This document shows positions 1 through 64,000 of a DNA stretch of 64,000 nt, in pieces; position 1 is the stretch's first letter, and every line of letters begins with the position of its first letter. The stretch is taken from contig NZ_ARWE01000001.1 in NCBI RefSeq assembly GCF_000384395.1, positions 558,001-622,000 of the forward strand, in the 5' to 3' direction. The notes beneath the pieces are model-generated. The model made no database searches. It had not been told where the DNA came from and saw only the letters and a list, made by a program, of their open reading frames with translations. The stretch is from Geopsychrobacter electrodiphilus DSM 16401 (GTDB taxonomy: Bacteria; Desulfobacterota; Desulfuromonadia; Desulfuromonadales; Geopsychrobacteraceae). A program made the translations under genes and the position numbers.

Positions 1-870
1 TGCATCCGAATGGCCATAGCAGTCGCAGGAGGGGCTGACCTGGGTGATAAAATTGACGAAGAGGGCTTTTCCCGCTTTACCCTGCAGGGCGCCCATGGCG
101 TATTCGGCCATTTTGCGCATGACCTTGCTGGATTCCTCGTTCCACTGAATGTGAATCGCCTTGCTCGGGCAGAGGCTGATGCAGCGGCCACAACCGGTGC
201 AGCGCTCCACGTCGATCAGCGCGGCGTCGCTTTTGATTTCAATCGCGCCATGGGCGCAACCCGGCAGGCAGGCACCACACTGGGTGCAACCCTTCACGTT
301 GACCACCGGCGCGACCGTTGAATGCTGCTCCAGTTTCCCTTCACGGCTCGAACATCCCATGGCCAGGTTTTTGATCGTACCGCCGAAGCCGGTCAGCTCA
401 TGGCATTTGAAATGGCTGACGGCGATCAGGTTGTCGGCTTCCAGTATTTCAACCCCGATGTCGGCGCTGGTCAAGAGTTCACCGGCAATCGCGACCCGGC
501 GTGAAGAATGACCGCGCAAGCCGTCACAGATAATCAGCGGTGCACCGACCACCGCATAGGCGAAGCCGTTTTCAATCCCGCAACTGAGGGCAGAGACTGC
601 CTCTTTGCGCTCACCCGGATAGAGGGTGCAGCTGTCAGTCAAAAAGGGTTTGCCACCCAGCGTACGCACCGCTTCAACAATTTTCCGGATAAAAACCGGG
701 CGGATGTAGGCATGTCCGCCTTTCTCACCGAAATGGATCTTGATGGCGCTGAGGTCGTCGTTGCCGATGATCCTGGGGAGACCGGCGTGCTGAAGAAGTC
801 GTTCAAGTTTAGTGAACATGTTCTCTCGATTTCCAGCACGAAAATCGGCCATCCATACAGTTTCTGACAT
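1..870 (-). CDS. DUF362 domain protein with two 4Fe-4S ferredoxin motifs (3' end outside window)
   Basis: The frame is open from an ATG at 870 to the window edge, so at least 290 residues are visible and the C-terminus is missing. A GGGAGA ribosome site lies just upstream. The N-terminal part has the DUF362 pattern (KIHFGEKGGHAYIRP near residue 45, then HFKCHELTGFGG near 145). The C-terminal part has two ferredoxin clusters, CTQCGACLPGC and CTGCGRCISLCPS, each able to bind a [4Fe-4S] centre. DUF362 proteins are cytoplasmic iron-sulfur proteins of unknown reaction, common in anaerobes. The visible length fits a protein of 370-380 residues in the family. Family assignment is firm; function is not known. 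Confidence 0.9.
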   Translation of the reverse strand, partial: MSETVWMADFRAGNRENMFTKLERLLQHAGLPRIIGNDDLSAIKIHFGEKGGHAYIRPVFIRKIVEAVRTLGGKPFLTDSCTLYPGERKEAVSALSCGIENGFAYAVVGAPLIICDGLRGHSSRRVAIAGELLTSADIGVEILEADNLIAVSHFKCHELTGFGGTIKNLAMGCSSREGKLEQHSTVAPVVNVKGCTQCGACLPGCAHGAIEIKSDAALIDVERCTGCGRCISLCPSKAIHIQWNEESSKVMRKMAEYAMGALQGKAGKALFVNFITQVSPSCDCYGHSDA

Positions 871-1057
871 CAGGTTTCTCCCATTTGTTGAAGTTGACCC
901 TGACAGAATAGGCAGGCTTGCACTCTATGTCGAGGGTCTTTTTTTTGCGGAGTGGGATGGCAGGAGATCGGGCTGGTAAGTGAAAAGCATTTTGCTTGCG
1001 GTGATGCACACAAAAGGCATTCGGGCCTGATCAAAGTTTATGGGGATAGCGGGAGAG

Positions 1058-2215
1058 TTAATTTCTGTCCAGCGATTCGGGGCGCAGCATGCTGCAGAAG
1101 TTGTCCTGCGGGTTCTCAAATTGAATTCCCAGGCGATAGGTACAGGCCTCCGAGTTGTGGCCGACGTAGCGGATCTGGCCGATTGTTTCAAGGTTTCGTG
1201 GCCAGAAGGGGTGGCGGAAAAAAAGTTCAACGCGGGTGCCGATGGCGGGTGAACAGTCACATTTGAGGGAGAGCCCGGTATGACTGATATCGGATGAAAG
1301 GGCCGGGGTGAAGCGGTCCTGTCCGGCAAGTTTAAATTCAACAATGTTGTTGAACTGGTGACGATTGGCAACACGTGCCTCCTCGAGGCGCGGCAAAATG
1401 GCGTTACGGGTTCCTTTGGCTTCATAAAGATAACGATCTGCAGCTTCGATCAATTCTCCAACGTTGGTGCCATGTTGCGGATAGTTGGCCACGCCACCAC
1501 TGATGGTGAGGTTGCAGGTGTCGAGACGGTCCTGGCCGGAGAAGGATTCGCGCGCGATGCTTTCACGGATCGTCTCCGCCAGTTGCAGGGCGTTTTCCAG
1601 ATTGCAATCAGGGAGCAGAATCGCAAATTCTTCCCCGCCGTAACGCGTCGGTAGATCGAGTTCGCCCGTATGCTGACGAAGAATCTTGCCGATCTGGCGT
1701 AAGACCTGGTCTCCCTGCAGATGGCCGCAGCGATCATTGAACTGTTTAAAATGATCAAGGTCAAAGAACAGGATACTGAAAGTTTGTCCCGCCTGCTGGT
1801 TGGCGAGGTCTATGGACTGTTGCAGCTGCTGCTTGAAATAGCTCTGGTTGTAAAGCTGGGTCAAACCATCAGTTACCGCCGCGAGCCGGATGGCTTCGAG
1901 ATCACGCGATTCGATGATGAGCGGGTTGGTCAGTTCGGTGGTTTTTTGGCGCAGGTAGTTGAGCAGTGTGGCTCGGAATGATTGGTTTGGGCCGCTTGTT
2001 TGATTGATGGATGCGGTCGCTTCGCGCCAATAGTGCCCGGCTTGTTTGATGGTGAAGTTTTTGCCGAACAGATAAGAGAGGGCTGCGCTGTAGACACGAT
2101 CGCCGTGTTTCTTGGCGAGAGACTCAATCGCTTTGTAGATTCTGTCATCGTCTTCATTGAAGTCATAGAAAAGGTGCTGAATACCAGTTTGCATGGCAAA
2201 ATTGTTCATCTGCAT
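1058..2215 (-). CDS. Diguanylate cyclase (GGDEF) fused to a C-terminal PilZ domain
   Basis: 385 residues. An N-terminal helical region (about 1-110) precedes a GGDEF domain with the active-site signature RYGGEEF at 191-197 and the metal-binding FFDLDHFKQFND upstream. It should make cyclic di-GMP from two GTP. The product-inhibition site RxxD is degraded to GELD, so feedback inhibition at the usual site is doubtful. Residues about 286-380 resemble a PilZ domain: DISHTGL fits the conserved D-x-S-x-x-G, and YRLGIQF the final strand, while the upstream arginine motif is weak. The fusion suggests one protein that both makes and senses c-di-GMP. No transmembrane segment is seen. AGAGG lies 5 nt before the chosen ATG. 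Confidence 0.88.
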   Translation of the reverse strand: MQMNNFAMQTGIQHLFYDFNEDDDRIYKAIESLAKKHGDRVYSAALSYLFGKNFTIKQAGHYWREATASINQTSGPNQSFRATLLNYLRQKTTELTNPLIIESRDLEAIRLAAVTDGLTQLYNQSYFKQQLQQSIDLANQQAGQTFSILFFDLDHFKQFNDRCGHLQGDQVLRQIGKILRQHTGELDLPTRYGGEEFAILLPDCNLENALQLAETIRESIARESFSGQDRLDTCNLTISGGVANYPQHGTNVGELIEAADRYLYEAKGTRNAILPRLEEARVANRHQFNNIVEFKLAGQDRFTPALSSDISHTGLSLKCDCSPAIGTRVELFFRHPFWPRNLETIGQIRYVGHNSEACTYRLGIQFENPQDNFCSMLRPESLDRN

Positions 2216-2426
2216 TTGACCTCTAGAATTCTGTCAGCAGTGACTTGTAACGCTGCTGAGGCTTGAAATAGCCGACAAAGAACGCCGTATGACGTTATTT
2301 GGGTGTTGGAGCATTGAATTGCCTGCGGCTCTCATTAGAATTAGTGGCAGATGCAAATTTATTGCCATAAACTACGTAATAATAGGCACTTAGGGTTCTT
2401 TAAATAACGAAGTCTTATGAAGCTTT

Positions 2427-3542
2427 TCAAGAGGCTGGTGCCGCAGTCGATGCTTTTTGGGAACGCAGATAAAGCGTGCGGCTGGGGAAAGCAATTTCCA
2501 GCCCCATCGTTTCGAGAATATCCATGATCTGCAGACAAATATCCTGGCGCGCGGCAAGGTATTCGCCCCAGACCGTGGTGCGCGTGAAACAATAGACCAG
2601 GATATCGAGACTTGAGGAACCGAAATCGGTGAAGTTGACCAGCGAAAAATCCTGATCAACTGCGGCATGTTGGCGCAGAAGGCCGCGAATGTTTTCGACT
2701 GCAGCGCGCATTTGATCCGGGGTGGTGGCATAGCTGACACCGATTGACAGCTTGATGCGGCGTTTCGGCATGCGGCTGAAGTTATCGATGGCCAGATTGG
2801 TCAGAATGCTGTTGGGGATGGTGACCAGCGTTTTGGCAAAGGTGCGGATCCGGGTCGAACGGAAACCGATCTCTTCAACTGTCCCTTCGACATCTCCGGC
2901 CTTGACCCAGTCGCCGATCTGAAAGGGGCGATCGAGAATGATCATCAGTGAGCCGAAGATATTGGAGATGCTGTCCTTGGCGGCCAGGGCGACGGCCAGG
3001 CCGCCAATCCCCAGGGAGGCCAGTACCCCGGAAATGGGGTATCCGAGGGTCTGGGCCAACATCAGACACATCATGACGACAATAAAGCAGCGTAAGCCTT
3101 TGCGAATGAAGGGGAGCAGGTGGTCATCCAGGGTCGACTCGGTCTTTTTGGTTAAATGCCCGAGCCACATATCCAGCAGGCCGATCAGGTTGAAGAGAAA
3201 CCAGCCGATATTGATAATAAACAGCAGGCGGAGCAACTCATAGGCCCCCGCCGCCAGGTTGACTGGTTCTGTAGGCAAGGCAAGCACTGAGGTCGTCAGC
3301 CAGAGCCCACCGATCAAAACCAGAAAGCTGGTCGGTTGTTTGAGCTGTTCCACCAGCATGTCGTCCATCTCACCTGCCGTCCGGCGTGTAATGGAAACCA
3401 GAAATCGCGCCAGCAGTTGAGAGAAGAGGTTGCGCAACAGCAGGGCAAAAAAGAGCACGCTGCCGGCCAGCAGCATGCGCCCGAAGCTGATGCCGGCGAA
3501 ACTCTGGTCCAGTAAATGGCTGAATTTGGTCAATGACTCCAC
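2427..3542 (-). CDS. Small-conductance mechanosensitive channel, MscS family
   Basis: 371 residues. Several hydrophobic segments in the first 180 residues lead into the MscS pore helix and beta domain (glycine- and alanine-rich ASLGIGGLAVALAAKDSISN, then FQIGDWVKAGDVEGTVEEIGFRSTRIRT). This matches the family, which releases solutes from the cytoplasm through the inner membrane on osmotic downshock. The C-terminal cytoplasmic domain (about 260-360) is complete. The start is a GTG with AGGGA about 8 nt upstream; other starts nearby are possible. It stands alone, with about 100 bp before the nuclease gene, so it may be transcribed with it. Confidence 0.92.
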   Translation of the reverse strand: MESLTKFSHLLDQSFAGISFGRMLLAGSVLFFALLLRNLFSQLLARFLVSITRRTAGEMDDMLVEQLKQPTSFLVLIGGLWLTTSVLALPTEPVNLAAGAYELLRLLFIINIGWFLFNLIGLLDMWLGHLTKKTESTLDDHLLPFIRKGLRCFIVVMMCLMLAQTLGYPISGVLASLGIGGLAVALAAKDSISNIFGSLMIILDRPFQIGDWVKAGDVEGTVEEIGFRSTRIRTFAKTLVTIPNSILTNLAIDNFSRMPKRRIKLSIGVSYATTPDQMRAAVENIRGLLRQHAAVDQDFSLVNFTDFGSSSLDILVYCFTRTTVWGEYLAARQDICLQIMDILETMGLEIAFPSRTLYLRSQKASTAAPAS

Positions 3543-3623
3543 GTTTTAGTCCCTTAACGATTTAAGTTCATTTTGAATTTTAAAAAAGAAAGGTTGTGGT
3601 TTGGTCTGAACTCGATATTTTTC

Positions 3624-3651
3624 GCCTCACGCCTCACGCCTCACGCCTCAC
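3624..3651. repeat. Four tandem copies of the 7-mer GCCTCAC
   Basis: Four exact head-to-tail copies of GCCTCAC. The last copy contains the stop codon of the nuclease gene (TGA on the minus strand). A related GTGAGG-rich stretch lies at about 4590-4660 after the next gene upstream. Such arrays can vary in copy number by slippage. Confidence 0.85.
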
Positions 3652-4142
3652 TTCGAATTTTGCCACAATCCCAGGTGCCGGTCACGGGCGGATTGTTCGG
3701 CGCGCAGAAAATCGGCTTTACGTACAAAGTCGAAACGGCGGTAGACTGCGGCCAACCCCTTGTTAAGTAAAACCTGATTGAGCAGGCGACCATCCGGCAG
3801 AAAAACGTAAGCCAGGGTGCGGCCATAGGTATCGGTTCTCTGGTGGTCAAACTCAAGTTTGACCCTGCGGTTTCGGACTTCATGCATGTTGAATTCAAAG
3901 GCTTTATGGCCGATCTGACGCAGCGTCTCTCGCTTCAGCCGTCCCTGACGCAAATAGTAATCATCCCGTGGGGAGTCAGTTTTTTCGGGGGTGTCAATGC
4001 CGATGAGTCGAATTTTACCGATCCCTTCGACCTTGATGGTGTCGCCGTCATAGATCCAACTGACGTTCCCCCGGTAGGTTTCGGCAAGAGCACTTGTACT
4101 GCAGAGGAGGCAGAACAGCAGCAGGCTGAGCCAGCGGGTCAT
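3648..4142 (-). CDS. Secreted thermonuclease (staphylococcal nuclease) family protein
   Basis: 164 residues with an N-terminal signal peptide (hydrophobic LSLLLFCLLCSTSALA, cleavage after ALA). The SNase catalytic set is visible: YDGDT (metal aspartate), RLIGIDTPE (arginine, aspartate and glutamate) and DTYGRTLAYV (second arginine). It should be a calcium-dependent exported nuclease acting on DNA or RNA. The ATG overlaps the stop of the upstream membrane-protein gene (TGATG), so the two are translationally coupled. Length is typical of single-domain members. Confidence 0.93.
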   Translation of the reverse strand: MTRWLSLLLFCLLCSTSALAETYRGNVSWIYDGDTIKVEGIGKIRLIGIDTPEKTDSPRDDYYLRQGRLKRETLRQIGHKAFEFNMHEVRNRRVKLEFDHQRTDTYGRTLAYVFLPDGRLLNQVLLNKGLAAVYRRFDFVRKADFLRAEQSARDRHLGLWQNSK

Positions 4143-4564
4143 CAACGACCCCAGAAAATACGGGTGAAGACCCCGGTAGAAAATCCCCAGACCAGATTGG
4201 TCACGATCACTACCGCTGGTGTCAGCATTCCGAGCTCAAGCCCGGCCTGGCCTTTGCCAAGGTGAGAGGGGAACACGATAAAGAGCATGTAGAGGGTTGG
4301 CAGCAGGCTGAAGTAAAGACCTTTTCTGACCCAGTGCCGCCGGGCCCGGGACAGGCTGACGCTGAAAAAATAGGGGATAGCCCAGAGCCCACCCCAGACA
4401 AGCCGCGGATAAAGCCAGCGCGCGGTCAACTCCGGCGCCATCTGGACATTGAGTAACGAGAGGATCCCCCAGTTTCCGATCATCCAGAGGAAGAGACTGC
4501 ACATCAGGCCGCCGAGCAGGCCACTGACAAAGCAGACGGCGAGCAGGGTGCTGTTTTTCTGCAT
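4142..4564 (-). CDS. Small integral membrane protein of unknown function
   Basis: 140 residues with about four hydrophobic segments (roughly 7-32, 54-70, 84-105, 115-135). I do not recognise a family. It begins at an ATG preceded by GGAGGTCCC and ends inside the start codon of the nuclease gene, so the two form a small operon. The coupling suggests a role linked to the exported nuclease or to the envelope, but nothing in the sequence shows what it does. Confidence 0.75.
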   Translation of the reverse strand: MQKNSTLLAVCFVSGLLGGLMCSLFLWMIGNWGILSLLNVQMAPELTARWLYPRLVWGGLWAIPYFFSVSLSRARRHWVRKGLYFSLLPTLYMLFIVFPSHLGKGQAGLELGMLTPAVVIVTNLVWGFSTGVFTRIFWGR

Positions 4565-4666
4565 GGGACCTCCGGTCAGGGGGGAAGCAAGTGAGGCGTA
4601 AAGAGTAAGGAGTGAGGGGTAGGTTCAAGTTCCTGGTTGATCTATTTCCTCACCCTTGATCCCTAC

Positions 4667-5485
4667 TCATGAATTCTTTGGCAGAGTGGCGTTCATGCTG
4701 CCGGTGCGATAGCCTTGAAGGTCAAGGGTGACGAAGGTGAAGCCTGCCTGTTTGAAGCAATCAACCAGCCGTTCGCGCAGTTCAACGTCGAGCATCCGGC
4801 CGAGTTCCTCGGGGGCGACTTCGACCCGCGCGATTTCATTATGATAGCGGACCCGGTAGTTTTTAAATTTATTTTCGCGCAGAAAAGTTTCGCACTGATC
4901 GATTTGACGCAGTCGCTCAACGGTAATTTTTGTCCCGTAGGGGAAGCGTGACGAGAGACAGGCAAACGCCTGCTTATCCCAGGTCTTAAGGCCAAGCTGG
5001 CGACTCAACTCACGAATATCCGCTTTGGTGAGTTTGGCCTCAAGCAAAGGTGAGCGCACCTGCAATTCCTCGACGGCATCGCGGCCGGGTCGATAGTCAC
5101 CGAGATCATCGAGGTTGGAGCCATCCAGTACGGTTGTGAACCCGCGCGCTTTGGCCTGCTCGAGGCAAAGACTGAAGAGCTCGAATTTGCAGTGATAGCA
5201 ACGCCGTGGTGGATTGTCGGCAAACCCGGGAATCTCGAGTTCGTTGCTCTCGATCACAATCTGCTCGACCCCGATTTCGCGTGCGAGTTCACAAGCCTGC
5301 TGATATTCGAATTCGGGATAGGTTGGTGAGGTTGCCGTAAGCGCCACCAGATTTTCGGGGCCCAGGGTGTCGCAGGCGACCTTGAGCAGAAAGGTCGAGT
5401 CGACCCCACCGGAGAAGGCAATTACAACCTGGTGCATTTCACGCAGAATAGCCTGCAGGTGGAGCATCTTTTTTTGAAGTGACAT
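4667..5485 (-). CDS. larE: ATP-dependent sacrificial sulfur transferase LarE
   Basis: 272 residues. The PP-loop ATP pyrophosphatase motif FSGGVDST is at 24-31, and ACLSSRFPYGT near 175 contains the single cysteine that donates sulfur in characterised LarE. RRCYHCKFELF near 95 is also typical. LarE adds sulfur to pyridinium-dicarboxylate mononucleotide during synthesis of the nickel-pincer cofactor of lactate racemase and related enzymes. Length is normal. It lies 13 bp downstream of an Rrf2-type regulator in the same direction, so both probably share one promoter. larA, larB and larC are not in the window. Confidence 0.92.
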   Translation of the reverse strand: MSLQKKMLHLQAILREMHQVVIAFSGGVDSTFLLKVACDTLGPENLVALTATSPTYPEFEYQQACELAREIGVEQIVIESNELEIPGFADNPPRRCYHCKFELFSLCLEQAKARGFTTVLDGSNLDDLGDYRPGRDAVEELQVRSPLLEAKLTKADIRELSRQLGLKTWDKQAFACLSSRFPYGTKITVERLRQIDQCETFLRENKFKNYRVRYHNEIARVEVAPEELGRMLDVELRERLVDCFKQAGFTFVTLDLQGYRTGSMNATLPKNS

Positions 5486-5498
5486 TAAACGTCCGTGT

Positions 5499-5987
5499 TC
5501 AGATGAAGTACATAAAGCGGTGATCGAGTTCTTTTTCGAGTCCCATCTCTTTAGCCTGATCGCACAGCGACTTCAGGGACAGGGTCTCAAAGTAGTCGCC
5601 AAGAATTTTACTGGCATTGCTCCAGATATCCTGAGTGACACAGCGATTGTCGAACTGACAGGCCCCCTCACACTCTTCTTCGTTCCCTGACGTTTTGCGT
5701 AACCCTTTGACGCAATTGACCAGTTGCAATTCCCCTTCGGCGGCCAGCACGATATCCTTGACCGTGATCTCCTCCGCCGGACGAGCCAGACTGTAGCCGC
5801 CCTGAGGACCGCGCCGGCTGTTCAGGAGTCCGGCTTTTTTCAGATCCTGAAAGATTTGTTCGAGGTAGCGCGGTGAGATGTTCTGGCGCCGTGAGATGTC
5901 TTTGATTTGTGCCGGCAGGGTGCCGGTATGATAGGCCATGTCGAACATGGCGCGGACGCCGTAGCGGCTTTTGGTCGAGAGCTTCAT
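5499..5987 (-). CDS. Rrf2/IscR-type transcriptional regulator
   Basis: 162 residues with the Rrf2 winged helix at the N-terminus (STKSRYGVRAMFDMA, then ISPRYLEQIFQDLKKAGLLNSRRGPQGGYSLA). Four cysteines lie at about 95-118 (NCVKGL, ECEGACQFDNRC), a spacing close to the cluster-binding loop of IscR-type sensors, so an Fe-S cluster is likely. The C-terminal tail after residue 130 is somewhat longer than in CymR. The gene precedes larE by 13 bp, suggesting that cofactor or sulfur supply is tuned to Fe-S status. An AGGTAAAATA site precedes the ATG. Confidence 0.92.
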   Translation of the reverse strand: MKLSTKSRYGVRAMFDMAYHTGTLPAQIKDISRRQNISPRYLEQIFQDLKKAGLLNSRRGPQGGYSLARPAEEITVKDIVLAAEGELQLVNCVKGLRKTSGNEEECEGACQFDNRCVTQDIWSNASKILGDYFETLSLKSLCDQAKEMGLEKELDHRFMYFI

Positions 5988-6019
5988 TATTTTACCTCCA
6001 TGAATATCCTTGTCCCAAA

Positions 6020-6049
6020 ACTATAGAGAAAGCCGATCAGTAGTGTCAA
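6020..6049 (-). promoter_or_regulatory. Sigma-70 type promoter of the rrf2-larE operon
   Basis: On the minus strand TTGACA (6049-6044) and TATAGT (6025-6020) are separated by 18 bp, close to consensus, about 33 bp before the Rrf2 start codon. Autoregulation by the Rrf2 protein at this site is an inference from the family. Confidence 0.65.
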
Positions 6050-6138
6050 GAATATTCCCCGGGCAAATACGGGATAAAGCCAGCCCGTATGGCGATAGAT
6101 TGTTACTGCGCAGCACCGGGGTATAGGGTTATCATTTT

Positions 6139-6879
6139 TCAGTCCGTCTGCGGGAGCGCTTCGGGATTGATGACCTGCTGCTTTTGCAGGCGTTTGTAAT
6201 AAAAATTTTGCCCATAAAGAACTGCTGCCGGATTATGTCCGGTCACGCGGTCCTTGGCGACCAGGGTTGACACCGGAGCTTTTGAATACTTTGCAAAGAG
6301 CATGTCGTGCCCGACACAGAGCCCGACGATCAGGTTCATATCCGTTTGTTGCTCATTCAGAACCTGAGCCTGCGCAATCGGGTTGCAGGCCGGTTCGAAG
6401 GTGCCGGGGCGGACCTTTTCATTTTCATTGAGCCCCAGTTTCAGTTTGTCGAGGCTGCCGGCTTTGCAGCAGACCGAGATTGGCTCTAACCCCTGGGCTG
6501 TCAGAATGTCGGCCAGTCGTGAACTTTCATCCAGCAGCCCGATACAGGTCGCAATGCCGATTTTGTGGTAGCCCATCAGTTTGGCCAGGGCGATCGTATC
6601 TTCCACCCGCGTCCAGCGGGCATTAACCGCGTCACTCCCTGGAACCGGTTGATAACACAGTCCTTCGACCTGCGCCGCCACGCGCGCCAGCTTTGCATCT
6701 TCACTCTCAGCGGAATACAAGGGCAAGGTCGCGTCGACAATGTCTGAATACAGAGTTGTCGGACAGTGCGCCGGTTGGCCAGGACCTTCCCCTGGTTCGC
6801 TCCAGCAATTGGTCTCACCCTGTTTTTGCCACAAAGGGTTACATTTTGTGCAGGCAGTCGCCGGTATTTTGTTCGACAT
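6139..6879 (-). CDS. DUF1847 cysteine-rich protein
   Basis: 246 residues from an ATG preceded by GGAGAG. The N-terminus has a CxxC knuckle (ACTKCNPLW) and further cysteines at CW and CP. Later motifs are GIATCIGL, SVCCKAG, EPACNPIAQA and GLCVGHDMLF. This is the DUF1847 pattern found in strict anaerobes. The many conserved cysteines suggest metal or Fe-S binding, but the biochemical role is unknown. It has no signal peptide or membrane segment. It stands alone between the Rrf2 and thioesterase genes. Confidence 0.87.
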   Translation of the reverse strand: MSNKIPATACTKCNPLWQKQGETNCWSEPGEGPGQPAHCPTTLYSDIVDATLPLYSAESEDAKLARVAAQVEGLCYQPVPGSDAVNARWTRVEDTIALAKLMGYHKIGIATCIGLLDESSRLADILTAQGLEPISVCCKAGSLDKLKLGLNENEKVRPGTFEPACNPIAQAQVLNEQQTDMNLIVGLCVGHDMLFAKYSKAPVSTLVAKDRVTGHNPAAVLYGQNFYYKRLQKQQVINPEALPQTD

Positions 6880-7085
6880 TACTGGGCTCTCCATTCTCTG
6901 TTTGCGGTCTGGTTACTCGGCCAGATTAGCAGTGAAAAAATGGCCTGTCCACCACCATTCTTTATAATTCATATATGGATATATGTCATCGGGAGCAGTT
7001 TGGTCAAGATGCCGGGAGGCTTGACGCTTGCGCGTATTTCTGGTGAAGTCTGCAATATTCGAGAATTCCTGACCGGAGATTCCAC

Positions 7086-7484
7086 ATGAATAAAGTGCCG
7101 CATCGTCAATTGTTCGAAGTTCGCGACTATGAATGCGATCTGCAGGGGGTGGTGAATAATGCCGTCTATCAACATTATCTTGAGCATAGCCGCCACGAGT
7201 TTCTGAAAACTCTCGGGCTCGATTTCGCTGAACTCGCCAGGCGGCGGATCAATCTGGTGGTGGTACGGGCCGAACTTGACTATCGCCGCCCTCTGGTAAG
7301 TGGTGACAGTTTCGTGGTCTTGACCCAAATGGAGCGGATCTCAAAACTGCGGTTCGCCTTTCGCCAGCAGATAGTTCGGGAAGGTGATGGCGTTGTCATG
7401 CTGGATGGTCTGATCATCGGGACCGCAATTAATGAGCGGAACCGGCCTTTTCTGCCGTCGGAGCTTGAATTGTCGCTCGGCTAG
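7086..7484 (+). CDS. Acyl-CoA thioesterase, YbgC/4-hydroxybenzoyl-CoA thioesterase family
   Basis: 132 residues, one hot-dog fold. The motif YECDLQGVVNNAVYQHYLEHSRHEF at 17-41 carries the catalytic aspartate (D20) and the helix typical of the YbgC/FadM group. These cytoplasmic enzymes hydrolyse acyl-CoA thioesters; the substrate cannot be read from sequence. Length is normal. It ends 20 bp before a strong bidirectional terminator, so it is monocistronic. Confidence 0.88.
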   Translation: MNKVPHRQLFEVRDYECDLQGVVNNAVYQHYLEHSRHEFLKTLGLDFAELARRRINLVVVRAELDYRRPLVSGDSFVVLTQMERISKLRFAFRQQIVREGDGVVMLDGLIIGTAINERNRPFLPSELELSLG

Positions 7485-7504
7485 CGCTCTCCTGATGTGC
7501 GTTC

Positions 7505-7553
7505 AATGAAAAAGGCAACGTCCTCCGGTTGAGGAGGCGTTGCCTTTTTCATT
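7505..7553. terminator. Bidirectional intrinsic terminator
   Basis: A long inverted repeat: arms AATGAAAAAGGCAACG-CCTCC and GGAGG-CGTTGCCTTTTTCATT around a short loop, with A/T runs on both sides. It serves the thioesterase gene on the plus strand and the selenoprotein gene on the minus strand. Confidence 0.9.
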
Positions 7554-7572
7554 GATCCTGGCTGACTGTGGC

Positions 7573-8223
7573 TTAAGCACTCAGCTTTTTAAGGATCTCC
7601 AGCGTGTCTTCGGGTTCGGGCCGTCTGGTGTGATCCGGGTGGAGTGCCGCATCGACTACGGTCCCGTCGCGATCAATGATAAATCGGCCTGGCAGCGGCA
7701 ACTCCCAGTGACTGTTACCGTTAAAGCGCTCCAGATCAATGCCTAATCCCAGATAGACATCTTTCATCGCAGCGGGTAGCTTGAAAACCATGCGGAATTG
7801 CTTGGCCAGAAGGTTGTCGGGATCAAGGAGCAAGGGGAAGGTTAACCCGAGCTTGGTGGTGAGGTTTCCGGCATATTTCTGCTGCATGGGGGAGATAGCG
7901 GCCAGGGTCGTACCGGTTTTTTTGATTTCGGGCAGAATCTTTTGCAGAGCTTCCAGCTCCGCGTTGCAGTACGGTCACCAGATGCCGCGATACCAGCTGA
8001 GGAGGAGCGGCCCTTTTTTTAATGCCTCACGGCTTGAAAATTCATTTTTGCTGGCGTCGCGCAGGACGAAGTCGGTCAGCTTCTCCCCGGCCCCCAGGGC
8101 TTGTTGGTGCAGGCCCGAGTCTTCAAGTTGCTGGCGGGATTCCTTCATGATTTTGAGAATTGCCGGATCCATTTTGGCTGCAGATGACTGGCTCATGGAT
8201 GACAGCAGGGCGTTCAAACTCAT
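7573..8223 (-). CDS. Peroxiredoxin-like (AhpC/TSA) selenoprotein with in-frame UGA = Sec
   Basis: The reading frame 8223-7573 is open except for one TGA at 7977-7975. The peptide before it ends RGIW and the one after it starts PYCNAELEALQKI. In AhpC/TSA proteins this position is cysteine (RGxWCPYCN), so the TGA falls exactly on the catalytic residue and gives a U-x-x-C redox motif. Read through, the product has 216 residues, a normal length. Downstream features fit the thioredoxin fold (LAAISPMQQKYA, LTFPLLLDPDNLLAKQF, RFIIDRDGTVVDA). The ATG at 8223 follows AGGAGG. It probably reduces peroxides using thiols. Annotation software would call two broken ORFs (7975-8250 and 7573-7887). Confidence 0.9.
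7946..7977 (-). promoter_or_regulatory. Candidate bacterial SECIS hairpin after the UGA codon
   Basis: In the mRNA, a hairpin GGAGCU-GGA-AGCUCU (7960-7946) begins 14 nt after the UGA, with a possible UGC/GCA lower stem. A small stem-loop with G in the apical loop at this distance is what SelB recognises in bacterial selenoprotein mRNAs. This was paired by eye; no folding energy was computed. Confidence 0.5.
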
Positions 8224-8275
8224 TTTGACCTCCTGTGATGGGGGATACAAAGTTTATCGCTCAAGTATAGCAATG

Positions 8276-8644
8276 TTAAAGGTAATTGCGTACCATCTGT
8301 ACCAGATTTCCGGGTGTAAATGGTTTGGTGACTATGCCGTCGGCGCCCGCCTCAGCGGCGAGAAGTTGCAGCTCAGCGTGAGATTTTGAGGACATAAGCA
8401 GGATCGGGATATCCCGGCTGCGGCTTTTACTCTTGAGGGTTTTGATCTTGTGATCGCCGTTCATCAACGGCATCATGTAGTCGATGATAATCAGATCCGG
8501 CGGGTTGCTGCCATAGATGATATGATTCGAGAAAATCGGGCTGTCCACGGTCGAGACCTGGTAGCCTGCGGCGCTTAAAAAGTCATTGGCCATGGCGAGG
8601 ATCAGATGATCATCATCAATGACGACGATATGCTTTGGTCTCAA
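8276..8644 (-). CDS. Stand-alone response regulator receiver (CheY-like)
   Basis: 122 residues, a single receiver domain. The acidic pair DDD is at 10-12, the phosphoacceptor aspartate is in LIIIDYMMPLMNGDHK near residue 55, the threonine/serine position is in ILLMSSKSH, and the conserved lysine is in GIVTKPFTPGN. There is no output domain, so it acts by protein contact or passes phosphate on. The start is TTG with AAGGAGG 7 nt upstream. It lies about 50 bp upstream of the selenoprotein gene on the same strand and may be co-transcribed. Confidence 0.9.
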   Translation of the reverse strand: MRPKHIVVIDDDHLILAMANDFLSAAGYQVSTVDSPIFSNHIIYGSNPPDLIIIDYMMPLMNGDHKIKTLKSKSRSRDIPILLMSSKSHAELQLLAAEAGADGIVTKPFTPGNLVQMVRNYL

Positions 8645-8752
8645 GGGGCCCCTCCTTGTTAAAATGACTGACTCGCTTGAAAGTACTTGCAGCCGGGTTT
8701 CAATTCAAGCAGAATCATCGACTTTGTTGCGAAGAGACGGGATTGAACATCG

Positions 8753-9583
8753 ATGAAACCGAAAAAATTGCCCCTGGGTAAAATTATCACTGTGACCGTT
8801 GAGCGCGTCGAAGATAAGGGCGCATGGTTGAAGAGTCCCGACGAGCGGTTTTTGCTCCCGAAGCGTGAAATCCATCAGGCCCTTGTGGTTGGCGAGGCGC
8901 TGTCGGTTTTTATCTATCGTGATGAAGAAGGGGATATTCAGACAACCCTGAAGCTGCCCCTGGCCGAAGTTGGTGATTTTGCCTCATTGCGGGTAAAAAA
9001 AATCCTGCCTGAAGGGGTGATGTTCGATCTGGGGCGCGGGTTTGAACTGCCGGTCGCGATCGATGAAATTCCGTTTCGGGCGCGTGAGAATGAACGGACT
9101 CTGGTGCGGGTCGAGCTGGATGATGATGGGATGCTGTGTGGCTCATGCCGCATCACCGATTTTCTGGAGACGCCTCAAGAGTTGAAGGTTGGACAACAGG
9201 TTGAACTCATGGTCTGGCGCACAACGGATCTCGGGGTTAAGATGATTATCGACGGCCGTTTTGAAGGCCTGCTCTACGTCGACGATAGACTCAAGTACCA
9301 GGCAGGTCAGCGCCTGGTCGGTTTTGTGGCGCGGCTGCGTGAGGATGGCAAGATTGACCTGAGCCTGAACCCGGGTGGACGCGTCGGGATTGATATCGGG
9401 CGTGACAAGATTCTGCAGGCGCTGGAAGTGAGCGGCTTTCTTCCCTTGAACGACGACAGCGCGCCCGAAGATATTCAGCGGCTGCTCGGCTTGAGTAAAA
9501 AACAGTTCAAACGCGCGCTCGGTGGGCTGTACAAGGAGAAGAAGGTGGAATTGCTGCAGACGGGCATTCGCTTGACTAAATAA
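8753..9583 (+). CDS. S1 RNA-binding domain protein, CvfB/YitL family
   Basis: 276 residues. It contains repeated S1-like beta barrels (about 1-65, 70-140, 145-210; for example EGLLYVDDRLKYQAGQRLVGFV) and a C-terminal winged helix (about 220-276, LPLNDDSAPEDIQRLLGLSKKQFKRALGGLYKEKKVEL). This architecture is that of CvfB, a cytoplasmic RNA-binding protein affecting gene expression. Length matches the family. It is followed 10 bp later by a terminator shared with convergent pgi. Confidence 0.88.
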   Translation: MKPKKLPLGKIITVTVERVEDKGAWLKSPDERFLLPKREIHQALVVGEALSVFIYRDEEGDIQTTLKLPLAEVGDFASLRVKKILPEGVMFDLGRGFELPVAIDEIPFRARENERTLVRVELDDDGMLCGSCRITDFLETPQELKVGQQVELMVWRTTDLGVKMIIDGRFEGLLYVDDRLKYQAGQRLVGFVARLREDGKIDLSLNPGGRVGIDIGRDKILQALEVSGFLPLNDDSAPEDIQRLLGLSKKQFKRALGGLYKEKKVELLQTGIRLTK

Positions 9584-9592
9584 GCTCAAAAA

Positions 9593-9621
9593 AAAGTCGC
9601 CGGACGGACTCCGGCGACTTT
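9593..9621. terminator. Intrinsic terminator between cvfB-like gene and pgi
   Basis: Perfect arms AAAGTCGCCGGA and TCCGGCGACTTT around a CGGAC loop, preceded by an A run, so it can also end the convergent pgi transcript. Confidence 0.85.
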
Positions 9622-9627
9622 GTGCTG

Positions 9628-11271
9628 TTATCCGCGCAATTCACGAATCCGCGCAATTAATCCGGAGGTCGAACAGTCATGCTGACCGACTGCGCCATCC
9701 CCCGTCAGCTCCGGTAAAATCTTTTTGGCGAGCTGCTTCCCCAACTCCACTCCCCACTGATCAAACGGGTTGGTCCCCCAGATGTTCGCCTGTACAAAGA
9801 TTTTGTGTTCATAGAGCGCAATCAGCATGCCGAGGGTTTTGGGATCGAGCCGGGGGTATAAAAAGGTGTTGCTCGGCCGATTACCGGGGAAAACCTTGTG
9901 CGGCAAAAGCGCTTCGATCTCGGTTGCGGACAGACCATCAGCCGTCATTTCGGCTCGCGCTTCTGCGGCGGTCTTGCCCATCATCAGGGCTTCACTCTGC
10001 GCCAGCACATTGGAGAGCAGGATCGCCTGATGCTCGCCCAGCGGGTTCTGACTGTTGGCTGCGACCAGAAAGTCGCAGGGGATCAGGCGTGTCCCCTGAT
10101 GAATCAGCTGGTAAAAGGCGTGCTGACCGTTGGTGCCCGGTTCCCCCCAGATGATCGGGCCGGTCGCATAATCGACCGCTCTGCCTTCCAGGGTCACCCT
10201 CTTGCCGTTGCTCTCCATGTCGGCCTGCTGCAGGTAGGCCGGGAAGCGATGCAGGTACTGATCGTAAGGGAGAATCGCCTGAGTCTCGGCGCCGAGGAAG
10301 TTGTTGTTCCACAGCCCGATCAGGCCCATCATCACCGGGATATTCTCCCCCCAGGCGGCGCTGCGAAAGTGTTCATCGACCAGGTGTGCGCCCGCGAGCA
10401 GCTCCTCAAAGTTTTTCATGCCGATCGTCAGCACGATCGACAGGCCGATTGCACTCCACAAGGAGTACCGTCCGCCGACCCAATCCCAGAATTCAAACAT
10501 ATTGGCGGGGTCGATGCCGAACGCGATCACCTTGGCGCGGTTGGTCGAAAGCGCGACAAAGTGCCGCGCGATATGCTGCTCATCCTGGGCCCGGGCCAGA
10601 AACCAGTCGCGCGCCGAATGGGCGTTAGTCAGGGTCTCCTGGGTGGTGAAGGTTTTCGAGGCGATGAGAAAGAGGCTGGTCTCGGGATTGAGTGTTTTAA
10701 GGATTTCGCATAGCTGACTGGCGTCAACATTCGAGACGAAATGGCTGCGTAGCTCGTTACTGGCATAGGGCTTGAGCGCCTCGGTCACCATCAACGGCCC
10801 CAGGTCCGACCCGCCGATGCCGATATTGACGACATCGGTGATCGGGCGCCCCGTGTACCCGCGCCAGCTACCGTTTCGAACCCGATCCGAGAAATCCGCC
10901 ATCTGGCGCAGAACCGTCCTGATTTGAGGCATGACATCCTGCCCATCAACATAAACCGGCTTATCGCCGCGATTACGCAGGGCAGTATGCAGTGCCGCGC
11001 GCCCTTCGGTGAGATTGATCCGCTCCCCCGAAAACAGGGCATCAATGTTTCGGCGCAGTCCTGTCTGGTCTGCCAATTGGGTCAGGCGTTCAATTGTCTC
11101 AGCGGTGACGAAATTTTTAGAAAAGTCGAAAAGCAGATCGTTCAGCTGCAATGAAAACTGTTCAAAACGGTGCGGGTCAGCAGCAAACAGTTCGCGCATT
11201 GAGGTCGAAGCGAGTTGCCGTTGTTGCTTGTCGAGGGCCTGCCAGGCCGGAAGATGCGTCAGGTTAGGCAT
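9628..11271 (-). CDS. pgi: Glucose-6-phosphate isomerase
   Basis: 547 residues from the ATG at 11271 with GGAGA 6 nt upstream. It converts glucose 6-phosphate and fructose 6-phosphate in glycolysis and gluconeogenesis. Signatures: [12 protein letters not shown] near 150, [13 protein letters not shown] near 205, [14 protein letters not shown] near 263, the catalytic glutamate region [19 protein letters not shown] near 375, and the C-terminal [14 protein letters not shown] with the catalytic lysine. The length is that of the bacterial long-form family. The gene is monocistronic. Confidence 0.97.
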
Positions 11272-11452
11272 GGATTCTCCTGTCAATAGAAAGCCGAAGG
11301 TTAACAGATTATCGCGCGAGGGATGGATTATTTACAATAAAGCGCAAAATTCTCGAACTTTCATAATCCCGGTCCCAACAAGTATATTCCTCTGGGAGGA
11401 TTTGTTCGGTTATACTGCCCGAAGTTTTTGGATAATCGAAAGGGCCTAGTTA

Positions 11453-12103
11453 GTGAATATATCACTCATCCGTCGTCTATGGGCACTGCTCGCGGCCTAT
11501 GTCTTTGGTTTTTATGCCTCCCTGCTGAATCGATTTTCGGCCAGTGGCGTTGAAAACATTCCGTCACATGGCGGGGTGCTGATCGCTTCAAATCACATCT
11601 CCGGCTTTGAAACCATTTGCCTCCCCTGGATATTGTTGCGCGCCTTCCCCTTGCAGATGATCTGGGCCCCGGCCAAGGAAGAGTTGTTCCGCAATCCGTT
11701 CCTGAGTGCTCTGTTCCGCAGCTGGGGGGCGTTTCCCGTGCGCCGGGGACGTGATCTTAAAGCGGGAAAACAGCTGGGGCAGTTGCTCGAAACCGAAAAA
11801 GTGATGCTCTTTCCCGAGGGGACCCGGCATAAGGATGGCAACCTCGGCAAGGGGAATCGTGGCGTCGGTAAGCTGATTTACGATAATCGGCCGGTGGTGA
11901 TTCCGACGGCGCTGACCGGCTTGAATCATTGGAAGTTTGTCGCGTTGGGGCAGAAAGCACATGTCAGCTTCGGCGCGCCGCTGGATTTTACCGATCTTTT
12001 TGCCCTTGACGACTGCAAGGAGACACATATCGCGATTGTCGAACGCCTGATGGCGGCAATAGCCGTCCAACTCGCGGCCAACATGGGCGCTGAGTCCCTA
12101 TGA
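11453..12103 (+). CDS. 1-acyl-sn-glycerol-3-phosphate acyltransferase (PlsC family)
   Basis: 216 residues with an N-terminal membrane segment (ALLAAYVFGFYASLL). It should add the second acyl chain to lysophosphatidate at the inner membrane. The acyltransferase motif reads NHISGFET, so the usual aspartate of HX4D is replaced by glutamate. Block III, FPEGTR, is intact near 122, and VVIPTALTGL fits block IV. The start is GTG with a weak ribosome site. Its stop overlaps the ATG of the MFS gene by 4 bp. Confidence 0.88.
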   Translation: MNISLIRRLWALLAAYVFGFYASLLNRFSASGVENIPSHGGVLIASNHISGFETICLPWILLRAFPLQMIWAPAKEELFRNPFLSALFRSWGAFPVRRGRDLKAGKQLGQLLETEKVMLFPEGTRHKDGNLGKGNRGVGKLIYDNRPVVIPTALTGLNHWKFVALGQKAHVSFGAPLDFTDLFALDDCKETHIAIVERLMAAIAVQLAANMGAESL

Positions 12104-13311
12104 AGCTCGTGGCGAAAATCCCCTTTCATTACGGCTGGATGATTGTCCTGTCTGGAGCCCTGACCCTGTTTGCCTGTCTCGGCCTGGCGCGCTTCGCCTT
12201 TGGGCTGCTGCTACCCGCGATGCATCAGGCGCTGAGCCTTGGATATGATCAGATGGGTCTGATCAGCACTGGTAACTTTGTCGGCTACCTGATTTCGGTG
12301 GCATTGTCGCCGCTGCTGATCCGCCGTTTTGGGCCGCGGGCGGTGATCTGTGCCGGTCTGCTGCTGGTCTTTTTCAGTATGCTGTTGATCAGTCGCAGCC
12401 AAACCCTCGGTGCATTGACCCTCTTTTATGGACTGGTGGGGGCGGGGAGCGGGTTTGCCAACATTCCGACCATGGTGCTGGTTTCGCACTGGTTTCGGCG
12501 CAATAAGCGCGGCCTGGCGGCCGGGCTGATCATCGCCGGCAATGGCATGGCGATTATTGTCGCCGGGTTGGCAGTTCCGGCGATCAATGCCGCCTACGGC
12601 TGGCGCAGCAGCTGGCTGGGTTTGGCCCTGGTGAGTCTCCTCGCTGCGGCGGTGGCCCTGCTGGTGGTGCGCAACGATCCGGCTGAGCTCGGGCTCGAAC
12701 CCTATGGCCAGTTTGAAGCGGTCAGGACCGGTGATTTTCAGGCCCATGCCGGGACCAAAATTTTGCTGCAACTCGGGATTATCTATCTGATTTTCGGCCT
12801 GACTTACATGGTCTATGGCACCTTTATCGTTACGACCATGGTTGATGAGTTCGGATTCAGCGAGGCGGCTGCCGGCCGACTCTGGTCATGGGTCGGGTTC
12901 TTCGGGCTGTTCTCGGGGGTGGTGTTCGGTACGGTGTCAGATCGCATCGGGCGTCGTAACGGCATGGTGTTGGTTTATGGCATGTTCACCTGCGCTTATC
13001 TGCTGGCCGGTTTTGGCGGCCACCTCGGCGCCTGGGCGCTCTGGCTGTCGGTGATCTGTTACGGCTCGGTGCTGTTTGCGGTGCCGACCATCATGGCTGC
13101 AGCAGTGACCGAATATCTCGGGCTGGAACGTGCTGCCAGCGGCTTCAGCGCCCTGACGCTGTTTTTTGCCGCGGGCCAGATTATCGGGCCGGGCAGCGCC
13201 GGGCTGCTCGCCGAAATCAGCAAGACCTTCGTGCCGAGTTATCTGGTCAGTGCCGGTTTGACGGCGCTGGCGATTCTGCTGACGCTGAAATTAAAAAATC
13301 CACAAGCTTAG
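12100..13311 (+). CDS. MFS transporter, YbfB/YjiJ type
   Basis: 403 residues with about 12 hydrophobic segments. It starts with FHYGWMIVLSGALTLFACLGLARFAFG, typical of the YbfB/YjiJ-like branch of the major facilitator superfamily. The loop motif SDRIGRRNGM (about 288) is the usual MFS 2-3/8-9 loop. Substrate unknown. It overlaps the plsC-like gene by 4 bp (ATGA), so the two are coupled, and is followed 34 bp later by the nitroreductase gene. Confidence 0.9.
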   Translation: MKLVAKIPFHYGWMIVLSGALTLFACLGLARFAFGLLLPAMHQALSLGYDQMGLISTGNFVGYLISVALSPLLIRRFGPRAVICAGLLLVFFSMLLISRSQTLGALTLFYGLVGAGSGFANIPTMVLVSHWFRRNKRGLAAGLIIAGNGMAIIVAGLAVPAINAAYGWRSSWLGLALVSLLAAAVALLVVRNDPAELGLEPYGQFEAVRTGDFQAHAGTKILLQLGIIYLIFGLTYMVYGTFIVTTMVDEFGFSEAAAGRLWSWVGFFGLFSGVVFGTVSDRIGRRNGMVLVYGMFTCAYLLAGFGGHLGAWALWLSVICYGSVLFAVPTIMAAAVTEYLGLERAASGFSALTLFFAAGQIIGPGSAGLLAEISKTFVPSYLVSAGLTALAILLTLKLKNPQA

Positions 13312-13345
13312 AGCGCAGAACCTGGATCTGCCGAAAGGTATAGGC

Positions 13346-14188
13346 ATGCTCGATTTCAAGATTGATCGCGAAAAGTGCATCAGTTGCGGTGGCTGCGCTG
13401 CTGACTGCCCGGCGCTGATTATTGATATGCAGAATGGCTATCCGCTGATTCATCCGAGTAAAGAGAGGCTCTGTTACCGCTGTCAGCATTGTCTGGCGAT
13501 CTGCCCCACCGCAGCCCTTTCGATTCTGGGGCGTGACCCCCGACAGAGCACCCTGCTGGCCGGGAATCTGCCCCGGCCGGAACAGCTGGCAACCCTGATC
13601 CGCGGGCGGCGGGCGGTGCGTCGTTATCTCGATGAAAACCTCGATCCAGGCTTGATTCACGATCTGTTACAGACCGCTGGCCACGCGCCGACGGGGCACA
13701 ATGCGCGCCGGGTCACCTTTTCTGTGGTCGAAGATCGTGAAGTCATGGCGCAGTTGCGTGAGGTGGCCTATCGAGGAATTAAAGAGGCCGTTGACAAAGA
13801 GCAGTTACCTGCCCGCCTCTCTTTCTTCCGTGGATTTGTCCAGACCTGGGAACAGAGCGGCATCGACGTGGTCTTTCGCGGCGCTCCGCATCTGCTGATA
13901 ACCAGCGCACCCAAACGCCTGGGCTCACCCGAAGCGGACTGTCTGATCGCGCTGAGCAGTTTTGAGCTGCTGGCTCAGTGTCAGGGGATCGGCACTTTGT
14001 GGAATGCTCTGGCGACATGGACCATCGAAAAGGTCGTCCCCCAATTGCGGACCCGGCTCGGCATCCCGGACGATCATATGATCGGCTACTGCATGTCTTT
14101 TGGTCTGCCCGCGATCAACTACCATCGCACTGTGCAACATGATCCGCCATCGATTACCCGGATTACACGTCTGAAGGAAGAAAAATGA
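13346..14188 (+). CDS. Nitroreductase family protein with N-terminal 2[4Fe-4S] ferredoxin domain
   Basis: 280 residues. The N-terminal 60 residues have two cluster motifs (CISCGGCAADCPA and CYRCQHCLAICPT). The rest is a flavin-binding nitroreductase domain starting RRAVRRYLDENLDP. Such fusions are common in anaerobes and pass electrons from ferredoxin clusters to FMN, reducing nitro compounds or quinone-like acceptors; the substrate is unknown. AAAGG precedes the ATG. The 3' end overlaps the LysE-family gene by 4 bp. Confidence 0.92.
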   Translation: MLDFKIDREKCISCGGCAADCPALIIDMQNGYPLIHPSKERLCYRCQHCLAICPTAALSILGRDPRQSTLLAGNLPRPEQLATLIRGRRAVRRYLDENLDPGLIHDLLQTAGHAPTGHNARRVTFSVVEDREVMAQLREVAYRGIKEAVDKEQLPARLSFFRGFVQTWEQSGIDVVFRGAPHLLITSAPKRLGSPEADCLIALSSFELLAQCQGIGTLWNALATWTIEKVVPQLRTRLGIPDDHMIGYCMSFGLPAINYHRTVQHDPPSITRITRLKEEK

Positions 14189-14817
14189 TCGATTCATCAC
14201 TCTGGACCTTTATTTTTTTTGCCGGGATTCTTACCCTGACCCCCGGCGCCGACACCCTGCTGGTGATTCGTAATGTTTTAGGTGGCGATGTGCGCACCGG
14301 GATCCTGACAACTGCCGGTATCTGTAGTGGGTTGTTCTTTCACGCCCTGCTCTCGGCGTTGGGGGTGTCACTCATTCTGATGGCTTCTGCGACCTTGTAC
14401 AGCATGCTTAAAATTGCCGGCGCTCTTTATCTTGGCTGGCTCGGGGTTCAATCCTTGCGCAGTGCGGTGAAAGCGGAGCCCGAACTGCAGGTTTCGGCCG
14501 GACACGCCCGCCCGCGTTCGATGCGGCGCAGCTATGTCGAAGGGGTGATGAGTAATGTATTAAACCCCAAAACCGCGGTCTTCTACCTCGCCTTTCTACC
14601 GCAGTTTATTCATCCCACCGACCCGGTGCTGCTCAAGTCGCTGTTTCTGGCGGGCATCCATTTCACCATGGCGTTTTTATGGCTGAGTCTGGTTGCTCTG
14701 TTGCTCGACCGTTATCGGTCGGTGCTGCTCTCATCGGCGCTGCATCGCTGGCTCGAAGGGGTGTGCGGGGTGTTGCTGCTGGGATTAGGGGTGCGGTTGA
14801 TGCTGGCGAAGAGATAG
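14185..14817 (+). CDS. LysE/RhtB family amino-acid exporter
   Basis: 210 residues with about six hydrophobic segments. The N-terminal pattern LTPGADTLLVIRNVLGGDVRTGI is the LysE/RhtB signature, and SNVLNPKTAVFYLAFLPQF near 125 is the second conserved block. It should export amino acids or analogues across the inner membrane. It is coupled to the nitroreductase gene by an ATGA overlap, with GAAGGA as ribosome site, and ends before a terminator. Confidence 0.92.
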   Translation: MIDSSLWTFIFFAGILTLTPGADTLLVIRNVLGGDVRTGILTTAGICSGLFFHALLSALGVSLILMASATLYSMLKIAGALYLGWLGVQSLRSAVKAEPELQVSAGHARPRSMRRSYVEGVMSNVLNPKTAVFYLAFLPQFIHPTDPVLLKSLFLAGIHFTMAFLWLSLVALLLDRYRSVLLSSALHRWLEGVCGVLLLGLGVRLMLAKR

Positions 14818-14857
14818 CCGCAGGCGTCAAACTTAACCCTACCTCGAAGTAATCTAC

Positions 14858-14897
14858 GAAAAAGCTCCGGTCCGTTCAATCGGCCTGGAGCTTTTTC
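14858..14897. terminator. Bidirectional intrinsic terminator
   Basis: Arms GAAAAAGCTCC and GGAGCTTTTTC enclose a further partly paired loop. A/T runs on both flanks serve the LysE-family gene (plus) and the small regulator (minus). Confidence 0.85.
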
Positions 14898-14937
14898 AGT
14901 TCAAGAGATGCCGGCCCTGAGGTAAGAAGTGCCTTGC

Positions 14938-15114
14938 CTACGCAGGTATCCAGTAACAACGCTTTGGCGACACAATTTTCTCCTCTTTTTTCAATTGCGT
15001 CATGGCCTTATCAACATCTTTGCGCTCAAGGCCGCCGAGTTCAACGATTTTTCCGGCGTTGAGCGGTTGGCCTTCGGCCCGCATAATTGCTAAAACTTTC
15101 TCCGCAATATCCAT
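14938..15114 (-). CDS. Small winged-helix DNA-binding protein
   Basis: 58 residues from the ATG at 15114, preceded by AAAGGAGAATCACC. The sequence (EKVLAIMRAEGQPLNAGKI, then GLERKDVDKAMTQLKKEEKI, then SPKRCYWIP) reads as one winged helix of the kind seen in small MarR-like proteins of deltaproteobacteria. It probably binds DNA; its targets are unknown. Confidence 0.8.
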   Translation of the reverse strand: MDIAEKVLAIMRAEGQPLNAGKIVELGGLERKDVDKAMTQLKKEEKIVSPKRCYWIPA

Positions 15115-15195
15115 GGTGATTCTCCTTTTTGGCACAAGGTATTTATTTTTAGTGGTTGGTCTTCATACCGCCCGGACGAATGTCCTGGAAGCATG

Positions 15196-15816
15196 TCATG
15201 GCGCTAAACGCTCTATCGCCCAGTCGCCAGCACTGTCACGCCGATATCGCAGTCTGTCATGCAGCCGGTTCTCCCCTTCCTGCCAAAATTCCAGCAGTTC
15301 GGGAACAACCCGATAGCCGCCCCAATGCGGGGGACGCGGCACCTCCTGCTCCTCGAACATTTTGCTCACCTCGGCAAACTGTTTGACCAGGGCTGCTCGG
15401 TTTTGAATGGTCTGGCTTTGCGCAGAGGCGTGGGCTTCGATCTGATGGCCCCTGGGCCGATTGGAAAAGTACAGGTCCGATTCGTCTGCTTCCACCTGTT
15501 CGACCCACCCTTCAACTCTTACCTGGCGAGATAATGGCTGCCACCAGAACATCAGAGCCGCCTTCGGATTCTCACCCAGGTCTTCAGCTTTCCGGCTCTC
15601 ATAATTCGTAAAAAAGACAAAACCACGTTCATCGAGCCCTCTGAGCAGGACGATGCGAGCCGCTGGCTTTCCCTGCTCGCTCGATGTCGCGAGGGTCATC
15701 GCATTCGCCTGCGGGATCTCAGCCTGCTCGGCTTCCTGATACCATTCGATGAACTGTTTGAGCGGATCGAGATCCATGCTGCCACGCCGCAGCGGGATTT
15801 TTTGAGCAATATTCAT
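15196..15816 (-). CDS. pdxH: Pyridoxamine 5'-phosphate oxidase
   Basis: 206 residues. It makes pyridoxal 5'-phosphate from pyridoxine or pyridoxamine phosphate using FMN and oxygen. Signatures: ARIVLLRGLDERGFVFFTNYESRKAEDL (FMN binding, about 53-80), ALMFWWQPLSRQVRVEG, and the C-terminal ENRLHDRLRY and WAIERLAP. Length is normal. The oxygen dependence suggests at least occasional aerobic exposure. The ATG may be internal to a slightly longer frame. Confidence 0.96.
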   Translation of the reverse strand: MNIAQKIPLRRGSMDLDPLKQFIEWYQEAEQAEIPQANAMTLATSSEQGKPAARIVLLRGLDERGFVFFTNYESRKAEDLGENPKAALMFWWQPLSRQVRVEGWVEQVEADESDLYFSNRPRGHQIEAHASAQSQTIQNRAALVKQFAEVSKMFEEQEVPRPPHWGGYRVVPELLEFWQEGENRLHDRLRYRRDSAGDWAIERLAP

Positions 15817-15959
15817 AAGACAGGCAGCCTTTCTTGAAATACTGACGACATTTGACCGTTTTGCACATAGACATTCAGGGAAATGTTAGCACAAGAGCAG
15901 AATATTCACTGGCCCGTAAAGTTATCAGATTTTCTGTTCTGCCTGGCGGGCCGCTCCGA

Positions 15960-16856
15960 TTAAAAGTCTTCCTGGACCAGAACGTCCTTTGCCACCTCGC
16001 GCAGACACTCGCCCAGTTCATTCAGGAGTTCTGATGACAGATTCCAGCAGTGCCAGTAGAGGCGGACGTTCTCCTGCTGGGGGATCACCTCGACCAACTC
16101 TCCCTTGTCCAGCCAGGCTTTGCTCTGCAGATCGGGGATGGCGCCATAAGCGAGACCTCGGTAGATGGCATCGGCGAAGGCTTCGGGGGAGGGGACATAG
16201 TGAGCATGCAATGGAGGTAGTTTGGGGCCCAGCACCTTGCTGAGCAGGCGGAACTGCAGGGCATCATGGCGGCCGAAGATAGCAGCCGGGGCCTGACTAA
16301 CCGCCGCTGCGGTCAATCCTTGCGGGAACCAGCGCGCGATATACGCCGGTCGCGCCAGCAGGCGGTAGACCATAGTGCCGAGATAGATGCAGCGGCAGCC
16401 CTGCAATGGGGTCGAAGTTGCGCTGATACAGCCGACGACCTCGCCTTTTTTGAGCATCTGCAGGGTCACATCCTGATCGTCGACGCGCAGGTTGAACAGG
16501 ACTCCGCGACGGGCGAGGAATGCTTCACCCGCCTGCCAGAACCAGGTCGCCAGGCTGTCGGCATTGAGCCCCAGGCTCAGGCTGAGCGGACTGGCGTCTG
16601 TTTCATTAAGTAAAGCGGCCGGTAGTGCGTTTTCGAGCAACCGCACCTGATGATAATGCCTGAGCAGTTGACGACCGGCTTCGGTCGGTTCGGGCGGTTG
16701 CGAACGAATCAGCAGAATCTGGCCGAGGCGATCTTCCAACTGACGCACCCGCTGGGAAACGGCCGACTGGGTCAGGTGCAGCACCTGGCCCGCGCGCTCG
16801 AAGCCCCCCTCATCAATCACAGTGGCCAGGGATGTCAGCAGACGATAATCGATCAT
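15960..16856 (-). CDS. argP: LysR-type regulator ArgP
   Basis: 298 residues. The N-terminal LysR helix-turn-helix is clear (YRLLTSLATVIDEGGFERAGQVLHLTQSAVSQRVRQLE). The remainder fits ArgP, which senses lysine and arginine and activates the exporter gene argO. It is transcribed divergently from an ArgO-like gene with a 110-bp intergenic region containing two palindromes, the classic arrangement. Confidence 0.92.
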   Translation of the reverse strand: MIDYRLLTSLATVIDEGGFERAGQVLHLTQSAVSQRVRQLEDRLGQILLIRSQPPEPTEAGRQLLRHYHQVRLLENALPAALLNETDASPLSLSLGLNADSLATWFWQAGEAFLARRGVLFNLRVDDQDVTLQMLKKGEVVGCISATSTPLQGCRCIYLGTMVYRLLARPAYIARWFPQGLTAAAVSQAPAAIFGRHDALQFRLLSKVLGPKLPPLHAHYVPSPEAFADAIYRGLAYGAIPDLQSKAWLDKGELVEVIPQQENVRLYWHCWNLSSELLNELGECLREVAKDVLVQEDF

Positions 16857-16864
16857 GCTGAGAT

Positions 16865-16906
16865 ATTAGCATTGCTAATGTCATTGTAAAACAATTAATT
16901 TTACAA
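16865..16906. promoter_or_regulatory. Two palindromes in the argP-argO intergenic region
   Basis: ATTAGCA-T-TGCTAAT at 16865-16879 and TTGTAAAA-CAATTAA-TTTTACAA at 16884-16906 (perfect 8-bp arms). They lie next to the argP start and upstream of argO, where ArgP would be expected to bind. The assignment to ArgP is an inference from position. Confidence 0.6.
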
Positions 16907-16966
16907 ATGGATGCCGGCTGGTTAGTCTCTGTCTCAGGGAACAACTGTTGTGCGGAGAAGACGTAA

Positions 16967-17584
16967 ATGCTGAGTATCTACTTACAAGGATTTTTACTGA
17001 CGGCGGGACTGATTATCGCTATCGGCGCCCAGAATGCCTTTGTGCTGTCGAATGCGGTGCGCGGCAATCGGCCGCTCTTGATCGCGGGACTCTGTATCGG
17101 CGGGGATCTGCTGCTGATCGGGCTCGGACTGGCCGGGGTCGGCACCCTGGTCGCGTCCCATCCGGAACTGATGCGCTTTGCCGCTTTTGGCGGGGCGATG
17201 TTCCTGGGCGTTTACGGGATGCTGGCCCTGCGCTCGGCTCTGCGCGGAACGGTCGGTTTGCAGATTGACGATGCGCTGCCGCCGACGCGCAATGCCCTGA
17301 TCCTCGCGACTCTGGCCGTGACCTTTCTCAACCCCCACGCCTATCTCGACACGGTGGTGCTGATCGGTGGCATCGGTGGTCAGTTTCCTGTCGACCAGCG
17401 TTTGATCTTCGGTGCCGGTGCGGTCACCGCGTCCTTTATCTGGTTCCTTACGCTGGGTTTTGGTGGGCCATATCTGGCACCGCTTTTTAGGCGTCGCAGC
17501 GCCTGGCGCCTGCTCGACGGGCTGGTCTGCCTGATGATGTGGGGGATTGCGCTGACCCTGGTGAAACCTTATCTGCCGGGTTGA
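16967..17584 (+). CDS. argO: ArgO-type arginine/lysine exporter
   Basis: 205 residues with six hydrophobic segments. The LysE-superfamily motif IAIGAQNAFVLSNAVRGNR at 18-36 is characteristic of the ArgO/LysE group, as is TFLNPHAYLDTVVLIGGIG near 120. It should expel arginine and toxic analogues across the inner membrane. Divergent from argP, which supports the assignment. Confidence 0.94.
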   Translation: MLSIYLQGFLLTAGLIIAIGAQNAFVLSNAVRGNRPLLIAGLCIGGDLLLIGLGLAGVGTLVASHPELMRFAAFGGAMFLGVYGMLALRSALRGTVGLQIDDALPPTRNALILATLAVTFLNPHAYLDTVVLIGGIGGQFPVDQRLIFGAGAVTASFIWFLTLGFGGPYLAPLFRRRSAWRLLDGLVCLMMWGIALTLVKPYLPG

Positions 17585-17667
17585 TGACTGCTGAGTCAAG
17601 TGGCAAAAAAAGTTCGCAGACAAGCCGTTTTTACATTCGCGCGCTGAGTGTCAAGATGGTTGTCGTC

Positions 17668-18258
17668 TCAATAACCCGACGAACCATCAGCCCCGGGAGC
17701 GGGGACACCTCCTTCGCCTTCGGTTGCGCCAGGTTCTGTCGGGGGCCAGCTTCCCCCTGAGGAATCACTCGGCCAGCTGCCATCGTAAGTTGGCTCAGTG
17801 CCCGTCGTACCGCTACCCGAGTAAGACTCACCCCCGCCCCAACTATCCGCGGGTGGCTCAGTTCCGGCTCCGGTCCCTATGAACGGGGTGGAGTACCCAC
17901 CATCATAGCCATCATTTTTTTTATACACGGTGACAGTCACGGTTGAGCCGATCATTGCAATGCCACCACTTAAAGGGGCCTGGCTGATGACCATGCCTTC
18001 TTTCCCCGCGTACTTCGGTAGATCCTCTGTTATGCGCTTAATTTTTACGGCAAGACCGGATTGCTGCAATAGATTCAAGGCGTTCTGTTCATAGGTTCCG
18101 ACAACGCCCGGAACGCGCAGCATATCTTTTGCGGATCCGTTATATCGTTCCTGCATCGCACCCCGGTCCAATGTTCCGCTAAAAGCATTGCCGGCCACGA
18201 GCAGCATCAGCACACTGACAGCAAAGACCCTGACGCACAAAGTTGGATATGTCTTCAT
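17668..18258 (-). CDS. Exported PASTA-domain protein with Gly/Ser/Pro-rich tail
   Basis: 196 residues. A signal peptide (VFAVSVLMLLVAGNAFS) is followed by one PASTA domain at about 45-113 (RVPGVVGTYEQNALNLLQQSGL, VISQAPLSGGIAMIGSTVTVTVYKK). The last 80 residues are low-complexity G/S/T/P/E. PASTA domains bind peptidoglycan or mediate contacts in periplasmic proteins; here there is no kinase or transpeptidase domain. It is the last gene of the long minus-strand exported-protein array. AAGGGAT precedes the ATG. Confidence 0.82.
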   Translation of the reverse strand: MKTYPTLCVRVFAVSVLMLLVAGNAFSGTLDRGAMQERYNGSAKDMLRVPGVVGTYEQNALNLLQQSGLAVKIKRITEDLPKYAGKEGMVISQAPLSGGIAMIGSTVTVTVYKKNDGYDGGYSTPFIGTGAGTEPPADSWGGGESYSGSGTTGTEPTYDGSWPSDSSGGSWPPTEPGATEGEGGVPAPGADGSSGY

Positions 18259-18330
18259 ATATAATCCCTTAAAGTGAACGTTTGCATGCGCTTGATTGAC
18301 AATCGCACGGACGGGCCCGGAAATCCAACC

Positions 18331-19563
18331 CTATTCCTGTACTATTTGAACCTGTCTTATCTGGACGTTTCGTTCAGGGAACCCGCCACCGGACAAGCGG
18401 ATACCTTTCAAACGGCAGCTTTGCGGCAGCCAATCTGACAGGCCGGTTTCATAGCGATACCATGCCTTCAGTGGGACCTGAACCACCATTGATCTCAAAG
18501 ACGCAGGAGTTGTCGGACGAATAACCGAAAAAGCGCGCGAAAATTGACGCGGTGTTTCGTTCGGATTCTTTCCTGTCGGTTGGCAAATCAAGTCAAGCCG
18601 CAAGGGAAAGTCCCCTAGACCTTGAAATTTATCCTGTTGGGTTTGGCGGTTGACCCGTAGTTCGAGGGTCAGATGAGCCTGAGCAGACACTCCCTGCGCC
18701 GCAATATTTTGTTCTATCCCCGCTCGCTGATCAAGATCCTTAGCCCAGAGACGCAGCCCTTGTTCGCCGACAGAAACACCAAGCTCCTTTTGGTCCTGTG
18801 CAGCGGATATAATATTCCAGGAACGTAAGCCATCATGAAAGTGACCGTTATGGATCATGCCAATGTCAAAGGGAGGGACCCGGTTATCGTCTCGGCTCCA
18901 GCCAGGTTCGGGTTGCGCCATCTGGACGACACGAACGCTATTATCCCGCTCTTGTAACATCAAATTAAGGGGACCACGAGCATAGGTGACACCACGCCCT
19001 GTCGAGCGCATCGGGTCAATGGGCGGGTGAGCCCAAAAAGCCCTGACCGGAAACCGGCGATATTCGGCTTTGAGCGGTTTTTTGAGTTCGACCACCAGAT
19101 AGAGCAGGTTCCCCTGACTCTTGGCTGAAACACCAATATGCCACTGATACTCGATATAGTCCTGATTGCTCATCAGAATTGGCCCGCTTGATAAATGTTG
19201 CATCTTGGCGTTGGTATCGTTTGGCCAGCGATCAAACAGCATCACGTCCATTTCGGGCAGGCCAAGATTTGGCATGCGTAGCCCGAAGGTATAGGATTCA
19301 CCGGGTTCGGCATCGACCAGATAAATAATGTGGCGTCCGCCCTTTATGGAAAAGCCTCCACGAGCTAACGGACTGCTGTTGCCAAAGTCGATCTGACCAA
19401 AGTACAGCTGTCCGTCGGCAGGAAGTGCCACCACCGGCGAAGCTGATGTCCCACCGATCTGAGCCGAGAACGCCGGGACCAGGGTGCTCGCAAGACAAAG
19501 CGCGACCAGCCCCAGAAAACGCGCCCCATGGATTGAGAGCCTGCGCAAAAGATCAGCTTCCAT
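18331..19563 (-). CDS. Large exported protein of unknown function
   Basis: 410 residues from the ATG at 19563, which overlaps the end of the CsgG-like gene by 11 bp. Longer frames to 19659 exist, but the start inside the overlap gives a clean signal peptide (LRRLSIHGARFLGLVALCLASTLVPAFSA). The mature part is beta-rich and I recognise no family. Phrases such as GESYTFGLRMP and HIGVSAKSQGNLLYLVVEL suggest carbohydrate-binding-like or jelly-roll folds, but this is only an impression. Translational coupling to the CsgG-like lipoprotein implies joint function at the outer membrane or surface. Confidence 0.75.
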   Translation of the reverse strand: MEADLLRRLSIHGARFLGLVALCLASTLVPAFSAQIGGTSASPVVALPADGQLYFGQIDFGNSSPLARGGFSIKGGRHIIYLVDAEPGESYTFGLRMPNLGLPEMDVMLFDRWPNDTNAKMQHLSSGPILMSNQDYIEYQWHIGVSAKSQGNLLYLVVELKKPLKAEYRRFPVRAFWAHPPIDPMRSTGRGVTYARGPLNLMLQERDNSVRVVQMAQPEPGWSRDDNRVPPFDIGMIHNGHFHDGLRSWNIISAAQDQKELGVSVGEQGLRLWAKDLDQRAGIEQNIAAQGVSAQAHLTLELRVNRQTQQDKFQGLGDFPLRLDLICQPTGKNPNETPRQFSRAFSVIRPTTPASLRSMVVQVPLKAWYRYETGLSDWLPQSCRLKGIRLSGGGFPERNVQIRQVQIVQE

Positions 19564-20281
19564 ACCGGGACGCCAATTGGTAGACCGCCTCTTCAATGCA
19601 GGCGCGAAGGGCTTTATCAACCCCTTCTTTTTTGTCATGCGAGACACTCGCATTGGCACTGCCCAGTTTGCCGTTGGTCATCGAATTTAAAAAACCGCCT
19701 AACCCCGAGACAGAGTACCCGCCCTCGTTGATTTTCTTTCGCACATTGACCGCATCAATGACAGCTCCTGTCGCAGCATCGAGCACCCGCACGTCCAGCC
19801 CGATTTCGCCCTTTTCGCCGCTGGATTCAACTCCCAGGCCTTTAACCGTGCCCGCGATTCCGGTGCGGCTTTCAGTCGGGTTCGCTTCGGTGACGACTCC
19901 GACAAAGATGTAGTCAGCCCCCGTCAACTTTTTGTTGCCAGAATTTCCGGTCGTCATCCCTTGCTGATTCAGTTGCTTTTCGCGATAGACGCTCTCTTCG
20001 AGGCGTTGACGCTCCATGACCAGAAACGTGTGCGATTTGACCAGCGCTGTTGTAAACATGTCGGTTGAAGACTGGGCCGAAATTTCAGGCACCTCGCTTT
20101 TAAATTCATAAATCGTGACCGTTTTTTTTGGTCCTTGATGCTGAGGCAGATTCGCCAGCTTTCGTGATGTCGCTGAATTGTCAGCGACAGGGGCGCTCTC
20201 CATCATGCAAGCCGAAAAACTCAGAGAAACAAGCATCAACACCCCGGCACATATTATCCTGCGCAATACAGTTTTAAACAT
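19553..20281 (-). CDS. CsgG/HfaB-family lipoprotein
   Basis: 242 residues. The lipobox LSFSAC (cysteine near residue 25) marks an outer-membrane or periplasmic lipoprotein. The body matches the CsgG family: TVTIYEFKSEVPEIS, LVMERQRLEESVYREKQLN, TGADYIFVGVVTEANP, GLDVRVLDAATGAVIDAVNVRKKI. CsgG forms the curli secretion pore, and HfaB helps anchor holdfast. No curlin, csgE or csgF is seen nearby, so the cargo may be other proteins of this array. GAAGGAG precedes the ATG. Confidence 0.85.
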   Translation of the reverse strand: MFKTVLRRIICAGVLMLVSLSFSACMMESAPVADNSATSRKLANLPQHQGPKKTVTIYEFKSEVPEISAQSSTDMFTTALVKSHTFLVMERQRLEESVYREKQLNQQGMTTGNSGNKKLTGADYIFVGVVTEANPTESRTGIAGTVKGLGVESSGEKGEIGLDVRVLDAATGAVIDAVNVRKKINEGGYSVSGLGGFLNSMTNGKLGSANASVSHDKKEGVDKALRACIEEAVYQLASRYGS

Positions 20282-20367
20282 AGATTACTCCTTCTCTTTT
20301 TAGAAATATCAAAAGGTTAATTCACAATAATGCCCAATAAAGGAGACCCCACTCTCCCTAAAATCCT

Positions 20368-22674
20368 TCATTTCGTCCCGGACACACAGCAGCTATTTGG
20401 AACGGCATGCGGCGCGCTTGTTTTCAGCCAACAATTGGGTTGTGGCCCTTGTAGCGTATTCGGTTTGACATACGTCCATGCCTTGCAGAGTGCATCATCC
20501 TGGCACGCCTTTTGGCACAGGGCAGCATCATCTGATGCAGGGATAATATGCTTGAAATCACCCCCACCGGGACGATCCGTATTCTGCTCCAGGCCGTTGG
20601 CATCGGCAGCGATTGGCTTAACCTCAAAAGACAATACTTCATCGACAACGCTGTCCGACTTCAACTCAATATTTTTGATCACTTTTTGAACCATTCCCTC
20701 AATGCCGACAGGGATAACATAGAGATCATAATGACCCGCGTCGAGTTTTACGTTCATTGGCGTGGCATCACCAACATAAGGCATCGTTGCAAAAATATCC
20801 TTCGGACTCCCTGCTTTTCTTATATTGACTTCTGCTGTTGCTGCTTTGCCGCCAACCAGCACTGTCACCCGCATCGTACCGGATTCAAAGACAACCGTTT
20901 TCTCCACAGTCATCCCTCCGGATAAGACATCATTCTCCTCGCTATAGGGCGTGATTGATGAATTGGGGATCTGCACAATCAATCTGTATTTCCCCGGTAG
21001 CAGCTTCACATCATAAGGTGTCTTGACGCCATTCATGGTGAATGTCGAATAGGTGGAGGTGTCGAAAACTGTTTTGTTCGTGGCGACATTTTTAACCCTG
21101 ATTTGAACCACGGCTTGTTTGCCGTTTTCAGTCGCCGTTATATGTAGGGTGGACTGATCGAAATCCAGTGTCTTCTCCACCGTCTTACCCGATTCGATTT
21201 TTATATTATCCAGCTTGATCGGATCAACACCTTGCAACCCGGCAGGTAGGGTCTCGAGATGGTAAACTCCGGGCTTGAGGTGCCAAATATGTGCCGGTTT
21301 TACGCCTGTATCATTTGTGAGTTCGGTCAAGCCGATCTCGCCATTCCCAACAAGCTTCACCCAGGCATTTACCGGCTTACCGTTGGCGCGCAGGGTCAGC
21401 TTCAGCATGCCCGGTCCCTTGGACTTCACCGCCTTGCGCGTGGATTTCAATAACTCCTTAGCATTGCTCGCCTGAAAATACTCGCCGTCCCCCGCCTTGG
21501 CCATACATTGTAACTGCGCGCTTTCTTCCTTACTCAAGCCGAAGCCGACAGTGTGGAGAATGAACTTAAGACCGTCTTTCTTCGCCGCAGCAACCGCCTT
21601 GCATGGATCGGCGTTACAGCTTTCAATACCATCACTCACTAGAATAATTGTTGAAGCCTGTTTTTCGGATTGCAACATCTTGAATGCCTGAGTCACCGAT
21701 TTCGTAAGCGGTGTTTTTCCCAACGCATTCAAACCTTTTACCGCATCCAACACGGCTTGTTGGTGATTAGCACCGAGCTTCACCAATGTTTCCACATCAT
21801 TACAATCGCCCTTGCGTCGATGCCCATAGGCAATCAGACCGATGCGGCTATTGCTTGGCAATTCTGGCACCAGCTTGGCCATCACTTCTTTGGCGATAGT
21901 GATTTTGGGCGTGCCTTTTATCTGCCCCCACATACTGCCGGAAGCATCAAGGATAAAAAGAGTATTGTTTGATTCGGAAGTTTTTTTGACTGGTGTTTTC
22001 TTTATAACGCCCATCTCCATTGGAGTCCAACTGCCATCCGGTCCTCGGTCGAGGATCTTGCATTGCCCGCTATTCAACGCATGCTGCCATGGATTCTCTA
22101 TGGTTTTGCCATCGACTGTGGTCAGGGTTTTCGTCACCATTTTGCCTTCGACCAATTCTGAACTGCTTTTGGTTTTAATACTGTCGGCGGTAGCCACCAA
22201 CCGATCGAAATCAGCAATATCCTGACGTGTTTCTTCATCAAGGGCGCAGTCCTGACGGCTTTTCGCTGTCATTGAGGTCGTTGTCTGGCATAAGCCTTGA
22301 GCATCAGGGCCTTTAATTTCAAAAGTAACGACCATCTTGGCTTTCTTCTCAGCGCGCTGCGCAGGAGTCATCTCTTGCAACTTTTTTTCAACTTCTGCCT
22401 GATAAGCCTCAGCCTTCTGCTTTTGTGCATCAGTCATTTTGCTCATTTCCGCTTCCGTTGGAGCGTTGATTGCGAAAAAGGGATGCGGCCTTTGGCAACG
22501 GAAAGGCGTACAAACTGCCAGGTGGTCGCCATAAGCCGTACCGCAGGTATCCGGCACCTGCATCTCGGCCAACAGCGGACGTTGTTCAGCAGGGGCGGCC
22601 CACAGAGGCAGCGGTGTCAACAGCAACACCAAAAACAGAGCCAGTACACATTGTTTCAAACCTGCGGATGTCAT
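20368..22674 (-). CDS. Exported von Willebrand A protein with beta repeats and C-terminal PAN/Apple domain
   Basis: 768 residues from the ATG at 22674 (AAGGGG upstream; a GTG 18 nt earlier is less likely). A signal peptide ends near LPLWAA. Residues about 240-415 form a vWA domain with an intact MIDAS start DASGSMWG, then TPLTKS and VSDGIESC. After this come about four repeats of a prealbumin- or carboxypeptidase-regulatory-like beta domain, each ending near VEKTLDF/VEKTVVFE. The last 70 residues look like a PAN/Apple domain (CQKACQDDALCKAWTY, then CWLK and CC). All parts are adhesion modules, so a surface or periplasmic adhesin is likely. Confidence 0.85.
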   Translation of the reverse strand: MTSAGLKQCVLALFLVLLLTPLPLWAAPAEQRPLLAEMQVPDTCGTAYGDHLAVCTPFRCQRPHPFFAINAPTEAEMSKMTDAQKQKAEAYQAEVEKKLQEMTPAQRAEKKAKMVVTFEIKGPDAQGLCQTTTSMTAKSRQDCALDEETRQDIADFDRLVATADSIKTKSSSELVEGKMVTKTLTTVDGKTIENPWQHALNSGQCKILDRGPDGSWTPMEMGVIKKTPVKKTSESNNTLFILDASGSMWGQIKGTPKITIAKEVMAKLVPELPSNSRIGLIAYGHRRKGDCNDVETLVKLGANHQQAVLDAVKGLNALGKTPLTKSVTQAFKMLQSEKQASTIILVSDGIESCNADPCKAVAAAKKDGLKFILHTVGFGLSKEESAQLQCMAKAGDGEYFQASNAKELLKSTRKAVKSKGPGMLKLTLRANGKPVNAWVKLVGNGEIGLTELTNDTGVKPAHIWHLKPGVYHLETLPAGLQGVDPIKLDNIKIESGKTVEKTLDFDQSTLHITATENGKQAVVQIRVKNVATNKTVFDTSTYSTFTMNGVKTPYDVKLLPGKYRLIVQIPNSSITPYSEENDVLSGGMTVEKTVVFESGTMRVTVLVGGKAATAEVNIRKAGSPKDIFATMPYVGDATPMNVKLDAGHYDLYVIPVGIEGMVQKVIKNIELKSDSVVDEVLSFEVKPIAADANGLEQNTDRPGGGDFKHIIPASDDAALCQKACQDDALCKAWTYVKPNTLQGPQPNCWLKTSAPHAVPNSCCVSGTK

Positions 22675-22718
22675 GCTTTTCCCCTTTGTCACAGCGTTAA
22701 ACTGACCGTTACTGACGC

Positions 22719-24590
22719 TTATTCTGTGCTCTCAAAACGCACCGTTTTCGAAGTGCTGCTGTCAGGTGGAATCTCCACATTGTGCAGAATGATCGGCTCG
22801 ACCCCCTTCGCTGGAACCGGGACAAAAGTTTGCCCCGAGCGCCCATGAAAAACGTCGATCCCCGGCTGGAAACTGACCTCTAAAGGTTGCACCCACAGGT
22901 CATAGGTTCCGGGCATAATTTTTATACCATTGTTTAATAGATTGTAGGTCGCACCGACCAGGTTGAAAGAATCATCCGTTCCGGCACGGCGGCCCTTGAT
23001 GCGCGCTTTGACGGGAAAACCATTGCGCAGCACCGTCAAGGTCAGCTTTGAGGGGGTCGGCGATTTGAACTCCAGCGTTTTTGTCAGAGTTTCACCATCT
23101 TTGATGCTCAGCAACAGGTTGCTTCGCTCAAAGGTCGGATACGGGAAAATATCGCTATTGGTAGCACGTCCCCAAATGTGTAAGAGATAGTCCCCTTTAA
23201 GCAGTGTGATCTTCACCGGTAGCTGGTGTTCGCCATAAGAGGTTAAGCCGCGTGGATAAATTTTATAGTTGGGCTGATCCGGAAGAGTAATCTGAACATG
23301 CGCTCTGACTGGGGGGTCCATAAACAGTGCGTTAAGATCCAATGTCCCCCAGTGTTCCGGGGTGAAGGTTGCCTGCACATCCAGTGTGCGATTCGCGGCA
23401 ATATCAATAGGCTCAAGCAGCTGTTGACGCTCGGGGCCATAGACCGGCCCATCATTTAGGACGATCAGGTTGGCTCGGTACTGGCCGGGGGCCAGGCTGA
23501 CAACCAACGGTGGCGACGACGCGGCGGTGGTGAAGATTGTTGACTGACTGTTCCCCGAGCGGAAGATTTGCATCATCACTTTCTGCTCAGTTGCAAGACC
23601 ATTGACGCCGACCTTCAATTGACCGGCCTGTGTTAAAATGACCTGTTGCGTCGTAACTTTCCCGGGTTGAATCTCTACGATCTCCTGTTGTTCTCCCCCT
23701 GCATATTTCTTTGGGTTCAGCCTGAGCTGATAGCGTCCGGCAGGGAGAGGAACATCAACCGTCGAGGTGCTGAATTTGTGGAGCCCATTTTTGGGAAACC
23801 CGGTTGAGTTCGACCGACCTCTGGAGTTATCGGCGGCCATCAATGAGTAAAACACCGGATTCTCAGGGGTGGGGCCGACCAGATGCAGAGTCCCTTCACC
23901 CTGCACCACTGGCGGCGGCGGTGTCGATGATAGCGGCGGCTCAAAGGTCAAGGTTTGACGAAGAGATTGCCCCTTTTTGAGCGTGACTGTCGCAGTCGGT
24001 TCACGAAAGCCCCGATAATCCCCTCTGGGGGACGCGAAAACAAAGTAGCGCCCGGCGGGGAGCGGCAGCAGTAAGGGAGATGATTCGTAATGGGCCTGAC
24101 GTGCCGGATTCGCCAGCGTATCAGCGACATGGTCCTTGTCATCAAGCGGTTTCACACCGACGATCGCCTCGAGCTTCTTGCCCTTATCTGGTCCTTCCAG
24201 GGTCAGATAGAGTTTGCTGTCGGTGGGCAGGAGTTTGCGTCCTGGAAACTTGATTTCATCCATCCCGGGAATACAGGAACTCTGTTCATACGACCGCCCC
24301 TTACGAAGCGGATCTGCATCCAGCGCACTCACTCCGGCTTTGCGCCGCGCGGCATATTCATCGACACATATCTGCGGGCACTGACGAGCCTCCCGCCAAC
24401 AGATGTCCAGGTTAGCGGCATAGGTCGCTGCTGTCGTCTTGTGCGCCTTGAAACAGAGCTGCAGCTCCTTGAAACATCTGTCGTACTCTGCCTGCGGGCC
24501 TTGTGGAGAGGATACTGCCAGTAATGGACTGGCAAGGCCCAAAACCAACATCATCACACCTACAATTATTTTTATTTGTCTTTGCAACAA
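22719..24590 (-). CDS. Large exported beta-repeat protein
   Basis: 623 residues. It begins at TTG TTG with AGAGAG upstream, and the product has a clear signal peptide (IKIIVGVMMLVLGLASPLLA). Residues 28-110 are cysteine-rich (CFKELQLCFKAH, CWREARQCPQICVDEY). The remainder consists of repeated beta domains with the phrases LPAGRYFVFASP, LPAGRYQLRLNP, LAPGQYRANLIV, LKGDYLLHIWG and MPGTYDLWVQP. These resemble the repeats in the neighbouring vWA protein, which starts 45 bp downstream. They probably act together. No enzymatic motif is visible. Confidence 0.75.
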   Translation of the reverse strand: MLQRQIKIIVGVMMLVLGLASPLLAVSSPQGPQAEYDRCFKELQLCFKAHKTTAATYAANLDICWREARQCPQICVDEYAARRKAGVSALDADPLRKGRSYEQSSCIPGMDEIKFPGRKLLPTDSKLYLTLEGPDKGKKLEAIVGVKPLDDKDHVADTLANPARQAHYESSPLLLPLPAGRYFVFASPRGDYRGFREPTATVTLKKGQSLRQTLTFEPPLSSTPPPPVVQGEGTLHLVGPTPENPVFYSLMAADNSRGRSNSTGFPKNGLHKFSTSTVDVPLPAGRYQLRLNPKKYAGGEQQEIVEIQPGKVTTQQVILTQAGQLKVGVNGLATEQKVMMQIFRSGNSQSTIFTTAASSPPLVVSLAPGQYRANLIVLNDGPVYGPERQQLLEPIDIAANRTLDVQATFTPEHWGTLDLNALFMDPPVRAHVQITLPDQPNYKIYPRGLTSYGEHQLPVKITLLKGDYLLHIWGRATNSDIFPYPTFERSNLLLSIKDGETLTKTLEFKSPTPSKLTLTVLRNGFPVKARIKGRRAGTDDSFNLVGATYNLLNNGIKIMPGTYDLWVQPLEVSFQPGIDVFHGRSGQTFVPVPAKGVEPIILHNVEIPPDSSTSKTVRFESTE

Positions 24591-24607
24591 GTGTGGACTC
24601 TCTGTCC

Positions 24608-24720
24608 CTAGCGGGACCCGGGCAGAACGGTCAAAGTCATGGGACCATGGGCTACCAGTTTGCCATTGGAGATAATATTAACCTCATGACGACCGGCATC
24701 ATTTAAGAATCCCTTCCAAA
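24608..24720 (-). pseudogene. Gene fragment: C-terminal remnant of an exported protein
   Basis: A frame without a start codon reads about 37 residues (for example NDAGRHEVNIISNGKLVAHG, then PMTLTVLPGSR) and stops at 24608. The peptide looks like the last strands of a beta domain. Nothing in front of it is in frame with the DUF3592-like gene upstream. It may be what is left of a gene displaced by that gene. Low certainty. Confidence 0.4.
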
Positions 24721-25080
24721 TTAATTTTTCTTTGCACTGCGCACAAGTTCTACCAAGTATTCCATCGCCGAAATTTTCGGGTTATTGGGGAGGTAAACGA
24801 TATCGACTTCTGAACCTATAGGGGTTTCCTGATAACAATCGTAGGATACATAAATGGTATGCGAAATAGCCTCACCTGATTCTGTTTTGAACACATAACT
24901 AATTCTATATCTAGTTACGCCTCTAGAATTAGAACGCAAAATTTGTTGTCGATCACTGACAGTTGCCTTGGATTTTTTACCATTTTTGGACAGTTGAAGT
25001 AATTCTTTCCCCCGTTTCCTTGAATAAAGAAACAGCAACACCGGGATGATAAAAATAATAAGAAACCAAAACATACTCAT
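24721..25080 (-). CDS. DUF3592-like membrane-anchored protein
   Basis: 119 residues: one N-terminal transmembrane helix (MFWFLIIFIIPVLLFLYSR) and a small beta domain (SKATVSDRQQ, RYRISYVFKTESGEAISHTIYVSY, GSEVDIVYLPNNP) typical of DUF3592 proteins. Function unknown. GAGGG lies before two closely spaced ATG codons (25080 and 25074); the second has better spacing. It is noticeably more A/T-rich than its neighbours, hinting at separate acquisition. Confidence 0.75.
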   Translation of the reverse strand: MSMFWFLIIFIIPVLLFLYSRKRGKELLQLSKNGKKSKATVSDRQQILRSNSRGVTRYRISYVFKTESGEAISHTIYVSYDCYQETPIGSEVDIVYLPNNPKISAMEYLVELVRSAKKN

Positions 25081-25178
25081 AACCCTCTTTTGGTGTGATA
25101 CAAAATCTTTGCTTGCATCATAAAAGGCCTGTCATTGAACGATGCGAAGCTGTACGCGCGACAGCTGAAAAACGGTAT

Positions 25179-25859
25179 TTATTTGCCCAAACTTTTCAAA
25201 AGAGCTCCCATGCCACCAAGTTGCTGAGGTTTTGAAGGCAGCTCGAATACGGAATTTTGGATATGATCTTTATTCATCGACTGCAGGCGCATAACGTCAT
25301 CCATTCTCAGCAGGGCCATACTTTTTATGGATGCATCTTGTTGAAACCGATTCGTCGGATCTTCTGCCATCATTCCAAACGAAGATTTACTGATCTCCAC
25401 AACACCTAAAACCGCCGCCTGTAAATCTTTATCCTGGCCCAGCACGACTTCATGCTGCTTTCCGTGGTCAACAAAGCGATAGACCTTGCCCTTGATGCCC
25501 GCAATGGTTTCAGTTTTCCCGGTGTCCTCATATTTGATCGGAGCCTGCTCGCCGGGGTTGCTTTTGCCTCCCTTGCCCATGGCAGCCATCATTCCGGCCA
25601 ACTGACCCATATCCTGAACAGTTTTGCCGGTAATGGAATAGACCTTGTCATCCAATTTCAGCATACTCATCTCGTGCTTGGCGTTAGCGCTTGCCATATC
25701 GACACGAACATGCTGCTTGTCCTTGTAGTGGATGGTCTGCGTGCTGTTGCCTTTAGGCGAGGTCATTTTATAGATTGCCGTCACATCCGCTGACGCAACC
25801 TGTGCTCCGCTCATCATGATCGCTGTAGCGACCAGACATAAATAAACACCTTGTTTCAT
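25179..25859 (-). CDS. Exported DUF4412-like protein
   Basis: 226 residues from the ATG at 25859 with AAAGGG upstream. A signal peptide (LCLVATAIMMSGAQVASA) precedes a domain beginning DVTAIYKMTSPKGN, with KQHVRVDM, DDKVYSITGKTVQDM and the ETIAGIKGKVYRFVDHGKQHEVVLGQDKDL block. It is paralogous to the protein at 34389-35003 (ADVTAKYKI, RKETIAGITGEVFQV, SHEAVIGQNKQL). The pair sits near both ends of the array. The fold resembles DUF4412, a periplasmic family of unknown function. Confidence 0.78.
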   Translation of the reverse strand: MKQGVYLCLVATAIMMSGAQVASADVTAIYKMTSPKGNSTQTIHYKDKQHVRVDMASANAKHEMSMLKLDDKVYSITGKTVQDMGQLAGMMAAMGKGGKSNPGEQAPIKYEDTGKTETIAGIKGKVYRFVDHGKQHEVVLGQDKDLQAAVLGVVEISKSSFGMMAEDPTNRFQQDASIKSMALLRMDDVMRLQSMNKDHIQNSVFELPSKPQQLGGMGALLKSLGK

Positions 25860-25954
25860 GATCATGCCCTTTCTCATCGTCCGTTGTATCAAGGAAAATT
25901 TTTCCGCTGAGTTCGCCAGATCCTCACAATCTGGCCTGATAGCTTATCCTGAGC

Positions 25955-27070
25955 TCATTGAAACCCACAGCTGACTGTGGCGGGACCAAACGGAGTTGTT
26001 TCAAATTTCCCTTCTTTCGTCAGGCTGTTATTGTGCATGAATGCCACATCCTCATCCGCAGTTCGAATCGTTGCGCTTATTTTTGCAGTGCTCGCCATGA
26101 CCTCCCCGCCACGGCCGCAGGCATATGGCCCGCCAGCCATTTTTACACCATGGCCAGCACGCTCAATGCTGTGCGGGATTGGGGCAAAATGAACCGGAAA
26201 AGAGCGTGTCTGCCCTGCGGGAACTGCCGGTATTGTCAACTCCTGTGACATGGAACACAGCGGCCAGGATGCGCATGTCCCGACGCGATTATACTGTGCA
26301 CCACGACTGCTCCTGGCACTGGTTATGGCCTCTTTGGCACTCATTAAGTTAACGGCCATGGTCATGGGTCGACTATTTTGTGAGCCGTTATTTTTTACTT
26401 TTATGGTCGCAGCCAGAGATACGGGGTGGATTGTCCCTTCGTCCAGAGAGCCACCACCATGCCAGGTTTCCGTCAAACGCACAGCATCAATACTGGCAAC
26501 CTCAAGGTCTATCTTGGGGTCAATCGGGATACGGAAACCATTCGACGGGCCAACCGCGTTGTCGGTCATATTGGCGTCAGTGAACGGGGCGCCATTGACT
26601 TTACGTATGGCAAATGCGGGTGCCCACCACATGGAGTTGCTGCGCTGGTCGAAGTGAATATTGTGGTCGCTGCTCCGACTTGAGCTCGGCAAGGTCAGGG
26701 TAATAACGGCGGGTAGTTTCTGCCCTGGATTCAGGGTGAGAACGCCAGTGCTGGCGGTTGTCGGGTTGCGACCGACCATGTAGTGGACCCGGACGCTTTC
26801 AGTGGTCTGTCCCTGGTTTTCGACCTCAAGCAATGCCATGACCCGTTCGCCGAGACTGCGGTCGATTTGTCCGGAAGGTTTGACGTTGAACTGCTTAAAA
26901 GTCAGCTTCAATTGTGCGCGTGTTTGACTGAGTGGACGGACTGTAGGCTTTGAAAGCTTAAACTGTGCCTTATGCGGCACCAAAGACGGGAAGCCACCGG
27001 CAAATGCGGCACTCCCACCGCAAAACAAAAATACCAGCAACCAACTCAAAATTAATCTCATTTTTTTCAT
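25955..27070 (-). CDS. Exported CARDB-like beta protein
   Basis: 371 residues with a signal peptide (LILSWLLVFLFCGGSAAFA). The region 50-135 resembles CARDB/adhesion beta domains (ERVMALLEVENQGQTTESVRVHYMV, LNPGQKLPAVITLTLP), and a second such domain follows near 215-330. Cysteines pair up at 275-283 and near the C-terminus. No enzymatic motif. The N-terminal style (PTVRPLSQTRAQLKLTFKQFNVK) recurs in the metalloprotease and the 34-kb exported protein, suggesting shared partners. Confidence 0.72.
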   Translation of the reverse strand: MKKMRLILSWLLVFLFCGGSAAFAGGFPSLVPHKAQFKLSKPTVRPLSQTRAQLKLTFKQFNVKPSGQIDRSLGERVMALLEVENQGQTTESVRVHYMVGRNPTTASTGVLTLNPGQKLPAVITLTLPSSSRSSDHNIHFDQRSNSMWWAPAFAIRKVNGAPFTDANMTDNAVGPSNGFRIPIDPKIDLEVASIDAVRLTETWHGGGSLDEGTIHPVSLAATIKVKNNGSQNSRPMTMAVNLMSAKEAITSARSSRGAQYNRVGTCASWPLCSMSQELTIPAVPAGQTRSFPVHFAPIPHSIERAGHGVKMAGGPYACGRGGEVMASTAKISATIRTADEDVAFMHNNSLTKEGKFETTPFGPATVSCGFQ

Positions 27071-27165
27071 AATTTTAACCCTCTCGATAGAATATATGAG
27101 TCATGCAATCAATTGCGACAGGTGATAGATTCACCCCTCTACATTTAAGCACAGGCCCAAAAAGA

Positions 27166-29280
27166 TCATTTAGGATCAGGATCAAACCCCGGATTAAAGG
27201 GCTCAAAACCGATTACTGCGCCATAAGTAATATTTACCGATCCAGCACTCCCTCCATTGAACCGGTTCCCAACACCACGACATTGACCATCTGTGCCCGG
27301 AGACTCTGAGCGACCACAATTCCGGCCATTACTGCCGCCACGAGTCGCTCCCGGAGTCGGTGTCGTCGCTCCTGGCTCACTCTGTTGACCACAGTAACTG
27401 GAGAGTGTAATCGACGAACCATAGGTTCCACCCAATGTCGTTGAACTCGATGTTCCGGCAGGATTCGGCTGGCTGGCCGGATTTTCACACAGCTGGTGGA
27501 CATATGAAGTGTCTTTGGTGTTGGCGTCCCACATGGCCTGTGAGCGGGCACGAGCCTGGCACATATTGTAGAGAGCCGTATCGGGGTCGGTTTGCTGGTC
27601 GGGGCCGGGGTCTGATGCCCCGCCACCAGCGTTGCCAGCCGCGTTAGACTGTTCACTGTCATGTTCTCTATGCCAGGCACCACAAAAACGCGAGCTGGAA
27701 CCAGCAGAACAAGCACGATCAACCACGGCGGGGTCTGGATGTGTATTGTCTCCCGGATCCTGTGCATCCTCGAAATGTTTCAAATCTCTGTCTGCCTCAT
27801 TCACAAAACGAGGGGCACCTGCATTAATAGAGTCACCAACTGCATTGGTGACTGTTGCCGCCGTGCCGAACCCAGGTATTTTACCGGCAACTGTTACAGC
27901 AGCGGCGCCAGGGTTGTCATCTGCATGTACAACCGTGTTGGCATCGTCAACAAGGGATGCTCCGGGGATAATCGCAATCAAAAGAGACGAAAGTAATTTA
28001 TGCCCGGCACGCGACCAGCTGAATTCTCGATCAGAGGGATCCCCCATAGCCATGCCAGGATTCCCTGGGACACTCCGATGCTGGCTTAACGCTCCCTTGC
28101 ACATCGCATCCATCGTCCGGCCACCAGGGTTGCCACTGAGTCCACCGCCACGAGAAGACCCCCCTGCAGAGCCTCCACCACCCTGGCTGCCTGATGATCG
28201 CCCACATACCATCTGAAGCGCCGTTTTATCGGTGCCCGAAATCATGCCTCCGGCAAAACCACCGCCTGCAGAACTGGCGCCGGGGGCACATAGCGGATTT
28301 GCCCCCCCGTTCATAAAGCGTTCCCAGGCAACTTGGCCGGCCGGAGAAAAGAGTATCGAATGCTCCCCATCAGATACCTGTAGTTCATAAAGATCCGCGA
28401 CTTCGTCACCATTCAGGTCAAGGCCAATACGCACGGAACCATCTTTGGTGAAGGTTATATTTCCTGCGAGTTGACCTGCACTGTTCAAGATTTGCTTCGA
28501 TAGGCTTTTGTCTGGATTTTCGATAACCCACATAACTTGTTTGCGGGCGCGGGATCCCGAACCTGTCTTACTTTGGGTGTGAATTACTTTTTTCCTGCCG
28601 CTGTTGCTGAGATCCGGGAGTAAAATTTGACCACGCCAGGATCTGCGTTCCATGCGCCCGGAATTTCCCGAAAAAGCATTTGTCAGTACCTGATATTCAA
28701 GCTGCTTGCCGGTCGCAAGTTGTGTTTTCGTCACCTTATCGACCGGGAGCCGATTGAAAAAGGCCCGGGATTTATTGCGGACGTCTTTAACCTTCACAAC
28801 AGGCGTTGTCTGGACTTCTCTGCGAAGCCCAGCACTCTTTTGAGGGTTAGCACTCAGCGTCCTTAGTTGATTGCATTGCTTGATGTCTTTTGCGTTGAGA
28901 TAATGCCCAGAGCGCCCGAAGGACTTGATGGGGCCAACCAATGTTGCCAGATTCTGACATGCGCGGACACTGGGTTGCGGCCAGGGGCCGCTGGTTGTGC
29001 AGCCTGTCCCACGACAGTCCCAGAAGATTTTTGCCGCATTAACTTTGCCCTGTTTACTCGCATTCTGCACGGTGTTCGCAGTGTAGCGATATATCGGGGG
29101 CGTTGTCTTTTTCACCGATAAAGTCCCGACGTTCTTTTGCTGCATCAAAACCGGGTTAGCGATGTTTGCCGCCTCGACGGTTCCCATAAGAAATGTCAGA
29201 ACAGTTGCAACGAGAAAAAATCCGAGCGGAAACAATGTCCAGGTAGTAATTCCCTTTTTGTCCCCTATCAAAGGCACCAT
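27166..29280 (-). CDS. Large exported protein with four-cysteine domain and Gly/Ser-rich body
   Basis: 704 residues from the ATG at 29280 (AGAGGA 6 nt upstream). A hydrophobic export segment (LFPLGFFLVATVLTFLMG) is followed at about 75-140 by a domain shared with the protein at 30108-31202: FWDCRGTGCTTSGPWPQPSV, then RACQNLATLVGPIKSFG, LNAKDIKQCN. The middle (about 300-350) has DGSVRIGLDLNGDEVADLYELQVSDGE, a calcium-loop-like pattern. The last 350 residues are rich in G, S, N, P and cysteine. No known enzyme. Likely a surface or extracellular protein. Confidence 0.75.
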   Translation of the reverse strand: MVPLIGDKKGITTWTLFPLGFFLVATVLTFLMGTVEAANIANPVLMQQKNVGTLSVKKTTPPIYRYTANTVQNASKQGKVNAAKIFWDCRGTGCTTSGPWPQPSVRACQNLATLVGPIKSFGRSGHYLNAKDIKQCNQLRTLSANPQKSAGLRREVQTTPVVKVKDVRNKSRAFFNRLPVDKVTKTQLATGKQLEYQVLTNAFSGNSGRMERRSWRGQILLPDLSNSGRKKVIHTQSKTGSGSRARKQVMWVIENPDKSLSKQILNSAGQLAGNITFTKDGSVRIGLDLNGDEVADLYELQVSDGEHSILFSPAGQVAWERFMNGGANPLCAPGASSAGGGFAGGMISGTDKTALQMVCGRSSGSQGGGGSAGGSSRGGGLSGNPGGRTMDAMCKGALSQHRSVPGNPGMAMGDPSDREFSWSRAGHKLLSSLLIAIIPGASLVDDANTVVHADDNPGAAAVTVAGKIPGFGTAATVTNAVGDSINAGAPRFVNEADRDLKHFEDAQDPGDNTHPDPAVVDRACSAGSSSRFCGAWHREHDSEQSNAAGNAGGGASDPGPDQQTDPDTALYNMCQARARSQAMWDANTKDTSYVHQLCENPASQPNPAGTSSSTTLGGTYGSSITLSSYCGQQSEPGATTPTPGATRGGSNGRNCGRSESPGTDGQCRGVGNRFNGGSAGSVNITYGAVIGFEPFNPGFDPDPK

Positions 29281-29299
29281 TTGCATTCCTCTGTCAGTC

Positions 29300-30032
29300 C
29301 TAGCGTACAATTTCACCAAAAGTTATAAATCTCCCCAGAACTTCCACCCTGCGTGCTTTACTTCGTCGGTATACACCATCAGGGATATCACTTGGATCTT
29401 CCGTCTCTAGCGGCTTCTTACCAAAATCCATTCCAAAGCCGCGACCGTCACTGGTGATCCAATCACCGCCCGATGAATGTCCCGGCCTCAAGTGTCCAAC
29501 TCCCGTCCACACCATCATTATACGGTTGGCCCACTTTGGCAAACCTGTGAAGGCCAGAGTTGGAATCGTGTCCATTTACCCTCAAATGACATTGCCACGT
29601 GGCCATTGGAAAAGTACGGCCCTCAGCCGATCTTAGTGGATGAATTTGTACCTCTACGGTACGGTCGACCTCACCGCTTAACGGTGTGAAACCATCCGTG
29701 TACCCATCCCCACGAATAACTATTGAACCGTGGGGTCGGTCATAAGCCGCGCATGTCACCCGATAGCGAGTGTTAAGGAGATGATGCAATTTCACGGGAA
29801 CGCGAATGATCGCCAATAAACCGGAGGTGTGGGTACGATCATATTCCGCCTTCTCTGCCTTTGCCGCTTCGGCTGCCGCAAGGCCCTCCAGCCCAATCCC
29901 AACAGGGCCAAGAACGGCGTGCGCCGGCATGGAGAAACAGAGCATCGTCAGAGATAATAGTGCAAATCTCCTCGTGTAGTGCATCGTCGACTTCGGCTCA
30001 ACCCGAGCAATGGTTTTATAGACTATCTTCAC
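29300..30032 (-). pseudogene. Exported protein interrupted by a single-base frameshift
   Basis: From the GTG at 30032 (AGGAAGGAAA upstream) a 189-residue frame with signal peptide (LLSLTMLCFSMPAHA) ends at 29463 after GTFIGR. Another frame continues seamlessly as GGDWITSDGRGFGMDFG and on to FITFGEIVR at 29300, with natural codon use. Removing one G from the GGG run at 29469-29471 joins them into about 243 residues and brings the stop to 19 bp before the next gene, as expected in this compact array. Either a real frameshift or a sequencing error. Function unknown. Confidence 0.7.
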
Positions 30033-30107
30033 GACACTTTCCTTCCTGTGATTTCATATTTCATTCTGCAGCACCTCAGCATCTTCAGTATTTTCTTGCC
30101 ACGCATT

Positions 30108-31202
30108 TTATCTTCCGGTCATTTCAAGAACCTGAGTGGAGATCACTGTGCGCGATCTAACTGCGTTCGAGCCTGTTTCTAGTCCGGTCATCTCCAACAC
30201 CTGCATGGATAACACTGTCCTGGAACCGCTTGATGGTGTCACCGCCCTCGCTCCGCCCGTGGCCATTTCCACGTCCGGCCCGGTCATCTCAAGCGGCTGC
30301 ATGGTTGTCACCATTCTCAATCTGCTCGCGGTCCTGTCCTCGTCCAACCCGGTCATCTCAAGCGGCTGCGGGGAGATCACCATCCGTGACACGCGACCGA
30401 CTGCTCGTTCAGTTGCCAAGCCACGACCGACCTGATTTTTGTGATTACTTTCGGTTGGTCTGGCCGGAACCCCAAAGGAAAGAGGAGCCTTCGGTGCCCA
30501 AGCGCTTTTATTGCTGTAAAGGTTTGTGTTTTGTTGTTTTGGACCAGAAACTTTTCCATCTTTCAGTTTGGGAAAGGCGGCATACGTCCCGGCATTTGAT
30601 ATTATTTTTCTATTGGTTAAATCATTCTCAACTCGCGGAACTATTTGCTGGGAGGATGATCTGTCTTTTCCTGTTCGTGATTTTGGGACGACTCCGATTT
30701 TTTTACTAAGGGCTGAGGTCTGAGGGGTAGCCACACGATCTGATAGCTTTTCTTTCACCCGGATGGGTTTTTTACGCATAGATATGTTCGCATTGCAGCG
30801 GTTAATATCTTTTTTGTTCAGGCTGACACCGCGTCCGCCATAAGAGTGAATCGCGCCTACTGAACGAGCCAGCGCGTTGCACGCTTCCACCGTGGGTCTA
30901 GCCCATGAGGCGCTTGTCGTGCAGCGCGCATCACTGCAGATCCATAGAGTCCCAAATACGTTGACTTTGCCCTGCTGGTGGGAGCGATGTGACGTAACCG
31001 CAACATAATCATGCACGAGTGGGCGGACCTGATTCCCTGATAAATTTCCAATATTTTGATTCTGATACAACGCCGGGTTAAGCGTCTTTGCCGCAGCAGC
31101 CATGCCCCCAGGCAGTATTGGTGAAAGAACAAACAGGAGCAGTCCCGGAGGTAACAACTTCCAGACTGTTTTTTTTATTGTTCTTTGTATTAAGATCACC
31201 AT
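30108..31202 (-). CDS. Exported protein with four-cysteine domain and C-terminal LEMTG repeats
   Basis: 364 residues. An export segment (LLPPGLLLFVLSPILPGGMAAAA) is followed at about 80-140 by the four-cysteine domain shared with the protein at 27166-29280 (LWICSDARCTTSASWARPTV, EACNALARSVGAIHSYG, LNKKDINRCN). A basic linker leads to four C-terminal repeats: VISPQPLEMTG, VTTMQPLEMTG, VLSMQVLEMTG and VISTQVLEMTG; the protein ends one residue after the last. At DNA level the repeats are spaced 69, 96 and 69 bp. The repeats look like a binding or sorting module. Function unknown. Confidence 0.75.
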   Translation of the reverse strand: MVILIQRTIKKTVWKLLPPGLLLFVLSPILPGGMAAAAKTLNPALYQNQNIGNLSGNQVRPLVHDYVAVTSHRSHQQGKVNVFGTLWICSDARCTTSASWARPTVEACNALARSVGAIHSYGGRGVSLNKKDINRCNANISMRKKPIRVKEKLSDRVATPQTSALSKKIGVVPKSRTGKDRSSSQQIVPRVENDLTNRKIISNAGTYAAFPKLKDGKVSGPKQQNTNLYSNKSAWAPKAPLSFGVPARPTESNHKNQVGRGLATERAVGRVSRMVISPQPLEMTGLDEDRTASRLRMVTTMQPLEMTGPDVEMATGGARAVTPSSGSRTVLSMQVLEMTGLETGSNAVRSRTVISTQVLEMTGR

Positions 31203-31265
31203 TCGCTATTAATCCATCTATTTGCCCTTGAGGGCGATCTCAAAAGCGCCAACAAAACTCGACCT

Positions 31266-33518
31266 TTAACGGCGGGGATCCCAACGAATCTTCGCATATC
31301 CTTTTCCCTCGTCGTAAACCTTAAGCCGGATACCCACATCGTCACCGTCCCCATCGTTGGTGTTATTCAGCCAGTTCAGGCTAAGAGCACCATCCCGCTG
31401 TTGCAACAGGACATTTCCGCCCCATCCGAAAGGTAATCCACCGCGTCCAGGAGGTGAAATATGAACATTGGACATAACGTCACCACAACTGAGACCGACC
31501 ACGGGGATACGGCGATTGGTGACACGTGATTTTCCATCGACAATATTTTGGGTTCGGTTATTTGCGCAGCGATGATTTATGCTTTCGGGGATCCTGTCGG
31601 GAATGCTGATGAGGTTGCCTGCCGCATCAGTTTTCACATGCCAGACGGAGACGCCGTCATGGGGGATACTCGCGTCATAGCCGTAGGCCAAATCGGGGTG
31701 ACCTCCAGAGGCTCGGATGAATTGCTTCGAGCGATATTCAACAATAAAATATTCCTGAGTATCACGGTGGGGGAAGAGAGGGGAGCGTCTATGCGGGTCG
31801 TAAAGAATAATCGGTCCCCCATTATAGGATTCACCATATTGGTCAGAGGGTGCTCTCAACATGGCGGACCCGGGCTCAGAAAGATTAAAAATTCGTGGTT
31901 TAATCCAGCCAAGCCTGCTCCTGTGCCAGGGATCCAGGTTGAAGGTTTTATCAAGCACTGCATCGGCAGTCCCCCCCATGAGAGATAAACTCAAACTTAC
32001 CCCCCCGGTACTCCCATAGATATCGATTGTCCCTAACTGATGGCTTAGCTCATGGGCAACAGTAATCATGTTGGCGCGATGGTCGGCCATAGACACCCCG
32101 GAACAAACGGAAATCCTTGGACGTGAGGCCCTCGGCGATGGGACGTCTACACACCCTGGATCCCCCGAGGTTATGCCGCTAAATGCACCGTAATTATCGA
32201 CCACAAGAATACCCAGCTCGGACTCAGTCACGACCCCGTCAGAATTCTGATCATATTGGCTGAAATCAAAACCCTGTGCTGCAGCAATCTTCTTAACTGA
32301 GGACCAGCGTTTATCCAAGGTGCTTTGAGGCGTTGAATCGAGGACAGGGCCAATAATTGTGGCTTTACGCCAGGTAAAACCATGGCCTCCCCGCGACGTA
32401 TAGGGAGAATAGGCCGAATTGACCGCAAAATATTGAGCAACATTTGGAAAATTCGGACCAAAGATCATTCGGTCGTAATAAGCTATGTTATGGTCAATTC
32501 TTGCGGTCGTTCCCTTGCCAGGGGGGGCCTGCAATAACATAACAAGGAGCGGCCTCTCCCCGCGGGCATGAGAATGATCCCCGGAATTGACCATGGTGCC
32601 AAACTTAAAGTCTGCAGGAGTAGCAGCTGATTTATGTTGGCGGCTGGGGCAGGTTCGGACTCCAAAGTGCGCCATGACGGCTGACGAAGGTTGATTCGTC
32701 GCGTGTAGGGTTAGCGGGAGCGGCAGGTCAGGGTCGAGCCCTGTCGGTGCTTTGATAATTAACTGCCGGTCGGTCCAAGATTGGATCTCGCCTGGCCGGG
32801 TTCCGAAGAGTGCCGTATAGCGGGGGGAGCGACTGCCGAAATTGTGGCCGTCAATAACAACACCGCGTCCTGGTCTGACACAAGCTCTAACACGGGTAAT
32901 CTGCATCGTTGATCGTCCATATGCGGCGATAGCCGCACTGATTTCAGCCCCGGTGATAATTTTCTGATTGTTTTGAGGGTTGCAATCGGGGCCGGACATA
33001 TTAATGGTAACGGTATATTCAGGGATAAAATCAGCACTGCTGCTGAGATGGGGGATTCGAAAATAAAATGAGCGACTTTGGCCCGGAGCCAGTTCGCCAC
33101 TAAAGGATCTGTCCCGGGTCCCAGGAATCGAGTGCCCGGATTCCCTGAGTTTTGCCCAGATCGGTCTGGAGTTCAGGAGATATACACCCTGACCGGCGTT
33201 AACGACTTCTCCTTCAACTGAGACCTCATAAAACCCGGGGCGTTCTCCCGCCGTAGAAACATGCCCTACACGGATATTCGTTAAGGCCGGATCCGGAGTG
33301 GAGCACTGCCTGAGGATTTTTCCGGGGGACTTCAGGTTGATGCCCGGGGTTTTTTCGTTCGGTAGTTGCAGAATTAGTTTATTCGTTTTCAGCGTCGGGA
33401 ATTTAGGTGTTTTGTATGTTTCAATCGCAAGGGTTGACCGTGCAGAGAGACCGACAACGAAGAGAACCAGCAAACAAATTTTAACTCTTCTACCATGTTT
33501 AAAGCTTTTGAATTTCAT
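31266..33518 (-). CDS. Exported M6-type zinc metalloprotease with TIG domain
   Basis: 750 residues with a signal peptide (KICLLVLFVVGLSARSTLA). An N-terminal adhesion-like domain (about 60-185) is followed by an IPT/TIG domain (about 205-295, ACVRPGRGVVIDGHNFGSRS). The catalytic domain has TVAHELSHQLGTIDIYG (HExxHxxG) near 490 and LDPWHRSRLGWIKP plus SLSLMGG, the M6 (immune-inhibitor-A-like) pattern. An EF-hand-like loop DQNSDGVVTESELG lies just before it. It probably cleaves proteins at the cell surface or outside; targets may be products of this array. Confidence 0.85.
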   Translation of the reverse strand: MKFKSFKHGRRVKICLLVLFVVGLSARSTLAIETYKTPKFPTLKTNKLILQLPNEKTPGINLKSPGKILRQCSTPDPALTNIRVGHVSTAGERPGFYEVSVEGEVVNAGQGVYLLNSRPIWAKLRESGHSIPGTRDRSFSGELAPGQSRSFYFRIPHLSSSADFIPEYTVTINMSGPDCNPQNNQKIITGAEISAAIAAYGRSTMQITRVRACVRPGRGVVIDGHNFGSRSPRYTALFGTRPGEIQSWTDRQLIIKAPTGLDPDLPLPLTLHATNQPSSAVMAHFGVRTCPSRQHKSAATPADFKFGTMVNSGDHSHARGERPLLVMLLQAPPGKGTTARIDHNIAYYDRMIFGPNFPNVAQYFAVNSAYSPYTSRGGHGFTWRKATIIGPVLDSTPQSTLDKRWSSVKKIAAAQGFDFSQYDQNSDGVVTESELGILVVDNYGAFSGITSGDPGCVDVPSPRASRPRISVCSGVSMADHRANMITVAHELSHQLGTIDIYGSTGGVSLSLSLMGGTADAVLDKTFNLDPWHRSRLGWIKPRIFNLSEPGSAMLRAPSDQYGESYNGGPIILYDPHRRSPLFPHRDTQEYFIVEYRSKQFIRASGGHPDLAYGYDASIPHDGVSVWHVKTDAAGNLISIPDRIPESINHRCANNRTQNIVDGKSRVTNRRIPVVGLSCGDVMSNVHISPPGRGGLPFGWGGNVLLQQRDGALSLNWLNNTNDGDGDDVGIRLKVYDEGKGYAKIRWDPRR

Positions 33519-33547
33519 CGGGCTCGCTTCTCGTGAATTACTTTGGT

Positions 33548-34345
33548 TCAGCGCAAATTGCGGATAACTTCGTCATTCGACTTGTTGGTCTCCCTTATTG
33601 TATCTGCCCCCATTTTTACCGCCTCACTCCTTGCAGCCACATCTTGTTGGAGATGTTCCATTTTATGATCTTTCCCTGAGTTTGTGCGTTCCGCCTTGTC
33701 TTTTATCTTCCTGGAAAATCCTTGCACAGAATCAACCGACAGCGAGACATCGCCCTTGAGCTGAGTCAGGAGCGCACGACGCACGATATTAGCGGAAATA
33801 GAAACCGTGGTTCCTGCTCGCTCGCCGCATTGGCTATGGTCGTTTTGCATGTTCAAGACATTGAGTGAAAAGGAGGGGAGAGGGTTTGCGCTCGCAAGGA
33901 TTGGCTCAGACTGCACCTGAACATGAAGGTCGCCTAGAAGGTCGAGGCGCTGATTTGGTTGTACCCGTTGCCTGAACAGTTTCAGGGCGACACGTTTCAC
34001 GGCGCCGCGCTGCGTCTTTTGAGTCACATTCACCCCGACAACGGCAACGCCAGCTAATCCACGGTTTTGAATAGAGCCATTCAGGAGATAACGGAAAGCC
34101 TGTTCCCCAGTACTGGCTCTTTGCGGAACAACACGCACAATGTGTAGTTCTCGGGCCACAAGTTTGGGGCAGCCCTGGACTGCGGGGCCCTTTACCAGAG
34201 AAGACACGCCCGTTGGCCTGGCCTGGTGAGACAGCCCTTTCACCGTCGCCGCCGGCAGGTTAATCGCTACAACCCTTCCTGCGTCCGTCAATAAAAGAGA
34301 CAGGCTCAGCAGGACCAGCATCCCACCGAAACTTAATGCCTTCAT
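33548..34345 (-). CDS. Exported protein of unknown function with helical C-terminus
   Basis: 265 residues, signal peptide (LVLLSLSLLLTDAGRVVA), then a beta-rich region with phrases like those of the neighbouring adhesion-like domains (EQAFRYLLNGSIQNRGLAGVAVVGVNVTQK, PNQRLDLLGDLHVQV). The last 60 residues are charged and helical (KIKDKAERTNSGKDHKMEHL). GGAGGGCACA precedes the ATG. It lies between the metalloprotease and the DUF4412-like gene in one direction with short spacers, so probably one operon. Confidence 0.72.
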   Translation of the reverse strand: MKALSFGGMLVLLSLSLLLTDAGRVVAINLPAATVKGLSHQARPTGVSSLVKGPAVQGCPKLVARELHIVRVVPQRASTGEQAFRYLLNGSIQNRGLAGVAVVGVNVTQKTQRGAVKRVALKLFRQRVQPNQRLDLLGDLHVQVQSEPILASANPLPSFSLNVLNMQNDHSQCGERAGTTVSISANIVRRALLTQLKGDVSLSVDSVQGFSRKIKDKAERTNSGKDHKMEHLQQDVAARSEAVKMGADTIRETNKSNDEVIRNLR

Positions 34346-34388
34346 TGTGCCCTCCGGTTGAAATAAATTTACCTGGCTTTGAAGCGAT

Positions 34389-35003
34389 TCACTTTACGTT
34401 GAAATCTGAAGCAGGGATCTCACCCTCGGTGACGCTGACCAGCACAAAAGACTGGTCGAAACGCAGCAAAGCCGGGTCTTTAATGGTATCCTCAGTGTCC
34501 AGATGTTGCAGGAATTCTCCCGATTTCGAATCTCCGGCCATGCCATTGATAACCGCGCCCATTCCCTTACCAACGTCCGCCAGCTGTTTGTTCTGCCCAA
34601 TGACAGCCTCATGGCTCTTGCCGTTTTCGGTGACTTGAAAAACCTCACCGGTAATACCGGCGATCGTCTCTTTGCGCCCGGTTGCCTTGATCATGATCTG
34701 GGGGTTCGAGGATGCAACCCCTGCTTTGCCCATCATCCCTTTAAGCGCGGCATAGGCTGCCGTCATATCAATAACCTGTTTTCCATTGACCAAATACATC
34801 TTTTCGCCATTCTTAACCGTAGCCGGTCCCATTTTGCCATAAGACCAATACTCCGAACGGACATGATCTGCGTCATGGAATTTCACAATTTGGAAGTCTG
34901 CGGCCTTTGCAATCTTGTATTTTGCTGTGACATCGGCAAAAACCGTTTGGGCAGCGATAATCATCAGTAACGAAAGCATTGAAACAATGAAAACTGAGCG
35001 CAT
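34389..35003 (-). CDS. Exported DUF4412-like protein, first gene of the array
   Basis: 204 residues from the ATG at 35003 with TTTGGAGGAAAAA upstream. Signal peptide (IVSMLSLLMIIAAQTVFA), then ADVTAKYKIAKAADF, DADHVRSEYWSYGKM, GEKMYLVNGKQVIDMTAAY and RKETIAGITGEVFQVTENGKSHEAVIGQNKQL. Paralog of the protein at 25179-25859. Its 5' end and upstream DNA occur again at 38437-38520, separated by the two-component genes. Confidence 0.8.
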   Translation of the reverse strand: MRSVFIVSMLSLLMIIAAQTVFADVTAKYKIAKAADFQIVKFHDADHVRSEYWSYGKMGPATVKNGEKMYLVNGKQVIDMTAAYAALKGMMGKAGVASSNPQIMIKATGRKETIAGITGEVFQVTENGKSHEAVIGQNKQLADVGKGMGAVINGMAGDSKSGEFLQHLDTEDTIKDPALLRFDQSFVLVSVTEGEIPASDFNVK

Positions 35004-35079
35004 TTTTTCCTCCAAATGTAATTTTCGCGAGCATAAACTATTGTTAAGTACATTAATACTATCGAAATAGTCATAATTA
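34995..35079. repeat. Direct repeat copy 1: 5' end and leader of the DUF4412-like gene
   Basis: About 85 bp that match 38437-38520 in the same orientation with a few substitutions and one indel. Shared landmarks include TGAGCGCATTTT, CCTCCAAATG, ATTTTCGCG, GCATAAAC, then AAGTACATTAATACTATCGA and ATAGTCATAATTA. It covers the first codons, ribosome site and probable promoter of the gene. Confidence 0.9.
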
Positions 35080-35423
35080 AGTGTTAAATTGAAACACTTT
35101 AGTTTAACCGCAAATTAGTTATTTACGAAAGCATTTTTCATGTGGAAGTGTCCCCCTTTGAATTCATCAGTCTTAGAATCACTTAGTATTGCGCTAATTT
35201 GGGAGAAACACCATTATCCTTAGGTATGAGGCGATTGATACTTTTGTATCGGTTCCGGATTTTTCCTGAAGGCTGTATTTGTAATTCAGTAGAATAAACT
35301 TCATCTCACTTATTTTTTACTTCGGCGGATTCAATTCTGAGGTGCAACTTTTGTAGATGAGTTTAAGTGGCGAGCTGCGGTAACGTCGAAGGTACTTAAA
35401 ACGACCAAGAGAAAGGAGCACAG
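35080..35423. other. A/T-rich intergenic region, no gene seen
   Basis: No convincing reading frame. From about 35338 the sequence probably belongs to the left end of the IS30-type remnant that follows. Confidence 0.6.
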
Positions 35424-35588
35424 ATGAAGACCTACACACAGCTCGCCAGCGATCAAAGATACCTGATTCTCGGGTTGATGAAAGCGGGTTGGAAACAAGG
35501 ACTGAGCGCAGAGGAGATCGGTGTGGACAAGCCCACGATCTCGCGTGAGTTGAAGCATATATCTTTCTTCAATGATATTTGGGCTTAA
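35424..35588 (+). pseudogene. Truncated IS30-family transposase (N-terminal fragment)
   Basis: 54 residues: MKTYTQLASDQRYLILGLMK, then SAEEIGVDKPTISRELKH, the N-terminal helix-turn-helix of IS30-type transposases. After RELKH the frame enters unrelated sequence and stops. GAAAGGAG precedes the ATG, as in intact elements. The DDE catalytic domain is missing, so it cannot transpose. It marks a past insertion beside the two-component module. Confidence 0.8.
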
Positions 35589-35627
35589 ATAGTTTTTTAG
35601 CGATTACATTTCCGGATAAATTCTGTG

Positions 35628-37385
35628 ATGAAAAAAAAGAGAACCAACGAACAACGTGCAAAGAGTAATGAGGTCGAATCAGAATTGATTCTGGCCACCT
35701 ATGGCACCCCATTACTGTCGCCTATGTTAAACATTATGGTGGCGATTGTTACTATCACCCTGTTTATTGGCAAGGTTGCCATGTTCAACCTGGTGTTATG
35801 GGTTTCTCTGGTATCTGTTACCTCCCTTATAAGGATAGGCACTCTGCTAACGTTTCGCCGCCAGCAGCCGTCGTTACCGCTTGATAGAAAATGGGGACAC
35901 CGTATAGTTGTTGTTATGGGGTTGAATGCTGCGGCTTGGGGAGGGGCATCCTATCTCCTCTTTGTGCCTAATTCATTCGAGATGCAAATGAATCTTGCCG
36001 CATTTGTTGCGGTAACAGCTGTATTTGTCACGATGACGGTATCTTATATGCCTGCTGTCAAGGCGTACGTTGCGCTATCAATGCCGCCAATTGTCATTAT
36101 GTTACTGTTTCAGGGCACCAGAGAGCACTATGCGACCGCAGCCGTTGTGATAACGCTGATTATTTTAACGCCGCTGGTCGCCTCCAAGCGCGCCCGATCA
36201 ATGAAGGAACTTATCGGTCTGCGTATGGCACTGGCTCGGGAAAAAGAGTCGGCAGAGCAAGCCAATCTGGCCAAATCGAAATTTTTGGCCGCCGCCAGCC
36301 ATGATTTGCGTCAACCGTTGCACGCGCTAGCCATGTTCACCGGGACATTGGCCATGCGCGCCCGGAAGAAAGAAGACAAGGAAATAGCACAGCATATTGG
36401 TGACGCTGTCTCTGCGTTGGGAATGCTGTTGAATGCCTTGTTGGATATCTCAAAGTTGGATGCTGGTGCAGTGGTGCCCAAGCTGAAAGATTTTCGCCTG
36501 GCTGGACTGCTTGGCCGGTTACAAGATGAATATGTACAGCAGGCCAATTTAAAAGGTCTTTCATTGTCAATTGCGAATTGCGATACCGCTGTGCACAGTG
36601 ACCCGGCTTTGCTTGAAACGATTATCCGCAACCTGCTAAGCAATGCTTTACGCTATACCAATTACGGCTCGATAACTCTACGTTGCCAACATAAAGGGCG
36701 TGATATCGTGATTGATGTTGCAGATACCGGTATCGGTATTGCGGTGGAGCATCGAAGAGAAATCTTTCGAGAATTTCATCAATTACACAACCCGGAACGC
36801 GACCGCTCCCAAGGTCTTGGGCTTGGGTTGGCTATCGTTGATCGTCTTGCGCGACTCTTGGACTACAGGCTGGATTTACAATCTGAACCCGGGAAAGGCT
36901 CAGTGTTTACGATAACCTTACCGCAAGCAGTAGGCGCGATATCCGCTAGTGCTTTCAAGGAAGATATTGATACCGAGCAGAATAGTGACGAAGCGCTGTC
37001 CATGTGTATTGTTGTGGTGGATGATGAGCAGACAATTCTTCTGGCGACCAAAAAGCTGCTGGAACACTGGGGGCATGAGGTGATTGCTGCCGACTCTGCC
37101 GATAAGGCTGTGAAACTGATTGATCATGCCAGTCGAGCCCCTGATGCAGTGATTGCTGATTTACAGTTGCGAGATAACAAAACCGGTTTGCAGGCGATTG
37201 AAGCCATACAAAGTCGGGTGGGTAAACACATCCCGGCGATTATCATGACCGGCGACATAACACCGGAACGCATGAAAGAGATGAGTGATAATGGCCATTA
37301 TGTATGGCACAAGCCAGTCTCTCCAGCCAGAATTCGCGCCTTCATCCGCCAAGTTCAGCGTCAGCTGTCAAATCACTTATCCTGA
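35628..37385 (+). CDS. Hybrid sensor histidine kinase with C-terminal receiver domain
   Basis: 585 residues. About six hydrophobic segments (30-190) are followed by a dimerisation domain with the phosphoacceptor in ASHDLRQPLHALAMF (H about 226), a HATPase domain (NLLSNALRYTNYGS, DTGIGI, GLGLGLAIV) and a receiver domain from about 460 (IVVVDDEQ, aspartate in VIADLQLRD, lysine in VWHKPVSP). There is no large periplasmic sensor domain, so the membrane part or a partner senses the signal. It converges with a LuxR-type regulator, the two 3' ends overlapping by 13 bp. Confidence 0.92.
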   Translation: MKKKRTNEQRAKSNEVESELILATYGTPLLSPMLNIMVAIVTITLFIGKVAMFNLVLWVSLVSVTSLIRIGTLLTFRRQQPSLPLDRKWGHRIVVVMGLNAAAWGGASYLLFVPNSFEMQMNLAAFVAVTAVFVTMTVSYMPAVKAYVALSMPPIVIMLLFQGTREHYATAAVVITLIILTPLVASKRARSMKELIGLRMALAREKESAEQANLAKSKFLAAASHDLRQPLHALAMFTGTLAMRARKKEDKEIAQHIGDAVSALGMLLNALLDISKLDAGAVVPKLKDFRLAGLLGRLQDEYVQQANLKGLSLSIANCDTAVHSDPALLETIIRNLLSNALRYTNYGSITLRCQHKGRDIVIDVADTGIGIAVEHRREIFREFHQLHNPERDRSQGLGLGLAIVDRLARLLDYRLDLQSEPGKGSVFTITLPQAVGAISASAFKEDIDTEQNSDEALSMCIVVVDDEQTILLATKKLLEHWGHEVIAADSADKAVKLIDHASRAPDAVIADLQLRDNKTGLQAIEAIQSRVGKHIPAIIMTGDITPERMKEMSDNGHYVWHKPVSPARIRAFIRQVQRQLSNHLS

Positions 37386-38023
37386 TAGCCGAGTTTTTTT
37401 GCCGCCAATACCGCCTGAGTGCGGCTAACCACATCAAGAGTCTTCAGTATCGCACCAACATGAGTTTTGACCGTGACCTCAGACAGATTCAAAGCCTTGG
37501 CGATATCCTTGTTGGAGGCTCCCTGCATCATTAATCGCAACACCTCGCATTGGCGTGATGTCAGCTTTGAAAAAGAAAGGTTTGCCTGACCTCTCCCGCC
37601 AGCTTGTTTGCATGTAATGCTCGGCGTTACATAGATGCCACCTGCGAGCACCAGTTGAATTGCCCTGAGTATTACCTCGTTGGATTCACTTTTAAGGATG
37701 TAACCCACCGCGCCAGCATCCAGTGTCCTTTGCATGTCAAAAATATCATCGGAAGCAGTAACAACAATAATAGGCGCAGCACAGGGGTTATTGGCTAATA
37801 TCTCCAGAACCTTGAAGCCATCAAGGCCTGGCATATTCAGATCAAACAGAACAAGGTCAATATCGGGATGGGCACCCATCATGTCGAGGGTTTGCCGGCA
37901 GTCATTGGACTCAACAACGGTGATATCACTCCACAGCTGTTGCAGCAATTGCTTGAGACCGTTGCGTAACAGCGAGTGATCATCTGCAATCAAAACTTTC
38001 CGGATATTATACGTAGTGCTCAA
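37373..38023 (-). CDS. NarL/LuxR-type response regulator
   Basis: About 216 residues. Receiver domain at the N-terminus (VLIADDHSLLRNGLKQLL, aspartate in LVLFDLNMPGLDG, lysine in YILKSESNE) and a LuxR helix-turn-helix (LTSRQCEVLRLMMQGASNKDIAKALNLSEVTVKTHVGAILK). The best start is a TTG at 38023 after AGGGGC; a GTG at 38050 is possible. It is convergent with the hybrid kinase and probably its partner, acting as a DNA-binding transcription factor. Confidence 0.88.
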   Translation of the reverse strand: MSTTYNIRKVLIADDHSLLRNGLKQLLQQLWSDITVVESNDCRQTLDMMGAHPDIDLVLFDLNMPGLDGFKVLEILANNPCAAPIIVVTASDDIFDMQRTLDAGAVGYILKSESNEVILRAIQLVLAGGIYVTPSITCKQAGGRGQANLSFSKLTSRQCEVLRLMMQGASNKDIAKALNLSEVTVKTHVGAILKTLDVVSRTQAVLAAKKLGYQDK

Positions 38024-38090
38024 AACATAGCCCCTGTTGAACATCTGCACATTATTCGTGTCTACTTGTAGCGATTTTATTGGTCATCAT

Positions 38091-38234
38091 CTTGGCTCAA
38101 CTGCCAAATATCAGCCACTCATACCTGCCCCTGAATACATTGAGTTGAATGCTGCCGCCAAGGTTGATAGTCCCTGGTTCGGTATATTTTTATTCGGAGC
38201 AATTTTGGGATTAGCAACTTCTTGGTCAGTATAG
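38091..38234 (+). pseudogene. Possible remnant of a small membrane protein
   Basis: A frame open from 38037 reads KYQPLIPAPEYIELNAAAKV and then WFGIFLFGAILGLATSWSV before a stop at 38234. This looks like the tail of a real membrane protein but lacks a credible start and overlaps the regulator's 5' region. Low certainty. Confidence 0.35.
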
Positions 38235-38436
38235 ATGTGACCAAACGCCAAGCGGTTCATATCTGCGCCCGTCAATCATCCGGCCAAGACCAACCAATAC
38301 GGAGAATAGGGTAGTCCCCTTTGTCCTTCTCATAGTTTGTGTTAGAAACTACCATCCACATCCGCCTTGAACGGCGCTCCTGATTTAGCTATCGTAGCAA
38401 GGTGCGACCCGTAACATTTCCCTGCCAACCACAAGA
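38235..38436. other. Intergenic stretch, no gene seen
   Basis: No supported reading frame or repeat. Next to the second direct-repeat copy. Confidence 0.5.
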
Positions 38437-38520
38437 TGAGCGCATTTTCCCCTCCAAATGAAATTTTCGCGGGCATAAACCTTGGTAAGTACATTAATAC
38501 TATCGAGATAGTCATAATTA
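38437..38520. repeat. Direct repeat copy 2 (matches 34995-35079)
   Basis: 84 bp, same orientation as copy 1. On the minus strand it still contains a ribosome site and the codons MRS, but the frame then diverges and stops after 17 codons, so it is a promoter and start region without its gene. Confidence 0.9.
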
Positions 38521-38545
38521 GCTACGGAGTCAGTATAATAACTCA

Positions 38546-38677
38546 TTAGTAATTCATGAAACTATTATTTTTTAGGGCCAACTTTGGCAGGTCGAGGCCG
38601 CTGTCCATGCCGTCAAGTTCGATTAATTGAACGGCAAAGAAGAGGTTATCGGCCTTCATTGAACGTATGGTTCGCAT
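38546..38677 (-). pseudogene. Possible gene fragment
   Basis: A 43-codon frame reads MRTIRSMKADNLFFAVQLIE and then LDGMDSGLDLPKLALKN. It looks coding but has no visible ribosome site and resembles no family I know. Possibly a remnant left by rearrangement around the direct repeat. Confidence 0.3.
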
Positions 38678-38904
38678 GCCGATATCTCGATACAAAAAAA
38701 TCTCTTTCTATGTGCGGGCACTCTACACCTATGGGCTTAAAGCACACCCACCGACAGAAAATTCGTTTCTATTAATTGTTGAAAAGCTTGTCTTTCGCCT
38801 GTTAGTGAATAAACAGGTTCAGGTACATTTATAAAAATAAAAACTTTGGTGATTTCATCTGGTGCTGAGCTGCAGCCTTGTTGGTTATGCCCGTGCGGGG
38901 ATCA

Positions 38905-39681
38905 TCAGTGTGCCAAAAGCTGCCAAAGCCCCCAGCTGACCAGTAGCGCTCCTGCACTGCCACTCACCCAGCGCTGAAAAAGGACCAGTTTTTCGACCAG
39001 CACAAAGATGCCGATCAATGCCACCCAGAGCAGGTTCATTACCCCGGTGACGAACAACAACCCCATTAGCGCCCAGCAGCAACCCAGGCAGAACAGGCCA
39101 TGACGAAGCCCCATGCTCAGGGCCCCCAAACGGCCATCGCGCCATTCGTTCAGCAAAAAGTTCAGGGGCGAGCGACAGTGCTGCAGGCAGCGCTGTTTCA
39201 GATCAGTCCACTGGAAGAGACCGGCGGCAATAAGGATGACGCCGCCAAGCATCGGGCTGGTACTTTTGAGCAGGGTTGGTGAGAGCAGGGCGGTTGTATG
39301 CAGCCCCCACTGGGCAGCAGTGGCAACCAGACTGAAGGCCGTCCAGACCGCCAGGTAGCCGAGGACGAACAGGCTGGTTGGGACGTAAGGCTGTCCTTGG
39401 CCGAACTGTTTGCGGTAGGTCTGGGAGAAGATCATGATCATTGGCGCGGCCGAGGGGATCATCATGCCGACCATCATCACCGCCCACATGATGAAGCAGA
39501 ACAGCAAATCGGTCCCGCTCCAGCTCATCATCTGTGGCTCGGTCATGGCCATGCCGGCCGGCATCTGGCCCATCATTCTGGCCAGGTAGAACAGATAAAG
39601 CCAGGCCAGCAGGCAGAGCCCGGCCAGCCCTCCGAGAACAATCGCCTGATCGCGGCTATATGTCGAACCGACAGAGTTCAT
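38905..39681 (-). CDS. DUF2182 membrane protein
   Basis: 258 residues with about seven hydrophobic segments. Family marks: MMGQMPAGMAMTEPQMMSW, AVMMVGMMIPSAAPMI, LKQRCLQHCRSPLNFL near 165 and GLRHGLFCLGCCWALM near 195. The many methionines and the CCW and CxxxC motifs suggest metal (possibly copper) handling in the inner membrane, but the function is unproven. It overlaps the DUF1326 gene by 4 bp (ATGA), a pairing seen in many bacteria. Confidence 0.88.
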   Translation of the reverse strand: MNSVGSTYSRDQAIVLGGLAGLCLLAWLYLFYLARMMGQMPAGMAMTEPQMMSWSGTDLLFCFIMWAVMMVGMMIPSAAPMIMIFSQTYRKQFGQGQPYVPTSLFVLGYLAVWTAFSLVATAAQWGLHTTALLSPTLLKSTSPMLGGVILIAAGLFQWTDLKQRCLQHCRSPLNFLLNEWRDGRLGALSMGLRHGLFCLGCCWALMGLLFVTGVMNLLWVALIGIFVLVEKLVLFQRWVSGSAGALLVSWGLWQLLAH

Positions 39682-40280
39682 CCGTTATAAGCGAAGGGAG
39701 AGTAGTAGCCGTTCTTCTGGGTAATCTCCCAATGAAAGCTGTGGTCGGTGTAGTTCATGCGTTTGGATTTTGCGACCACCAGCGGGTATCCAGGGGCAAT
39801 GGCGAGGGGATGGCCGGAGATGGTCGCTTCTCCTTCCGCCTGGCCGCCGATCGCTTCGATTTCGGCCGCGGCAATCCCCGGAATGCTCAGGCTGCGGTTT
39901 TTACCGCTAGCCTGATAAACTATCTCGACACTTTTGACCCCGAAGAATTCGCCGATATGTGTGGCCAGTCGCGACGGGTGCCCGCCGGCCTGGCCGGAAA
40001 ATATTTTGCTCAGCGCTTCCTGCTGTCCGGAATCCCCTTTACTGTCAATGTAGAGAGCGGCCTGCCAGGGGACTTCGGCCATGTGGCCGGGAGAGTGGAC
40101 GGCCAGGACGGCGTTGAGGTCGCGAAGGTTGATCTCATCGAAATGCCCGTTGGTAATGTGCCAGCCGACCAGCGCGGTGCAATCACCGCTGGGTGGAGCA
40201 CTCAGGAATACGCAGGGACAGCCCGTGTCACAGTTGCAAGTTTCGAAGTAGGTACCATCAATTTTCCAATTCATGCCCAT
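39678..40280 (-). CDS. DUF1326 protein
   Basis: 200 residues from the ATG at 40280 with AAAGGAGAT upstream. The N-terminal signature YFETCNCDTGCPCVFLSAP, with four clustered cysteines, is typical of DUF1326. The rest is a soluble beta domain. Function unknown; the cysteine cluster and constant pairing with DUF2182 suggest metal binding. An in-frame extension to 40409 exists but would be translated across a terminator hairpin and lacks a better ribosome site. Confidence 0.88.
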   Translation of the reverse strand: MGMNWKIDGTYFETCNCDTGCPCVFLSAPPSGDCTALVGWHITNGHFDEINLRDLNAVLAVHSPGHMAEVPWQAALYIDSKGDSGQQEALSKIFSGQAGGHPSRLATHIGEFFGVKSVEIVYQASGKNRSLSIPGIAAAEIEAIGGQAEGEATISGHPLAIAPGYPLVVAKSKRMNYTDHSFHWEITQKNGYYSPFAYNG

Positions 40281-40306
40281 TTGTGGATCTCCTTTCATTC
40301 GCTTAC

Positions 40307-40354
40307 AAAAAAAACCGAGCTCTCCGTTGGATTTATCATCCTTCGGTAGCTCGG
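40307..40354 (-). terminator. Intrinsic terminator in the leader of the DUF1326-DUF2182 operon
   Basis: On the minus strand CCGAGCT...AGCTCGG (40354-40315) with inner pairs CCG/CGG and GGA/TCC is followed by eight T (40314-40307), then 26 nt to the start codon. It lies between the promoter and the first gene, which is how attenuators are placed. Confidence 0.75.
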
Positions 40355-40441
40355 CCATCTTGTGAGGTGTGAGAGGGAAGATCCGCCGCTTTCCGTCCCT
40401 GCTTTTCAACAGGTTTGGCTTTTTCGTGGATCACAGACCTG

Positions 40442-40469
40442 ACTATAACACCAATTGTTTACCAGTCAA
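40442..40469 (-). promoter_or_regulatory. Sigma-70 type promoter for the DUF1326-DUF2182 operon
   Basis: TTGACT (40469-40464) and TATAGT (40447-40442) on the minus strand with a 16-bp spacer. The predicted transcript starts near 40434, giving a leader of about 150 nt. Confidence 0.55.
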
Positions 40470-40883
40470 GTAATCTATCGCTTCCGGCGCAATGCTCTGG
40501 AGGTATTTTCCGGTAACGGCTCATACCTCTCTGCAATATGAGTAACTCACCGTCTGGTTAGCTTTGAGTTTTTATTTGTCGCCACAATTGAAATATAACC
40601 CCCTGTTCAGGGCTTCAGTGACAGGTTTTTATTCAGCTCAACTCACTAGCGGGAGAGTTAACTGAGCTTGACTTGCAAATTGAGAATTTCGCGCTTAAAT
40701 GAAGTTCGAACTCAATTGCAGGAATTATCCAAGGGCGGGAGATGCTCCGTTTTGTCTCGTGTGCGTTCGCCGTTGTTAAAAAAGCTTTTATCAGGATCAA
40801 AACCTATTTTTAACTCCTGATGGCGAATTTCTCGCGCCATTTAAGTTATGCATTTGCGTTTCATTTAACCTAAGGCACGAATC
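40470..40883. other. Intergenic region, no gene seen
   Basis: No supported reading frame. It must hold the promoter of the receiver-domain gene at 40884. Confidence 0.5.
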
Positions 40884-41312
40884 ATGACTCCAAGAATAAT
40901 TGTATTCGAAGATGATGAAGCGAGCCGTCGGCTCATGACCATTTTGCTGGAACAAAGAGGCTATGAGGTCATAAGCGCGGCCGATCCAACGATTTGCCCT
41001 CTCTACTCAGATCGTGAAAAACCTTGCCCTCATGTAGATGCCTGCGGCGATATCTTATTGACTGACAATCGGATGCCCAATATGACAGGCTTAGAATTTG
41101 TTGAAACTCAGAGCCAAAGAGGGTGCAAGGGAATTATTCAAAATAAAGCCGTAATTTCTGGTACCTGGAGTTCGAAGGAATGTGAACAGGCTGAGAAGCT
41201 GGGGTGCAAAATGTTTTACAAGCCCGTCTGTATCTCAGAGATATTTGAATGGATAGAAGAGCAGATAACAAAAATCCCCCTCAACCGAAAACTGGCGCCA
41301 CTGTATAGGTAA
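40884..41312 (+). CDS. Stand-alone receiver-domain protein with a cysteine-containing insertion
   Basis: 142 residues. Receiver features: FEDDEASRRLMTILL at the start, phosphoacceptor in DILLTDNRMPNMTGLEF, serine/threonine in VISGTWSS, and lysine in MFYKPVCISE. Between the first helix and the phosphoacceptor strand lies an insertion with three cysteines (ICPLYSDREKPCPHVDACGD), and more cysteines occur at GCKG, KECE and GCKM. The insertion could bind a metal or be redox-sensitive. AAGGCACGA precedes the ATG. No kinase is adjacent. Confidence 0.85.
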   Translation: MTPRIIVFEDDEASRRLMTILLEQRGYEVISAADPTICPLYSDREKPCPHVDACGDILLTDNRMPNMTGLEFVETQSQRGCKGIIQNKAVISGTWSSKECEQAEKLGCKMFYKPVCISEIFEWIEEQITKIPLNRKLAPLYR

Positions 41313-41453
41313 CCGGTTTCGAGGGTTAAACCAAGAGTTACCCATCCTTTTCAGACCTCAGTGTTGCGGATTGAAGGGTAGGCCAAAAGAAATTCCCTCC
41401 AGAAAGTATCTATGGGGGCGGTAGTGCCTGAACCTTGTTAATATTCTCATCAA

Positions 41454-41480
41454 GGCCGCAGGCGATGATCGCCTGCGGCC
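41454..41480. terminator. Inverted repeat after the quinone oxidoreductase gene
   Basis: Perfect 11-bp arms GGCCGCAGGCG and CGCCTGCGGCC around ATGAT, 26 bp after the stop of the minus-strand gene. The T-tract is weak in both directions, so efficiency is uncertain. Confidence 0.65.
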
Positions 41481-41506
41481 CTTTGGTCATACTGGTGCGG
41501 CGGAGT

Positions 41507-42493
41507 TCAGCCGATCTTCAGCACAATCTTGCCGAAGTGTTTGTCCTCTTCCATCATGCGGTGTGCATCCTGAATCTGCTCGATGTCGAAGACCTGTTCG
41601 ATGATCGGTACGATCGAACGGTCGGCGAACTTGGGCAGGGCGCGACGGGTGAACTCGGCGACGATCTCGCCCTTTTCGGGAACCGGGCGGCTGCGCAGCA
41701 CGCTGCCGATGATCTGCTGGCGTTTGACCATCATCAACGCCAGGTTGAGTTCGGCCTTGATGCCGCTGATGATGCCGATGATGACCAGCTTGCCGGTATA
41801 GCCCAGGCTCGCCATGTTGGGCGCGAGGTACTTGGCGCCGACATGGTCGAGGATGACATCCACCCCTTTTTTATGGGTGAATTCCTTAACCGCTTCGCTG
41901 AAGTCGGGGGTGGTGGTGAAGTCGAGGACCAGATCGGCGCCCAGCTCTTTAACCCGCTCCATCTTGCTCGGATGCGCTGTCACGATCAGTTTAGCGTTGG
42001 GGGTCAGCGCCTTGGCCAATTGAATCGCGGCGGTGTTGACGCCGCCGCCGCCGCCGTGGAGGATCGCCGTCTGGCCATCTTTAAGACCGCCGATCATGAA
42101 GACATTCAGGAAAGCGGTGATATAACTCTCATTGACACAGGCGGCCTCCTCAAAGCTCATACTGGCGGGGATCGGCATCAGGTGGCAGGCGTAGGCCACG
42201 GCATACTCGGCATAGCCACCGCCACCGACCAGCGACATGACGCGATCACCGACCTTCCAGCCGCTCACTCCGCTGCCGAGTTCTTCGATGATGCCCGCGA
42301 CTTCGAGGCCGAGAATCACTGAATCACCCGGAGGTGGCGGGTATTTACCTTCACGCTGGACCAGATCGGGGCGGTTGATGCTGGTCGCGGCGACCTTGAT
42401 CAAAACTTCATCAGCTTTGGGCTGTGGCCGTTCGGCCGCGTCGACTTTCAATACGTCGACGCCACCGAATTCATCTATCAGGACTGCTTTCAT
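41507..42493 (-). CDS. Quinone oxidoreductase / zinc-type alcohol dehydrogenase-like protein
   Basis: 328 residues from the ATG at 42493, preceded by AAGGAGAGAG. Medium-chain dehydrogenase fold: MKAVLIDEFGGVDVLKV at the start, RPDLVQREGKYPPPPG and LGLEVAGIIEELG in the catalytic domain, and AILHGGGGGVNTAAIQLAK as the NAD(P)H site. The zinc-binding cysteines are absent, as in the QOR/PIG3 subfamily. It should reduce quinones with NADPH. Monocistronic. Confidence 0.92.
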   Translation of the reverse strand: MKAVLIDEFGGVDVLKVDAAERPQPKADEVLIKVAATSINRPDLVQREGKYPPPPGDSVILGLEVAGIIEELGSGVSGWKVGDRVMSLVGGGGYAEYAVAYACHLMPIPASMSFEEAACVNESYITAFLNVFMIGGLKDGQTAILHGGGGGVNTAAIQLAKALTPNAKLIVTAHPSKMERVKELGADLVLDFTTTPDFSEAVKEFTHKKGVDVILDHVGAKYLAPNMASLGYTGKLVIIGIISGIKAELNLALMMVKRQQIIGSVLRSRPVPEKGEIVAEFTRRALPKFADRSIVPIIEQVFDIEQIQDAHRMMEEDKHFGKIVLKIG

Positions 42494-42641
42494 CTCTCTC
42501 TCCTTGCAGGACAATGTCGGAACTGGCAGACTGTTAACCAGTTAAAAATGTTCGAATAACAAACAGTGTCTCGATTATAGGGATTCCCCCATGGGAGTCA
42601 AATCGAAACACCAGCTAAAATACATCCTAGGGGAGGACTTC

Positions 42642-43250
42642 ATGCAGAAACGCTGGCGTTGTACGGTTTGTGGTTATGTTCATCAGGGGGATGAACCGCC
42701 GGATATCTGTCCGGTCTGCGGCGTTGGGTCGGAGAAGTTTGAGCTGTTGGTCGAACAGAGTGATGACAAATCCGCTCCTTCGGGGATCAAAGGTCTGCTG
42801 CGGGAGATGATCGATACCTTCATGCCCCACGCCGTGGCCGCCCATTTCCCCAATGCCCTGGTGCCGACCCTGGGACTTTTTCTCATGCTCTGTCTGCTGG
42901 TCGGGTTGAAAACCCTGGATCACGGGATCTATCTGCTGCTGGCGATGATCGCTGTCAGTGTGCCCGCCACGGTGGCGACCGGTATTTATAGCTGGCGGCA
43001 TCATTACAATGGCGCCAGGAGTCAAATCTTTCACCGCAAGTTGATCCTCGGCGGTTGTCTGATCCTGATCTGTCTGGAGATGCTGTTCATGCGCTATACC
43101 AACCCGGAGCTTCTCATTGCCCCCGGCGGAGCAACCTGGTTCTTCCTCGCCCTGGCAGCGGCGGCTCTCTTGTGTGTCACGATGCTCGGTCATTACGGTG
43201 GGATGCTGGTTTTTGGGCGGATCGAAAAGACCCCTGGGAAATTCGATTAA
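42642..43250 (+). CDS. Rubredoxin-like domain fused to a DUF2231-type membrane domain
   Basis: 202 residues from the ATG at 42642 with GGGGAGGA upstream. The N-terminal 40 residues have the rubredoxin iron knuckles WRCTVCGYVHQG and DICPVCGVG. Residues about 60-195 contain four hydrophobic helices with conserved histidines (HAVAAHFPNALVP, TLDHGIY, SWRHHYNGAR), like DUF2231 and possibly haem-binding. It ends 4 bp before the siroheme-protein gene, so they are an operon: likely an electron-transfer pair. Confidence 0.87.
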   Translation: MQKRWRCTVCGYVHQGDEPPDICPVCGVGSEKFELLVEQSDDKSAPSGIKGLLREMIDTFMPHAVAAHFPNALVPTLGLFLMLCLLVGLKTLDHGIYLLLAMIAVSVPATVATGIYSWRHHYNGARSQIFHRKLILGGCLILICLEMLFMRYTNPELLIAPGGATWFFLALAAAALLCVTMLGHYGGMLVFGRIEKTPGKFD

Positions 43251-43254
43251 ACTT

Positions 43255-43923
43255 ATGAAACGCGATATTGAGGAAAAGGGAGCTATCATTCAACGTGATC
43301 GCAGGACCTATGCGATCGTGCCGCACTTGCCCGCCGGGTTGGCCACGCCCGAACAGTTGGAGCTGATTGCTGCCGTGGCGCGCCGTTTCGGGGCACGCCT
43401 CAAGTTGAGCAGCGCCCAGCGGGTCTTGATCGTCGGTCTGGCCGAAGAGGATCTTGATGCGGCCTGGGCCGATTTGGGCGGGATGAACCGCGCGCGACCG
43501 TTCGGTCCCTGTGTGCGTTCGGTAAAAATCTGCCCCGGCACCGACTTCTGCAAGCGTGGGCAGCAGGATTCTGTCGCGCTCGGGTTGAAGCTCGATGCAC
43601 GCTATCAGGCCAAAGAATTGCCCTGGAAACTGAAGATGGCGGTTTCGGGTTGCATGAACGACTGCGCCGAAGCCTGCATCAGGGATATCGCCCTGCTCGG
43701 CACGCCCAAAGGCTGGCATCTGCAGGTCGGAGGCAATGGCGGTTCGGCCCCACGCCTGAGTCGTCGCCTGCTGGAACATATCCCGACTGAAGAAGAGGCT
43801 CTGACCGCAGTCATCCGGCTGGTCGACTGGTTTATCGCTCAAAACCGCAAATGCCGGATTGGTAAGCTGATCGACGAGGTCGGGTTGGACGAGGTTCGCC
43901 GGGTTGTGCTGGACGAGGGGTAG
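43255..43923 (+). CDS. Siroheme/[4Fe-4S] sulfite or nitrite reductase-like protein
   Basis: 222 residues. The ferrodoxin-like half domain comes first (YAIVPHLPAGLATPEQLELIA, LKLSSAQRVLIVGL). The paired cofactor motifs follow: CPGTDFC (C-x5-C) and CMNDC (C-x3-C), which bind the coupled siroheme and [4Fe-4S] centre in sulfite and nitrite reductases. It is about half the size of classical subunits, as in small assimilatory-type proteins of anaerobes. The substrate is not determinable. It is probably fed electrons by the upstream rubredoxin-DUF2231 protein. A copy of its 3' end lies at 58720-58831. Confidence 0.9.
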   Translation: MKRDIEEKGAIIQRDRRTYAIVPHLPAGLATPEQLELIAAVARRFGARLKLSSAQRVLIVGLAEEDLDAAWADLGGMNRARPFGPCVRSVKICPGTDFCKRGQQDSVALGLKLDARYQAKELPWKLKMAVSGCMNDCAEACIRDIALLGTPKGWHLQVGGNGGSAPRLSRRLLEHIPTEEEALTAVIRLVDWFIAQNRKCRIGKLIDEVGLDEVRRVVLDEG

Positions 43924-44007
43924 CATGTGTATGGGACAATGCTTTGAGCAACCTTGAAGTTGACATTCCCCGGTAATGGTATCTATGTATCTTCCTTGGA
44001 GTTGACA

Positions 44008-46170
44008 GTGTTCAATATCAGAGGAGCGCCTGGCGGGATTCTTTTTGCGGCTCTATTCCTGTGTCTGTTGAGCCTGTTCAGCTCAGTTTACCTCGCAACG
44101 CATCTACGGCCGTGGCTTGGACTCACCCTGCAAGCCGAGGATGATTTGCCTGGAGCCCTGATTACAAACGTCTACCCGAACAGCCCTTCCACCTTGATCT
44201 TATCTGCAAACGACAGGATATCTGCGATTCGATCAGTTTCAGGAGAGCCATTGGCAATTCGCGGATCTGACCTGGTGGAAGATCCCGATGTCTTTCCGAC
44301 CTTCGATTCTTTCCATCGCTTCCTGACGAGACAGGCTGTGTTTGCCAGTATTTTGCTTGAACCAGTGACGATCTTTGCGCTGGAGGATGGTCGGGAGGTG
44401 CGCCTGCAACCGGCCGCTTCCCGCCCCATTGGTTCGCTGCCGGCTAGGTTCTGGTTTCTGAATGCTATCGGGATTATCTCCTGTCTCCTTGGCGCGGGGA
44501 TTATCTCCGTGCGGTTAGATGTGCGGGCCGCTCAGGTGTACGCCATTGCCGGGGTCGGCCTGATGGTCAGCACCATGGCGGTCGCTGTCATCTCCTCACG
44601 CGAACTCGCTCTGGATCCGGGGTTGCTGTTCAACCTGCGCACCGTTTATCACCTGGGAAACGATGTCTATGCCCTCTTCGCGATCTTTCTGCTTGCTCTC
44701 TACCCCACACCGCTGAAATCGTTTTTTCTTCCTGGGCTGGCCAGCCTGCTGGTCTTGCTGTTTCTGGGGAATGAATTCTTCGAATGGACCGATCTTCCGG
44801 GGAATACCACCCTGATTCAAGCGCCGATCTATATGGCGATTGCCCTGATTATCGGGTTTCGGCAATGGCAAAATTCCAGAGGAAGCGCCATCGATCAGGC
44901 CGCGTTCAAGTGGTTTCTACTGGCTTTTTTGATTCCGACCGGTCTGGGCTGCTTTCTCTACTTCGTGCTGCTGCTGATAACCGGGCATGCAGTGTTTTCA
45001 GTCAGTGTCGGGTTGGGGTGTTTTTTGTTCATGCACGTCAGCCTCGCGCTGGGCATCCTCAAGTACCGCCTGTTTGACATCGATCGCTGGTGGTTCAATA
45101 TCTGGCTGTGGTTTTTTGCCGGGGTTTCGGTGCTGATTGTTGATGGCCTGTTGGCTTTTTCCATGCATCTCAGCACCGGCTCGGCTCTTCCCCTCTCTCT
45201 GCTGTTTGTCGGATGGGGCTATTTCCCAGTGCGTCAGTGGGTTCTGGGGCGGATTTATCGAAAACACCGCAAGAGATTCGAGCAGTATTTGCCGATTCTG
45301 GTCGCCGGTATCGTGGATCAGGAGAAACATGGCGATGTCTTGTGGGAATTCGTGCTGACAGAAATTTTTGAGCCGCTCTCGCAGAAATTTTCGCCGGGAA
45401 ACATAGCTTCACCGAAAATTCTGCAATACGGACAGATCCTTCAGGTTCCCAATATCAGCGGCGAGGGGACTATTGAAATAATGTTCCCCAAAAAAGGTCA
45501 GCGCCTATTTTCCGCTATGGATGTTCGTTTGGTGGATGAGCTGCACAAGATATCGAGTCAGACCGAAAGCCGGCTGGCCGCACATACGCGCGGCGCTCAG
45601 GAAGAGCGTGAACGGATTCTGCGCGATCTGCATGATGATATCGGCGGGCGGCTCCTCTCCCTGGCACAGACATCGAGCAGCCAGCGCACATCTCAGCTTG
45701 CCCGTGAAGCCCTGCGCGCACTGCGCGACATCGTCTACAGCCTTGATCCGCAGGCGAGTATTGCGCTGGAGGAGGCTCTAGCCAACTGGCGCCAAAAACT
45801 GCATGAGCGTTGTGAGTCAGCCAGCGTCATTTTTGATTGGCAGGTTCGTCCCTTCGATTTCGAGTACCAGCTGAGTCCGCGTCAATTGACAAACCTGTCG
45901 CGGGTCCTCTCGGAAGCTGTGACCAACGCTTTCAGTCATGCTGATCTGGATCAGCTCTGGGTCGCATGGCACCTTGAGGGTCAGCAACTCAGGGCGAGTA
46001 TCCGTAACAATGGGGTTGGGCACGAGTCTGAAGAGGTTCGTTTCGGTAAAGGGTTGAATAATATGCGGAGGAGAATTGCCGATCTGGGCGGGACCCTCGA
46101 TCACTTCTGTCGCCCCGAAGATAATTCCTTTGAGGTCCGGCTGTCGTTGCCGCTTTCCCCCGAACCCTGA
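44008..46170 (+). CDS. Membrane sensor histidine kinase, NarL-partner (HisKA_3) type
   Basis: About 720 residues from the GTG at 44008 (TTGGAG upstream); a longer TTG start at 43954 is possible. After a first helix there is a periplasmic domain with a PDZ-like phrase (PGALITNVYPNSPSTLILSANDRI). About eight membrane helices follow (150-430). The phosphoacceptor is in ERERILRDLHDDIGGRLLSL, typical of HisKA_3, and a HATPase domain ends the protein (SEAVTNAFSHA, NNGVG, GLNNMRRRI). It is followed 14 bp later by a NarL-type regulator, its partner. Confidence 0.9.
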   Translation: MFNIRGAPGGILFAALFLCLLSLFSSVYLATHLRPWLGLTLQAEDDLPGALITNVYPNSPSTLILSANDRISAIRSVSGEPLAIRGSDLVEDPDVFPTFDSFHRFLTRQAVFASILLEPVTIFALEDGREVRLQPAASRPIGSLPARFWFLNAIGIISCLLGAGIISVRLDVRAAQVYAIAGVGLMVSTMAVAVISSRELALDPGLLFNLRTVYHLGNDVYALFAIFLLALYPTPLKSFFLPGLASLLVLLFLGNEFFEWTDLPGNTTLIQAPIYMAIALIIGFRQWQNSRGSAIDQAAFKWFLLAFLIPTGLGCFLYFVLLLITGHAVFSVSVGLGCFLFMHVSLALGILKYRLFDIDRWWFNIWLWFFAGVSVLIVDGLLAFSMHLSTGSALPLSLLFVGWGYFPVRQWVLGRIYRKHRKRFEQYLPILVAGIVDQEKHGDVLWEFVLTEIFEPLSQKFSPGNIASPKILQYGQILQVPNISGEGTIEIMFPKKGQRLFSAMDVRLVDELHKISSQTESRLAAHTRGAQEERERILRDLHDDIGGRLLSLAQTSSSQRTSQLAREALRALRDIVYSLDPQASIALEEALANWRQKLHERCESASVIFDWQVRPFDFEYQLSPRQLTNLSRVLSEAVTNAFSHADLDQLWVAWHLEGQQLRASIRNNGVGHESEEVRFGKGLNNMRRRIADLGGTLDHFCRPEDNSFEVRLSLPLSPEP

Positions 46171-46184
46171 AAGGTGAAACCGCC

Positions 46185-46826
46185 ATGAAATCGGTACTTA
46201 TCGTAGAAGACCATGACGATACGCGGGCCTGGTGGCTGGAGCATATATCCGAGGCATTTCCCGAGGCGCAAGCGCTGGGCGCGGTGACCCTCAAAGAGGC
46301 CCGCAAACACCTGAAGAGCAACTCTTATTGTTTGGCGCTGGTGGACATCAACTTACCTGATGGGTCGGGGATCGACCTGGTCAGGGAGATCGCAGTCTCT
46401 CATCCGAGGACTTATACGGTCATCACGACCATCTTCGATGATGATACCCATATCTTTTCGGCCCTGCAGGCCGGTGCCAAAGGGTACCTGATCAAAGAGC
46501 AGCTGCTGTGCGAGCAGGTTGATCAACTCAAAGCGGTGCTACAGGGACAGCCCCCACTATCTCCGGGTATCGCCCGCCGTATTCTCGCCTATTTTTCCCG
46601 TTTGGGACAAAAGGCCGAAGAAACGGAAGCGCTGACGACACGTGAAAATGAGGTCCTTCAGCTCATCGCCAAGGGGTTTTCGCGCCCTGAGGTCGCCAGA
46701 CTGCTCGGCTTGACCACCAACACGGTGGCCGGATATACCAAAATCATCTATCAGAAATTGAATGTTTCAAGCCGGGCCGAAGCGGTTTATGAAGGCTTGA
46801 GGCTCGGACTGATCGATCCTTTCTAG
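46185..46826 (+). CDS. NarL/LuxR-type response regulator
   Basis: 213 residues. Receiver domain (VLIVEDHDDTRAWWLEH, aspartate in LALVDINLPDGSG, lysine in YLIKEQLL) and a LuxR-type helix-turn-helix (LTTRENEVLQLIAKGFSRPEVARLLGLTTNTVAGYTKIIYQKL). AAAGG precedes the ATG. It forms an operon with the upstream kinase and should regulate transcription; the exported-protein genes that follow are plausible targets. Confidence 0.93.
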   Translation: MKSVLIVEDHDDTRAWWLEHISEAFPEAQALGAVTLKEARKHLKSNSYCLALVDINLPDGSGIDLVREIAVSHPRTYTVITTIFDDDTHIFSALQAGAKGYLIKEQLLCEQVDQLKAVLQGQPPLSPGIARRILAYFSRLGQKAEETEALTTRENEVLQLIAKGFSRPEVARLLGLTTNTVAGYTKIIYQKLNVSSRAEAVYEGLRLGLIDPF

Positions 46827-46985
46827 ATTTTTTCTTTTTAGCCTCCTTTTTTCTTATCCCCCCCAATCGGGGGTGTTCCCACCTTGTAGTCACGGTTAAT
46901 TTCAGATCAGACAATGCATGGAATTTCGCAAGAAATTTCTCTGACAAAGTGTCGGGGAATGCCTTTTGCCTCGTGAGGAGGATTT

Positions 46986-47513
46986 ATGAAACGCGTATTT
47001 TTGGTTCTAATCGTTTTGTTGTTTGGTTTGTGTACCGTCTCAATAGCTGACTCGATTTGCCAGTTCTTGCCCATTACGGACCTGGGTAAACAGTCGATGA
47101 CGGCTCAGGGGAAAACCACAGCTGATATGCAGAGCAATTTACCATCAGCAGAAGAGATCGCGATTCCAGTTTATCCTGATGCCTTTTGTGGCGCGACCGG
47201 CGAGTCAAATGGCGAGCTCAGCACGCTGACTATCGTTTCTAAAGACAGTCCCGAAAAAGTAGTGGCCTGGTACCAGGAAAAACTGGCCAATGGATGGCAA
47301 TACACACCTGAACTCGCGGTTAAAGAGGCCGGTCAGGTGGGACTCTTTGTCAACACGGATAAAAAAAACATTTCCCCAATGGATTCTCTGAAATATAGGC
47401 AGTTAATTGTTTCGAAAGTTGAAAAGCCCGGGGATACGGGGTTTGTGGAGATGATGTTTGATGTGAAAGGGGTCAAATCGATGATTGTCATGTCCCTGAA
47501 GCCGATGCTGTAA
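46986..47513 (+). CDS. Exported protein with SPEK..WY.EKL motif
   Basis: 175 residues, signal peptide (VFLVLIVLLFGLCTVSIA), AGGAGG ribosome site. Central block: EIAIPVYPDAFCGA, then LTIVSKDSPEKVVAWYQEKLANGWQY. The same block occurs in the proteins at 49708-50187 and 50258-50662, so these are divergent paralogs of a small exported family of unknown function. No catalytic motif is evident. Confidence 0.78.
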   Translation: MKRVFLVLIVLLFGLCTVSIADSICQFLPITDLGKQSMTAQGKTTADMQSNLPSAEEIAIPVYPDAFCGATGESNGELSTLTIVSKDSPEKVVAWYQEKLANGWQYTPELAVKEAGQVGLFVNTDKKNISPMDSLKYRQLIVSKVEKPGDTGFVEMMFDVKGVKSMIVMSLKPML

Positions 47514-47532
47514 CAAGGAGCGGAGAGGGGAT

Positions 47533-47885
47533 ATGCGGTGTCGTCTGAATTTCTACAAAATTCTTGGGCTGATTGTTCTGGTCTGTTCTGGGTCAGGTCT
47601 TGAGGTCGTCGAAGCCTGTCAAAAACGCCCGCTACCAGCTGTCGAGCAAGCATTCTACGAGAAGGTTACGACCATTTTGGAAGAGGTTCTTCCTTCACCA
47701 AAATGCTTTATATCGGGAAATGGCGAATTGAAGATTTCATCAAGAACTTGAACCTGTTCCGGCCCGATGTCGCTTACGCAAAGATCGGTGCGATACGTCT
47801 TGAGTTAACAGGCAAGCGTCCTCAGGTTGAGATCCCTCTCTCCGACACAGCCAATATAGTCTCTCTGGAATTGGCTACGAAGTAG
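47533..47885 (+). pseudogene. Probable frameshifted exported protein
   Basis: An ATG after GGAGCGGAGAGGGG starts a 72-codon frame with a signal-like segment (ILGLIVLVCSGSGLEVVEA) and AFYEKVTTILEEVLPSPKCF, ending at 47751. An overlapping frame (47703-47885) reads IEDFIKNLNLFRPDVAYAKI and IRLELTGKRPQVEIPL with good codon use. Joined, they would make about 117 residues filling the gap between two genes, so a frameshift is likely. Two overlapping small genes cannot be excluded. Confidence 0.5.
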
Positions 47886-47907
47886 TGGTCGAAAGGACAG
47901 GGCGTCA

Positions 47908-48315
47908 ATGAAACGACTAAATATCTTCTTCTTAACGATTATTGCTGGGCTGGTTCTTCTTGGGGGCGTGGCACAGGCCGCGAACCAACAATGGCAAGGT
48001 AATGCATCTCAGCGTAAAGGGGCTGCACCCGTCGCAACAGACAAAAACATTCCGCAACGCTTCGATCTTCAATGTCCAACCGCTTATGCCGGAATCAAAG
48101 GCGAGCTGTTGCCAACCTATTGGGAACCGATCGACAAGGCACAGACTGTTGAACTTATAAAATCCCAGGTACTTAATCAATATTTTTACTGTGTTTACCG
48201 CATTCCGAGCTCGGGTCGTGACATTCATTCGAGCATCAGAAAACTGCTCCCCGAAGGCTATAACTGTCTCTCAGATGGTGCTGGACGGTTTGAGTGTCGC
48301 GCAAAAGGGCGTTGA
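47908..48315 (+). CDS. Small exported protein of unknown function
   Basis: 135 residues. Signal peptide (IFFLTIIAGLVLLGGVAQA), then a short domain with cysteine pairs (DLQCPTAYAG, YFYCVYRI, YNCLSDGAGRFECRAK). AAAGGACAGGGCGTC precedes the ATG. Four cysteines could form two disulfides in the periplasm. No family recognised. Confidence 0.7.
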   Translation: MKRLNIFFLTIIAGLVLLGGVAQAANQQWQGNASQRKGAAPVATDKNIPQRFDLQCPTAYAGIKGELLPTYWEPIDKAQTVELIKSQVLNQYFYCVYRIPSSGRDIHSSIRKLLPEGYNCLSDGAGRFECRAKGR

Positions 48316-48532
48316 GCTCTTGGTAGAAGGGCGAAAGTCGATATTAAGAATCAGTACGAGTTGCAGGCAATATCTATCGGAGATGAGCTAAGTCCCTTGT
48401 CAATTTACAATCGGCCTAGGTAGCCAATAAGAGGAAGTTTTGAAAAAAGACTGTTAGTAGGGGAAAAAGGACTGCCCGGAAACCCCTATGGTGGGAAGGC
48501 TCAATAATTAAAGCCCGATTAAACATCAATAC
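48316..48532. other. Intergenic stretch, no gene seen
   Basis: No supported reading frame; it leads into the inverted-repeat element at 48533. Confidence 0.5.
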
Positions 48533-48704
48533 CCCTAGGAGTCTGTCCGAGAATAGGGGCCGAAGCGAAAAACCAGAAGTTTGAGAACAGATTTTAGCTC
48601 GTTTGCAGGCTTATAGCCGTAGCTATGGGGCAAAAAGGAACTGAAATATGGGCCAAACTGCTGGTTTTGCAGCCGGGTTTCTATCCTCGGACAAGCTCCT
48701 AGGG
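48533..48704. mobile_element. MITE-like element with about 43-bp terminal inverted repeats
   Basis: The left end (CCCTAGGAG, TGTCCGAG, ATAG, AAAACCAG) and the right end read in reverse complement match over about 43 positions with some substitutions. The 85-bp interior has no coding frame. Total 172 bp. The size and structure fit a non-autonomous miniature transposable element, or a large stem-loop repeat. No transposase and no second copy were seen in the window. Confidence 0.65.
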
Positions 48705-48794
48705 TTTAGTCCAGATTATCGTTTTCGCAATGAACGGACATGCTTACCTGTCTGTTCTGAGTTCCAGGGTATTTTATGACTCAAAGGAGTTGTG

Positions 48795-49688
48795 ATGCTT
48801 CTCAAAAGATTAGATCGGTATGCTCGTTACATTGATAAGCTCAGGATATTCGGTTTGGCAACTTTCCTAGTCTGCGGCATTTCTACTTTTTCAGCATACG
48901 CCGATCCCATCAGCGATGCTGAGGATGTACCTGCAACCGCTGCCGAGATGCAATACATCAATCATGTAATGGATCAGGTCAAGCAGTCGGTGCCTCCCCT
49001 CGAAGGGTGGAACCGGAAGCTGAGAGTCACTGTTTCGGGAAACTCGATGCGGGAAGGTGAACCGGTGCTGATCTTCGAACGCGCGCGTAACTTTCCCCTG
49101 AAGCTCATTCTGGATTTCAGGTTCAGCAAGATCACCGATGTGCAAAAGAAGAGAGCTGTCGCGAAGAGAGATACTGCGGTTCTTGAGCAGGAGATGATGG
49201 CCGCGATTCAGAGGCAGGATCTGGAGACGGTGGCCGAAGTGCAACAAAAGCTTATGGCGCTGGCCCATGGGCAAATGGCGGAGCAGACTCAGCTGATGGC
49301 CCAGGCGATGAACCAACCGTCGGGTGCGAGTGCGCAGGGCACTGCAAAGAAAACCGCTAAATTTTATGTTCAGGTTTTGATTAACGGCGCTGGGGAGAAA
49401 ATCGGGAAGGCCTACGACATGCCCTCGCCGCCAGGGGTTGTTCACGCATTTCGTATCGACAAGAAAAATAGTGGTCCGCTGGGCTACAAATATTACCTCG
49501 GTGGTTGGGCCGTCAGTGAGCTTAACAAAAAGAACTGGCGAATCGTTTTCCCCAAGGAGATCCAGACACCAGACAACCACCTGCGTTCACTTGTCGTTTT
49601 TGCGCACGTGGACGGGGACAGAGAAAGCGTGGAGAAGTATGTGACGAGTTCCCTTAATCTGAAGGGTCTCGAGAGCGTGCTGGACTGA
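48795..49688 (+). CDS. Exported protein with charged helical middle
   Basis: 297 residues. The ATG at 48795 follows AAAGGAG; a GTG lies one codon earlier. Export signal (FGLATFLVCGISTFSAYA). Residues about 115-175 are charged and helical (KKRAVAKRDTAVLEQEMMAA, VAEVQQKLMALAHGQM) and may form a coiled coil. The C-terminal 110 residues look like a beta domain (YKYYLGGWAVSELNKKNW). Family not recognised. It belongs to the plus-strand exported-protein run. Confidence 0.75.
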   Translation: MLLKRLDRYARYIDKLRIFGLATFLVCGISTFSAYADPISDAEDVPATAAEMQYINHVMDQVKQSVPPLEGWNRKLRVTVSGNSMREGEPVLIFERARNFPLKLILDFRFSKITDVQKKRAVAKRDTAVLEQEMMAAIQRQDLETVAEVQQKLMALAHGQMAEQTQLMAQAMNQPSGASAQGTAKKTAKFYVQVLINGAGEKIGKAYDMPSPPGVVHAFRIDKKNSGPLGYKYYLGGWAVSELNKKNWRIVFPKEIQTPDNHLRSLVVFAHVDGDRESVEKYVTSSLNLKGLESVLD

Positions 49689-49707
49689 ATTTATATAGGA
49701 GGCGTGC

Positions 49708-50187
49708 ATGAAGAAGATCATTATTTTTGCCCTGTTTTTGATGGTGTTCGTCGCTTGTGGGATGGCCTGGGCGGGCCCCTTCGCGCCGATGGCAAAACTC
49801 GATGATAAATTCAAGTCGATGGTGCAGCCGAAGGATCGGGAGGTTCCTGATGCAGCCGAAGTGGTCATGCCAGCCTATCCGAATAGTCAGTTCTGTACGA
49901 TCGATCCCGACAGTTCCGGTCCCGAAGGCTGGAGAGAGGTTCAGCTTCTTTCCACAGATCCCTATGCAAAGGTGTCCGCCTGGTACCGTGAAAAAATGTC
50001 TGATTGGCACTGCCTGGAAGAGACCAGGGGGATGAGTTTCAGTTGTTCGGATGAAAATCCGGATGTGCCCGGTCAATATAATCCAGAGACTTCCAATGTG
50101 GTTGAGGTGGTTAAGATAAATGTTCCCATTCCCTGCGTTCTGCCGGGTATGCAGACCGGGATTTTTGTCCGGTTTCAGCCGGATTGA
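49708..50187 (+). CDS. Exported protein, paralog of the SPEK..WY.EKL family
   Basis: 159 residues, signal peptide (IIIFALFLMVFVACGMAWA), TAGGAGG ribosome site. The block EVVMPAYPNSQFCTI, then LLSTDPYAKVSAWYREKMSDWHC matches the neighbours at 46986 and 50258. Cysteines at 63, about 102, 113 and later could form disulfides. Function unknown. Confidence 0.75.
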   Translation: MKKIIIFALFLMVFVACGMAWAGPFAPMAKLDDKFKSMVQPKDREVPDAAEVVMPAYPNSQFCTIDPDSSGPEGWREVQLLSTDPYAKVSAWYREKMSDWHCLEETRGMSFSCSDENPDVPGQYNPETSNVVEVVKINVPIPCVLPGMQTGIFVRFQPD

Positions 50188-50257
50188 GCACTCAGGAGAA
50201 AAAGCACTTTCAGCTTAGGGCGTTTATTCTCAGTAATCATAGAAATGGGGTGTCGTT

Positions 50258-50662
50258 ATGCAGAAAATAATGTTTTTCGCAACGATGTTCTTAACCGTAG
50301 TGATAGTGGCCGCAGCACCAGCAACTATTTGTGCGGCGGACATGGCAGCGAGTCAGCAAAAGTTACTTGAGGATACAGGTATCCCGGTCTATCCGGAAGC
50401 CAGCTTTACTACTGGCGATGACAGCGTCGCTAGCATGCTTTGGTTCAAAAGTAAGGATTCTCCAGAGAAAATCATGGACTGGTACGAGGAAAAACTCTCA
50501 GGGTGGTCCGTGCTCCTGGCCAACGGGACCAAGGTTCTCTATTTGGGGCCGAAGGGTAAAGAGGCCAAAGACCTTTTAACTTTGCCCCATATCTGGGCAA
50601 GGACCACGGATGAGACCCCGGGCTCCAAGGATTCAGAGATCACCATTCGGATACCCAAATAG
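50258..50662 (+). CDS. Exported protein, shortest SPEK..WY.EKL paralog
   Basis: 134 residues, signal peptide (MFFATMFLTVVIVAAAPATICA). The family block is clearest here: GIPVYPEASFTTGDD, then FKSKDSPEKIMDWYEEKLSGW. The rest is short. It precedes the 50694 gene by 31 bp. Function unknown. Confidence 0.75.
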   Translation: MQKIMFFATMFLTVVIVAAAPATICAADMAASQQKLLEDTGIPVYPEASFTTGDDSVASMLWFKSKDSPEKIMDWYEEKLSGWSVLLANGTKVLYLGPKGKEAKDLLTLPHIWARTTDETPGSKDSEITIRIPK

Positions 50663-50693
50663 GGGTTGCGCGAAGAACCTACAGGGGGAACCT

Positions 50694-51554
50694 ATGAGGA
50701 TATGGACGTCTCATCGTCTAGTGAGAGCATGCAATCTCATCATCCTGGCATGCGTCGGCATCGGCCTGATGGCGATGACGGCCCATGCCGCCAGCGTGAA
50801 ACGCTTCAAAGAGCCCAAAGCCTGGCAGTGTACTTTCAAGGCGTCGATGGACCAGCAACTCGAAAGGAAAACCGGTCCGGAGGGCATGGCCAGCAACTCT
50901 CAGCGGCAATTTTTCCAGGCCCTGGGCGCCTCTGGCACCAAGGTGCAGAACCCGGGTGGAGAGACAGACTCTTACCGCCAGTCGATGAAACAGACGGTCG
51001 AAGGGAAAGCACGCCTCGACTACATCTATGACGGCGGGCCCGACGGTTTCCAGATCGCCGGCTGGGGCAATGGCGGTGCCCAGGTCCACATTGAATCCTC
51101 TTTTGAAGGTACAGAACAAAACCAATTGATCACCCGGGATAAATCAGCCAGCTACGATGGTTTTGCGAAGTTCGAGGGTGAAGAGTATGAGCCGGCCTTT
51201 CAGATCTGGCTTTATCCCGAGGGGGAAGCCTACGCCCTGGAATACAGGCTTTCAGCCGTCAAAGCGCGGCAGGTCGAACACTGCCGGATGAAGGAAGAGA
51301 TTGAGGCCGACCGCATAAAGCTGGAAGCAGCCACCGACAAGGATATGCCCCTGGGAGGATTTTTGGGTGGAATGATGAAATTCACCTGCGCAACGGAGAA
51401 AATTTCCGAGGTCGACCTCGAAGGTGGTGCCTTAAGTGCTCTGTTGGAGAATATCCCCCTACCGGCTTCGGGACTGAAGCTGGCCGGAGAAGGGAAAAGT
51501 TCATTTATCGATTCCGGCGAGGTGAAGGTGCAGTGGGATTGTCGGCCGGAGTAA
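50694..51554 (+). CDS. Exported protein of unknown function
   Basis: 286 residues from the ATG at 50694, with AGGGGGAAC upstream and a clear signal peptide (NLIILACVGIGLMAMTAHA). An upstream in-frame start would overlap the previous gene and lack a signal. The mature part contains FKEPKAWQCTFKASMDQQLE, RLDYIYDGGPDGFQIAGWGN and a late cysteine-containing stretch. Probably a periplasmic beta-barrel-like or lipocalin-like fold, but this is a guess. It ends 47 bp before the next gene. Confidence 0.72.
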   Translation: MRIWTSHRLVRACNLIILACVGIGLMAMTAHAASVKRFKEPKAWQCTFKASMDQQLERKTGPEGMASNSQRQFFQALGASGTKVQNPGGETDSYRQSMKQTVEGKARLDYIYDGGPDGFQIAGWGNGGAQVHIESSFEGTEQNQLITRDKSASYDGFAKFEGEEYEPAFQIWLYPEGEAYALEYRLSAVKARQVEHCRMKEEIEADRIKLEAATDKDMPLGGFLGGMMKFTCATEKISEVDLEGGALSALLENIPLPASGLKLAGEGKSSFIDSGEVKVQWDCRPE

Positions 51555-51601
51555 GCCCGGAGGAAGTAATGCGGAGATATACGTTGAAAGAGAGGTATCC
51601 C

Positions 51602-52834
51602 ATGAAAATAGTTAAAATAAAAACCGGCATATTCATTTTTATCACAGCGGGCTTTCTCCTCATTGGAACATGGGTGTCAGCAGGCAACCTTCCTGTGTGG
51701 GGTGGTACAAAAACCACGACCCAACCCATTCAGCCAACAGCTCCCAGCCAGACAAATACTCCAGCGCAGCGCTCCCTCCAGATCCAGCCCAGGCAGACCA
51801 CTGTTGCTCCTGCGGCAGGCGCAAGGTCTACATCTTCGCGGCCCGGAACAACAAGCACGCCTCAGCCGGCGACACCTGCTAAAAAGGCCCGGTTCCGGGT
51901 CACGCTGACAGGTTTTCATGTCTTTGCCATCGAAGGTGTGCTGCCAAGAGGAGGATTAACCTATTATGCCGGGGCGAAGGTGATGGTGTATTCCCCGTGG
52001 GGAGCCATCCTACGGCATTCTTTTAATAAATCGTTAGTCGTTGGGAACAATAAGAAAGTCCCTGGTGCGATCAGGGGCGGTAGCGCGACCAAGAATGGGG
52101 GATTCCGCAGCGGCGATGTGTACCCGGGCAGCCCGCCCTACGCCGCACCGGGAGCGTATCCGGACAGGATACCCCTGGTTGTCTGGGAGGGAGAACTGGT
52201 GGAGGGCGGCAATGTGGTTGTTATCGAGCCCACCCTCTGGGAAAAACGGGGCAGTGAAAGTATTTTCAGACTCTGGCACGAGCAGTTTCCCAATAAGCTT
52301 AATTATCTCATTCCGTGCCCCCCCAATGGGCTGGATCAATCTACAACCCAATTCCCGATTCCCGCCTGGACTCAGCAGAATCAGGCCCCCATTCACAGCC
52401 TGCTGGCTTCGGCGAATGAGTTCCGACAAAGCAGGGCCTGCGTAAACATTACGTCCGAGTCGACCTTTAGAGTCGTTGGGCGCGGTTCGCCGGATATTCC
52501 CATTGACATCCATCCTCATGGAATGTTGCTCACTTACAGCAAGGCTTATGAGATGGCCGCTGAAAAGGGGACCGGGCCTGTTTCGCCAGTTCGATATGAT
52601 CGCTCTTTCCCTAAAAGTCTTTTCAGGGGCAACGCCCGTGGAGCAACTACATTTCCGGTGGGCGGTGTGCAGCCCTTCTGGTTTGGTCGCACCTCAGGTG
52701 GAGACATTGTGTATATAAACATGAAACAGGCGGCATATGTTGCCAGTTCACTAACCTTCGGGGCGGCACGCCCCATTCAACCTGATATAACAGCCATCGA
52801 GCTGTATCTAAAGGTAACGAAGATTAATCCGTAG
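51602..52834 (+). CDS. Exported protein with Pro/Thr/Gln-rich linker
   Basis: 410 residues from the ATG at 51602 (AAAGAGAGG upstream). Export segment (TGIFIFITAGFLLIGTWVSA), then a low-complexity linker rich in T, P, Q and S (about 35-95), then a domain of about 310 residues (RFRVTLTGFHVFAIEGVLPR, VWEGELVEGGNVVVIEPTLWE). The linker could span peptidoglycan. Family not recognised. Confidence 0.72.
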   Translation: MKIVKIKTGIFIFITAGFLLIGTWVSAGNLPVWGGTKTTTQPIQPTAPSQTNTPAQRSLQIQPRQTTVAPAAGARSTSSRPGTTSTPQPATPAKKARFRVTLTGFHVFAIEGVLPRGGLTYYAGAKVMVYSPWGAILRHSFNKSLVVGNNKKVPGAIRGGSATKNGGFRSGDVYPGSPPYAAPGAYPDRIPLVVWEGELVEGGNVVVIEPTLWEKRGSESIFRLWHEQFPNKLNYLIPCPPNGLDQSTTQFPIPAWTQQNQAPIHSLLASANEFRQSRACVNITSESTFRVVGRGSPDIPIDIHPHGMLLTYSKAYEMAAEKGTGPVSPVRYDRSFPKSLFRGNARGATTFPVGGVQPFWFGRTSGGDIVYINMKQAAYVASSLTFGAARPIQPDITAIELYLKVTKINP

Positions 52835-52947
52835 GGTTGGGGGTCAATATACCTATGGCCAGATTTTCTTTTCTGGAGGATTCAACGTGTAAGTGAATTA
52901 TTTCTGGTTTCCATCAACCTTTTGATTCTTGGAAAGTGAGGGGCAAC

Positions 52948-53049
52948 ATGGCAGATGTTTTTGATTATAAGATCCATGGCATCGTCATGTGGATGGTTGA
53001 GGGCTTGTACCCGACACAGCCATTGGTCTGCACTTGGGGGTTCAGCTGA
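52948..53049 (+). pseudogene. Short AIM24/TIGR00266-like N-terminal fragment
   Basis: An ATG after GTGAGGGGCAAC reads MADVFDYKIHGIVMWMVE and then stops after 33 residues. The first part resembles the start of AIM24-like proteins (M-A-D-V-I-D-Y-K-I-x-G-D-D-M). A clearer fragment of the same kind lies at 57968-58144. Low to moderate certainty because the match is short. Confidence 0.45.
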
Positions 53050-53099
53050 TTCCGTTGTGATTCTTTTGTTTTTCGGTTGAATGCGAGGAGGAAGCGTGT

Positions 53100-53189
53100 A
53101 TGAGCAGAGTTATTTTAAAAACTGTTTCTGTCCTGACGTTAATTTTGGGGATGGGTATTTTTAACCAATTTGCCTCAGCCGTTACTTAG
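53100..53189 (+). pseudogene. Orphan signal peptide
   Basis: GAGGAGGAAGCG precedes an ATG; the 29-residue product (VILKTVSVLTLILGMGIF, ending NQFASAVT) is a complete signal peptide with nothing after it. Probably the 5' end of a truncated exported-protein gene; a genuine tiny peptide is less likely. Confidence 0.5.
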
Positions 53190-53276
53190 CCGAATTGGGA
53201 GAAACGTCTGACAAACAACCTCAGATCAAACCAGAGAAAAAAAGCTTTTGTCTTTCGTATCGTTAAGGAGGTAACT

Positions 53277-53792
53277 ATGAAAAAACGAGCAACCTGGCTG
53301 ATGTCATTGGTTGTTTTATTGGTCCTTATGCCTTCTGGCGCTGATGCAGGATGCACGGTTGAACTCAGGGCAAGGTGGACAGGAATCCCTCCTGGATCCC
53401 GGGGGGTGATTGTGCTCAAAGGCTTTAAACAAAAAGCTCAGGTAAGAACCAAGGGCGGCACCTGGTCGCCCTTGCTTGGGGCTGGGCGACCGGCTCAGCG
53501 ACAGGTAACTTTCTACCCTAATGGGAGTTTTAAGGATTCACATGTTTGGGGGAATAGTGGTGGCTGGAGCGTTATAAATTCTGGATCAGGAATTTGGAGG
53601 TTCACGAAAAATTTGCGCATGGGCTGTAAGCATGAACGCCAGTATCGGTTCTTGGCGGAAACATACGGCCATACGGGCGGTGCACTAGGTGGGTGGATGA
53701 TTAACTTTCCAGGGCAGAGCAAATTTGCTCCCAAAAATACGACAGTGATTGATTTCGGGGATCTGGGTCGGTTCAGCTGGACCTATAAATAG
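53277..53792 (+). CDS. Exported protein of unknown function
   Basis: 171 residues, perfect AAGGAGG site, signal peptide (LMSLVVLLVLMPSGADA). The mature part is basic, rich in G, W and R (VELRARWTGIPPGSRGVIVLKGFK, GTWSPLLGAGRPA, RMGCKHERQYRFLAETYGH). Only two cysteines remain, possibly one disulfide. No family recognised. Confidence 0.72.
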   Translation: MKKRATWLMSLVVLLVLMPSGADAGCTVELRARWTGIPPGSRGVIVLKGFKQKAQVRTKGGTWSPLLGAGRPAQRQVTFYPNGSFKDSHVWGNSGGWSVINSGSGIWRFTKNLRMGCKHERQYRFLAETYGHTGGALGGWMINFPGQSKFAPKNTTVIDFGDLGRFSWTYK

Positions 53793-54008
53793 TCTTCAGC
53801 GGGATCGGCACAAAGTATTGGTAAAGGAAGTCATCATGGCTGCCGGCGACCCTTGGCGGACCTGGCAAGGTATATTTGCAAAGCCTGCCCTCGCGCCTTG
53901 CTCACCGGATTGTCGCGTCATCAGGCGGAAGCAGTGACAAAGGCGAAGAAAGAGGGAGTGGTCTTGTCGGCCGATTTTTGGGTGGTGACTGAAAAAGGGG
54001 GAGATAAC
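53793..54008. other. Leader of the OmpA-domain gene; possible gene remnant
   Basis: A frame here reads ICKACPRALLTGLSRHQAEA and KKEGVVLSADFWVV in phase with the OmpA gene but has no signal peptide or clear start. It may be a leftover domain or a 5' leader. No function assigned. Confidence 0.35.
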
Positions 54009-54929
54009 ATGTCTGATCGAAAGGCTTCGACTTCAGTATTAGCTTTGATCTTGGCTATGGTTTTATCGGTTTTGCTTGTGACCTTTTCGGTCGCCGCAGA
54101 GGGCGAGGATCACCCGTTGATGAAGCGCTATCCGGGTTCGGAAATCAGTAAGTCATTTATAAAGGACTTCGATGAAGTTGTGATGCCTACGGGCAAGTCG
54201 GAGCGTAAGGGGTTTGCCGATAGCATTACCGTCAAAGGGAAGGTCACCGGGATCGTTTATCAGAATCCCAAAAAGAGATCGACGCTTGAAATCTACCAGA
54301 ACTACGAGCAGGCCATGAAGGCAGCCGGGTTTGAGTTCCTGTTTACCTGCGCCGACAAAGAGTGCGGTAAGCCCGGCCCGGAAGATCCACTGCTTAATTA
54401 TCGCTGGGCCTGTTTTGAACAGCGTCATGCGACGGCAAAGCTTGCGCGCCCCGAAGGGGATATTTTCGTAAACCTGCATGTGTGCAAAGGCACCGACAAA
54501 ACCTTTCTGGGGATTGTCGAGTCAAAACCGATGGAAGAAGGATTGGTCAAAATTGACGCCGATGCCCTGGCCAATGAGATTGAGCGGACCGGTCACGCAT
54601 CTATTTACGGTATCTATTTCGATACCGATAAAGCGGATGTCAAACCGGAATCGGAGCAGGCATTGGGAGAGATCGCCCGGCTTCTCAAGGAGAGGCCGGA
54701 TCTTAAGTTGTTTGTAGTTGGTCACACCGACAGTGTTGGGAGCCTCGATTACAACAAGGACCTGTCGATTCGCCGGGCGCGCGCGGTGGTTGATGTTTTG
54801 GCCGGGACATACGGCATTTCAAAAAATCGACTGCGGGGAGAAGGGGTTGGGCCCCTGGCGCCGGTTATGGCAAACAACAGCGATGGAGGGCGGGCGAAAA
54901 ACAGGCGGGTGGAGTTGGTGAAGCAGTAA
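54009..54929 (+). CDS. Exported OmpA-family protein with N-terminal DUF4892-like domain
   Basis: 306 residues from the ATG at 54009 (AAAGGGGGAGATAAC upstream) with a signal peptide (LALILAMVLSVLLVTFSVAA). Residues 30-185 resemble DUF4892 (HPLMKRYPGSEISKSF, GKVTGIVYQNPKKRSTLEI). Residues about 195-306 are a complete OmpA peptidoglycan-binding domain (IYFDTDKADVKPESEQALGE, FVVGHTDSVGSLDYNKDLSIRRARAVV, NRRVELVKQ). It should link an outer-membrane or periplasmic complex to the cell wall. A deleted copy lies at 58244-58552. Confidence 0.9.
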   Translation: MSDRKASTSVLALILAMVLSVLLVTFSVAAEGEDHPLMKRYPGSEISKSFIKDFDEVVMPTGKSERKGFADSITVKGKVTGIVYQNPKKRSTLEIYQNYEQAMKAAGFEFLFTCADKECGKPGPEDPLLNYRWACFEQRHATAKLARPEGDIFVNLHVCKGTDKTFLGIVESKPMEEGLVKIDADALANEIERTGHASIYGIYFDTDKADVKPESEQALGEIARLLKERPDLKLFVVGHTDSVGSLDYNKDLSIRRARAVVDVLAGTYGISKNRLRGEGVGPLAPVMANNSDGGRAKNRRVELVKQ

Positions 54930-55272
54930 TCGTCGAAGGAGACGACAAGGATGAAAACTACAATTCAAAAAAGGACCGTTTGTTCGGACCGTAAACATAG
55001 GCACAGTCAAAGCTTTTGTTCACTGTCCGGAGAGAGGGCCGAATCAACCTCCCTGCCTCATGGGCTCTGCCCCTTTGCTGATGTCCAGAAGATGCAATTG
55101 CCAGATGGCACTTTCTGCGCTCCAAACCGAATACTAATTACTTGGGGCTTAGGCTGCTCAGAGAAAATCAGCTCTTTGCTTCCTAAACTTCTACATCTTA
55201 AAGGAAGAGTTAGTAGGCTGTGGTCGGCAGTGAAGTGGGTGGCCGCCTGAACATTTCACAAAGGAGGAAAAT
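54930..55272. other. Intergenic region, no supported gene
   Basis: A 99-codon frame at 54951 follows a GGAG site but has unnatural composition, no signal peptide and no known relatives, so it is not called. The region presumably carries the promoter of the Ig-like lipoprotein gene. Confidence 0.5.
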
Positions 55273-57666
55273 ATGAAGAGGACCAGCTTCCTGTGGCTAT
55301 TGGTGCTGTTACTGGGCACGACTCTGGGGGGGTGCGGTAGCGACTCTCCTTCTCCAGACCTGACGCCTCCGACTCTCGCTCAGAACCAACCCTCTAATCC
55401 CGCTGACGGTGCCACGAACGTTCCCTTAAACACTGTCATCACCCTTAGTTTTAACGAAACGATCGACTCGGCCTCGGTAACCGCCGGTACTTTTACACTA
55501 AGCTCCAATGGGACAAACGTTCCAGGTGCGGTCAGCGTAAGTGGCCCCACCGTTACGTTTCAGTCCGTCGCTGATTTGGGTCCCGACACGACCTACGTGG
55601 TGACTCTGGCTCCTGGTGTGACCGATATGGCGGGGAACGCCATGACCACAGGATACTCCTGGAACTTTATGACCTCTGCTGCTCCTGATCTTACTGCGCC
55701 GTCGGTCAGTCCGCCGCCTGCACCGGCAGATGGCGCCGTCGACGTTCCGATTAATACTTCCATCACGCTCACTTTCTCCGAACCGATTGCCTCCACCTCG
55801 GTGACCTCGAGTACCTTTGTCCTGAGTGCCGGTGGAACAGCGGTCCCCGGGACCCTCGCGGTGCAGGATGGGACCATCACCTTCCAGCCTCAGGCGGCCC
55901 TCGGCTACGACACCCTCTACACCGTGACCGCCCAGGCCGGGATCACCGATCTGGCTGATAACCCGCTCGGTGCGGCATACAGTTGGAGCTTCACCACCGC
56001 TGCCGCACCGGATACCACACCGCCGACGGTCAGTACTGTGACGCCACCTTCTCCTGCGGATGGGGCTGTGGACGTTCCGGTCAGCACTGCTGTTTCGATT
56101 ACTTTTTCTGAGGCGATGGCCGCTGCCTCATTCACCTCCGCCGATTTTCTCTTGAGTACGGGCGTGTCTAATGTCGCTGGTGTAATCAGCGTCAGCGGCG
56201 CGACCGCCACTTTTCAGCCGTCCGCCGATCTGACCGCCGGAACCACCTACACGGCCACGGTGAAAGGGTCCGTCACCGATCTTGCCGGAAATCCTCTGGG
56301 GAGCGATCATACCTGGGGGTTCACCACCGCAGCAGCGACAATCGGCCCGGCCTTGGACGCGCCGCTCATGCTCAATACCGCGGGGGTGACGACCTATTCC
56401 TATACGTACGAGGGTGGCCTGGTGCAGATAGACGATCAGGGCAATGCGATTGCCGTCTGGATACAGGCCGACCCCTATATCCATGAACTCTGGACCAGTC
56501 GTTACCAGGCACCGACCGCCACAACGGCCGGTGCCTGGAGTTCGCCGCAGATGTTAGCCTCTCCAGCGACCGGTGAGACCATCTACGAGCCTGCTCTGGC
56601 CATGAATGGGGCCGGTGAGGCGATTCTGGTCTGGCGGGTCTATGTCAGTGCGGCGAGTCAGAGCTATCTCTATTCACGTTATTTTGATCCAGTCAGCGGC
56701 TGGGGGGCGGTTGAACCCTTGAACTCCGCTGCTGGCGGCGGCCTGATGAGGGTGGTGTTGGATGATTCAGGGAATGCTACAGTTGCCTGGGAGCGGAGCA
56801 AACCAGTGCCCGGAAGACCTTCAAGCGGACGGGTGAAGACGGTGGGTGCAAATCGATATGACCCGGCCAGCGGCTGGGGCCCTGAAGTTCTCCTGGAGGA
56901 TCTCGTTTTCACCGATGCCGCTGACTTTTCCGACGTCAAGGTGCCAACCCTCGCCCTCGACTCTGCCGGTCATGTGACAGCAGTCTGGAAAATGTACGAT
57001 ACGACGAATTACAATGTTCACGCCGCGCGGTTCAACGGAGTGAGTTGGAGTTCGGTAGCGACGCTCCATACGACCTCCAATTACATTGTGCCCTTTATGG
57101 CAGCCGGTGCTGACGGTAGCGGCAACGTCACCGTCGCCTGGCGGCAAAACGGAACTGGATCAAACACCCTCGGGGTTGCCCAATTTGACGCCACAGGGAG
57201 CAGTTGGGGCACCCCGCTGCAGTTGGCTGATGCTGCAGGGTTGACGGCGAGCGACCTGGCGGTTGATGCCAGCGGCACTGCCATGGTCATTTGGCGCCAG
57301 GAGCCGGCCACCAACCAGGAAATCATGAGTCGTCTCTATACCCCTGGTAGCGGTTGGGCCTCAGCAGTCTCCGTAACCGGTGCTGATCTGCAGACCGCGC
57401 CGAGTAGCGAAAGCGTAACCCGCATCGCGGCCTCGGGCAGTGGAAACTTCTTTGCAGGCTGGAATGCCGGCGGGTCGGTCAGCCCGTCGGCGACATTCGC
57501 CAACCTGTACGATCCTCTTACCGGTTGGGGAACCCTGACGGTTATACATGACCAGAACGGCAGCGCCGCTGGCCTGCCGAAACTCTCAGCAAACCCGAGC
57601 GGCGAAGCGGTAATGACCTGGGGGCAGAGTAGCGATAAAGGAACTTGGGGCAGTCTCTACCATTAA
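55273..57666 (+). CDS. Lipoprotein with three Ig-like (Big_5) repeats and a beta-propeller-like C-terminus
   Basis: 797 residues, AAAGGAGG site. The lipobox LGGC (cysteine about 22) marks a lipoprotein. Three Big_5 repeats follow (about 30-130, 138-238, 246-352), each with NPADGA/PADGAVDVP, a Thr/Ser-rich core and TDMAGN/TDLADN/TDLAGN. The remaining 440 residues repeat the phrases DDQGNAIAVWIQA, MNGAGEAILVWRV, DDSGNATVAWERS, DSAGHVTAVWKM and DASGTAMVIWRQE about every 55-70 residues, like blades of a beta-propeller. Probably a surface-exposed adhesin or binding protein. Confidence 0.88.
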   Translation: MKRTSFLWLLVLLLGTTLGGCGSDSPSPDLTPPTLAQNQPSNPADGATNVPLNTVITLSFNETIDSASVTAGTFTLSSNGTNVPGAVSVSGPTVTFQSVADLGPDTTYVVTLAPGVTDMAGNAMTTGYSWNFMTSAAPDLTAPSVSPPPAPADGAVDVPINTSITLTFSEPIASTSVTSSTFVLSAGGTAVPGTLAVQDGTITFQPQAALGYDTLYTVTAQAGITDLADNPLGAAYSWSFTTAAAPDTTPPTVSTVTPPSPADGAVDVPVSTAVSITFSEAMAAASFTSADFLLSTGVSNVAGVISVSGATATFQPSADLTAGTTYTATVKGSVTDLAGNPLGSDHTWGFTTAAATIGPALDAPLMLNTAGVTTYSYTYEGGLVQIDDQGNAIAVWIQADPYIHELWTSRYQAPTATTAGAWSSPQMLASPATGETIYEPALAMNGAGEAILVWRVYVSAASQSYLYSRYFDPVSGWGAVEPLNSAAGGGLMRVVLDDSGNATVAWERSKPVPGRPSSGRVKTVGANRYDPASGWGPEVLLEDLVFTDAADFSDVKVPTLALDSAGHVTAVWKMYDTTNYNVHAARFNGVSWSSVATLHTTSNYIVPFMAAGADGSGNVTVAWRQNGTGSNTLGVAQFDATGSSWGTPLQLADAAGLTASDLAVDASGTAMVIWRQEPATNQEIMSRLYTPGSGWASAVSVTGADLQTAPSSESVTRIAASGSGNFFAGWNAGGSVSPSATFANLYDPLTGWGTLTVIHDQNGSAAGLPKLSANPSGEAVMTWGQSSDKGTWGSLYH

Positions 57667-57688
57667 AACGAATGTTGTACTGAAAAAA

Positions 57689-57720
57689 GCCAGGGCTACC
57701 AATCTATAGGTAGCCCTGGC
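57689..57720 (+). terminator. Intrinsic terminator of the Ig-like lipoprotein gene
   Basis: Perfect 12-bp arms GCCAGGGCTACC and GGTAGCCCTGGC around an 8-nt loop, with a T run 6 nt further on and an A run in front. Confidence 0.88.
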
Positions 57721-57819
57721 CTCCACTTTTTTCTGCGGCGGGAGTCCGATCAGGGACAACCTGCGTGGTCATAAATTGAACTTTTTTGCCTCAGCCGGGC
57801 GCATAGAAAATACAATCTT

Positions 57820-57960
57820 TCAAGCCCAGAACTGAGCCGACTTTCTGCTTGCGCGGCCCCCAGCCGGAAGTATACTGAACTTCCAGCACACATCGTCCTT
57901 AACCTGTAAGCAGCCCCAATCATTAAACGGTGGATTGGCGATGATGTAGTCAGCCTTGAG
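57820..57960 (-). pseudogene. Fragment of a type I restriction-modification methyltransferase gene (hsdM)
   Basis: The minus strand reads LKADYIIANPPFNDWG, then KDDVCWKFSILPAGGR. The NPPF motif and its surroundings are those of HsdM N6-adenine methyltransferases. The frame stops after 46 residues and no other hsd gene is near. A vestige of a lost restriction-modification locus. Confidence 0.75.
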
Positions 57961-57967
57961 TCCCCAT

Positions 57968-58144
57968 GTGGCAGACCTAATCGATTACAAAAACTACCGT
58001 GACGACATGTAGATCGTCGAAATTAAGCTTGATCCTGGTGAAGGTGTGCATCGAGGTGGGGCTATGATGTGCATGGCAGATTGCATCGAAATGGAGACTA
58101 ATGCCAGCGACGGTTTCGTGGGCCTACTGCTTGGTGACGATTAA
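57968..58144 (+). pseudogene. AIM24/TIGR00266-like N-terminal fragment with in-frame stop
   Basis: The frame reads ADLIDYKNYRDDM, stop (TAG), IVEIKLDPGEGV, GGAMMCMADCIEMETN and ends at 58144. This is the N-terminal quarter of an AIM24-like protein (DPGEGVRAEAGAMMYM in family members). With a stop codon and truncation it cannot be functional. Confidence 0.7.
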
Positions 58145-58243
58145 AAATGGAGGTGAGTATGCAGGCAAAAACAGCTTCCATCATGTAGGTTTGAGGGAGC
58201 TGGTTGTGATTGTTTTGTTGGTTTTGACTACTTCTTTGCCTAA

Positions 58244-58552
58244 GAAGGCAAGGATCACCCGCTGATAAAACGCTACCCGGGTTCGGAGATCAGTAAGTCA
58301 TTTCAGAAAGATTTCGATGAAGTCGTGATGCCGACCGGCAAATCCGGACGCAAAGGTTTCGCGGACAGCATATCCATCAAGGGCAAGGTGACCGGCTTTG
58401 CCTATCAGAATCCCAAGAAGCGTTCGACCCTCGAAATATATGCGAACAATGAGCAGGCATTGAAAGGCGTCTGTCCGCTTTTATCGGTTATGGCCAACTC
58501 GAGCGTTGGAGATCGCGCCAAAAAACTTTATGTGGAATTGATGAAACAATAA
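58244..58552 (+). pseudogene. Internally deleted copy of the OmpA-domain gene at 54009
   Basis: The frame reads EGKDHPLIKRYPGSEISKSF and continues like the parent up to NNEQALK. It then jumps to GVCPLLSVMANSSVGDRAKK and ends YVELMKQ, matching the last residues of the parent. About 150 internal residues, including most of the OmpA domain, are missing in frame. The signal peptide is also lost; a TAA stands directly before the first codon. Confidence 0.85.
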
Positions 58553-58719
58553 AAGTTTTTTTATCTGCAAACTACACCGATTCAGGTAGATTAAGTCTAA
58601 GGGATAAATTCTTGTTTTGGTTTTATAACCTGAATCTATGCAAAGGTATGTTGCTCGCGCCTCTGCGTAACGTAGATTCTAAGAGCGACAGCGCAAGAAA
58701 CTCTGGGAGCAGTCGCGCC

Positions 58720-58831
58720 ATTGGTTGACTGGTTTATCGCTCAAAACCGTAAATGTCGGATTGGTAAACTGATCGACGAGGTCGGGCTGGACGAGATCCG
58801 CCGGGTTATGCTGGGTGCAAATGTGCGCTGA
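58720..58831 (+). pseudogene. Copy of the 3' end of the siroheme-protein gene
   Basis: The reading VDWFIAQNRKCRIGKLIDEV, then GLDEIRRVM matches the C-terminus of the protein at 43255-43923 almost residue for residue, with mostly synonymous base changes. No upstream part of the gene is present. Confidence 0.88.
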
Positions 58832-58894
58832 AGTAATTTGTGATTGGCTTCCCCGATGAAACCTGCTGGATGAACTATAGAGGAGCGTGCGCAC

Positions 58895-59548
58895 ATGGCT
58901 TTAATCGGAATCTTCAAAAACAGTATCGGGATCGAAAAAGAGATCGACTCTTTTCTTGATCTGGCCAGTGAGTCAGGGCTGATTTATCTGCAGGGGATGA
59001 ATGCCTATCTGGCCGGGAATATCGAAGGTTTCTGCGAGCATCTGGCGCAGAATGTCAATACGGAAAAACAGGCTGATGTCCTGCGTCGCTCGATTGAAGA
59101 TCTGCTCTACCGGAAAACCCTGATTCCCGAATCACGTGGTGATGTTCTAAAGCTGATTGAACGGATGGATGCCCTGCTCGGGCAGTTCAAGGGGGTGATG
59201 TTCCGCATTGAGATCGAACGGCCGCGGATCGCCCCTGAGTTTCACGAAGATTTGAGAGCCATAAATGATTGTGCTGTACAGTGCGTTGAGGCCATGACCC
59301 TGTCATTGCGGGCCTATTTCAAGGATATCTCCCAGGTCGCCGATCACATGCATAAGGTTATTTTTTGGGAAACCGAATCGGATAAGGCTTCGACCCGGTT
59401 GCAGAAGGCGATCTTCGGTCATGAGCAGCTGGGGCTGGATGCGAAAATGCAACTGCGTGATCTGGTCAAACATATCGATAAAATTGCTGATCAGGGCGAA
59501 GACCTGGCCGACAGCCTGGCGATTTTCGTCATTAAACGTTCATTTTAG
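58895..59548 (+). CDS. DUF47 (PhoU-like) phosphate transport regulator
   Basis: 217 residues, all helical. The N-terminal FKNSIGIEKEIDSFLDLASESGL and the pattern DQGEDLADSLAIFVIKR at the end are typical of DUF47 proteins, which sit beside Pit phosphate carriers and are thought to regulate them. GAGGAGCG precedes the ATG. It ends 9 bp before the carrier gene, so the two form an operon. Confidence 0.92.
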   Translation: MALIGIFKNSIGIEKEIDSFLDLASESGLIYLQGMNAYLAGNIEGFCEHLAQNVNTEKQADVLRRSIEDLLYRKTLIPESRGDVLKLIERMDALLGQFKGVMFRIEIERPRIAPEFHEDLRAINDCAVQCVEAMTLSLRAYFKDISQVADHMHKVIFWETESDKASTRLQKAIFGHEQLGLDAKMQLRDLVKHIDKIADQGEDLADSLAIFVIKRSF

Positions 59549-59557
59549 GCATCTGGA

Positions 59558-60604
59558 ATGTTTCTGTTTTTTCTTTCAAGTGGCATGTTCCTCGGCTGGT
59601 CCTTAGGCGCCAACGATGCCGCAAATGTCTTCGGCACCGCCGTTGGCACACGCATGCTCAGGTTCCGCACGGCTGCTGCCCTTTGTTGTCTTTTTGTTAT
59701 GCTGGGCGCCGTGATCAGCGGCTCTGGGGCCAGCGCGACACTGGGCAAGCTGGGCGCGGTCAATGCTATTGCCGGCGCATTTGTGGTCGCTTTCGCTGCC
59801 GCTGTCAGTGTTTATCTGATGCTCAAGGCCAGAATCCCGGTCTCAACATCACAGTCTATTGTCGGGGCCATTGTTGGCTGGAACCTCTTTTCCGGATCAC
59901 AGACTGACAGCGCTACTCTGGCCACGATTGCCCTGACCTGGGTTGTCTGCCCTCTCATGGCGGGAATCGTCGCGGTTCTCTCCTATAAATTCCTGTCCTT
60001 TTTTATCCGGATATTCAAAGTCCAAATGTTTACCCTGGACAAGGTGACCCGGTTCGGTCTGGTGCTGGTTGGTGCCTTCGGCTCTTTCTCTTTGGGGGCC
60101 AACAATATCGCAAATGTCGTCGGCGTTTTCCTTCCGGTGTCTCCCTTCAAGGAGATTCTTTTGCCCGGCGGTCTGCATTTCTCTGCGGCGCAACAGCTTT
60201 TTTTCCTGGGCAGCGTGGCAATTTCTGTCGGGGTAGTTACCTATTCAAGACGGGTGATGGGAACCGTCGGCAGCGGGATTTTCAGACTCTCACCGCTCAT
60301 GGCTTTTGTTGCTGTCTGGGCTCATTCGGTCGTCCTCTTCCTGTTCGCCTCGCAACAATTGCAGCAATTTTTGATCAGTAAGGGGTTACCCTCTCTGCCG
60401 CTGGTGCCTGTTTCGAGTTCTCAGGCGATCGTTGGCGCCGTCGTCGGGATGGGGCTCCTTAAGGGGGGACATAATATCCAATGGAAAACTGTTGGGGGTA
60501 TTGTCCTTGGATGGGTTACCACCCCTCTGGTTGCCTGCCTGGTGAGCTTTATCTGTTTATTTGTTCTGCAAAATGTCTTTCAGCAGGTGGTTTACTTGCC
60601 CTGA
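59558..60604 (+). CDS. Inorganic phosphate transporter, PiT family
   Basis: 348 residues with about 10 hydrophobic segments. The two PiT signatures are clear: GANDAANVFGTAVGTRML near 22 and the inverted repeat counterpart GANNIANVVGVFLPVS near 180; VSTSQSIVGAIVG and VSSSQAIVGAVVG repeat likewise. It should import phosphate (as a metal complex) using the proton gradient. Partner of the upstream DUF47 protein. Confidence 0.95.
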   Translation: MFLFFLSSGMFLGWSLGANDAANVFGTAVGTRMLRFRTAAALCCLFVMLGAVISGSGASATLGKLGAVNAIAGAFVVAFAAAVSVYLMLKARIPVSTSQSIVGAIVGWNLFSGSQTDSATLATIALTWVVCPLMAGIVAVLSYKFLSFFIRIFKVQMFTLDKVTRFGLVLVGAFGSFSLGANNIANVVGVFLPVSPFKEILLPGGLHFSAAQQLFFLGSVAISVGVVTYSRRVMGTVGSGIFRLSPLMAFVAVWAHSVVLFLFASQQLQQFLISKGLPSLPLVPVSSSQAIVGAVVGMGLLKGGHNIQWKTVGGIVLGWVTTPLVACLVSFICLFVLQNVFQQVVYLP

Positions 60605-60659
60605 TCGGGTTGTCGTGAATAACAACAAATAGCGCAAAATCGACTGGCATGGAGTTTTT

Positions 60660-61547
60660 GTGGTTGAGTCTCACGGGAGATTATTCAGGTTGAACCAGCG
60701 GATCAGCGGATTATCACGCCCGGTTCAGTTCCTTCTGGCCATATTATTGTTGATGCTCTGCGTCCTGGCCGATTATTTCAGCGGCGCGGAGATCTCATTT
60801 TCAATCACCTGTCTTGCTCCAACCGCTTTCGCGGTCTGGTATGCCGGTGCTCTGCCGGGGGTTGTCACGGCGATCACTGCTGCGCTGCTGTGGTATGGCG
60901 TTGATTACATTTCTGGACCTGCCTACAGTCATCCGATGGTTCCGGTCTGGAATTCCCTGGTTCGGCTCGGATTTTTTTTCATCGTGACCGTCCTGTTATT
61001 GCAGATCAGAAACTTGTTGCGGCAGCTGCAGAGTCTGGCCGAGACTGATAGCCTGACGGACCTGGCGAACAGTCGAAAATTTTATGCCCGCCTTGAGCAG
61101 GAACGTGAACGCGCCCTGCGTTACCCCGGATTTTTTACGGTCGCCTACCTGGATCTGGATAACTTCAAGCAGATCAACGATTCCTGGGGCCATGATACCG
61201 GAGATCTGGTTTTACAAGCCTTTGCGCGCTGTCTCACCGAAAATCTGCGTAAAACTGACGTGGTCGCACGTTTGGGAGGGGATGAGTTTGCTCTCCTGCT
61301 GGCCGAAACAGACGAGGAGAAAGCGCGGGACACCCTGCAGAAACTGCACCTGAAGATCCTGGAGACCATGGCCGCGCAGGAATGGCCGGTCGGTTGCAGC
61401 GTCGGCGCAATCTCCTGTGCCAACGCTTCACAGTTCAGTTCAAGTGAACTGATTCATCGTGCAGATGAACTGATGTATGAGGTAAAAAGAGCTGGTAAAA
61501 ACGGGGTTGCGGTGATCACAATTCCTTGTCGGTCTTCTCTGGCTTGA
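60660..61547 (+). CDS. Membrane diguanylate cyclase (GGDEF)
   Basis: 295 residues from a GTG after GGAG. About four to five N-terminal hydrophobic segments (20-120) form a short membrane sensor. The GGDEF domain (about 130-290) has ARLGGDEFALLL with the catalytic GGDEF and, five residues before it, RKTD, the RxxD inhibition site. So it should make c-di-GMP with product feedback, unlike the GGDEF-PilZ protein at 1058. No partner is adjacent. Confidence 0.93.
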   Translation: MVESHGRLFRLNQRISGLSRPVQFLLAILLLMLCVLADYFSGAEISFSITCLAPTAFAVWYAGALPGVVTAITAALLWYGVDYISGPAYSHPMVPVWNSLVRLGFFFIVTVLLLQIRNLLRQLQSLAETDSLTDLANSRKFYARLEQERERALRYPGFFTVAYLDLDNFKQINDSWGHDTGDLVLQAFARCLTENLRKTDVVARLGGDEFALLLAETDEEKARDTLQKLHLKILETMAAQEWPVGCSVGAISCANASQFSSSELIHRADELMYEVKRAGKNGVAVITIPCRSSLA

Positions 61548-61609
61548 AACGTTGTTGTGAGCAGGTTTGAATAAATACCTTTTTGCTCTCTCTTCTCTCC
61601 CCTTTGCTC

Positions 61610-61698
61610 TCAATGAGCGGCGATAAACAGATCCAGTTCTGCGTGCCAGGCATCAGGTTCAAAGGTGCCGGGATGCGTTTCTTCGGCCTGCGTCTTGA
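61610..61698 (-). pseudogene. Possible C-terminal gene fragment after hutH
   Basis: The minus strand reads ETHPGTFEPDAWHAELDLFI and ends AAH at a TGA, with codon use like real genes but no start. It may be the tail of a deleted gene of the hut region. Low certainty. Confidence 0.35.
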
Positions 61699-61707
61699 CA
61701 GTTCAAT

Positions 61708-63237
61708 TCACAGACTCGGCAGGAGTCCTCTGGGGATCAGATCGTTATAGGCACCGGTCTGTACCAACTCCTTGGACTTGGCAATATCGGGTGAGAAGTA
61801 GCGGTCCTGATCATAAAAGGGGACACGGGCGCGCAGGCGGCTTTTGGCTTTTTCAAGCAGCTGCGAGGTCTTCAGCGGTCGGCGGAAATCGACTCCCTGG
61901 CAGGCTGCCAGCAGCTCCACCGCCAGAATCCCGGCGCTGTTGTCGGCCATGTCGCGCAGTCGGCGGGCGGCGAAGGTCGCCATTGAGACATGATCCTCCT
62001 GATTGGCCGAGGTCGGCAGGCTGTCGACGCAGGCCGGGTGGGCGAAGGTTTTGTTCTCGCTGGCGAGCGCCGCGGCGGTGCACTGGGCGATCATGAAGCC
62101 CGAATTGAGGCCCCCCTTCTCGACCAGAAACGGTGGCAGCTTGCTCAGGTTGCTGTCGATCAACAGGGCGATACGCCGCTCGGCCAGAGCGCCGATTTCG
62201 GCAATCGCCAGGGCCAGGTTGTCGGCCGCCATCGCCACCGGTTCGGCGTGAAAGTTGCCGCCGGAGAGGATGTCGCAATCCTCGCTGAAGACCAGCGGGT
62301 TGTCGGAGACGGCGTTCGACTCGGTGATCAGCACCCGTGCGGTGTTGCGGATCTGTTCGAGGCAGGCGCCCATCACCTGCGGTTGGCAGCGCAGCGAATA
62401 GGGGTCCTGCACCGCTTCGCAGTTGCGGTGGGAATCCTCGATCGCGCTCTTCTCCAGCAGGCTGCGGTAGGCGGCGGCGGTGTCGATGCGACTGGCATGG
62501 CCGCTGACCTCATGAATGCGGGCATCAAACGGGTTGCGGCTGCCCAAAGCCGCTTCGAGGCTGAGGCTGCCGGTAATCAGGGCCGTCGCGAACAGGTCTT
62601 CGGCGGCGAACAGGCCGCGCAGGGCAAAGGCGGTTGAGGCCTGGGTGCCGTTGAGCAGCGCCAACCCCTCTTTGGGCGCCAGGGTCACAGGTGAAAGTCC
62701 TGCGATCTCCAGGCCTTTGCGACCCGAGAGGCGCGCCCCATGATGGAAGACTTCCCCCTCACCGAGCAGCACCGTCGCCATGTGGGCCAGCGGAGCCAGA
62801 TCGCCCGATGCCCCAACCGAGCCCTTTTCCGGGATGCAAGGGTAGACCTCGGCATTCACCAGACTGATCAAGGCTTCAATCACCTCACGTCGGATCCCCG
62901 AGTAGCCGCGCGCCAGACTGTTGATCTTCAAGACCAGCAGCAGTCGGACCGTCGCTTCTTCCATGAAGTTACCGGTCCCGGCGGCATGGGAGAGGACGAT
63001 GGAGCGTTGCAGGGTTTCCAGCTCGTCGTTCGGGATGCGGGTGTTGGCCAGCAGACCGAAACCGGTGTTGACCCCGTAGACCACCCGGCCCTGTTCGATG
63101 ATCTCGTGGACGGTGGCCGCGGCGCGGTCGATGGGGCCGGCGGCGTCAGGGTTCAGGCTGAGTTCGACCGGTTGAGCCTGGACCTTGCGCAGAGTGGCCA
63201 GATCAAGCTGACCGGGGGTTATTTGCAGTTTGAACAT
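61708..63237 (-). CDS. hutH: Histidine ammonia-lyase
   Basis: 509 residues. It removes ammonia from histidine to give urocanate, the first step of histidine breakdown. The MIO cofactor triad Ala-Ser-Gly lies in [15 protein letters not shown] at 139-153. Other family marks are YGVNTGFG near 54, LLNGTQ near 193 and [14 protein letters not shown] near 415. Length is normal. It follows hutU in the same direction. Confidence 0.97.
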
Positions 63238-63284
63238 GTTGATTCTCCAAAGTCTTTATGTGATGAATATAAATCCACCGCTCA

Positions 63285-63388
63285 ATTCTTCTCCCTGAGG
63301 GAGAAGGTGGCCGAAGGCCGGATGAGGGGGTGCCGATTGCGATCATTCCCGCCTCACCCTGACACTCTCCCTCAGAGAGAGGGAAATT
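63285..63388. repeat. Intergenic repeat with CTCCCTGAGGGAGAAGG core
   Basis: Contains TTCTCCCTGAGGGAGAAGG, then GGCCGAAGGCCGGATGAGGG, and near the right end CTCTCCCTCAGAGAGAGGG. This hairpin-rich pattern is a widespread repeat type in proteobacterial intergenic regions. It separates hutU and hutH. Confidence 0.7.
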
Positions 63389-63397
63389 TATTCAATG

Positions 63398-64000
63398 TTA
63401 CTTTCCGAGCATCGGTAGATCCAGCCCCTGCTCCCGCGCACAATCACGAGCGATATCATAACCGGCATCGGCATGACGCATCACTCCGGTCGCCGGATCA
63501 TTCCACAGCACCCGCTGTAGGCGCGCAGCTGCAGCGTCAGTCCCGTCGGCGACAATCACCAGTCCGGCATGCTGGCTGAAGCCTATGCCGACCCCGCCGC
63601 CGTGATGGAGGCTGACCCAGGTGGCTCCTCCGGCGGTGGAGAGCATGGCGTTCAGCAGCGGCCAGTCGGAGACTGCATCGGAGCCATCAAGCATCGCTTC
63701 GGTCTCACGATTGGGGCTGGCGACCGAGCCGGAATCGAGGTGGTCACGGCCGATAACGACTGGTGCCTTGAGTTCACCACTTTTGACCATCTGGTTGAAG
63801 GCCACTCCGAGGCGCGCGCGATCCTTGAGTCCGACCCAGCAGATGCGCGCCGGCAGCCCCTGGAACTGGATCCGCTCGCGGGCCATGTCGAGCCAGTGAT
63901 GCAGGTGCGGATCATTCGGAATCAGCTCCTTGACCTTGGCGTCGGTCTTGTAAATATCCTCAGGATCGCCGGAGAGCGCCACCCAGCGGAAAGGACCGAT
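63398..64000 (-). CDS. hutU: Urocanate hydratase, C-terminal part (5' end outside window)
   Basis: The frame is open from the window edge to 63398, giving the last 200 residues. Marks: [54 protein letters not shown], and [18 protein letters not shown]. It adds water to urocanate in histidine breakdown. It precedes hutH by about 160 bp containing the repeat at 63285. Confidence 0.96.

Follow-up and report, generated by a model that had tools for sequence, protein, structure and literature searches.

A predicted selenocysteine-containing, peroxiredoxin-like protein with a UPYC motif in Geopsychrobacter electrodiphilus and the comparative evidence for its SECIS hairpin

Comparative analysis of a minus-strand gene in the window (the whole 64,000-nucleotide stretch of Geopsychrobacter electrodiphilus DSM 16401 DNA analysed here) very strongly favors its being a selenoprotein gene, in which a UGA codon would be read as selenocysteine (Sec) 83 via SelB and a downstream hairpin to give a full protein of 216 residues. 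This reading follows from the combination of a conserved single TGA, the exchange of Sec and Cys at that site, the hairpin, purifying selection downstream of the TGA and the presence of the Sec machinery. From sequence, we infer the insertion of Sec and likewise the redox chemistry, substrate and enzyme activity of the protein. A sequence-only reading of this DNA had earlier proposed a Sec-containing protein of the AhpC/TSA fold in a Sec-competent host; it is supported by the machinery, by the column with 80 Sec and 23 Cys genes, and by the hairpins in 76 of those 80 Sec genes, with the register of the UxxC motif corrected.

The interrupted frame and the conservation of its TGA codon

The frame spans 217 codons including the TAA stop, i.e., 216 residues, and its sole interruption is a TGA at codon 83; the plus strand of the same interval contains several stops. 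A listing of open reading frames cuts the gene into two pieces, 7975-8250 and 7573-7887. The sequence-only reading had described precisely this, two broken ORFs making up one frame of 217 codons that is open except for a TGA, and had left the strand unstated, which is the minus strand. The features in and around the gene, in window coordinates, are:

7573..8223, minus strand: predicted Sec-containing peroxiredoxin-like protein, 216 residues, ATG at 8223, TAA stop (frame; read-through protein matches PF00578, AhpC-TSA, with 81.5 bits against a cut-off of 26)
7975..7977, minus strand: in-frame TGA at codon 83, the predicted selenocysteine of RGIW-U-PYC (80 genes, counting this one, have TGA here and 23 a Cys codon)
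7966..7968, minus strand: codon of Cys86, second half of UxxC, falling on the peroxidatic Cys of classical peroxiredoxins (profile alignment; invariant in 42 aligned rows)
7944..7962, minus strand: predicted bacterial SECIS hairpin with an 8-bp stem and a GGA loop starting after 20 spacer bases (SECIS rule; same-codon conservation; covariation partly above shuffles)
8228..8234, minus strand: ribosome binding site AGGAGGT 5' of the ATG (sequence; AG-rich sites in the same place in five genus relatives, L048-L051 and L053)
8276..8644, minus strand: response-regulator receiver gene adjoining the Sec gene on its 5' side (PF00072)
7504..7554, no strand assigned: inverted repeat resembling a two-way intrinsic terminator, between the Sec gene and a convergent thioesterase-family gene (core on both strands)

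Terminator-like sites number four in the region against 1.8 expected, the core of the above repeat being found on both strands. A same-strand response-regulator gene lies directly upstream in five of the six genus loci, and a CvfB-type gene is found near the Sec gene in five of six as well. Neither neighbor turned up in the 40 other loci searched, most of which have only about 1.5 kb of flank, and the neighborhood yields no functional link outside the genus. An Rfam search of the window at the gathering threshold has as its sole match a c-di-GMP-I-GGC riboswitch aptamer that lies elsewhere (40341-40428, minus strand; 70 bits, with the gathering score set at 59).

Relatives of the gene are widespread: 38 of the 44 genomes in the organism's own family have some match at an E-value of 0.001, and each of the 15 matches beyond 1e-20 (in 14 genomes) carries the in-frame TGA. 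An even draw of 395 phylum genomes has a match at 1e-20 in 29, and the class has one at 1e-12 in 61 of 277 genomes. The sequence-only reading had called for an alignment of the TGA residue with Cys homologs, and at this one column 80 genes (including the gene studied) have TGA and 23 a Cys codon. The first batch of 48 loci supplied 47 with a readable motif (40 TGA including the present gene, four TGC and three TGT), the second batch added 39 TGA and five Cys genes after removal of one duplicate, and the loci L119 and L120 added one Sec and one Cys gene, respectively; also included in the Cys tally are ten plasmid genes, the best 10 of 67 records. Neither TAA nor TAG stands at the column in any of the 80 Sec and 23 Cys genes, with the qualification that the motif patterns required TGA or Cys there, so TAA or TAG could escape them. 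Every locus given to the motif search returned the motif except L102, which has a TGA when read by eye. Some entries required individual treatment: L161 and the second row of L123 are one gene and entered the count once; the extra TAAs counted in L122, L148 and L156 are those genes' own ends; in the run with the plasmid genes L047 gave a chance motif, which was discarded, and 16 other distant loci gave no motif; and a C-terminal piece matched in the class (G441) was left out. In an alignment of 42 rows with Sec written as C (the 48 first-batch loci minus L052, L056, L097, L098, L099 and L102) the site column is invariant, as is that of Cys86.

These observations bear on whether the TGA is instead a recent stop in a pseudogene, with the rest of the gene decaying, a possibility also raised by the sequence-only reading. 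Other stops are indeed seen in single copies: the same-genus copy L052 has an extra TAA at codon 47, and L102 has further stops upstream of its W-U-PYC and was left out of the tally as damaged or misread, sequencing error and decay being indistinguishable from sequence in both. However, the TGA is common to the phylum sample, neither TAA nor TAG stands at the column in any gene inspected, and each of the six genus pairs shows a lower pN past the TGA than ahead of it, making decay highly improbable. Comparison with the six genus relatives gives a dN/dS of 0.04-0.15 before the TGA and of 0.04-0.09 past it in five pairs, dS being saturated in the sixth, which shows purifying selection on the codons 3' of the TGA.

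A second alternative is that of two genes or a regulated early stop, whereby an 82-residue product would be made along with a second one from the downstream ATG (7573-7887). While the ORF listing does yield both pieces, codons 84-112, which fall outside either, are conserved (pN of 0.06 in five genus pairs and 0.13 in the sixth), all seven first-batch Cys relatives are uninterrupted over the match, and the annotated plasmid Cys copies are single genes (two of the ten have no annotation of the gene). Hence, we give this alternative scarcely any credence.

The genome, a single contig of 4.24 Mb, encodes selA (C1:1185320-1186660; 543.5 bits against a cut-off of 267.9), selB (C1:1186726-1188591; 359.3 against 242.25) and selD (C1:1188717-1189634; 343.7 against 125) side by side, all over curated cut-offs, and a tRNA-Sec with a UCA anticodon (66.4 bits against the Rfam cut-off of 47). 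The selD gene itself carries an in-frame TGA within SGUAAK, in agreement with the UxxK motif listed for SelD in a table of PMC9312934. Among 14 well-known control genomes, selA exceeds the cut-off in one (Escherichia coli), selB and selD in two each and tRNA-Sec in five; a tRNA-Sec match by itself is therefore weak, the tRNA model alone being not very specific, but selA, selB, selD and tRNA-Sec are jointly specific. The sequence-only reading had implied such machinery and would have fallen with its absence; all four parts are over their cut-offs. The co-occurrence of selA with the Sec gene (28 of the 29 phylum genomes with a match) was set aside as uninformative, since selA is near-universal in the phylum (355 of 395 genomes).

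The machinery also weighs against a reassignment of TGA to an ordinary amino acid, e.g., Trp. No observation in its favor was found; SelA, SelB, SelD and tRNA-Sec are present, the alternative residue at the column is Cys, and several relatives end the same gene with a TGA, so that this explanation has next to no probability. The pseudogene, the split gene and the reassignment were all rejected on account of the conserved TGA, the conserved codons 84-112 and the Sec machinery.

Returning to the selenoprotein reading, Cys and Sec genes do not form clean clades in the tree (six changes against a mean of 6.7 for shuffled labels, with many open forks). The Cys genomes G554, G560, G563, G437 and G243 retain selA, and G437 also has a Sec paralog (L163); in one further Cys genome that is 78% complete (G536) no selA was seen.

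The hairpin downstream of the TGA

In the proposed mechanism, SelB would bind the hairpin just 3' of the UGA and deliver Sec-tRNA-Sec, such that the UGA would be decoded as selenocysteine 83 and read-through would generate the full 216-residue protein. The candidate hairpin, GCGGAGCU-GGA-AGCUCUGC, lies at 7962-7944 on the minus strand, with the stem starting at the 13th base past the TGA and the loop at the 21st; the sequence-only reading had recognized a hairpin here with a spacer of 14 bases, which is in fact 12. As our SECIS rule we applied the limits given for bacterial SECIS elements in PMC13188914: a loop of 3-9, a stem of 4-16, a G in the first two loop bases, a spacing of 16-37 and an energy of at most -7.5. 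On scoring, a check suggested by the earlier reading, the hairpin lies within these limits, with its GGA loop, spacing of 20 and energy of -12.5 kcal/mol.

Taken in isolation, the hairpin is only modestly above chance, with a z of -0.7 to -2.0 against dinucleotide shuffles and of -1.3 against synonymous recoding. Further, the rule is permissive, as is evident from the 33 of 200 codon positions in the same gene that also satisfy it, the 42% of synonymous recodings of the first-batch Sec genes that pass it and the three of ten plasmid Cys genes that do so. Conviction regarding the hairpin comes from its conservation, because 39 of the 40 first-batch Sec genes pass, as against that 42% of their recodings; the corresponding figure for recodings of the seven first-batch Cys genes is 26% (recodings used codon usage pooled over loci and cover the first batch only). 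With 36 of 39 in the second batch and L119 (1/1), the Sec genes that pass total 76 of 80. For the Cys genes the counts are 0/7, 0/5, 0/1 (L120) and, on plasmids, 3/10, totaling 3 of 23. Four Sec genes fail: L134, L162, the second gene of L123 and L103, the last of which does form a stem with a GGA loop, at -6.6 kcal/mol. A Fisher test on 75/4 versus 3/19, tallies that predate L119, L120 and the rechecked counts, returns a p of about 7e-14, which is no more than indicative since the relatives are not independent. Against synonymous recoding, the folding z averages -1.3 over the 40 Sec genes and +0.4 over the seven Cys genes.

Conservation at the nucleotide level points in the same direction. 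In the genus pairs, the same amino acid is encoded by the same codon at 135 of 147 positions in the hairpin, as against 252 of 563 upstream and 218 of 490 far downstream, and the six best of 86 seven-codon windows for same-codon sharing all overlap the hairpin. Across 23 distinct hairpins 90.8% of cells are paired, compared to 31-54% after a shift of the structure by one to three columns; at the pair of columns 16 and 34, four hairpins have C-G instead of G-C. Three measures are above shuffles (0/500 as high for each), namely the paired cells, the covariation score and the cells showing a double change (5); two others are not, namely the pairs with a double change (2; 173/500 as high) and the further pair types (6; 361/500). 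As this alignment holds 24 loci picked for a GGA-type or near-GGA-type geometry, and the structure was itself derived from these sequences, the covariation result leans towards the GGA-type structure. A second geometry, with the loop one codon further (GUCAU, GUCGU or GGCUU at spacing 23, as opposed to GGA at spacing 20), is seen in L084, L085, L087, L091, L094 and L104. Overall, the comparisons show that a SECIS-type hairpin is under selection at the RNA level.

A contrast of Sec and Cys genes at a constant peptide is offered by a genus of the same class (g303). All 16 of its Sec genes encode UPYCSLQLRAYQKILP, and all 16 have CTT at position +5, TTG at +7 and AGG at +8, thereby forming GCCUUC-AGUU-GAGGGC. 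Outside the hairpin in these genes CTT and TTG each make up 18% of Leu codons and AGG 19% of Arg codons. Two Cys genes of the genus (L139 and L140) encode these 15 residues with CTG, CTG and CGT instead, so that one pair within the stem is broken, and neither has a hairpin that satisfies the rule; nor does a further Cys gene (L142), whose peptide differs slightly. In the four Sec genes of two other genera of that family (g301 and g304), CTT and AGG are replaced by CTG and CGG, i.e., two synonymous changes that keep the pair. The three Cys genomes of g303 still possess selA. This set represents an unusually clean natural experiment for SECIS.

Motif register, fold and probable chemistry

The classical peroxiredoxin active site has the signature PxxxT/SxxC. 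An AlphaFold2 model of the read-through protein, built on the 42-row alignment, has a pLDDT of 96.5, and its top structural matches are peroxiredoxins, namely AhpE (Z of 21.2, rmsd of 1.4 over 152) and Bcp4 (Z of 21.1, rmsd of 1.9 over 157). A profile search likewise places Bcp first, while the search with the single protein places ResA first. In the profile alignments with three classical peroxiredoxins (2cx3, 2ywn and 5epf), it is Cys86 that matches the peroxidatic Cys, and Sec83 takes the place of Ser or Thr in T/SxxC. Thus, only the Cys of the classical signature is kept, its Pro being replaced by Arg79 and its Thr/Ser by Sec83; nor does the protein display TxxU, with Sec at the peroxidatic position, its motif being UxxC. 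With the two ResA chains, by contrast, Sec83 and Cys86 line up with the CxxC, and the TGA aligns with the first Cys of the closest Cys homologs (RGxWCPYC). The sequence-only reading had placed the TGA exactly at the catalytic Cys of the AhpC/TSA family, which holds with respect to these homologs and the CxxC of ResA but is three residues off in true peroxiredoxins.

The protein is therefore best modeled as a peroxiredoxin fold bearing a thioredoxin-type U-P-Y-C pair. Sec83-Pro-Tyr-Cys86 would form a redox pair at the start of a helix, which most likely cycles between the reduced selenol/thiol and a selenenyl-sulfide and would hand on electrons to a disulfide or a peroxide. A true Sec peroxidase, with Cys86 as the peroxidatic and Sec83 as the resolving residue, rather than a thiol-disulfide oxidoreductase, is a serious contender to which we would assign somewhat less than an even chance. 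In its favor are the position of Cys86, which coincides with the peroxidatic Cys in peroxiredoxins, and the fold search, headed by the peroxiredoxins AhpE and Bcp4; the alteration of PxxxT/SxxC (Pro to Arg79, Thr to Sec83) and the precedence of ResA-type thiol-disulfide oxidoreductases in the single-protein search argue against it.

Relation to known selenoproteins

Selenoproteins of this general kind have been described before. A figure legend in PMC1914089 describes the TXXU and UXXC motifs of peroxiredoxin-like selenoproteins as homologous, the position of Sec differing between them, and Geobacter, Anaeromyxobacter and Desulfotalea are named there; PMC1794560 places a Prx-like thiol:disulfide oxidoreductase in Geobacter sulfurreducens, G. 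metallireducens, Syntrophus and Desulfotalea; and PMC9312934 and PMC13188914 list PF00578 UxxC/UxxU among predicted families that are not experimentally verified. UxxC selenoproteins of the AhpC/TSA type are hence already published for Geobacter and Desulfotalea (PMC1914089, PMC1794560), and by virtue of PF00578 and UxxC the present gene belongs to a known kind. The Prx-like thiol:disulfide oxidoreductase selenoprotein (representative WP_010940744.1; PMC9312934, PMC13188914, PMC1794560), compared by its description in these sources only, is alike in its AhpC/TSA domain and in having Sec first in UxxC. The cd02970 peroxiredoxin-like selenoproteins with UxxS, as described in PMC13188914, share their name with the annotated Cys homologs and have Sec first in the motif as well, but with Ser at the second motif position where the present protein has Cys. 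Our literature search found no paper on UPYC together with selenoprotein.

The TxxU Sec-peroxiredoxins have in common with the protein the AhpC/TSA fold and Sec in the redox motif; however, in these Sec replaces the peroxidatic Cys, whereas here the Cys is retained and Sec stands three residues before it, at the place of the Thr. The loci L115-L118, from four genomes within the same family, hold TxxU peroxiredoxin-like genes (FTSGU, FTPVU, FTSVU) with an in-frame TGA at the peroxidatic position and a signal-like start. Additionally, at L123 (G509:C120:38874-40093) a pair of different UPYC selenoprotein genes is arranged head to tail, and one of the pair resembles a secreted-looking paralog at L119. 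This paralog, with a signal-peptide-like start, exists in a Sec form (WUPYC; L119) and a Cys form (WCPYC; L120). Among the genes with such starts, the second gene of L123 and L162 fail the SECIS rule, and L119 and L163 pass it.

The Cys proteins annotated as 'peroxiredoxin-like family protein' (RGxWCPYC) share, in the ten listed plasmid records, 41-43% identity with the query across 89-91% of its length; they have Cys in place of Sec, and seven of the ten are without a rule-passing hairpin. Four of the plasmid homologs (L105-L107 and L110) are flanked by glutathione S-transferase-type and SDR oxidoreductase genes, which hints at a shared redox role.

Searches of NCBIfam with the read-through protein found no model reaching its cut-off, the SelL-related redox protein model (NF040769) scoring 38.8 bits against the 120 required. 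More speculatively, and in our estimate with rather low probability, RGxWUPYC could define a widespread selenoprotein subfamily that falls below the cut-offs of the NCBIfam models, in which the peroxiredoxin fold and the Cys at the peroxidatic position would be kept and Sec would replace the catalytic Thr as a built-in resolving residue, such that no distant resolving Cys would be needed.

The gene is thus ordinary in kind, while the comparative evidence for its SECIS is unusually clean. Ordinary gene finding is expected to split it, and it scores below the cut-off of every NCBIfam model. The gene family represents a good test bed for the requirements of SECIS elements and for the exchange of Sec and Cys in genomes that keep selA.
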